DNA from: a virus
Direction: 5' to 3' (one strand)
Virus record (IMG/VR): IMGVR_UViG_3300025073_000161
Location: 1 to 24,853 of that record
DNA: 24,853 nt
The notes under the pieces were generated by a model, which ran no database searches, had not been told where the DNA came from, and worked only from the letters and a program-made list of their open reading frames with translations. Position 1 is the first letter of the stretch, and each line of letters starts with the position of its first letter. A program made the translations under genes and the position numbers. This document shows, one piece after another, positions 1 through 24,853 of the stretch.

Positions 1-1386
1 AAGGTCAACCATTCCGGTGGGCTCAGATGTAGCAGGCGGGCCATTCAATAACTCCGTCTTAGCAATATCGGGAACAGTCGTAGACTGTTCAATAGTCGCG
101 GGTTGCTGGGAAATTTGTTGACCTTGAACCGGAATGCCAGTCGCGACGGCGGTCTGCGTTCTTTGAGTTTCATCTGACAGCCCTTGCGCTATGGATTCCA
201 TCGCAACACCCGGTTGCTGCGATGGAGTAGTGACCAATCCTGGTGCGCCATACTCCGAGAGAGGCGTGGACGGCATCGATTCATCAATCTGGCCGCTTCG
301 CACAGACGCGCCGCCAACTTCATCTACTCTGGCGTTCGTCGCAGATATTGCTTCGTCAATGTCTACGTTTGGATTGCCGACTCCAATATCTTGTAGAATG
401 TTTTCGACAGGCTTTTCTTTGCGTGTGATTAGGTCGGTAGCTTTACCGGCAATTGCAGCGCCTCCACCAGTTAGCGTTGAAAGAACCATCGTCCCAGGAT
501 AGACTTCTTTGAGGGATTTCGCCCAATCCTCACCAGATGACCATTCCCGTGCTGGCTCTTGCGACATGCCGGTATCAACCTCTGCGCGCTGCTGGCCCAT
601 CTGTGTTACTGTTTCCGTGGAAAGCTCGCCACCATACATCTTCGCAAGCCCGCCTACAATCTTGCTTGCAATTCCTTTGCTTACACCTTTGAAAACTGCA
701 CCAGCACCTGTTGCTGTAAGCAGATTTCCGACGGCTTCGGGGCCAGCCTCCCAAAGCGCATGGTTTTCCCTTGCTTCGCTTGTTTTTTCAAGGAATGCGG
801 CGCGCTCAGCATCGTCCATCACGGAGCCGCGTTCTCTCATCAGAGCTGCATTTGCGGCATCCAGCAATTGCGCTGTAAACATGGATTTATCCATCTTGTA
901 TGCAGCCACGCCGGATGCAGACAGCATCCCAACTGCCGCCCCGCCCGGAACAGGGGTTGCAAATCCAGCAGCTCCACCAAGCAAGCCCGCACCCATGGAT
1001 GCAAGTGAAAATCCCGTGCTGCCGGAAGCTTCCGCAATATCCTTGCGCGTGATTCCAGGAAACACATTCTCGCCACCAGCATCACCAAGAGCGGATAATC
1101 GCTCTCGCGTCCGTGCCAAACCCTCCTCACGCCACTGGTCGCGCCAGTCATGAGTTTTTAACGGATCATCCTCTTCGGTAAGATTTGCAATGGCGGCCTT
1201 GGCTTGCGTTGGAATATCGTAAATTAGCTTTCCAACATCCGCCACGCCGCCGAGCAGATTGTATTTTTCCTCTTTTGCTGGGGTGAATTCAGGAAAGTTA
1301 GCGCTGATCGCGCTTTCCATATCAGATACAGACACGCCATCAGGGAAAGATGCTGTGCGTCCGTCTGGTAGTTGTACGATTGGCAT
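1..1386 (-). CDS. Large internal virion (ejection-type) protein, C-terminus outside window
   Basis: The reading frame opens with ATG at 1386 and stays open for 462 codons to the window edge, so only the N-terminal part is visible. The start follows the TAA of the upstream gene at once (TAATAATG). It begins MPIVQLPDGRTASFPDGVSV, the kind of N-terminus seen on very large internal virion proteins of podovirus-like phages. A Gly/Ala-rich stretch at about residues 121-165 (GAGLLGGAAGF, PVPGGAAVGML) and another near 220-245 could be membrane-active. Being last in a series of Ala/Gly/Gln-rich proteins after the lysis genes suggests a DNA-ejection role, perhaps with a lytic transglycosylase or other enzyme domain further on. 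No catalytic motif is visible in this part. The family assignment is inference from position and composition. Confidence 0.7.
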   Translation of the reverse strand, partial: MPIVQLPDGRTASFPDGVSVSDMESAISANFPEFTPAKEEKYNLLGGVADVGKLIYDIPTQAKAAIANLTEEDDPLKTHDWRDQWREEGLARTRERLSALGDAGGENVFPGITRKDIAEASGSTGFSLASMGAGLLGGAAGFATPVPGGAAVGMLSASGVAAYKMDKSMFTAQLLDAANAALMRERGSVMDDAERAAFLEKTSEARENHALWEAGPEAVGNLLTATGAGAVFKGVSKGIASKIVGGLAKMYGGELSTETVTQMGQQRAEVDTGMSQEPAREWSSGEDWAKSLKEVYPGTMVLSTLTGGGAAIAGKATDLITRKEKPVENILQDIGVGNPNVDIDEAISATNARVDEVGGASVRSGQIDESMPSTPLSEYGAPGLVTTPSQQPGVAMESIAQGLSDETQRTQTAVATGIPVQGQQISQQPATIEQSTTVPDIAKTELLNGPPATSEPTGMVDL

Positions 1387-1388
1387 TA

Positions 1389-2519
1389 TTATTTACCTGA
1401 TGCAAGTCTATCAACCTTAGCTTGCGCGTCTGCAATTGACCTAGCAAGACTATTTTGTAATTCGACGTTCCTTACTCCGCCAGCTTGCTTAGCTCGCTGT
1501 TTTGCAGCATCCAATTCTTGTTGTGCTGCCTTTAGCTCAAGGTTAGGTATTTTCTCTGGCATTCCAAGTAATCCAGCGGGATTTTCTGGTGCTTGTGTTG
1601 CGCCTGTTTTGCCTGACGATCCTTGGGTTTTTGAACTTGGAACAAGCTTCCCGTTATCCCATACGAAATCTACAGCCGATTTTTCGGTCGCTGTTGCCGG
1701 TTTCGACTTTGGTTCCGGCGCCTCCTCAATCTTCCCGCTTGTCGCAAAACCTGTGAGCATCTTGGATATTCCACTCGACTCATTCACCAATGAATTTATT
1801 TTTGCCTCAAGCCCATCAATTTTGTCTTGATGGAGTTTTTTGGTCGGCTCGTCAAGCGCGGATTCTTTCAATGAGTTGTACTTGAGAATATCGGTCTCGT
1901 ATTTCAAAGCCTCTTCTCTGTTGTTTTTTAACACCGCAACGAGGGCATCCTTGCGGGCGGAATTCTCGCCTTTTGTGGCAACCTTTTCAGCAGAAGCAAG
2001 CTGCGCGTCGAGCTTTTTCATTTGAATTTCAAATTGTCTCGCACCTGTTTTTTCTGCTGTATCTGCCCGCTTGCTTGCTATTTCTGCCTGATAGTTCTGG
2101 TCATACCTGCCCATTGTTGCAGGATCAGCCCCGGCCATTTGCGCTGCTTGAGCAGCTCTGCGCGCATCGTCGATAGGCGAACTCTTGAAGCCGTATGCCT
2201 CCCGCTGTTCTGGTGTCAGGTTGACGACATCTTCTGCGGTGACAGACGATTTATTTGCCGCGTTTATCGTGCTCGCAACATCTGCATTCAGCAGCCCCTT
2301 TGATGCGGTTTGAATTTTTCCAGCAAGCGCTTCGCGTCCAGCAACATCACGCGAACGCGAATTTTCGTCCAGTCGGTTGCGCATTTCTTCTTCCATCTGG
2401 ACGCGCATCTTCATGAGATTTTCGTCGCTCGACGCCTTCATTTGGTCTTCTGTCATTTTAACGCCAGCCTGACCAATTCCACCAATTGCGCCGGTCGCCA
2501 TATACCCGAGTAATCCCAT
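1389..2519 (-). CDS. Internal virion protein, Ala/Lys/Gln-rich coiled coil
   Basis: A 376-aa protein. Two ATGs stand side by side at 2522 and 2519. The second is preferred because it lies six bases after a GGGGG Shine-Dalgarno and gives the MGLL N-terminus shared with two neighbouring virion genes. After a short Gly-rich hydrophobic stretch (about residues 3-20, compatible with a membrane-seeking helix) the protein is almost entirely charged and helical, with long Ala/Lys/Glu/Gln coiled-coil segments at about 25-75, 140-250 and 325-370. No enzyme motif is seen. It sits between a 182-aa protein and the large partial internal virion protein, with its start overlapping the upstream stop (TGATG). 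The composition and position fit an ejection-channel or core protein. This is inference; the family is not recognised. Confidence 0.8.
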   Translation of the reverse strand: MGLLGYMATGAIGGIGQAGVKMTEDQMKASSDENLMKMRVQMEEEMRNRLDENSRSRDVAGREALAGKIQTASKGLLNADVASTINAANKSSVTAEDVVNLTPEQREAYGFKSSPIDDARRAAQAAQMAGADPATMGRYDQNYQAEIASKRADTAEKTGARQFEIQMKKLDAQLASAEKVATKGENSARKDALVAVLKNNREEALKYETDILKYNSLKESALDEPTKKLHQDKIDGLEAKINSLVNESSGISKMLTGFATSGKIEEAPEPKSKPATATEKSAVDFVWDNGKLVPSSKTQGSSGKTGATQAPENPAGLLGMPEKIPNLELKAAQQELDAAKQRAKQAGGVRNVELQNSLARSIADAQAKVDRLASGK

Positions 2520-3067
2520 CATTCACCCCCGTTCATTTGACTGAACTTTGCGGATAATTCTTCGTTCTGCATCATTTTATCGCCGGATTGCATCGCTGCA
2601 TCCATTTGACCCTTGTCGATACCTTGGGCTTCGGCAATTTTTTGAATTGTTTTCTGAGTGATCTGATCGATAATTTCCGGCGTTGCCTGCAATTTTCCAA
2701 GACCTGCTGCATACTCAATGGCTTTAAGCATCAGCGTCAATGCTGCCGGTATTGCCGCTTCCATCGGCATGGTTGGCTTGCCGGTCTGTTTCGAGCTTTC
2801 ACGGTAAAGTATGCCGATCAATTGTCCAATGCCATTGGCAATGCTGTCAGTTATATCGCCTTCGGCTTCAAGAAAACGCAGCATTTGTCCGTGCGTGCTT
2901 TTGTCGAACATAACCTTCATTCCGGCGATGACGATGCGGCTGTACGCATTCTTGAAATCAGCAGGAATTTTTGCCTCTATTTCTTGCTCTGCCTTTTTTA
3001 TCAAGCTGCCAGAATCAGCGCCGACAGGCTGAGGTGCAACATCGGTTTTATTGCCAAGCAATCCCAT
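2519..3067 (-). CDS. Virion-associated protein of the ejection cluster, 182 aa, unknown
   Basis: Start ATG at 3067 with an AGGGGAT Shine-Dalgarno seven bases upstream, three bases after the stop of the 337-aa gene. The N-terminus reads MGLLGNK, matching the MGLL start of two other genes in this cluster. The protein is mostly helical. A more hydrophobic middle part (about residues 78-125, with GIGQLIGILY and IPAALTLMLKAIEYAAGLG) could contact membrane or pack in a bundle, and the C-terminal third is Gln/Lys/Met-rich and amphipathic. No catalytic residues are recognised. Genomic position suggests a minor internal virion protein delivered with the DNA, but homology is not claimed. Confidence 0.8.
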   Translation of the reverse strand: MGLLGNKTDVAPQPVGADSGSLIKKAEQEIEAKIPADFKNAYSRIVIAGMKVMFDKSTHGQMLRFLEAEGDITDSIANGIGQLIGILYRESSKQTGKPTMPMEAAIPAALTLMLKAIEYAAGLGKLQATPEIIDQITQKTIQKIAEAQGIDKGQMDAAMQSGDKMMQNEELSAKFSQMNGGE

Positions 3068-3069
3068 TA

Positions 3070-4083
3070 TTATCCCCTTTGAAGGCCGTTAGCATACAGC
3101 AGTCCAACCCGTTTTTGCGGGTTTCCTGTTACATTTGCATTTCTGTTTGTGCGAAGTTGGGCGGTCAAGTCTGGAACAGCGGAAGCGTTTGCATATTGCC
3201 TATCCAGGTTGGCTTGTTGCATGGCTAATTGCTGCTGTCGGAGGTCGTTTTCTTGTGATGCTTGGTATGCCGTACCAATACCGGATAATGCGCCGTAACC
3301 AAGCATGCCGCCGCCCTGCGTCTTAGCAAAATTCAATGCAGATGAAAAAAATCCATCATTTCCACCGGCTCCTAAATCCTTTGCCGCAGCTTGCGCGCCC
3401 TCAACAGTGTTTGCATACGATCTACCGCCAAGGATTGAAGTGCCTGGGTCTGCTGGCGCTGATGCGCCTATTGGCGCAGATGGAGCGATTGGCGCAGAAA
3501 CACCCCCGGATACGGCTTCTTGTGCAACCTGCGCAGTTTTGGCGGGCATAATTCCGGCATTCTCAAAGCCTGCAATGGCTGGATCAAACGCAGTTGCTCC
3601 AGCAGCCCCGCTCGCTGCCGTTTGCGTTGCAAAATCAACCGGAAGCCCGGCATTGGCAAATGAATTTACCACGCCATCACCGGCGGTATTTATCAATCCA
3701 CCTGCTGATCCAGTTGGTGCGCCCACTGCTGTTGCGGCTTCTCCTCCAACACCTTGCGCCATGGTTGCGAAGTTCCCACCAAGCGAGGTTGCCAGACTGC
3801 CGATTCCGCCAACTGTAGACATCGCAAGTCCAATATTTTTTAATCCCGGAGCGTCGAATACTGTCCCAATCACCGCAGCGTATGTCCCAATTGTAGCGAT
3901 AGCGCCAAAAACTGCTGCGGCTGATGTTGCTGCGGTCATGGTTGTAAGTACAGTTACCGCTGAAACAGGGTCGCACGACGCGATAGGCTCCATGCTGTAG
4001 AAGAAATCGCACTCATCATGAACTAATTTTGCTTCGCCGTTTTTGTCAAACTGCCAGACAGATTTGGTGTAAATTTTACGCAT
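3070..4083 (-). CDS. Gly/Ala-rich internal virion protein, 337 aa
   Basis: The open frame extends to 4122, but the ATG at 4083 is preferred. It has GGAG nine bases upstream and gives a natural N-terminus (MRKIYTKSVWQF) overlapping the end of the GNAT-like gene by eight bases. About 40 polar residues are followed by a long low-complexity hydrophobic region (roughly residues 40-120) rich in Ala, Gly, Thr and Val, with segments long enough to cross a membrane (AAAVFGAIATIGTYAAVIG). A Pro/Ala/Gly linker region follows, and the C-terminus is Gln-rich and helical (ENDLRQQQLAMQQANLDRQY). This architecture is typical of phage ejection proteins that form or line a channel through the cell envelope. 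Function is inferred from composition and context only. Confidence 0.8.
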   Translation of the reverse strand: MRKIYTKSVWQFDKNGEAKLVHDECDFFYSMEPIASCDPVSAVTVLTTMTAATSAAAVFGAIATIGTYAAVIGTVFDAPGLKNIGLAMSTVGGIGSLATSLGGNFATMAQGVGGEAATAVGAPTGSAGGLINTAGDGVVNSFANAGLPVDFATQTAASGAAGATAFDPAIAGFENAGIMPAKTAQVAQEAVSGGVSAPIAPSAPIGASAPADPGTSILGGRSYANTVEGAQAAAKDLGAGGNDGFFSSALNFAKTQGGGMLGYGALSGIGTAYQASQENDLRQQQLAMQQANLDRQYANASAVPDLTAQLRTNRNANVTGNPQKRVGLLYANGLQRG

Positions 4084-4453
4084 ATCTGAATTTCTCCATT
4101 GTGTAGTAAACGGTTCCATCATGACCTAATTCCACTTCGCAGAATCCAAGTCTCTCCAGAAAATTCCTGTTGTTTTTGGATACCGTTTTAACATTGCCAA
4201 ATTTCTCTATCAATTCAGCGAATAACTGCCTTATTTCATTGCCAAGCTTGTGCCAGCACCGCTTCCTGTATTCGGGCTCCATTGCAATGTGAATTTGGCT
4301 GTCTCGTACCATTATCACACCTGCCAGCCTGCCTTCAATATCAAGCGGCAGCAATTCCCATCCTATCAATTTCAATGCAAGCTGCCACGCTTCGCAATCG
4401 AATGGGCAGTTTCTATGCAGTAGGTCAATCATTGCTTCATCGCTGTGCTTCAT
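4076..4453 (-). CDS. GNAT-like acetyltransferase-fold protein, resembling podovirus internal virion protein gp13
   Basis: A 125-aa protein with an N-acetyltransferase-like pattern: beta segments around residues 30-50 (WELLPLDIEGRLAGVIMV) and 54-60, then EPEYRKRCWHKLGNEIRQLF where GNAT proteins have the acetyl-CoA helix, and finally NNRNFLERLGFCEV, which matches the usual conserved asparagine-to-GF stretch of the fold. The classic Q/RxxGxG/A loop is not clearly conserved, so catalysis is uncertain. Proteins of this size and fold occur beside internal virion genes in T7-like and related podoviruses. Here too it lies between two ejection-type genes, overlapping the upstream one by ATGA and the downstream one by eight bases. 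The fold is moderately supported and the substrate is unknown. Confidence 0.75.
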   Translation of the reverse strand: MKHSDEAMIDLLHRNCPFDCEAWQLALKLIGWELLPLDIEGRLAGVIMVRDSQIHIAMEPEYRKRCWHKLGNEIRQLFAELIEKFGNVKTVSKNNRNFLERLGFCEVELGHDGTVYYTMEKFRYA

Positions 4454-5235
4454 GCTGGTATGCTAAAGTTCAACAGGCTACCGAAATCCAGGTTTGCAAT
4501 CGCCCCTATTGTAGCGAGCGATTGGTTCATCATTGCAATCTGATTATCAGATGCGATCTTCTTCGCCGCAGCATCCATCGTGGTGCTTGCTGCAATGTCA
4601 GCCAGATTCTTGTAAACATACTTCTGAACATCAGTCGCCCCGGCAGACGCTTGGAGCAGGTTTTTGTAGTTAGCCTCGATATTGGCTGCTTGCTCTCTTG
4701 TAGCGGCATCGACCTGAACAGTGTATCGCTGGAGTTCTGATTTATTTAGCTCTGTTTGATTTAGCGCTGACTGACGGTTTTGCGCTTCCGCATTAGCTGC
4801 CGCAATCTGGTTGCCAGCCGTGAACCTCTGCATAGCAAATTGGTTTTGTTCGTCGGCATTGTAGCCAGCCGCTTTGTTGTACGTTGCAGCATCTGCCTGT
4901 GCGATTGGCGATGCAGCGTTATACAGCGCTTCCTGACCAGCCTGGACAGCCATTGTGCTGTTTAACAGTCCGCGCGGGGCCATTTGCTGCTTCGCGCGCG
5001 TTGCCGCCTGCTGCATTAACGGGCTATCTGCTGACGTAATATCAGCAATCTGTCCTTGTACAGTCTGCGGCTTATCGATTGCCCATTTTTCTGGGCTGCC
5101 AAGCGTCGATGGCTCAATCGACTGAACATATTGATTGCTTGCTACTGAAGGAGGGGTTACACCTCCATCTGGTTTTGGCAATTGTTCGGTTTTCTGTATT
5201 GGCGGCGTCGTCTGCCCGATATTTAATAATCCCAT
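4450..5235 (-). CDS. Internal virion/ejection-type protein, Ala/Gln/Asn-rich, 261 aa
   Basis: Start ATG at 5235, fifteen bases after the endolysin gene, with GGGG about eight bases upstream. The N-terminus is MGLLNIGQ, a third example of the MGLL start in this cluster. After a Pro/Thr-rich head (about 1-60) the protein becomes a long Ala/Gln/Asn helical region (about 70-240) containing RAKQQMAPRGLLNSTMAVQA. That type of segment recurs in ejection proteins of podovirus-like phages, where it is followed by helices rich in AQADAATYNKAAGYN-like heptads. No signal peptide or enzyme motif is present. It is the first gene after the lysis pair, and its stop overlaps the GNAT-like gene by ATGA. A virion ejection role is inferred. 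Confidence 0.8.
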   Translation of the reverse strand: MGLLNIGQTTPPIQKTEQLPKPDGGVTPPSVASNQYVQSIEPSTLGSPEKWAIDKPQTVQGQIADITSADSPLMQQAATRAKQQMAPRGLLNSTMAVQAGQEALYNAASPIAQADAATYNKAAGYNADEQNQFAMQRFTAGNQIAAANAEAQNRQSALNQTELNKSELQRYTVQVDAATREQAANIEANYKNLLQASAGATDVQKYVYKNLADIAASTTMDAAAKKIASDNQIAMMNQSLATIGAIANLDFGSLLNFSIPA

Positions 5236-5249
5236 AATTTAAACCCCAT

Positions 5250-5645
5250 TCACACCCCAAAATGACAAAGTTCTCGGAGCTTTCCGCTCCACCTAGCCGA
5301 AGCTTTTAGCCCGGCTTCCTCGCCGCAGCGAATTACTATCTTCCATGCTGGATCATTGCCATCCCACACAGCTTTGCCGTTTACGACAGGCACGCAATCA
5401 TACCCTTCGGCGGCTGGCCTTAATGCAGAATCAACCTTGTTGTGCGAGCTTTCACCGGCCCGTGCATTGGTCACAATCTTGCCAGTTTTGGTGCGCCCTT
5501 GTGCGTAGAGCGCATCCTGCTCGGTGTTGCTGCGGTAAGTGCAGTAAATCAATAGGGTTATGTTTTCCTCCGCGCAAAGCTCAATATGTTTTTCAGCCAT
5601 TTGGCGCACATCTTGTCTCAAGTCTGAAAGGTTACGCGACGCCAA
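5250..5645 (-). CDS. Endolysin, M15-type (D-Ala-D-Ala carboxypeptidase/L-Ala-D-Glu endopeptidase family)
   Basis: A peptidoglycan-cleaving zinc peptidase predicted to release progeny phage. The frame extends upstream to 5708, but a TTG at 5645 is the better start. It lies six bases after AGGTGG and gives a 131-aa protein beginning LASRNLSDLR, the length and N-terminus usual for this phage family. From this start the core is visible: CTYRS at 35-39, EQDALYAQGRTK at 42-53, then the zinc ligands His68 (in GESSHNK), Asp83 (in YDCVP) and His128 (in CHFG). Trp94 and Asp98 fall in the usual VWDGNDP loop. No signal peptide is present, so access to the wall would need the holin-like protein encoded just upstream, which it overlaps by 14 bases. 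The family call is firm; the exact bond cut is not. Confidence 0.88.
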   Translation of the reverse strand: MASRNLSDLRQDVRQMAEKHIELCAEENITLLIYCTYRSNTEQDALYAQGRTKTGKIVTNARAGESSHNKVDSALRPAAEGYDCVPVVNGKAVWDGNDPAWKIVIRCGEEAGLKASARWSGKLRELCHFGV

Positions 5646-5898
5646 TTTTGTCCACCTTTTTATCCAGTTTTTCTTCGATTCGATCCAGCTTCGTAAACAT
5701 AGCACCAAGGCGCTTATCCAGCATTTCGTAGGTCACATATTTACCTGCAACCATAACCTCTATAGCCTGAATTTTGTCTACCATTAGCGCATCTGTTTTG
5801 CTCAATTCGCGAATAGAGTCCTTGATGCTGTTCAGTACCCAGCCACCGAGAAATCCGGCGATTGCTATTGCGACGTTAAAGGTTGTTTGTATGTCCAT
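5632..5898 (-). CDS. Holin-like small membrane protein with coiled-coil tail
   Basis: An 88-aa protein starting at ATG 5898 behind GAGGAG. Residues about 6-23 (TFNVAIAIAGFLGGWVLN) form a single hydrophobic segment suited to span the inner membrane. The rest is charged with heptad character (LDRIEEKLDKKVDKI), predicting a cytoplasmic or periplasmic coiled coil. Small proteins of this architecture commonly sit directly before the endolysin in phages of Proteobacteria and are annotated as holin-like or DUF-type membrane proteins. Here the gene overlaps the endolysin start by 14 bases, so the two are probably translationally coupled. A holin role is inferred from topology and position. A spanin pair was not found nearby. 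Confidence 0.75.
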   Translation of the reverse strand: MDIQTTFNVAIAIAGFLGGWVLNSIKDSIRELSKTDALMVDKIQAIEVMVAGKYVTYEMLDKRLGAMFTKLDRIEEKLDKKVDKIGVA

Positions 5899-5933
5899 GA
5901 TCTCCTCACGTTGGTTTCCATTATTTAAATTTT

Positions 5934-8279
5934 TTATACCAGATACGACCCGTTAATAATTAATCCGCCTGCTGCCTCAATATCAATTTCGATGCGAGTG
6001 CTATTCGACTGTTGGATGTAAAGGCGAATCTGCGTACTTCCGCCAATGAACATGGCGATAGGGATATATCCTGCGGTTGTGGCATAGGCAATGTTAGAAA
6101 ATTCTACTGACAACGGAAACAGATAGGAGGAATTCGCCGAATAAGGGAGTCCGGTGTTGATGTACAATTTCCCTGTTCCTGTGTGCGCTGTCCATGAAAT
6201 ATCAATATTAAAGAAAACTCTATTCCCGATACGAGTCCATGCGCAAATTTCTGTTACAGGTGTATATGTTCCTGACCCTGTTGATCCAATCACAACCGGC
6301 GTAACAGACCCATTTTCAAAAATTGAACTGCTGGAATACAGGCTGAACTCGTGGCTGACGAGCTGCCCGAGAGTGTCGCTTTGCACTAGGTTGTTTGCGC
6401 CATTAAATCGCGTTTTCGTTCCGCCTGTTTTTGCATTAAGCATCACATCGCCAGCGAACAGGCAATTAGTGGCGAACATTTCCGCGTTGCTTCCGCTGAA
6501 GTGACCATATGCGATAGACTCGCCGACTAGTCGAACGGAATCCATTGTAATGTTCGCGTTAGACAGATTTGCCAGCGCGCATAACCCCGGTTCTGAGCGG
6601 ACATTGCGCAAGGAAACTTGCTGCAATGCGCCGATTGAAATGTTGATTGATTGACCTACCTCAGTCCATGTTACCGAGCCATCGACCACGGTTCCGTTAA
6701 AACTGGTCGGCCAAGTTGGCTCTGTGCCTGCGCTCGTGCCGCCAGTTGTGCAAAGATAAAAATGGCCGTTTGCTTTTGCGGCAGTAGGTTTGATATACAC
6801 CCCTTGCGTGTAAGGAGTTGTTGCAACCCAAGCATCTTCCCACAGGTTATTGCTCGGGGTCGAACGGTAATCAGAAACCAGCAAGTCAGACACATCAAGC
6901 TCGCGCGCATTGCCGCCCAAGTAAACGCCATTGTCGAAGTTGGAGATTACGCCGGATACTTTCGCGCCTTCTGCATCAGACAATATAATGCCATAGCGCA
7001 CCGGATCACCAACTGCACGAGTATCAACAGGATTGCGCAGCGCCAAGCGTGTGATTTTCGGATTCGCTGCATAGGATACGCTACCGCTTACTGTAGTCTG
7101 CAAATCCAGAGTAGAGTGCCCGACCACATAATTCGATGTAATTAAATCAATGACACAATTATCATACTCATAAATCGTTTTGATGAAGTCATAGTACCCG
7201 CCATCATTTGATAGATTATGACAATCCACTACCGGGTTCTTCTGCGCCACCGTTCCCAAGGTAACGAACACATGCCCTGACGTATTCACGCCGGCGCCCA
7301 GAGAATGAGCATTGTGAACGCCGCCTTGCGTGATAATCGCCACTCCGCCAGTGAACGCGGTCAGCGGATTAAGTTGTCCGCCGAGCAGGTCAAGAATTAT
7401 CGGGCTTCCAGTTACACCAAGGTTTATCGCCGCCCCGACAGAATACGTTTTTTCTGGGTCGCCGTAGATTCGCCGCAGGTTGATAGATTCAGCGTAATCA
7501 ACAGCCGCTTGAATCTGCGTTTGCGTAGCTGTGCCATCGGATTTTGCGCCGAACCAGTCAATGCAGAACTCTCCGCTGTGCTCCCACACCCAGGCCGCAG
7601 AGCCATCGCCTCCTGTCGGAACGATAATCGAACCGCCGTTATCAACGTATGTGCCTGGAGCTGCACCTGTAAATCCTACGCGCACCGGGCCACCACCACC
7701 ATCTCCTGCGGCGTAGTAGCCGCTTACTTGCAATAATCTCCCGCTCACAACAGCTACGTTCCTCAATGCTGCGATTGTCGCAATAGCATTTGGCTGAACA
7801 GTTGTACCTATCGCCGCAGCAACCAACGCGGTTCCTGTTACGCCAGCGGCAGGCAGGTTGTTGCAGTTTGTGAGCGCACCGGATGCCGGAGTGCCAAGAG
7901 CGCCCCCATTTACGACTGGAGCTCCAGGACTACCCACTGCGACGGCCAGCGCTGTTGCCACGCTGGTGCCAAATCCAGATACCCCGGTGGAAACAGGAAG
8001 ACCTGTGCAGTTCGTAAGCGTGCCGCTGGCTGGCGTGCCAAGCGCTGGTGTTATCAGTGTCGGCGATGTCGCCCTTACAGCGCTACCGGTGCCGGTTGTC
8101 GTAATTGCTTCGACGGCTGTTCCACCGCTATTTATTGCCGTGATTTTGCCGCCATTGCCAGATAGAACAGGAAGCTTGTCGCCGATTACTTCAACCTTTT
8201 CAAATTCTGCCCTGAAGGTATCGGATTTAATCAATGAGCCTTGGGCGGGGAAAGTCGAATGGTCGTAATATTCATTCAT
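5934..8279 (-). CDS. Tail fibre/tailspike with pectate-lyase-like beta-helix
   Basis: A 781-aa receptor-binding protein. The N-terminal part carries two copies of a tail-fibre repeat, LGTPASGTLTNCTGLP at about 80-95 and a near copy at 128-143, within Gly/Ala/Thr-rich stalk sequence. Residues 241-265 (DWFGAKSDGTATQTQIQAAV) are the signature start of pectate-lyase-superfamily beta-helices common in tailspikes. A parallel beta-helix-like region with many Gly/Asn turns follows to about 470. Residues about 484-541 form a distinct inserted module (WVATTPYTQGVYIKPT, then TEPTWPTSFNGT, then VDGSVTWTEVG) of the type found as repeated carbohydrate-binding or spacer units in phage fibres. The C-terminal 160 residues are beta-rich and may be the receptor-binding tip. 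Catalytic residues for depolymerase activity cannot be assigned. It begins 14 bases after the HNH gene. Confidence 0.85.
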   Translation of the reverse strand: MNEYYDHSTFPAQGSLIKSDTFRAEFEKVEVIGDKLPVLSGNGGKITAINSGGTAVEAITTTGTGSAVRATSPTLITPALGTPASGTLTNCTGLPVSTGVSGFGTSVATALAVAVGSPGAPVVNGGALGTPASGALTNCNNLPAAGVTGTALVAAAIGTTVQPNAIATIAALRNVAVVSGRLLQVSGYYAAGDGGGGPVRVGFTGAAPGTYVDNGGSIIVPTGGDGSAAWVWEHSGEFCIDWFGAKSDGTATQTQIQAAVDYAESINLRRIYGDPEKTYSVGAAINLGVTGSPIILDLLGGQLNPLTAFTGGVAIITQGGVHNAHSLGAGVNTSGHVFVTLGTVAQKNPVVDCHNLSNDGGYYDFIKTIYEYDNCVIDLITSNYVVGHSTLDLQTTVSGSVSYAANPKITRLALRNPVDTRAVGDPVRYGIILSDAEGAKVSGVISNFDNGVYLGGNARELDVSDLLVSDYRSTPSNNLWEDAWVATTPYTQGVYIKPTAAKANGHFYLCTTGGTSAGTEPTWPTSFNGTVVDGSVTWTEVGQSINISIGALQQVSLRNVRSEPGLCALANLSNANITMDSVRLVGESIAYGHFSGSNAEMFATNCLFAGDVMLNAKTGGTKTRFNGANNLVQSDTLGQLVSHEFSLYSSSSIFENGSVTPVVIGSTGSGTYTPVTEICAWTRIGNRVFFNIDISWTAHTGTGKLYINTGLPYSANSSYLFPLSVEFSNIAYATTAGYIPIAMFIGGSTQIRLYIQQSNSTRIEIDIEAAGGLIINGSYLV

Positions 8280-8292
8280 GATTTCTTCTTTC

Positions 8293-8883
8293 TTATGGCA
8301 TATCAGGCCATAACAAATGACGTTTTTCGAGGTTTTGTTTTTGCGTTATAACTTGAATGTTCGTATGTGCATGAAAACCACATACGGTATTGCCGCGCAA
8401 TGGAACAATATGGTCAACCACCCATTTAACTTTAGCTAACCTCGTTCTTTCCCTGGCAAGCGAATGCGCCTCTGCAATAATAAACATATTAGCCCACAAT
8501 TGGGTAGCGTTTCGCGCGACAGCCCTCCTTTTGGCATTATTTGCCATTCTTCTATCAAGAGATATTCCCCTTGCTTTTTTAGCGGTCAAAAGCTCTTTTT
8601 CTTTGTTGTTTTTTCTCCAGTCACGCATATACTGATTGTACTTATCTCTATTATTTTCAACCCATTTTTTATGTAATGTAGATTGTTGTTGCTTGTTTTT
8701 GATATAGCGCAACATGTCTCTTAATTTTACTTTTTCTGCATTCTCTATATTCCACTCTTGGGAGCTTTTGATCAAACATCTTTTGCATGAATAGCCAAGC
8801 CCGTCCTTGGTGTTTTTTCTAGCATAAAACTCATCTGTGTTTTTTACTTCCCCACATTTTGCGCATTGTTTGTTTGCAATCAT
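8293..8883 (-). CDS. HNH homing-type endonuclease with N-terminal zinc ribbon
   Basis: A 196-aa protein. Cys7, Cys10, Cys33 and Cys36 (QCAKCGEVK and YSCKRC) form a treble-clef or zinc-ribbon element typical of phage HNH nucleases. Residues 40-120 are Lys/Arg/Asn-rich and helical. The HNH centre is at 157-187: DHIVPL (Asp157-His158), a His-rich turn GFHAHTN, Asn175 and QKQNLEK (Asn184). The codon choice is visibly more A+T-rich than the flanking structural genes, suggesting separate acquisition. It lies between the nozzle-like and fibre genes as a free-standing element, starting at ATG 8883 with an ATGA overlap on the nozzle-like stop, so it is carried on the late transcript. The product probably cuts related genomes lacking the gene. 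Nuclease family is well supported; homing is inferred. Confidence 0.9.
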   Translation of the reverse strand: MIANKQCAKCGEVKNTDEFYARKNTKDGLGYSCKRCLIKSSQEWNIENAEKVKLRDMLRYIKNKQQQSTLHKKWVENNRDKYNQYMRDWRKNNKEKELLTAKKARGISLDRRMANNAKRRAVARNATQLWANMFIIAEAHSLARERTRLAKVKWVVDHIVPLRGNTVCGFHAHTNIQVITQKQNLEKRHLLWPDMP

Positions 8884-10931
8884 CTTTTCATCCTTCTCGG
8901 TGTAAATGTTATCGTCGCCCCGCTTAGAGTAAACGAATCATGCTCATCTGAATAGCTAGAAAATGCGAGTGAAATATTTTCTGCAACGCCATCAATATCA
9001 GCATCCAATGGAATTAATGTGCGCCCATCAAAAAACACAGATGAATCGAACGATTCACCGCTATCGAAATACGCAGAACTGGTGTTTATTTGCAGCGTTG
9101 TACTTGTTGGCTGCGGAATATCCGGTGAAGAATAACCAAGCCTATATGTCATATCAACTTCGCCATAACTATCGCTTCTTGCCTCAAGTGTCATTCTGCG
9201 AAATTGCTTGAGCGTTTGCGGGCTTTGCAAGTGATTGTATGCGAGTTCTAAATTGGCGGAAATTTTCTCCCCATCGAATGATGTGCCAACATCCATCTGG
9301 TAGACCATCCCATTTGTTGAGCCAAAATATATTTCCTCTGCCCCGGATGCGCTTTCCTGTGAGCATATGCATGACACTGTTTCGGTTGTGGTTATCGGCA
9401 TTATTCCAGCGACCTTATTACCAGAGAACGTGACATACAGCGCACGTCCGCCGCTAAAAAATATTCGATATTGGTTCTTTTCGCGAACGATACAACTCGC
9501 TACAGACGTTCCCATCAAATCACTCAGCGTGCGCTTAACTGCGTTCGATATGGTTGCACCGGAAAAATTACCAAAATTCTGCGAGGTTGCCAGCGTAGTA
9601 ATGCCGCGATCATCCAGCATAACCCCTTGCCCTATGTACTGCGTTGTCCATTCGATTGCGCCGCTTTCTGGATTGAATAGCGTAAGGTTCCAGTCCGCCA
9701 CTGTTGTTCCATACAAAACATAAGTTTGATTGCGATTGAATATAACCATCGCGCCAGCCGTGGTGCTTCCCGGTTGCGTCATGAACCCTGTGCATTGATC
9801 TCCGACCGCTATTTCTCCCGCCCCTGTAATTATTGACCACGCATGTGGAGTGCCGATACCGCTGTGTTGCACCGATCCTGCAATTGATATAAATAGGTGT
9901 TTTTTGAATTCTGTTATGTGCTCTGGTGTGTCCGTTGCCATTCCGGTGCTGATGCGGATAAAAGCTGTCCCATCGAACTCGAACGCCTTATTTACCCCAT
10001 CACATCCATACATCTTTGTTGTGTTGTATGCCCCGCCGAAGTTGTGGTTTAAAAATTCGTATCGACCACCCGGCAATAGCGTGATCGCGGTTGAGTCGCC
10101 GCTGATGGTGGCAACATTTAACGATGCACCAATGTTTAAATCCTCTGCTTGGAATGTGCCGGTTTGAGAGGCAAACGTGACAATTCCTGCCGCAGTTCCT
10201 GCCCCCCAACTTCCGCTTTGCAGTCCAACCCCTGCGATTACAGCGGTTGCGCCTGATGTTGCACCAGTGATCGTGTTGCCGACTTGTATTTCGGTTGTTC
10301 CACCAGATGTAAAACTCAGTTCCTTACCAAGAGCTACGGACGCCCAACCGGACGCCGATGATTTATGCATTACTGCGGCAGTCCCTCCGGTATTATTTCT
10401 GAATGCATATTTGTTGCCATTGAATTGCCATACTCCGAGGATTGATCCAGACCCTGGAACTGCGGCAATGTCCGCCCGATACTGATCCGCCGCCAAGTTC
10501 TTGTATTGCGCATTCAGTGCTGGCGTTCCAGCTCCACCGCTAGAAGATCCTGCCGATGATGTAGCAACTGGCAAACCTGAGATATTCAGCGTCTCAGCAA
10601 CAAATGTCCCGGTTATTTTGGTAATGAAAAAGGTTGTAGCGTTGGCGGCAATAATAATTGCGGTCGCCCCTGACGTTGCGCCAGTTATCGTATTGCCGAT
10701 TGCATAAGCGCCAGTTATTGATACAGGGATGCTGCTATACGTCGCATCAGACGGCTTTGCTCTTCCGTCGAATCGCTCATACCCGCCGATTCTCGTGTAA
10801 CCTCCATAAGTGCCGCACTCGAAATTTGTAGCGGATATTGCCACGCCAGCAGGGATCATGATCGATGGCGTTTCTTCGTCTAACCCACCTTTGAAGGCGA
10901 AGAATTTTTGCTGTACAGGGGCAAATTTCAT
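8880..10931 (-). CDS. Tail nozzle-like/tail tube beta-rich protein, 683 aa
   Basis: A large beta-rich protein beginning MKFAPVQQKFFAFKGGLDEE, a start typical of podovirus stopper/nozzle proteins encoded after the adaptor. The body has repeated Trp/Phe/Tyr-turn strands (GVWQFNGNKYAFRN, YEFLNHNFGGAYNTTKMYG, KKHLFISIAGSVQHSGIG, MVIFNRNQTYVLYGTTVADW), a spacing that fits beta-propeller-like blades. Two near-identical inserted segments are obvious: NTITGATSGATA at 80-91 and again at 219-230, each followed within 30-40 residues by a GTFxAExLNI strand, so one beta domain has been duplicated inside the chain. The start at 10931 overlaps the adaptor stop (ATGA), and its own stop overlaps the HNH start. 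The tail-nozzle role is inferred from gene order and architecture. Confidence 0.8.
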   Translation of the reverse strand: MKFAPVQQKFFAFKGGLDEETPSIMIPAGVAISATNFECGTYGGYTRIGGYERFDGRAKPSDATYSSIPVSITGAYAIGNTITGATSGATAIIIAANATTFFITKITGTFVAETLNISGLPVATSSAGSSSGGAGTPALNAQYKNLAADQYRADIAAVPGSGSILGVWQFNGNKYAFRNNTGGTAAVMHKSSASGWASVALGKELSFTSGGTTEIQVGNTITGATSGATAVIAGVGLQSGSWGAGTAAGIVTFASQTGTFQAEDLNIGASLNVATISGDSTAITLLPGGRYEFLNHNFGGAYNTTKMYGCDGVNKAFEFDGTAFIRISTGMATDTPEHITEFKKHLFISIAGSVQHSGIGTPHAWSIITGAGEIAVGDQCTGFMTQPGSTTAGAMVIFNRNQTYVLYGTTVADWNLTLFNPESGAIEWTTQYIGQGVMLDDRGITTLATSQNFGNFSGATISNAVKRTLSDLMGTSVASCIVREKNQYRIFFSGGRALYVTFSGNKVAGIMPITTTETVSCICSQESASGAEEIYFGSTNGMVYQMDVGTSFDGEKISANLELAYNHLQSPQTLKQFRRMTLEARSDSYGEVDMTYRLGYSSPDIPQPTSTTLQINTSSAYFDSGESFDSSVFFDGRTLIPLDADIDGVAENISLAFSSYSDEHDSFTLSGATITFTPRRMKR

Positions 10932-11608
10932 GCCAGCGCCCCACCGATCATTATATCTGGCATACGGTCAGCGGACATTCGCAGCATCATCTTGTTGAAC
11001 TCATTCTCACCTCGTTGATACACCTCAATTGCGCTATATTGTGCGCCATAGTGCATCATAGCTCTGTACACGATAGCCAAATGATATTGGGTTGGCAGGA
11101 TGGGGATATCAGCGTCAAGCGTCATTTCTGACGGCAACAAGAAATAATCTCCGACGATTGAATATCCGGCGGCAGTAATTGGGCCAAACCCGAGCGAATT
11201 ATTCGGTGTAACCGTAACTGCATCAGGGCGACTAGTGGTTGTTCGCAATGAACCGATCAGGAATGAATTACGCCATGCGTCATACGGCACATATGTGAGC
11301 GTTGTTTCTGAGCTTAGTCCTGCTGCTGTATCGTATACACGGAACGAATCCCTGTCCCACATACCCATGTTTGTAAGCGCCAAGTCTGCTGTCGAATATG
11401 TTTGCTGACCTGCAACGGTTGCGAATGGCGTCAGAGAAGTGCGCAGCCAATCCCAATCCCTGTGTGCTGATTGTATGTCGAGCCATGCCGCATTTATCCA
11501 ATTCACCAGCCGCAGGTTTAAACCTGTTTGACCGACAACCGTAGATGGCCCGTTACCGGCCACGCCGCACTCCGTTGACAGTCGCGCCACCAATTGCAGG
11601 AAGTTCAT
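10928..11608 (-). CDS. Head-tail adaptor/connector protein (SU10/P22-gp4-like type)
   Basis: A 226-aa protein whose pattern fits phage adaptor proteins. An N-terminal helical segment (MNFLQLVARLSTECGVAG) is followed by the motif LVNWINAAWLDIQSAHRDWDWL at about 33-54, the conserved helix-turn-DW(D/N)WL signature of podovirus and siphovirus head-completion adaptors. A beta-rich domain (about 60-165, with TYSTADL) follows. A C-terminal helical region has LPTQYHLAIVYRAMMHYGAQY and a Glu/Arg helix, the other hallmark of the family. Such proteins form a dodecameric ring under the portal. It follows a 157-aa structural-type gene by three bases and overlaps the nozzle-like gene by ATGA. No strong Shine-Dalgarno is seen, so coupling is likely. 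Confidence 0.82.
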   Translation of the reverse strand: MNFLQLVARLSTECGVAGNGPSTVVGQTGLNLRLVNWINAAWLDIQSAHRDWDWLRTSLTPFATVAGQQTYSTADLALTNMGMWDRDSFRVYDTAAGLSSETTLTYVPYDAWRNSFLIGSLRTTTSRPDAVTVTPNNSLGFGPITAAGYSIVGDYFLLPSEMTLDADIPILPTQYHLAIVYRAMMHYGAQYSAIEVYQRGENEFNKMMLRMSADRMPDIMIGGALA

Positions 11609-11611
11609 AAC

Positions 11612-12085
11612 TTACAGCTCCGCTCGTATACGACGCATCCACTCAACGCCACGACCTTGAGCAGGGTCTGACAGCACGCTCAGCGGGTATTTGGCGCGGG
11701 TGTTGCGCAAAACGCGATTGTTGATGATCTTTGCGCCAATATCTTCGTGAGACGTGGAAATTGATACAGGCTTCGAGCGCATCAATACTTCAACGAATTT
11801 GCGTTTCAATCTGACATTCTGTCCTACCGGTATCCATGCTGTCTCACCGTTGACAGCCACATCGATTACGGTTGGTGCGTTTTCCTCGGACGATGGCTCT
11901 ATCATGATTTCAAGGATGTCCTCATTGAATTTCAATGCGTCTACATAGTTTTTGTTTAGAGCATTTGCGTCAGCAGGTACAATAACTTCGCTTTCGCGGT
12001 TGAGTGCGCCGGTAATTGGCAGATCGATATTTGATGGCTGCGCCAATGGAAAATCTTCTGAATGGCGCTCTTTTATGCGTGGCAT
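11612..12085 (-). CDS. Conserved hypothetical virion-module protein, 157 aa
   Basis: Start ATG at 12085 with a very strong AGGAGG five bases upstream. I do not recognise the family. The N-terminal 25 residues are polar and Pro-rich. The middle part (about 30-95) looks beta-rich (ILEIMIEPSS, PTVIDVAVNGETAWIPVGQNVRLKRKFVEVLMRS). The C-terminal third is basic (NNRVLRNTRAKYPLS, GVEWMRRIRAEL). Position between the decoration-type proteins and the adaptor is where phages with N4-gp56-type capsids often keep a small conserved protein of head assembly or completion. It is preceded by an intercistronic hairpin (12113-12145). Confidence 0.8.
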   Translation of the reverse strand: MPRIKERHSEDFPLAQPSNIDLPITGALNRESEVIVPADANALNKNYVDALKFNEDILEIMIEPSSEENAPTVIDVAVNGETAWIPVGQNVRLKRKFVEVLMRSKPVSISTSHEDIGAKIINNRVLRNTRAKYPLSVLSDPAQGRGVEWMRRIRAEL

Positions 12086-12112
12086 ATTACCTCCTTGATA
12101 GATTGCAGAAAT

Positions 12113-12145
12113 ATCGCAGGCACTTAATATTTAAGCGCCTGCGAT
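12113..12145 (-). other. Intercistronic RNA hairpin
   Basis: An inverted repeat with a 9-bp outer stem (ATCGCAGGC with GCCTGCGAT), one A/C mismatch, a 5-bp inner stem (CTTAA with TTAAG) and a three-base loop. It lies between the stop of the 161-aa gene and the Shine-Dalgarno of the 157-aa gene. No T-run follows in the direction of transcription, so it is unlikely to be a full terminator. mRNA stabilisation, processing or attenuation downstream of the capsid/decoration genes is more plausible. Confidence 0.7.
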
Positions 12146-12148
12146 TGA

Positions 12149-12634
12149 TTACACCAGTTGATCTGGCATACCCAGCGCAAAATCGGTGCGCGCATAAGTG
12201 ATGCCTGTTACCGATGCTTGATTGCTTGATCCTTGCACCCAGCCTGTAGTTGCATCAGCCGTCGATCCAGCCAATATAGTCAAAGCACCAATTGGGCAGA
12301 AGTCGTCAGGCAAGGCTGGGAATTGAGGTTTATGCTTCCATGTGTAGTCGCCAGCCAAAGCTACTACAGTTCCTTGGGCGCACTTCAAATCACCGTTTGC
12401 ATTGAATCCATACACGAACACAGAACCATATCCTGCCTTTACACCGACGAATGCTGCGCCGGTATTGATATCCGTGGTAGGGGTTGCCGTGTTAGACAGC
12501 GCTGCGTGACTATACGCCTTTCCGCGAATAGCATACGGCAGAGTTCCGGTAGATGAAACGGTTGTGGTTGTCCCGGCGGCGAGCGTTGCTTTGCCCAGTG
12601 CGCCGGTCAACGAGGTTTGTGAAAGACGATCCAT
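12149..12634 (-). CDS. Decoration/head-fibre-type protein, paralogue of the preceding gene, 161 aa
   Basis: Start ATG at 12634 with AAAGGAGA eight bases upstream. The protein is Ala/Thr/Gly/Ser-rich and beta-type. It shares an ordered series of features with the 172-aa protein encoded just upstream: an N-terminal SLTGALGK-type helix, YAIRGKAYSHAA (compare YHASCKGKLVSVAA), VFVYGFNANGDL (compare VYAFFIDSAG), FPALPDDFCPIGALTI (compare FPPIPEGKALLGFVTI), and a Gly/Thr loop after it. The two therefore look like diverged tandem copies. Sitting directly after the major capsid gene, the pair probably decorates or stabilises the capsid surface. The paralogy is read from the sequences; the role is inferred. 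Confidence 0.82.
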   Translation of the reverse strand: MDRLSQTSLTGALGKATLAAGTTTTVSSTGTLPYAIRGKAYSHAALSNTATPTTDINTGAAFVGVKAGYGSVFVYGFNANGDLKCAQGTVVALAGDYTWKHKPQFPALPDDFCPIGALTILAGSTADATTGWVQGSSNQASVTGITYARTDFALGMPDQLV

Positions 12635-12646
12635 TTTGATTCTCCT

Positions 12647-13165
12647 TTATGCAGTAATTACGGTTGGGTCAAATGCGCCAAGCACATTGACATAAACAGC
12701 GTTTGGAACGACGGTTGCATCATCTAGCGCAGTAGTGCCGCCGACGAAATTGCCCGTTCCTGTTGGGTTGATGGTGACAAATCCCAGCAATGCCTTACCT
12801 TCTGGAATAGGCGGAAATACGACAGCAGCCAGCGTCGCACCCTCAATACCCATCGCACTTGTTCCAGTTCCTGCGGAATCGATAAAAAATGCGTAGACAT
12901 TGAATTTGGCATTGGTTACTGTGCCAGCGAGTGCCGCCTGGTCAGTTGCAGCGGCCACCGAAACCAGCTTTCCCTTGCATGAAGCGTGATATGCGGCAGC
13001 TCCAGTTTTGACCAATGCAGACCCGGCGGTCTTGATTGCAAGACCTGCTGTTGAAAGTGATTGCGTAGACATCCGGTCGGAAATCGGGTTAAGCACTTGT
13101 TGCAGCGCGTAACTTGACTTACCGTCCGGGATTCCCTGTAACCATTGTCGGATAGTTCCAATCAT
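12647..13165 (-). CDS. Decoration/head-fibre-type protein, 172 aa
   Basis: The open frame runs to 13210, but ATG 13165 is chosen because AAAGGAG lies nine bases upstream and the extra N-terminal residues would be encoded by the hairpin. The product starts MIGTIRQWLQGIPDGK. After a polar N-terminal 45 residues comes a beta-rich Ala/Gly/Thr domain: AYHASCKGKLVSVAA, NVYAFFIDSAGTG, VVFPPIPEGKALLGFVTINP, then a Gly-rich loop and a closing VYVNVLGAF strand. This is the domain shared with the 161-aa protein that follows. Positioned first after the major capsid protein, it is a good candidate for a capsid decoration protein or head fibre. No enzymatic motif is present. Confidence 0.82.
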   Translation of the reverse strand: MIGTIRQWLQGIPDGKSSYALQQVLNPISDRMSTQSLSTAGLAIKTAGSALVKTGAAAYHASCKGKLVSVAAATDQAALAGTVTNAKFNVYAFFIDSAGTGTSAMGIEGATLAAVVFPPIPEGKALLGFVTINPTGTGNFVGGTTALDDATVVPNAVYVNVLGAFDPTVITA

Positions 13166-13186
13166 GTTTTTTTCTCCTTTAATGGA

Positions 13187-13208
13187 GAGCCGAAAATTAA
13201 TTCGGCTC
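13187..13208 (-). other. Intercistronic RNA hairpin after the major capsid gene
   Basis: A perfect 8-bp stem (GAGCCGAA with TTCGGCTC) and a six-base loop TTAATT, starting six bases after the capsid stop codon. The run of T needed for intrinsic termination is missing, and the decoration gene's Shine-Dalgarno follows closely. It could protect the 3' end of capsid mRNA or tune the capsid-to-decoration ratio. Function is inferred; the structure is directly readable. Confidence 0.7.
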
Positions 13209-13213
13209 ATTGG

Positions 13214-14284
13214 TTACAGTGTTTTCACGCCAACGTTGCCGACCGCGCACCATGAAGCATTTTCCAGCAATGCGGCCTTGTACCAGATAGCGCCAGCGTA
13301 GCCGCGCTGCCCAAGTGGGTCAGACTTGTCTTTCTGGCTTGGAGGCAGGAACGTGATGTCCACAGACTCTTTGCCGCGAATGCTGATCTGCGAGAATGCA
13401 TCCTTGGCCAGCACGATAAACTGATATACGTCCATACTGGTGCCGGTGGTAGAGCTTGCAGAGCCAGTGCCGGTCCATGTTGCGATAGCCGCACCTGCGT
13501 CTTGGATACTGGGCAGGTCAGGCGACAACACAAAGCGGAATTCCTCGCACTTGCCGATTTCGTTCGGAACAGGCGTACCAGATGCATACTTCTCGATAGG
13601 GGTGAAATTCGGCAGGTCTCTAATTTCAGCCGCCAGGTCTGTATGTCCGTAGACAAAATATCCAGCTCCGACAGGGTCTGTGCTGTAATTCGCCGAGGCT
13701 TTCAGCAGCGATGTGACTGTGCTGCCGTGATTAGCCGCCATCGAGCGCACGATCTTTCGGATCATGTTAAGTGTGATCGGGCCGTTAACCGTAGCGCGCG
13801 AAGTTCCGGTGCCACCATAAAACTGATTGGTGGATGCCTTCAGCTCGCCATAGACGATCTGCTCATTAACCAGCGTGATGCGTTCGCCTATTTGTTCTTT
13901 CTGTGCGCTTGGTGCGTCGTCTTCGTACAAATCAGCCATTTGGTCAGTCAGACCGTATAGGCATGAATACTGGCGCATTACAACCGTAATATCCATCGGT
14001 ACGATAGACTCAGGTGCGCGAGTTACACCTTCGGATGTTTCGTGCCCCTGAACTAATGCCGTGCTACGATCGCCGGTGCCGTTCTGAAAAAACTGGTTAG
14101 GGTTCGATGTGGTAGCGCCATATGGAACCCACCTGCGGGCAACATATGTTTTGCTGCTGTTCTTTGGCATTTTTTCTTGGCGGCCAGCCCGTCCCAGAAC
14201 TTCTTGCGGGATGGCGTGCGCCAAAATACGACCCTTGTATTTGTCAATCCGCGCAGGGTTCAGCGCGTATATTTGCATAGTCAT
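13214..14284 (-). CDS. Major capsid protein, N4 gp56 family type
   Basis: The main structural subunit of the head. The 356-aa product starts at ATG 14284 behind AAAGGAG. Family-typical features are the N-terminus MQIYALNPARIDKYKGRILAHA, the stretch KTYVARRWVPYG near 45-56, EGVTRAPESIVPMDITVVMRQY (about 84-105), a central helical segment ITLVNEQIVYGELKA, NMIRKIVRSMAANHG (about 168-182), then YFVYGHTDLAAEIRDLPNFTPIEKY, and a C-terminal GAIWYKAALLENASWCAVGNVGVKTL. Length and segment order match N4-gp56-type HK97-fold capsids found in many podoviruses. It follows the scaffold gene by 20 bases. No protease gene is adjacent and the N-terminus shows no obvious cleaved delta domain, consistent with a separate scaffold. 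Confidence 0.88.
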   Translation of the reverse strand: MTMQIYALNPARIDKYKGRILAHAIPQEVLGRAGRQEKMPKNSSKTYVARRWVPYGATTSNPNQFFQNGTGDRSTALVQGHETSEGVTRAPESIVPMDITVVMRQYSCLYGLTDQMADLYEDDAPSAQKEQIGERITLVNEQIVYGELKASTNQFYGGTGTSRATVNGPITLNMIRKIVRSMAANHGSTVTSLLKASANYSTDPVGAGYFVYGHTDLAAEIRDLPNFTPIEKYASGTPVPNEIGKCEEFRFVLSPDLPSIQDAGAAIATWTGTGSASSTTGTSMDVYQFIVLAKDAFSQISIRGKESVDITFLPPSQKDKSDPLGQRGYAGAIWYKAALLENASWCAVGNVGVKTL

Positions 14285-14303
14285 GGTATATCTCCTTTAA
14301 TGG

Positions 14304-15095
14304 TTATCTGCCGTTAAATCCGGCATTAAATGCGTCGTTGTTGTCGGTAGGTGGCTCATAACCGCCATCACCTTTTGGCGTAACCGCCTGATCGAAACGA
14401 TCTTGCCGTTCCGCTTTCTTCTTGAGCGACTCTTGATGAGCGGTAAACTTGTCTATGGCGCGACCAATAACTACAGGATTCCAGCTCCCATTTAGCCGAG
14501 ACTGGTATTCTTGTGGCTGGGCTGCGAACCATTGAAAAAACTCCGGGCTGCCAGGCTTGTTTTCCAAGCTGTTGCCGATCACTGATTCCCATTCTGGATG
14601 GGTTTCAGACAAAGTTTCTTTTGCATCCTGAACCAGCACTTCGCGGCGGATATGTTCAACCAGTTCCGGTCTTGCTTTTTCGAGAAACGGCTGAATGCTG
14701 CTCTCGTCAACTCGCCCGGGGCCTCGCAATTTTCCCGCTACGCGCTGCAAAGCTTTCATGTGCGGCTCTAATAGGTCAGGGTATTCGTCGCGCAGTTCGG
14801 CAAAATCATCCTCTGTTATCTCTACAGATACGCCGGTTTGATCTTGATACTGTTTGATAACCCTTTCCAATCCACCCATTTTTCCGAATGCTGTATCAAA
14901 CTGTTTTCCTACCGTGGCCTTCAGTTCATCGACTGCGGCGGCGGCAGTGCTTAGCTTGGCGTACTCATCTTCGGTGATTTGCCGGTACTTCGGTTCTGCT
15001 TCCTGTTTTGTTTGCTGATCTTGAATCTCCGGCGTTTCCGTGGGAGTGCCCGTAAAACCTGCATCAAAATCAACATTGCCTTCAGCTTCGCTCAT
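14304..15095 (-). CDS. Capsid scaffolding protein
   Basis: A 263-aa, strongly acidic, Glu/Gln/Lys-rich helical protein located directly before the major capsid gene, the standard place for a separate scaffold. Start ATG 15095 has AAGGAG upstream. After a disordered Pro/Thr/Glu N-terminal part (about 1-40) come helical segments (about 45-90, 100-170) and a basic C-terminal region (SLKKKAERQDRFDQA, about 222-236) of the type that contacts capsid subunits. The short motif DFDAGF at residues 9-14 recurs as AFNAGF at 255-260, so the protein is bracketed by the same peptide. A related DFNAGY occurs in the 95-aa protein at 20155-20442. The scaffold role is inferred from position and composition. Confidence 0.85.
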   Translation of the reverse strand: MSEAEGNVDFDAGFTGTPTETPEIQDQQTKQEAEPKYRQITEDEYAKLSTAAAAVDELKATVGKQFDTAFGKMGGLERVIKQYQDQTGVSVEITEDDFAELRDEYPDLLEPHMKALQRVAGKLRGPGRVDESSIQPFLEKARPELVEHIRREVLVQDAKETLSETHPEWESVIGNSLENKPGSPEFFQWFAAQPQEYQSRLNGSWNPVVIGRAIDKFTAHQESLKKKAERQDRFDQAVTPKGDGGYEPPTDNNDAFNAGFNGR

Positions 15096-15161
15096 TGCTT
15101 TTTACTCCTTAGAACAAACCCCACAATTCGGGGTAGATTTCCTCCGGCGTTTCCGTGGGAG
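15027..15161. repeat. 20-bp direct repeat at the scaffold N-terminus and its upstream region
   Basis: The same 20 bases occur at 15027-15046 and 15142-15161. The first copy lies inside the scaffold gene and encodes the PTETPE stretch. The second lies in the short gap upstream of the scaffold Shine-Dalgarno, in the phase that would continue the preceding 68-aa frame past its stop. A local duplication or slippage event is the simplest origin. Confidence 0.8.
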
Positions 15162-15180
15162 GGTTGCTTGTGCCGTGCCG

Positions 15181-15387
15181 TTACCGGTGCGGCGATATTG
15201 CTATATCCTGCTTATCCATATCCAACATCTTGCGGATGCGCATTATGTCTCCGCGCACCAGCAGAGATTGATCGTGGGTAATCTGCGGCGACTCCAATTT
15301 GGAACGCGCCACTTCCAGCTCGTCGGCAAGATGCTTTTTCAGTCGCGCCCAGAGCGGAGTTTGCTTTTCGCCATCGGTCAGCTTCAT
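15181..15387 (-). CDS. Small protein between portal and scaffold, 68 aa
   Basis: Start ATG 15387 overlaps the portal stop (ATGA), so translation is coupled. The product is charged and helical (WARLKKHLADELEVARSKLES, then LLVRGDIMRIRKMLDMDKQD), resembling small helical proteins often found beside portal genes. I cannot name the family. After its TAA the same frame stays open for another 22 codons, to a second TAA next to the scaffold Shine-Dalgarno. Those codons spell a plausible acidic, Pro/Trp-containing tail (TETPEEIYPELWGLF), which may mean a recent nonsense change or read-through. Confidence 0.75.
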   Translation of the reverse strand: MKLTDGEKQTPLWARLKKHLADELEVARSKLESPQITHDQSLLVRGDIMRIRKMLDMDKQDIAISPHR

Positions 15388-17603
15388 TTCTGGTAACTCT
15401 CCCCGTCAGGCGCAATTCCGGGTGGCTCTACCGGTGGCGTAGGCATTTCGCTTGCAGCGGCCTTCATACCGGCCAACTCCTTGGTTGTGCGCAACTCCAT
15501 TTCAGTTTTCGCCAATTGAACTTTTAGTGTATCCAATGTTATCTGGTGCTTGTTCGCGTAATCCAGCATAGCCAATTCACGTTTTAGGGCAAGCTCTTCT
15601 GCGTGACTCACAGCCGCTGTCTGTGATCTCTCACGGAGTTCGGCAACGTATGCAGTATCACGGTCTATATCAATGCGCATCTTCTCAACCGAAGCTTGAG
15701 TGCGCATTTGCTCCTTCTGCAATTCTGCATTCGCTCTGATTTCTGCGGCCTCAATCCTTGGGTCTTTGGCTTGCGGCTGATTCTGCATCGCGGCTTTTTT
15801 CTCGCCATCCAGTTGTATGTCGCGCGGGTCGATGCGCTTGGTTTTCAGCCACATCGCATAGGCTTTTTCTGGATCAGCTCCAAACGCTGGATTCAGACTC
15901 AATTGCAACGCTTGGGTGATCGTGAATTCTTGGATAGCCTTCTCGATCATCGCAGAAGTACCGTGTGCATTGATTTTGAAATCACCTTTTTCTTCTATCG
16001 GCACATTTGGATCAAGCAACAGCCATTCGTATAACATCAGCACAAGCGGCTCTGTTATTGAATCATCCAGTGCGGATCCACGGTCACGCAGAAATACCAG
16101 TGCGTTATTGTTTTGCAGCTCAGCTTGTCCGTATGTCTGTGGGCTGGTGTTGTCTGCGTAATTACCCTGTGTAACCATCGGTATAGATGTGTGTTCCTCA
16201 GCTAAACGCATTGCGTATTGGATGATCGGCGTTAGCTGCGCCTGTACGCTCGGTATTTCGAAAATATGGAACGCTTTGCGCACATCATCCAGCATCGCGT
16301 CGGCAGCTTTAAACCAGATTTTATTGCGGGTAATAGACCATTTCTGATCCGCTGGGGTAATCAACCCGCGATCCATCACTATTTGTACGCCTGACGAAAT
16401 TCCAGCATTGTCCAGCACTGCTCTGGTGGCCGCATTCACCATTTTTTGCGGCATCAGCAATTGCTCGCCAACCCCAACGCCAGCCCAATAGCCTGCGCGG
16501 CGGCTCCATGCAAAAACATGGAACGGCGATTTTCCCGAATCCATTGGGTTGATTATCGCCCGGATTACAGAATCATTTACCAGTGTGATGATCGCGCTAA
16601 ATTCTGTACACCCATCGGGTAGATTGTCATGCCCGCACGATTCCATTTCATCGCGTGTGAGAGTGCCGTAGTATTGCCACATCTCGAAACGGCGATGCTT
16701 TGGATTCTTGGCTTGCTCTCTATCTTCGAGGTAGACTTTACCGGGGCCTTCTTCGAGTACTTGATCGATTTTCGCCTTGTTCCATCCATTTCTGCTACCC
16801 ATTTCACGCAGGCGCTTGGCTGAAACGTAATCGCGCTCCAGTTCGTAGTCGCCATCTTTCGTATTATCGCCACACGCTGGCGCTGGGAAATAGTTCCATG
16901 GATCGACCCAGCGCGTGACAGGTACGGTATTTTCCTCAATAACCAGCTCGACAGTATCGCCTTTACGCAAAATCGCCTGACTCTTACGTTTATCCGGGAT
17001 CGGGCCTTTTAGGACGCCAACCCCGATACGACACGCATCCAGCAGCACCTTGCGCATTTCTGCGGTGTGCCTGCACTCTACCATCCAATCGTAAATTCGG
17101 GCCTCTGCCTTTTTTGCGGCCTTATCCGCTTGCGCAATTATTTCCGCAACAACGTCACGCGCTTGCACTTGCACTGGCTGGCCTTGGCTTTCGACGGTTG
17201 CAACAGTTGTTTCATCGTCCTTGCGCTCAACCAATTCAGGCACTGGTGTTGGCTCAAACGAAAATGCCTTGTCATCTATCGGAAGTGCAATCTCTGACAT
17301 TTTGGCACTGGCAAAATCAACATACCGGCTTGTCAGGCGCACAAATGCGGTTGATTGCCCGTTATCGTTAGGATAGTTGGTCGTTACTGGGCCGTTTAGT
17401 GATCTGGATTTCGCCCATTTTGCATCCTGAAATTCGTGGCGGTTTGAGTCGTCGATCCCGAGGTAGTTGTCCTCGCATAGCTGCCAAATTGCTTCGATGC
17501 CGGACTCTTTGCGCGCTGCAACAGCCTCATCGCGTCGCTTTGCAATGGCAACGCCCAGCATATCTAGCTGGGCAGTGCGATCAACAGATTTCCGGCGAAT
17601 CAT
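15384..17603 (-). CDS. Portal protein (SU10-type, podovirus-like)
   Basis: A 739-aa protein forming the DNA-packaging vertex and head-tail connector. Start ATG 17603 overlaps the upstream TAA (TAATG). Typical portal features are visible: a helical N-terminus with an acidic/aromatic motif (IWQLCEDNYLGID, about 39-51), a wing region with NDNGQSTAFVRLTSRYVDFASAKMSE, RKVLLDACRIGVGVLKGPIP (about 184-203), VTRWVDPWNYFPAPACGD, and the stem/clip region FAWSRRAGYWAGVGVGEQL followed by NAATRAVLDNAGISSGVQIVMDRG. The C-terminal 150 residues are a long Ala/Glu/Gln/Lys coiled coil suited to the barrel that extends into the head. Length and pattern fit large portals of podoviruses such as phage SU10. Family level is confident. 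Confidence 0.9.
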   Translation of the reverse strand: MIRRKSVDRTAQLDMLGVAIAKRRDEAVAARKESGIEAIWQLCEDNYLGIDDSNRHEFQDAKWAKSRSLNGPVTTNYPNDNGQSTAFVRLTSRYVDFASAKMSEIALPIDDKAFSFEPTPVPELVERKDDETTVATVESQGQPVQVQARDVVAEIIAQADKAAKKAEARIYDWMVECRHTAEMRKVLLDACRIGVGVLKGPIPDKRKSQAILRKGDTVELVIEENTVPVTRWVDPWNYFPAPACGDNTKDGDYELERDYVSAKRLREMGSRNGWNKAKIDQVLEEGPGKVYLEDREQAKNPKHRRFEMWQYYGTLTRDEMESCGHDNLPDGCTEFSAIITLVNDSVIRAIINPMDSGKSPFHVFAWSRRAGYWAGVGVGEQLLMPQKMVNAATRAVLDNAGISSGVQIVMDRGLITPADQKWSITRNKIWFKAADAMLDDVRKAFHIFEIPSVQAQLTPIIQYAMRLAEEHTSIPMVTQGNYADNTSPQTYGQAELQNNNALVFLRDRGSALDDSITEPLVLMLYEWLLLDPNVPIEEKGDFKINAHGTSAMIEKAIQEFTITQALQLSLNPAFGADPEKAYAMWLKTKRIDPRDIQLDGEKKAAMQNQPQAKDPRIEAAEIRANAELQKEQMRTQASVEKMRIDIDRDTAYVAELRERSQTAAVSHAEELALKRELAMLDYANKHQITLDTLKVQLAKTEMELRTTKELAGMKAAASEMPTPPVEPPGIAPDGESYQK

Positions 17604-18202
17604 TAGTCGCGCCCGTTAGGTTGCAGGAATGTTGCCGTTACAGCACCAGCAGCGGTGAACTGTACAGCCATAGCCACAACTGGCGTGGCCTGCTGCCCGC
17701 CGAATGTCGCGGTTTTGGCTGCAATAGTTCCGTGAGCGATCCATGCGCTGCGGTCGTAGCTCACAACAACACCGTAGTTTGGAGAACCGGAAACAACCGT
17801 GCAGCCGATGCCGACATTGAATTCGCCGCCGCCATTCGCGTCAGGCTGAAACCACGGCCCGCGTGAATTTACCGACCAGCCAATATCAAATGTGTCCGCG
17901 CCGATTGTTGCAGACGGCGTGACGCTGACCAGTGATTTAAAATACTTGGCGCTTGTGACGGTAGCTGTACCAGCAGGCCCAGCAATTGTCTCTGTCTGCA
18001 CGTTCCCGTTTTCGTCGGTGCCTACGATTGCAATCGTTTTTGCTGAATGATCGTTTGCCGTGTTGTTCAACACCGTGACCAAATGAGCCAGACCGTCAGT
18101 GACCACTGTTGCGGTCAGGGTAAATGCTGCTCCGGTTACATCATTGCCGAATCCGTTCGCGACTGCTGCCGCACTATCCATCACTTGCTGTGTCGATTTC
18201 AT
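17603..18202 (-). CDS. Beta-rich virion protein between terminase and portal, 199 aa
   Basis: Start ATG 18202 has AGGGG five bases upstream, eight bases after the terminase stop. The protein is Ala/Thr/Val/Gly-rich and predicted to be all-beta: AFTLTATVVTDGLAHLVTVLNN, IAIVGTDENGNVQTETIAGP, ATVTSAKYFKSLVSVTPSATIGADTFDIGWS, YGVVVSYDRSAWIAHG, TPVVAMAVQFTAAGAVTATFLQP. The fragment DENGNVQTETIAGPAGTATVTSAKYF resembles repeats in phage decoration or baseplate-like proteins that assess periodic beta strands. I do not recognise a named family. Because its stop overlaps the portal start, it belongs to the head-assembly transcript; a minor capsid or head-surface role is a guess. Confidence 0.8.
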   Translation of the reverse strand: MKSTQQVMDSAAAVANGFGNDVTGAAFTLTATVVTDGLAHLVTVLNNTANDHSAKTIAIVGTDENGNVQTETIAGPAGTATVTSAKYFKSLVSVTPSATIGADTFDIGWSVNSRGPWFQPDANGGGEFNVGIGCTVVSGSPNYGVVVSYDRSAWIAHGTIAAKTATFGGQQATPVVAMAVQFTAAGAVTATFLQPNGRD

Positions 18203-18210
18203 TTTTACCC

Positions 18211-19623
18211 CTATAACCCCATGCCGGGAACGGTTGATTTAAACGCTATGATGCGCGGCTGCTGCTCACGCATCGTATTGATACTGGCCGACCTGAGCAT
18301 CATGATCGCGTAACGTGTAGCGCTCATGATGTCGTCACATTCCTTTACGATTTTTCCATCCTTGCGGTGATATAGCCTAAACTCTTCCATCCAATCATGC
18401 AAATGGCGCGCTACTTTGAGCCGCCCTGTCTGCATCCTGTCCAGGATATCCATAATCCCGGCCTCGACTCCGTTGCCACCATCCTCAAATGTGGCGCGCG
18501 TTTTGAGCATTTTTACGCCATACTTGCGGTATTGCTCGGCCAATTGCTCTCCGGAACCTTTATCGTGTTGCAATCCATCATGCGGCCATGCGACAGGTAT
18601 CCACTCGCCTTTTGCCTTGATAGCCAGGCTGTGTATTGCCGGAGTCGCCTCCTTTACCCTGTAGCAGTCGTAAACGTGGACTGTATCGGTATCCCTGTCC
18701 CACGCCAGCCACGCGGCAGCGGTCGGGTGATCCCATCCAAAATCGATACCGCAGATGCGCGGCCAGTGCGGCGGGATTGGCACGGCCGACTCGGTGATTG
18801 TTGCTTCATCAACCGGGAAAACACGCCCAGACCCTAGTGTTGGCGTTCCCATCGCCCTTGCTTCGCGCTCGTGTGGCAGATAGCCTGCGATGATGCGCTC
18901 TCGCTGCTCATCAGTGTAATGCTCTGCATCGTAGATGGTCATACTGGTGACGTGCGTACCGGGCACTTTATCGACCAAAAAACGCCGAACAACGTCGCTC
19001 ATACCGAGGAGCGGCGTAAATGTGAGCCATACAATCCCATCCGTGGCCTGTGTGCGGGTGAGTCCCTCAGCGTAAATCTCTGGGCTTGGCTCCTCGTCGA
19101 ACCAACAAAAATCCAATGTTTCGCCTTGGAATCGCTCCCGCCCCTGATCGTAGGATTTGAACGTAATCCGGCTCGTGCTACCTGCGGTGTGGCGCACAAG
19201 CACGGTTTCAACGGAATCGGCCACACCGTGCGCCGACCGTTTGATGTCGAGGATGTCCGCCTTTGGTATCGCGCCAGTACCCCAACTGCCCGGCTGGCCG
19301 AGTAGTAGGCGCTGGCAGGTATCGCGTGTGACCTGACTGGTGAGTGATGCCGCCCATCCGACTGTCGGCGCATCCCAGCGCGCACCATCCCACCAATCTG
19401 GATACCGGCCTGTGAGGTGCATTGCGGCCTCGTACGCCGCAGAAAACGTTTTGCCCAACTGGTTGCCCGCCTTGAGTAGCCGCTCCCTGATTGCAGGATC
19501 AGCGCCAGCGCGATGGAAATCACGCTGCTTCGGGTACGGTTTGTATCCGTACAGTTTGAGTTCGCCCAGCTTGCGCGTGGCCTCAGTGAGTAGTGCCTGA
19601 GCTATTTCCGGCGATAAATCCAC
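18211..19623 (-). CDS. terL: Terminase large subunit (ATPase-nuclease)
   Basis: The packaging motor, pumping DNA through the portal and cutting it. Start GTG 19623 lies ten bases after GGAG, inside the end of the small-subunit gene (41-base overlap). The ATPase domain has a Walker A variant AGNQLGKT at residues 52-59, Walker B LDFCWFDEE at 170-178 and the coupling motif TFTPLLG at about 201-207. The nuclease domain has Asp294 in CGIDFGWDHP, a second acidic site at Asp349 (AWPHDG) and a third at Asp430-Asp431 (KECDDIMSATRYA), the three-acid RNaseH-like arrangement. The 470-aa length is normal. Packaging strategy (headful or cohesive) cannot be told from this sequence alone. Confidence 0.93.
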   Translation of the reverse strand: MDLSPEIAQALLTEATRKLGELKLYGYKPYPKQRDFHRAGADPAIRERLLKAGNQLGKTFSAAYEAAMHLTGRYPDWWDGARWDAPTVGWAASLTSQVTRDTCQRLLLGQPGSWGTGAIPKADILDIKRSAHGVADSVETVLVRHTAGSTSRITFKSYDQGRERFQGETLDFCWFDEEPSPEIYAEGLTRTQATDGIVWLTFTPLLGMSDVVRRFLVDKVPGTHVTSMTIYDAEHYTDEQRERIIAGYLPHEREARAMGTPTLGSGRVFPVDEATITESAVPIPPHWPRICGIDFGWDHPTAAAWLAWDRDTDTVHVYDCYRVKEATPAIHSLAIKAKGEWIPVAWPHDGLQHDKGSGEQLAEQYRKYGVKMLKTRATFEDGGNGVEAGIMDILDRMQTGRLKVARHLHDWMEEFRLYHRKDGKIVKECDDIMSATRYAIMMLRSASINTMREQQPRIIAFKSTVPGMGL

Positions 19624-20023
19624 GTAATTTGCTCTCCAATGTACTCAGCTCAGAAAAATTCAGGTCGTCCAGCGGGCCAGTGCGGATTTCTTTGCGGTCA
19701 ACGAGGAGCCCATTAAGCTTTGCTCGAAGTGTCACTGCGGCAACCATTGCTCCGCCTTGCTCTTTTTCTCGGCTCACCTTGAGCGCGTCTTCCGCCTCTT
19801 CCATTGCCTTTTCCAGCGTGTATTGCAGTTTTTTAACGACCGGGCTTCTCAGCTCGCTGATTCTCCCCGCAACATCCCCGTTTTTCATCAGCTCATACGC
19901 TCTATTATTAATGGTTTTATCCTTCATTTTGCCGCACGAGTATGCTGCACGATATGCGTCCGATTGATTCAAACCAGAAATAACGAATTGACAAAATTTT
20001 TCTTGTTGCGCAGTAATAGCCAT
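19583..20023 (-). CDS. terS: Terminase small subunit (Terminase_2 type)
   Basis: Recognises the phage DNA to start packaging. The start chosen is ATG 20023 (MAITAQQEKFCQFV); a longer frame begins with TTG at 20038 but lacks a better ribosome site. The N-terminal half is the family's DNA-binding helix-turn-helix: QQEKFCQFVISGLNQSDAYRAAYSCG followed by NRAYELMKNGDVAGRISELR, where the NQSDAYRAAY and N-NRA--L-- motifs are diagnostic. The middle is a helical oligomerisation segment (KAMEEAEDALKVSREKEQ), then AVTLRAKLNGLLVDRKEI, also conserved in the family. The 146-aa length is usual. The gene overlaps terL, so both subunits are made from one transcript. Confidence 0.9.
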   Translation of the reverse strand: MAITAQQEKFCQFVISGLNQSDAYRAAYSCGKMKDKTINNRAYELMKNGDVAGRISELRSPVVKKLQYTLEKAMEEAEDALKVSREKEQGGAMVAAVTLRAKLNGLLVDRKEIRTGPLDDLNFSELSTLESKLRGFIAGNSSGTTH

Positions 20024-20041
20024 ATTTACCCCACGCAAAAA

Positions 20042-20155
20042 TCAATTCCAACCATCTGCCGCCTTAATCACATCATCAAGGCTTTCCGCTACAAATTTTG
20101 GTAAGTCCATGCCGTCTGGCGTTTCGAATTCGCTGACTGTGATTTTGAGTTGCAT
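20042..20155 (-). CDS. Small protein upstream of terminase, 37 aa
   Basis: A short frame starting with ATG 20155 that overlaps the stop of the 95-aa gene as TAATG, and ending 18 bases before the small-terminase start. The product begins MQLKITVSEFETPDGMDLPK and ends with a helical FVAESLDDVIKAADGWN. Tight coupling on both sides and ordinary codon use argue that it is real. No family is recognised. Confidence 0.65.
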   Translation of the reverse strand: MQLKITVSEFETPDGMDLPKFVAESLDDVIKAADGWN

Positions 20156-20442
20156 TACATCATCCCAGGTTTTTCGCGCACCATCATTGGTGCAGCAGGT
20201 GTTTTCCCATATCCTGCATTAAAATCATCATCCCCAGCCGAACCTCCGCTTTGCGCGTACATCTCCCGCACTTTTGCCAACGCTTCATCGATATTCGCTA
20301 CCGGCGCGCCGGTGGATTCGCTCTCTGTGTCCAGCGGACCGGATTCCACGGTTATTTTTCCATCTGCTGCCACGCAAATTACTATGCAAAATCCGCCCTG
20401 TGTAGCGCCTGCTGCATCAATTTCATTTTCGCCTACCATCAT
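20155..20442 (-). CDS. First gene of the late transcript, 95 aa, unknown
   Basis: Start ATG 20442 with GGAG eight bases upstream; it is the first gene after the double terminator. The N-terminal half looks beta-rich (GGFCIVICVAADGKITVESGP). Then comes a short helix (ANIDEALAKVREMYAQ) and an unstructured Gly/Ser/Asp tail containing DFNAGY at 73-78, a peptide closely matching the DFDAGF and AFNAGF motifs at the two ends of the scaffold protein. The shared motif hints that both proteins dock on the same partner, possibly capsid or portal. The family is not recognised. Confidence 0.8.
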   Translation of the reverse strand: MMVGENEIDAAGATQGGFCIVICVAADGKITVESGPLDTESESTGAPVANIDEALAKVREMYAQSGGSAGDDDFNAGYGKTPAAPMMVREKPGMM

Positions 20443-20460
20443 TTTTGATTCTCCAGACGT

Positions 20461-20483
20461 AAAAAAACCACCGACTGGTGGCG
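20461..20483 (-). terminator. Intrinsic terminator before the late operon
   Basis: On the minus strand, stem CCACC/GGTGG with loop AGTC is followed at once by seven T. It lies only about 20 bases upstream of the first late gene. It is the second of two terminators in tandem and would block leftward read-through from the right-hand operon. Confidence 0.75.
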
Positions 20484-20512
20484 AATCTACTACATCATGA
20501 TGCGAAAATCAA
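20484..20512 (-). promoter_or_regulatory. Candidate late promoter (TTGATT-17-TAGATT)
   Basis: On the minus strand, TTGATT (20507-20512) and TAGATT (20484-20489) are 17 bases apart, a weak but correctly spaced sigma70-type promoter between the two terminators. The expected start point, near 20477, falls in the loop of the following terminator hairpin, so transcripts starting here would not contain the full stem and would escape it. This is pattern-based only. Confidence 0.35.
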
Positions 20513-20538
20513 ATAAAAACCCGCCGATTATGGCGGGC
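20511..20538 (-). terminator. Intrinsic terminator at the end of the right-hand operon
   Basis: On the minus strand, a 6-bp GC-only stem CCCGCC/GGCGGG with loop ATAATC is followed by TTTTTATTT. It lies about 70 bases after the stop of the 86-aa gene at 20606 and is the strongest terminator in the window. Confidence 0.85.
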
Positions 20539-20605
20539 TATTTTGTGTGGTTTGCCGATCATCGCCGTGGCAGGCCAAATTTCGGGGCCACCATCACCGG
20601 AGCAG

Positions 20606-20866
20606 TCAGCGCATGCTGTTCGGCCGTCGGTGTGTGACGGTTGTTTCCCTGTAAAATTTCCCGCTTTCGCACCCAAAAACGCCGTTGAAATCAAGCTCAC
20701 CGTCCTCGTCCTTCGGCAGGTCGGCGGGGTTGATCTCGGTGGCATCGAATGCCGTAAATTCCTGACTACCGTGATACAATTTTCCATCATAAAAATTATA
20801 CCCGCGATGAGCGGCGAGGTCTGCCTCAACGTAGCCGTCACATCCATTCCAAACAATTTTGCTCAT
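20606..20866 (-). CDS. Unknown small phage protein, 86 aa
   Basis: The open frame extends upstream to 20944, but ATG 20866 has AGGAGA eight bases before it and is taken as the start (MSKIVWNGCDGYVEADLAAH). The product is acidic and aromatic-rich, with a compact pattern of short strands (HRGYNFYDGKLYHGSQEFTAF) and an Asp/Glu-rich middle (DLPKDEDGELDFNG). The C-terminus is polar and basic. It is the last gene before the terminator pair. The family is not recognised; a small regulatory or host-interaction protein is possible but not shown. Confidence 0.75.
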   Translation of the reverse strand: MSKIVWNGCDGYVEADLAAHRGYNFYDGKLYHGSQEFTAFDATEINPADLPKDEDGELDFNGVFGCESGKFYRETTVTHRRPNSMR

Positions 20867-20871
20867 TTCAA

Positions 20872-20945
20872 TCTCCTGTAGCCCCTGCAGCCCCAATCCC
20901 GGGGCGCGGTTTGTCGGTGTTGACGGTTCACATCCGTCGCGCATC
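20872..20945 (-). other. Structured leader upstream of the 86-aa gene
   Basis: In the roughly 115-base gap before this gene, the minus strand can fold GACGG/CCGTC (loop ATGTGAA, near 20922-20938) and GCCCC/GGGGC (near 20892-20908). A second GGGGC copy sits four bases later, next to the AGGAGA ribosome site. The duplicated GGGGC allows two alternative pairings with the single GCCCC, which could open or mask the ribosome site. A regulatory role is speculative. Confidence 0.35.
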
Positions 20946-20957
20946 GATTGTAAAATG

Positions 20958-20983
20958 CAATAGCTATTTTTGATCTAAGTCAA
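20958..20983 (-). promoter_or_regulatory. Possible promoter/operator with CAATAGCTAT element
   Basis: On the minus strand TTGACT (20978-20983) resembles a -35 box, but no good -10 follows at the right distance. The nearby CAATAGCTAT (plus strand, 20958-20967) is repeated exactly at 22998-23007 beside a clearer promoter. Its centre ATAGCTAT is palindromic, so a common repressor or activator site is possible. Confidence 0.3.
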
Positions 20984-21081
20984 TTTTTTCCAGATTTTTT
21001 TAACAATCGCTCGACCTCAGCCAGTAGCTCAGCCTGGGTTCCGTACCGCTCCTCAAATCGCCGGCCACGGATGCACTGCAA
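20980..21081 (-). CDS. Possible small protein or displaced gene end, 33 aa
   Basis: Directly after the TGA of the 159-aa gene, the same frame re-opens at TTG 21081 (TGATTG) and runs 33 codons. The product reads QCIRGRRFEERYGTQAELL and continues AEVERLLKKSGKN, an amphipathic helix with ordinary coding character. No Shine-Dalgarno is visible, so it would depend on re-initiation or read-through. It could equally be the 3' remnant of a lost gene. Confidence 0.4.
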   Translation of the reverse strand: MQCIRGRRFEERYGTQAELLAEVERLLKKSGKN

Positions 21082-21561
21082 TCAATCCGGGGATAGGCGA
21101 CTCTGCGCCAGTGCTCCTTGAAAAATTGCAGACGATACCGCTGTTTTTATTTTTTCTATGGTAACAGGTAGCCAGCATCCATCATCCATTGCGTTGCCGT
21201 TGTCAGCAGCTTCGTTAGCGATTTCCATAACTAACGCCATAATCTCAGCTATTCTTATATCATTTAATTCAGCATGTGCTTCGCGCTCTGCCTTTGCGAT
21301 TGCAGCAGCAAATTCAATAAGGTCTTCGTCGTAATTTCGATGGGCAAAGTTTGGGCTTATCGTTTTATCATCAAGCGCAGCAAGCTCAGCTTTTAATGCA
21401 GCGATTCTCTCAATCCTCCACGCGTCTATGTTAACAAGCGGTGCAACATGCTTAATTACAACTTGGACAAACTCATCGTCGCCATCATCATAAAAATGAA
21501 ATCCGTATTCTGATTCAAGTTCTCCTTTTGCTGCTCTTAACGCCTTTTCTAAAGCATCCAT
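21082..21561 (-). CDS. Unknown helical phage protein, 159 aa
   Basis: Start ATG 21561 behind AAGGAAAG. The protein is acidic and nearly all helical: MDALEKALRAAKGELESEYG, an aromatic/acidic turn (FHFYDDGDDEF), a hydrophobic strand VQVVIKHVAPLVN, then long Ala/Glu helices (IERIAALKAELAALDD, LIEFAAAIAKAEREAHAELN, IAEIMALVMEIANEAADN). The C-terminus has a Trp and a Thr-rich helix. It overlaps the upstream 29-aa frame by 13 bases and is followed without gap by another short frame in the same phase. The family is not recognised; a coiled-coil role is likely. Confidence 0.75.
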   Translation of the reverse strand: MDALEKALRAAKGELESEYGFHFYDDGDDEFVQVVIKHVAPLVNIDAWRIERIAALKAELAALDDKTISPNFAHRNYDEDLIEFAAAIAKAEREAHAELNDIRIAEIMALVMEIANEAADNGNAMDDGCWLPVTIEKIKTAVSSAIFQGALAQSRLSPD

Positions 21562-21638
21562 GTTCTTTCCTTTTGTGTTTCTTGATAGCGCCCGTTTGTG
21601 GATTCCAACGGCGGCAATATTTTAAGTTCGTGGTGCAT
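21549..21638 (-). CDS. Short frame, possible remnant of a DUF3850-type gene, 29 aa
   Basis: ATG 21638 is preceded by a perfect AGGAGG five bases upstream. The product begins MHHELKILPP, close to the HELKILPE start of the DUF3850/ASCH-related phage family, but the next residues no longer match and the frame ends after 29 codons within the 159-aa gene. Either a deletion left only the start of the gene, or a short leader peptide now couples translation into the next gene. Confidence 0.5.
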   Translation of the reverse strand: MHHELKILPPLESTNGRYQETQKERTWML

Positions 21639-21664
21639 TTGATCCTCCTATCAAGCAATTACAG

Positions 21665-21880
21665 TTAAGAATCGTCATCGCAGTCATAGAAGACCACAAG
21701 GACAAGTTCGCCCTGTGTTCCATATTTTTTCTTGAACAAATCGAACGCCTTAAACGCTTCATCTTCTGTTCGGAAATTGCGAGCATTGATGTTGCTGCGA
21801 TCATAACTTGGGCCGCATTCCTTTGGATCTCGAAGCAATCCACCCTTGGTTAGTTCACGCCATTCATATCTTTTCTTCAT
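21665..21880 (-). CDS. Unknown small phage protein, 71 aa
   Basis: Start ATG 21880 with AAAGGAGA eight bases upstream. The sequence is KKRYEWRELTKGGLL followed by a basic middle (NARNFRTEDEAFKAFDLFKKKYG) and a hydrophobic strand with acidic end (ELVLVVFYDCDDDS). The pattern of strand, helix with regularly spaced aromatic residues, and strand suggests a small alpha/beta domain. The family is not recognised. It lies in the right-hand operon between the release-factor-like gene and the DUF3850-like remnant. Confidence 0.75.
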   Translation of the reverse strand: MKKRYEWRELTKGGLLRDPKECGPSYDRSNINARNFRTEDEAFKAFDLFKKKYGTQGELVLVVFYDCDDDS

Positions 21881-21954
21881 TCTTCATCTCCTTTAATGCC
21901 GGTTATGGTTCCGGCTTGCCCAATACTCCCGCGCGCAGGCGGTTCCGGCAACAT
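21877..21954 (-). CDS. Possible very short coupled frame, 25 aa
   Basis: ATG 21954 follows the TAA of the release-factor-like gene with no gap (TAAATG), and the frame ends in an ATGA overlap with the 71-aa gene. Such double coupling suggests translation, but the codons also carry a GCCGG/CCGGC inverted repeat and the product (MLPEPPARGSIGQAGTITG plus six residues) has no recognisable homology. It may be only a coupling leader. Confidence 0.3.
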   Translation of the reverse strand: MLPEPPARGSIGQAGTITGIKGDEE

Positions 21955-22206
21955 TTAATCGGTCGAGTCTTTGCGGAACTCGTTCAAGTCCGGCCATTGG
22001 TCACTATCCGGCAATTCGTAATTTGCAATTTCCGAACATGGCCGTTTCAATCCATTTCTGGATGCCCAGACTCTGGCGCGCAAAAGGCCTTCAGCCCATT
22101 GCTTTGCTTGGATCATATTGCGCGCGCATGTAGAGTCAACATAGGCAGTTTCGCCAGTTGGCTGGTGCGTTATGCGGACGGCAAAATTTATTCTGTCGAG
22201 GCTCAT
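21955..22206 (-). CDS. Release-factor-like (RF-1 domain related) small protein without GGQ
   Basis: An 83-aa protein starting at ATG 22206, seven bases after the DUF1367 gene. Residues 8-18 (FAVRITHQPTG) match the strand-turn that follows the GGQ loop in class I peptide-chain release factors and related hydrolases (VRITH-PTG). The following helical stretch (ARNMIQAKQWAEGLLRARV, about 28-46) corresponds to the conserved R--NK--A---L-AR helix of the same domain. The catalytic GGQ that normally precedes this block is absent, because the protein starts too late to contain it. It may bind ribosomes or rRNA without hydrolysing peptidyl-tRNA, or may have been repurposed. Similarity is read by eye and is moderately sure. 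Confidence 0.7.
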   Translation of the reverse strand: MSLDRINFAVRITHQPTGETAYVDSTCARNMIQAKQWAEGLLRARVWASRNGLKRPCSEIANYELPDSDQWPDLNEFRKDSTD

Positions 22207-22212
22207 TTATAT

Positions 22213-22755
22213 TTACCTATCAAAATTTAAAATCTGCTCTACGACACTATCCAATTCTTCACGCCCAGCATATTTTGTGCATACCTCGCGCAGCAGAACA
22301 TCTATCACGGCGCTGTACAGTTGTTCAAATTCATCCTGCACCATCTTTGCGAAACTGATTGATTTTGCCTCCAATTTCATCCGGCCTTTAAGATCGAACA
22401 CCTGATCGTAGTACCCGGCAAGAATGGTTATGTCTGAACGGAACCGCTCGAAATTTTTCTCAACTGGCTTGCCTTTGTGCGTCTTGTGTTTCCGGTCTGG
22501 TTCCCACGCATCAAAGCCGACCTGAAACAGCGCGAACATTTTCCGGTGAAATTTTGGGTTGCGCTGGAAGATGAATTCAACAGTGAAAATTTCACCTGCA
22601 TCCATGCGCTTGATCTGCGTCCACAACCTTTTCCACATTTTTTTATCAGCATCGCTCATGCCGCACAAGCAGCCGAAAAGGAAGCCTGATACAGCCTCAG
22701 CAACCGCTGAGATAGGCCACGGGAAGCCGGTGCGGACGATAGTTATGCGACTCAT
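22213..22755 (-). CDS. DUF1367 family phage protein, 180 aa
   Basis: Start ATG 22755 overlaps the upstream stop (ATGA). Family hallmarks are clear: EIFTVEFIFQRNPKFHRKMFALFQVGFDAWEP at about 55-86, GKPVEKNFERFRSDITILAGYYDQVFDLKG at about 95-124, and EAKSISFAKMVQDEFEQLYSAVIDVLL at about 129-155, ending ELDSVVEQILNFD. DUF1367 proteins are common in prophages of Proteobacteria near replication or recombination genes. Their molecular function is not established; a role in DNA metabolism is suspected from context. The first 45 residues include a hydrophobic Cys-containing stretch (AVSGFLFGCLCG) less typical of the family. The gene is in the right-hand operon, driven by the promoter at 22973-23000. 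Confidence 0.88.
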   Translation of the reverse strand: MSRITIVRTGFPWPISAVAEAVSGFLFGCLCGMSDADKKMWKRLWTQIKRMDAGEIFTVEFIFQRNPKFHRKMFALFQVGFDAWEPDRKHKTHKGKPVEKNFERFRSDITILAGYYDQVFDLKGRMKLEAKSISFAKMVQDEFEQLYSAVIDVLLREVCTKYAGREELDSVVEQILNFDR

Positions 22756-22949
22756 TTATTTTCACCTTTCACGATAATTCTGCGGCATTCGTCCATCAGT
22801 TTGGTTATTGTGCATTCAGGCATTTTTTCGCTGTTTTTTCCGTTGTATCTGAGCCAGTAACGACCTTTCCACGGCTGCGGTATAAGTTCGAGTTTGTGCA
22901 ACTTTTCGTCAACAACTATCGTGACCCTGACTGTTGCTTTTTGTCTCAA
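22752..22949 (-). CDS. Unknown small phage protein with TTG start, 65 aa
   Basis: The frame begins with TTG 22949, five bases after GGGGTG. The promoter at 22973-23000 would start transcription about 17 bases upstream, so this start fits both signals. The product (RQKATVRVTIVVDEKLHKLE and on) has a basic beta-rich N-terminal half and an amphipathic C-terminal helix (TITKLMDECRRIIVKG), with a PWKGRYWLRYNG aromatic strand between. No family is recognised. It is coupled to the DUF1367 gene by an ATGA overlap and is the first gene of that operon. Confidence 0.75.
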   Translation of the reverse strand: MRQKATVRVTIVVDEKLHKLELIPQPWKGRYWLRYNGKNSEKMPECTITKLMDECRRIIVKGENK

Positions 22950-22972
22950 AATTTCACCCCGCGAATGTGTTA

Positions 22973-23007
22973 ATTATGGCTATTTTGTTGAGTTTATCAA
23001 TAGCTAT
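22973..23007 (-). promoter_or_regulatory. Promoter of the right-hand operon with palindromic element
   Basis: On the minus strand, TTGATA (22995-23000) and CATAAT (22973-22978) are 16 bases apart, a good sigma70-type promoter. The 65-aa gene's ribosome site lies just downstream. Overlapping the -35 box is CAATAGCTAT (plus strand, 22998-23007), with an ATAGCTAT palindromic centre, which also occurs exactly at 20958-20967. It may be an operator. Confidence 0.55.
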
Positions 23008-23046
23008 CGTTAAAAAGTTTATTTTTGTGAGCGGTGTACATCATAC

Positions 23047-23053
23047 GTTATGC
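23047..23053 (+). other. Left junction of the cassette array (core GTTATGC)
   Basis: The core GTTATGC opens the first cassette and matches the R'' core GCATAAC of the attC at 23362. No L' arm, inverse core or recognisable attI structure lies to its left, only the AT-rich promoter region of the right-hand operon. Either this is a secondary recombination site in the phage, or the neighbouring attC has been deleted. Confidence 0.65.
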
Positions 23054-23236
23054 CCCAACACGCCAAGGCCGCCCGGCCAAGATGCAGTCGGTGTCGTCAA
23101 TCCGTTGCGCCTGCGCTTGCAAAGGCTTTCGCAGTGCATCGGGCATCTGGTTCAGCGTCTGCCAGTTCTTTTCCTGCTGGCAACCGCCGCACTCCCCGTT
23201 GCCGAGGCAGTAGTGGGTAATTCCGTTCTCGCTCAT
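23048..23236 (-). CDS. Cassette gene: small Cys-rich protein, 62 aa
   Basis: Start ATG 23236 overlaps the stop of the upstream 45-aa gene (ATGA). The N-terminal region has Cys10, Cys16 and Cys19 (HYCLGNGECGGC), suggesting a small metal-binding knuckle, followed by a Gln/Arg-rich helix (NQMPDALRKPLQAQAQRID). The TAA stop is provided by the core GTTATGC that opens the cassette, read on the opposite strand, so the gene fills the cassette exactly to its edge. Small Cys-motif proteins like this are frequent in phage early regions; the function is unknown. Confidence 0.75.
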   Translation of the reverse strand: MSENGITHYCLGNGECGGCQQEKNWQTLNQMPDALRKPLQAQAQRIDDTDCILAGRPWRVGA

Positions 23237-23370
23237 TGCGGCCTTTCCTCTTCGTCAAAGGTCATTTCTTCCGGGTGCGGCACGCTGTCGTGCGCAATCA
23301 CCCCATCCTCATCGGCCGGCAGGAACCGCCCGCACACCAGGCACCAGTACCCATCGTCGTGGCATAACAT
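23233..23370 (-). CDS. Cassette gene: small CxxC protein, 45 aa
   Basis: ATG 23370 lies inside the attC at 23362-23433, and the core GCATAAC encodes part of the first codons (MLCHDD). The product has Cys3, Cys10 and Cys13 (YWCLVCGRF) and His4, a possible zinc site, followed by an acidic tail (DEDGVIAHD, TFDEEERPQ). There is no clear Shine-Dalgarno. It starts five bases after the Lar-like stop, so translation is probably coupled. It overlaps the 62-aa gene by ATGA. Together the two form the whole coding content of the first cassette. Confidence 0.7.
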   Translation of the reverse strand: MLCHDDGYWCLVCGRFLPADEDGVIAHDSVPHPEEMTFDEEERPQ

Positions 23371-23433
23371 TTCGGTCAACGCGGACGCTCCGCCGATAAA
23401 GCCGGCTCCGCGCCGGTTACCTTCACGTTAGAG
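23362..23433 (+). other. attC site 1 (72 bp)
   Basis: R'' GCATAAC (23362-23368) and R' GTTAGAG (23427-23433) flank an imperfect hairpin. The left arm reads GGT[C]AAC[G]CGG[A]CGC against GGT AAC CGG CGC on the right, giving three extra unpaired bases at C23377, G23381 and A23385. The extra bases being in the left arm set the orientation as plus. The site encodes the last 16 or so residues of the Lar-like protein and the start of the 45-aa gene. Confidence 0.88.
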
Positions 23434-23681
23434 CGCTTGTTCCAGTGATCGGTAGCCACGCCCTCCAGCCACGCCATGCCGAACCGCATTGCCGCATCAG
23501 TCCGCTGCACGCGGCACTGTTTGCATTTGATTGTCACGCTTCTTTTTGCCGAGAATTTATTGCCTTTGTGCAGCATTTCAGGTTCGCCCCCGCAAAACGG
23601 GCATGGCAAAAGGCGCTCTAACTTTCCGCTCAACTCAGACCCGCCTACAGCGTCATCGTTTGCATATTGTGGTGTGTTCAT
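23376..23681 (-). CDS. Cassette gene: Lar-like restriction-alleviation family zinc protein
   Basis: A 101-aa product with the Lar-family signature: LLPCPFCGGEPEM with Cys27 and Cys30, IKCKQC with Cys53 and Cys56, and the closing DHWNKRSN near 78-85. The four cysteines form a zinc ribbon. The founding member of the family (Rac prophage Lar) relieves host type I restriction; many other members are uncharacterised. Start ATG 23681 overlaps the 82-aa stop (ATGA) and has GGAG nine bases upstream. About 22 N-terminal residues are encoded inside attC site 2 and the last 16 inside attC site 1, so both ends of the protein are made of recombination-site sequence while the conserved core is cassette-specific. 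Anti-restriction function is plausible but not shown. Confidence 0.85.
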   Translation of the reverse strand: MNTPQYANDDAVGGSELSGKLERLLPCPFCGGEPEMLHKGNKFSAKRSVTIKCKQCRVQRTDAAMRFGMAWLEGVATDHWNKRSNVKVTGAEPALSAERPR

Positions 23682-23738
23682 AGTTTTTTGCTCCGTTCGT
23701 CGTTCACTGTTGGCGGGCTGGTTAGCTCCACGTTGGGC
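23616..23738 (+). other. attC site 2 (123 bp, long VCR-like)
   Basis: R'' CTCTAAC (23616-23622) and R' GTTGGGC (23732-23738). The left arm GCT[C]AAC[T]CAG[A]CCCGCC pairs exactly with GCTAACCAGCCCGCC from the right arm, apart from extra bases C23631, T23635 and A23639. The R'' is the reverse complement of GTTAGAG, the opening core of the same cassette at 23427. The central part is long, giving a length similar to Vibrio VCR sites. It overlaps the junction of the Lar-like and 82-aa genes. Confidence 0.82.
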
Positions 23739-23926
23739 GTCACCGGATATGCTACGTTCAACGCATCACGCAGCTTCCCCAATCCGTCCACTCCCCACAC
23801 AACCACACTTTCCGCTGGTTGATATGTATGCTCACTTGCATCTGCTGGAGACACAATCGTCATTAGGTTTTTATCTGTGTTCAGCCTTGCAATACACCAC
23901 CCCAAATCTATTACGGTTATCATCAT
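23678..23926 (-). CDS. Cassette gene: unknown protein, 82 aa
   Basis: Start ATG 23926 (a second ATG follows at 23923) with GAGGAG upstream. The product has a hydrophobic beta-strand start (MITVIDLGWCIARLN), a second strand (KNLMTIVSPAD), EHTYQPAESVVVWGVDGLGKLRDAL and a polar tail. Its last 20 or so residues (from NVELTSPP) are encoded inside attC site 2. The gene begins about 25 bases left of attC site 3. No family is recognised; the short alternating strand-helix pattern suggests a small globular domain. Confidence 0.75.
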   Translation of the reverse strand: MMITVIDLGWCIARLNTDKNLMTIVSPADASEHTYQPAESVVVWGVDGLGKLRDALNVAYPVTPNVELTSPPTVNDERSKKL

Positions 23927-23948
23927 CTATCTCCTCGTTGAAAAAGCC

Positions 23949-24011
23949 GCCCAACCCGGCGGTCAAGAGGGATCGCCCAAAAGCGGGCGACCCCTTACCT
24001 CTACGTTGGGC
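23949..24011 (+). other. attC site 3 (63 bp)
   Basis: R'' GCCCAAC (23949-23955) and R' GTTGGGC (24005-24011), extended outward to a perfect 10-bp inverted repeat (GCCGCCCAAC/GTTGGGCGGC). The left arm GGT[C]AAG[A]GGG[A]TCGCCC pairs with the right arm except for extra bases C23964, A23968 and A23972. The loop is AAAA. The CAAGAGGGA stretch and the CCCCTTA before R' closely resemble Vibrio VCR arms. Confidence 0.92.
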
Positions 24012-24193
24012 GGCAGTAGCGCGTGGTTGGCGCGGGCCTTTGCCCATCGCACGAATTCCTCGGGAGATGCAAGCTCCTGCCATTTTCGCCAATCCGCATC
24101 GACGATGGCCTGTAACGTTTCTCGCATACGCATGTTGTCCGCCACCAGTGCCGCTTCGATGTCGATTTTCAGTATTGTTTCAATAGCTGCCAT
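23963..24193 (-). CDS. Cassette gene: unknown helical protein, 76 aa
   Basis: The open frame can be extended to a TTG at 24232, but that start lies in attC sequence without a ribosome site. ATG 24193 follows GGGGGG and gives MAAIETILKIDIEAALVADN. The protein is helical with a Trp-rich centre (ADWRKWQELASPEEFVRWAKARA), a pattern common in small phage proteins. The last 15 or so residues (from NVEVRG) are encoded inside attC site 3, where the stop also lies. The gene starts 22 bases left of attC site 4 and fills its cassette. The family is not recognised. Confidence 0.75.
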   Translation of the reverse strand: MAAIETILKIDIEAALVADNMRMRETLQAIVDADWRKWQELASPEEFVRWAKARANHALLPPNVEVRGRPLLGDPS

Positions 24194-24214
24194 ATTCCCC
24201 CCATGGTTAAAGCC

Positions 24215-24298
24215 GCCCAACCCGGCGCTCAAGTTCGTTCCGCCTTCGGCTCCACGGGACTGCGCAAAAGCGCGCAGCCCCTTAGCTACACGTTATGC
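24215..24298 (+). other. attC site 4 (84 bp, with a 22-base insertion in the left arm)
   Basis: R'' GCCCAAC (24215-24221) and R' GTTATGC (24292-24298). The cores do not match each other but match their own cassettes, as expected in an assembled array. The left arm reads GCT[C]AAG, then 22 extra bases (24234-24255), then GGG[A]CTGCGC; the right arm complement is GCTAAGGGGCTGCGC. The insertion replaces the middle extra base and can form a small CCG/CGG hairpin of its own. The loop is AAAA. Confidence 0.88.
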
Positions 24299-24459
24299 CC
24301 CACCTTCGCGGCCTTGATCTTCGCCCGAAGGAAATACCCGCCACCAAGTTGCAGGCACTTTGCCCATTCAGCATCAGTCGCCCGAAAGTTCCGATTGCGC
24401 ATCTTCTCACCGTCTTTTGCGATGGGTGGACGGCCTTTGGTTACTGTTGATTTAGCCAT
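24286..24459 (-). CDS. Cassette gene: small basic protein, 57 aa
   Basis: ATG 24459 lies inside the end of the 53-aa gene (19-base overlap) and the stop is in attC site 4. The product is basic: MAKSTVTKGRPPIAKDGEK, then RNFRATDAEWAKCLQLGGG, then YFLRAKIKAAKVGHNV. The (F)RATDAEWAK-xx-LGG-x-FLR pattern recalls small phage proteins predicted to have a strand-helix-helix, ribbon-helix-helix-like arrangement. If that is right it could bind DNA, perhaps the palindrome in its own promoter, but this is only an inference. The last four or so residues are encoded by attC. Confidence 0.72.
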   Translation of the reverse strand: MAKSTVTKGRPPIAKDGEKMRNRNFRATDAEWAKCLQLGGGYFLRAKIKAAKVGHNV

Positions 24460-24602
24460 GTTTCATATTCTGTTGTTGTCTGGAAAACCATCCAGCCGTT
24501 GTCTACTGGTGCAATCTCTGTGAAGTCAACACCATCATCCACGCATGCATTGTGTACATCCTCAAGGGTGGCATAGTCCCGATCACTAAAAAATTTGCTC
24601 AT
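24441..24602 (-). CDS. Cassette gene: small acidic protein, 53 aa
   Basis: ATG 24602 has GGAG eight bases upstream and lies about 25 bases after the predicted start of the cassette promoter. The product is acidic (MSKFFSDRDYATLEDVHNAC, then VDDGVDFTEIAPVDNGWMVF, then QTTTEYETWLNQQ), with a short helix followed by strands ending in a Trp-containing helix. It is the first gene of a two-gene, self-promoted cassette with a basic partner overlapping its end. A small acidic protein plus small basic protein with a palindromic operator recalls toxin-antitoxin or regulator pairs, but neither protein is recognised. Confidence 0.72.
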   Translation of the reverse strand: MSKFFSDRDYATLEDVHNACVDDGVDFTEIAPVDNGWMVFQTTTEYETWLNQQ

Positions 24603-24633
24603 GATATTTACTCCGTTTGGTTAATGTGCAAAC

Positions 24634-24662
24634 AGTATAATTATGTAATTACATAATGTCAA
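24634..24662 (-). promoter_or_regulatory. Strong cassette-borne promoter with 18-bp palindromic operator
   Basis: On the minus strand, TTGACA (24657-24662) and TATACT (24634-24639) are exactly 17 bases apart, close to the sigma70 consensus. The spacer is a perfect palindrome, ATTATGTAATTACATAAT (24640-24657), so a dimeric repressor binding there would block the promoter. It reads leftward into the 53-aa gene and onward through the cassette genes. It begins one base after the stop of the rightmost partial gene. Confidence 0.82.
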
Positions 24663-24663
24663 G

Positions 24664-24853
24664 CTATTTCGCAAGTACATAAACGGCGGGGCATAACCCT
24701 GCATTCGAGCGGGACAGGCCAAAAGCGGCCTGCCCCTCAATTTGAACGTTAGCCGCCTTGAGTCCGGCAGCATGCCCCACCCAGTAACCAGTGATAAATA
24801 GGTCTAGTGCTCCTTCTGGAAGTTCTAATGGCGCTTCTGATATTCCGTCTAGC
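24664..24853 (-). CDS. Partial phage gene running into attC site 5, N-terminus outside window
   Basis: The last 62 codons of a leftward gene whose start lies beyond the window. The visible part is acidic and then has GYWVGHAAGLKAANVQ, a helix typical of C-termini of small phage proteins of about 80-150 residues. From about ANVQIEGQ onward the sequence is encoded by attC site 5 (24691-24754), and the stop lies 25 bases beyond it, directly before the cassette promoter. The read-through tail probably has no conserved function. The family is not recognised. Confidence 0.7.
   Translation of the reverse strand, partial: LDGISEAPLELPEGALDLFITGYWVGHAAGLKAANVQIEGQAAFGLSRSNAGLCPAVYVLAK
24691..24754 (+). 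other. attC site 5 (64 bp)
   Basis: R'' GCATAAC (24691-24697) and R' GTTAGCC (24748-24754). The left arm ATT[C]GAG[C]GGG[A]CAGGCC pairs exactly with the complement of the right arm, ATTGAGGGGCAGGCC, apart from extra bases C24706, C24710 and A24714. The loop is AAAA. R'' matches the opening core GTTATGC of the same cassette at 24292. The R' GTTAGCC opens a sixth cassette that leaves the window. Confidence 0.92.

Follow-up and report, generated by a model that had tools for sequence, protein, structure and literature searches.

Integron gene cassettes are of the kind that spreads antibiotic resistance among bacteria. Integrons are regarded as bacterial devices, in which the polarity of the attC sites serves to place the cassette genes under the Pc promoter. 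Clusters of attC sites in phages, including MW202573, have been published (Qi et al. 2023, PMC9892861), and a published assay showed that IntI1 recombines attC sites of phages (PMC9892861). Qi et al. 2023 do not mention a reversed gene polarity in their main text, where TJE1 and H101 are given as typical same-direction arrays (PMC9892861). Here, we describe an attC array from a 24,853-nucleotide stretch of viral DNA (hereafter the window; IMG/VR record IMGVR_UViG_3300025073_000161, positions 1 to 24,853). With a probability of about 0.82, the array, which lies in the nin-type early region of a P22-like phage, is a CALIN (a cassette cluster that lacks an integrase of its own), built of cassettes that were mobilised in trans from a phage pool, carry their genes opposite to attC, and are read by the phage operon. 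The original prediction, made from the letters alone, had called the array an unusual gene-exchange system and had stated that attC sites were noticed in phage genomes before. The latter is correct, and phage integrons are therefore not new (PMC9892861). The unusual part, which the prediction had overlooked, is the reversed polarity of the genes relative to attC, both in the window and in almost every related phage array. The array is best read as a member of a reversed-polarity phage cassette pool, and its layout is found in dozens of further viruses, some with the integrase gene.

The window is a fragment of a P22-like phage of the Caudoviricetes, with TerL, TerS, portal, and major head protein encoded in one late operon. 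As predicted, phage genes lie on the left of the array: the NinB/Orf gene adjoins its attI-side end, and the TerL gene is on the strand of the cassette genes (Table 1). The record lacks the other half of the genome, and within it no intI or other tyrosine recombinase gene was detected (no match to TIGR02249 or PF00589). The array reaches the end of the contig, in or just past a sixth cassette, so only the left flank is visible, and the predicted number of five cassettes is a minimum.

The attC sites were identified by two independent methods. When both strands of the complete 24,853 bases were scanned for the attC structure (R'' YAAC, an L'' carrying a single extrahelical base, a complementary L', and R' GTTR), exactly five sites scored at least 20, all on the plus strand and inside the predicted interval. 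Thirty dinucleotide shuffles yielded four such matches in total, about 0.13 per window. A covariance model trained on 56 bacterial attC sites only, the check that the original prediction had proposed, matched the same five sites at 34.0-79.6 bits, compared to 9.2 bits for the top match elsewhere and 8.1 bits for the top reverse-strand match. With five sites in one orientation inside 1.4 kb, the cluster exceeds the two sites that define a CALIN. All five sites share the R''/L''/L'/R' architecture. Their L boxes are complementary and co-vary (GGT[C]AAC/GTTACC, GCT[C]AAC/GTTAGC, GGT[C]AAG/CTTACC, GCT[C]AAG/CTTAGC, and ATT[C]GAG/CTCAAT), with the extrahelical C of L'' at an identical position in each. 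The extrahelical L'' base is the strand selector (PMC2727003). Left-arm extra bases at equivalent positions had been predicted, and the insertion in attC4 indeed replaces the middle extra base of attC3 and attC5. The bottom strand of attC3 is predicted to fold into a canonical attC hairpin (z -3.9), and that of attC2 into a structure with L-box pairing. A matching attC family was not found in Rfam, where the sole match, ASdes, scored 26.5 bits, where the gathering score is 40, and was taken as chance.

Table 1 Features of the attC array and adjoining phage genes (positions in the window).
Feature	Coordinates	Strand	Evidence and remarks
attC1	23361-23434	+	scan score 23.0; covariance model 34.0 bits; 95% identity to L112
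attC2	23615-23739	+	scan 23.5; 40.0 bits; long variable terminal structure containing Lar-gene start codon
attC3	23948-24012	+	scan 24.0; 79.6 bits
attC4	24214-24299	+	scan 23.5; 41.3 bits; left arm with insertion
attC5	24690-24755	+	scan 20.0; 66.1 bits; 90% identity to a site in phage MW202573
Lone first core GTTATGCC	23047..23054	+	attI-side array end; exact reverse complement of attC1 R''; expected cut between 23047 and 23048
Cassette 1	23048..23427	+ (attC polarity)	cores on both sides; two - strand ORFs
Cassette 2	23428..23732	+	cores, Pfam match; Lar-like gene on - strand
Cassette 3	23733..24005	+	cores
Cassette 4	24006..24292	+	alignment to L089 ending at core
Cassette 5	24293..24748	+	alignments to L090/L091 and L092 ending at core; two - strand ORFs
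Sixth cassette, start only	24749..24853	+	R' GTTAGCC at 24748, then - strand ORF running off record
62-aa ORF, cassette 1	23048..23236	-	codon model favours - strand
48-aa ORF, cassette 1	23233..23379	-	codon model; alternative ATG start 23370; weak zinc-finger-like Pfam match under cut-off
Lar-like restriction alleviation protein, 101 aa	23376..23681	-	PF14354 39.5 bits (cut-off 28.6); phrog_599 E 6.7e-11
82-aa ORF, cassette 3	23678..23926	-	codon model
89-aa ORF, cassette 4	23963..24232	-	codon model; relative in phage array L089, likewise antisense to attC
57-aa ORF, cassette 5	24286..24459	-	codon model; relatives in L090-L093; weak Arc-like repressor match
53-aa ORF, cassette 5	24441..24602	-	codon model
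NinB/Orf recombination mediator	22213..22755	-	phage gene adjoining array; phrog_319 E 1.7e-39
Terminase large subunit	18211..19623	-	phage hallmark, same strand as cassette genes; phrog_2 E 6.5e-41

The cassettes are delimited by cores that match as a single recombination event demands. The opening core is the exact 8-base reverse complement of the R'' of the cassette's own attC in five of five cassettes, with three different sequences, as the original prediction had stated; shuffled pairing of cores and R'' reaches five of five with p = 0.033. Had a hairpin or terminator with no link to integrons been duplicated in tandem, the sites would also have a common hairpin architecture in one orientation. 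The probability of this reading is negligible, since the L-box stems carry compensatory changes, the genes of the units are unrelated, and core pairing is within each unit, in three sequences. It is also contradicted by the covariance model and by the core-precise sharing of cassettes with other phages, and the units are separate cassettes joined at G/TT, in agreement with the prediction. Several window ORFs overlap or span cassette borders, across which stop and start codons overlap. The Lar-like gene starts within attC2 and ends within attC1.

Cassettes 1, 4, and 5 recur among other neighbours in different phages, with their ends at G/TT cores. Cassette 1 (23046-23379) aligns with positions 3778-4114 of contig L138 (83.5%); on both contigs, the aligned stretch starts at an attC core. 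L112 is a further phage contig with window cassette sequence that ends at a core. The alignment of cassette 4 (24004-24107) to positions 3999-4102 of L089 (83.7%) and those of cassette 5 to L090/L091 (24288-24438, 79.5%) and to L092 (24292-24386, 72.6%) end at cores. Phage MW202573 (L081) has attC sequence in common with the window, and its genes are likewise antisense to attC. The core-precise sharing is consistent with window attC sites that an integron integrase could recombine. The comparison with related phages proposed in the original prediction succeeded in that the cassettes recur with ends at cores; an empty-site relative of the window phage was not found among the TerL relatives (80 loci without attC clusters) or by the NinB search, which gave only one relative, at 40%. 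It is also possible that the array was assembled once and is now fixed in the operon as relic sites, with the hairpins serving only as mRNA structure. The lack of an integrase in the record, the codon overlaps at the cassette borders, and the insertion in the left arm of attC4 agree with such a history, and because ORFs cross cassette boundaries, a settled operon fits as well as a shuffling one. Nevertheless, we consider relic sites unlikely, since all five sites retain complementary boxes and the extra base that selects the strand, and three of the cassettes occur, with ends at the cores, in different neighbourhoods of other phages.

All seven window ORFs are on the minus strand according to the codon model; they are thus antisense to attC and have the direction of the phage operon. 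The gene of a canonical bacterial cassette lies upstream of its attC in the same orientation, an arrangement that none of the seven ORFs has, including the Pfam-supported Lar-like gene. The codon model assigned the annotated strand to 118 of the 121 genes of two phages, and was adopted because longest-ORF counting failed to settle the gene strand in GC-rich viral arrays. Twenty viral arrays are antisense and one is sense (genes 90 versus 6; nonredundant 94 versus 6), whereas bacterial arrays from a similar search are sense in 50 cases and antisense in three (genes 197 versus 28). Counted by arrays, viral and bacterial polarities differ with a Fisher p of 6e-14. Antisense cargo with Pfam support comprises Lar, N6_N4 methylases, Dam, dGTP hydrolase, helicase, and GIY-YIG. 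TJE1 and L133 are sense, and the reversal is therefore not universal; the scanner missed most P12002L and H101 sites, so the polarity of these two was not judged.

The polarity bears on the possibility that the phage picked up a piece of a host chromosomal integron, as in Vibrio anguillarum and Shewanella prophages, or that the contig is a host/phage chimera. The window attC type resembles sites of Betaproteobacteria and Gammaproteobacteria, attC1 aligns with a plasmid attC, and host-derived integron pieces are known in prophages (PMC9892861). However, host-derived pieces stay sense (L260 and L261), whereas the window array shares the antisense polarity of other phage arrays. The window cassettes have matches in other phage contigs, and the array genes all continue the phage operon. 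A host origin or a chimera is therefore quite improbable.

An integron integrase gene is present in approximately 25 further, distinct phages, whose attC sites have the normal geometry and whose cassette genes point at intI. Intact intI occurs in such phages, as in L255 and L256. In the intI-bearing viral contigs, each of the 49 attC sites upstream of intI has the conventional strand, genes are codirectional with intI (62 versus 1), and in 18 of 21 the first core and its own R'' are exact reverse complements. Structural, packaging, or replication genes are present in 12 of the 14 intI-bearing contigs whose proteins were scanned. Searching with phrog_2 alone missed most of these phages, which use other terminase families. 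Contigs L276 and L278 share attI, intI, and the cassette beside them without a difference. One of the two has an additional cassette of 523 bases exactly at attI, which is a cassette gain between two otherwise identical contigs. The flanks of L277 and L294 are 95-97% alike, and the arrays between their cores differ. A single phage clade of IntI is unsupported, with three label changes in the tree, in which the row of L282 was in the wrong frame and its long branch was disregarded.

Recognisable IntI is encoded in two of 22 phage contigs with arrays. This scarcity would be expected if another phage recombinase, which uses similar hairpins, moved the sites in place of an integron integrase. Such an enzyme is very improbable: the window sites fit a model that was trained on substrates of bacterial IntI, phages of the same layout carry IntI and attI in normal geometry, and IntI1 recombined phage attC in the published assay (PMC9892861).

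We hypothesize that an integron integrase supplied in trans, by the host or by a co-resident integrase-bearing phage, excises and inserts each window cassette at G/TT via the folded attC bottom strand. The cassettes would belong to a pool that circulates among phages, with the gene direction opposite to attC. The reversal may serve to have all genes read with the phage operon, so that transcription would be provided by the phage and not by the integron Pc promoter. Phages with their own intI share this layout, with intI and attI at the downstream end of the operon, where new cassettes would enter with their genes facing intI. We think it fairly probable that these phages represent a phage-own class of integron, with genes antisense to attC and codirectional with intI, and with array and integrase in one transcription unit. 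The cassettes of this class would be common to phages and enriched in genes for anti-restriction and DNA modification, and they would not be expressed after capture by an ordinary bacterial integron; phages that lack intI, such as the window phage, would use the same pool through an integrase in trans. If so, phages run their own gene-exchange system by the same chemistry with opposite polarity, some with an integrase and recent gains at attI, which offers a concrete route for swaps of anti-restriction genes between phages. The question of what sets cassette polarity would become directly testable, and the answer bears on the origin of reversed cassettes in bacterial arrays.

The window array resembles the published phage CALINs (PMC9892861), in which a phage genome holds clustered attC sites but no intI, with small cargo including methyltransferases. 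In contrast, the intI-bearing reversed phage arrays of this analysis are absent from the complete integrons of that study. Prophages with pieces of host integrons, Vibrio Va_90-11-286_p16 and Shewanella M16-3, similarly have intI and attC in a phage record, but with sense polarity and as part of the host integron (PMC9892861). The attC that follows blaOXA-2 on plasmids, in class 1 integrons, aligns with attC1 over 58 bases (82.8%) in the same orientation; however, the blaOXA-2 gene lies upstream on the attC strand, whereas the window genes are on the opposite strand. The chromosomal integrons of Gallionella, Nitrosomonadales, and Methylobacter (Beta-/Gammaproteobacteria) share the attC type and the G/TT cassette rule, and their intI-attI-attC geometry is that of the intI-bearing phages. 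Bacterial cassette genes have the direction of attC and point away from intI (50 arrays versus 3), whereas those of the phages are opposed to attC and face intI.

The phage record is a linear fragment of 24,853 bases, complete as an IMG/VR entry. A P22-like late operon encoding TerS, TerL, portal and major head protein occupies the - strand and is followed on the right by NinB. To the right of NinB, where the original prediction had placed an integron array of five cassettes, are the five attC sites, each on the + strand. A structural scan of the whole record found the same five sites and no more at a score of at least 20, compared with approximately 0.13 such matches per window in shuffled sequence. 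A covariance model built from 56 attC sites, all bacterial, scored the five at 34 to 80 bits, with at most 9.2 bits anywhere else in the record; attC2 was recovered only in the run with default filters. Co-variation is evident in the L boxes, which retain the strand-selecting extra C, in line with the role of an extra base in attC strand selection (PMC2727003). The opening core of each of the five cassettes, which measure 380, 305, 273, 287 and 456 bases from left to right, is the reverse complement of the R'' box of the cassette's own attC. A sixth cassette is truncated by the end of the contig. The Lar-like gene ends inside attC1, and its C-terminus is therefore encoded by the neighboring cassette and would change on shuffling.

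Coordinates of features in the window and in compared contigs
Sequence	Position	Feature
Window	6995-7059	Sub-threshold Rfam match to ASdes (26.5 bits, gathering threshold 40), probably chance
Window	23376-23681	Lar-like gene, starting within the terminal structure of attC2
Window	23615-23739	attC2, including a long terminal structure
Window	24664-24853	Sixth-cassette ORF; crosses the core and stops near attC5, its last residues encoded by attC5 and cassette 5
Window	24749	Start of sixth cassette
L133 (virus)	6269-6808	Single sense viral array; Dam-family methyltransferase between two same-strand attC sites
L258 (Virus Rctr41k, phage from methane-oxidising enrichment)	4680-5678	Gene annotated xerD with 47% identity to phage IntI; no attC cluster detected nearby
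L281 and L282	1-344 and 3288-3683	Contigs otherwise identical; difference of ~51 bases in array region, away from detected attC cores
L119 and L141	7783-8069 and 11533-11862	Identity over 7.8 kb save one stretch of ~300 bases within array region

The attC1 site can be aligned, without change of orientation, to the plasmid attC found after blaOXA-2. The blaOXA-2 gene and its attC share one strand, whereas the genes of the window cassettes are located on the strand opposite their attC sites. All seven - strand ORFs of the array score positively under the codon model, which calls no + strand genes in the whole record. Only one array protein, the Lar-like restriction alleviation protein, has a significant family match, and it is encoded on the - strand like the other array ORFs. 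Since attC1 is oriented as the blaOXA-2 attC while the codon model and the Lar-like match put the genes on the - strand, the window cassettes are reversed relative to bacterial cassettes and are read with the phage operon.

The same polarity prevails in viral arrays of at least two attC sites: 20 are antisense and 1 is sense (90 genes versus 6), whereas 50 bacterial arrays are sense and 3 antisense (197 genes versus 28). The difference by arrays is significant (Fisher test, p = 6e-14), with genes and arrays not fully independent owing to shared cassettes. Removal of duplicated contigs and addition of contigs L255 and L256 changed the viral gene counts to 94 antisense versus 6 sense. Viral contigs, mostly fragments, were fetched using two orientation-neutral attC patterns of Beta-/Gammaproteobacterial type, bacterial contigs using the narrower of the two, and a few viral loci entered through matches to window cassette proteins. 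Calls of gene strand matched the annotation for 49 of 50 genes of phage MW202573 and for 69 of 71 of phage TJE1. Homology backs the direction of eleven antisense cassette genes besides the Lar-like one, encoding five N6_N4 methylases, two Dam proteins (one below cut-off), a dGTP hydrolase, a helicase, a GIY-YIG protein and a DUF7448 protein. Exceptions with sense polarity include phage TJE1, the Dam gene of L133 and the arrays of host origin carried by Vibrio and Shewanella prophages. DNA methyltransferases, several of the N6_N4 family, are frequent cargo of phage arrays (L081, L086, L087, L102, L116, L138 and L256), which fits an exchange of anti-restriction genes.

Two of 22 array-bearing records encode an IntI above the curated cut-off, and the common tyrosine-recombinase core of the two proteins shows 54% identity. 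A scan with both identified 29 viral contigs, approximately 25 of them distinct, with a substantial IntI match. In 12 of the 14 intI-bearing contigs with scanned proteins, phage genes for structure, packaging or replication are present. All 49 attC sites detected upstream of intI in viral contigs are on the strand expected of a normal integron. In arrays of at least two sites, 62 genes are codirectional with intI versus 1, and thus point at intI rather than away from it. The first core upstream of intI is the exact eight-base reverse complement of the R'' of the nearest detected attC in 18 of 21 loci, and in many of these viral loci that core is immediately preceded by a conserved attI-like sequence. 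In the IntI tree, the chromosomal integrases from bacterial control loci group together and the phage integrases fall into several groups, a topology compatible with either a single or several origins of phage IntI. The class 1 integron integrase IntI1 is placed next to a group of phage integrases (support 83/91), apart from the sampled chromosomal integrases; given the small sampling, we regard this as a lead only.

An integron integrase acts on the folded bottom strand of attC, with the cut at the G/TT of R', and attC polarity in ordinary integrons places cassette genes under the promoter Pc. In phages, the useful promoter for cassette genes would be that of the operon. With attI just upstream of intI and attC sites pointing away, genes on the intI transcript must run against attC. 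We favor a transcript shared with intI as the probable reason for the reversed polarity. Alternatively, the reason may be that reversal makes the attC bottom strand the non-template one, exposed during transcription, or the polarity may reflect a founder effect within a closed cassette pool. No intI was seen in the fragmentary window record, so its array would need an integrase supplied in trans.

Contig comparisons point to cassette movement. Two contigs from separate metagenomes, L276 and L278, show no difference across attI and intI (1,095 bases) or across the following cassette (580 bases). Between these two stretches, with the break at GTT, L278 contains one additional cassette of ~523 bases, which has relatives in L282 and L286 (88-93%). 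L277 and L294 share 95-97% identity on either side of the array and are wholly different between the bounding cores. Window cassette 1 recurs in L138 (83.5% identity), cassette 4 in L089 and cassette 5 in L090-L092, and attC1 has a 95% match in L112. These alignments all end, on the core side, no more than approximately 4 bases from an R' core. Among the compared contigs was no close relative of the window phage whose array differs or is empty.

In phage genomes, Qi et al. 2023 described 17 CALINs, cassette clusters without an integrase, as well as 3 complete integrons (PMC9892861). The arrays of TJE1 and H101 are presented in the main text of that study as running in the same direction, and reversed polarity goes unmentioned there (PMC9892861). 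A full-text literature search, with subscription papers and preprints outside its scope, found no reports of reversed phage cassettes. Phage attC sites recombine with IntI1 (PMC9892861), and MW202573, a phage from the same study, has attC sequence in common with the window.
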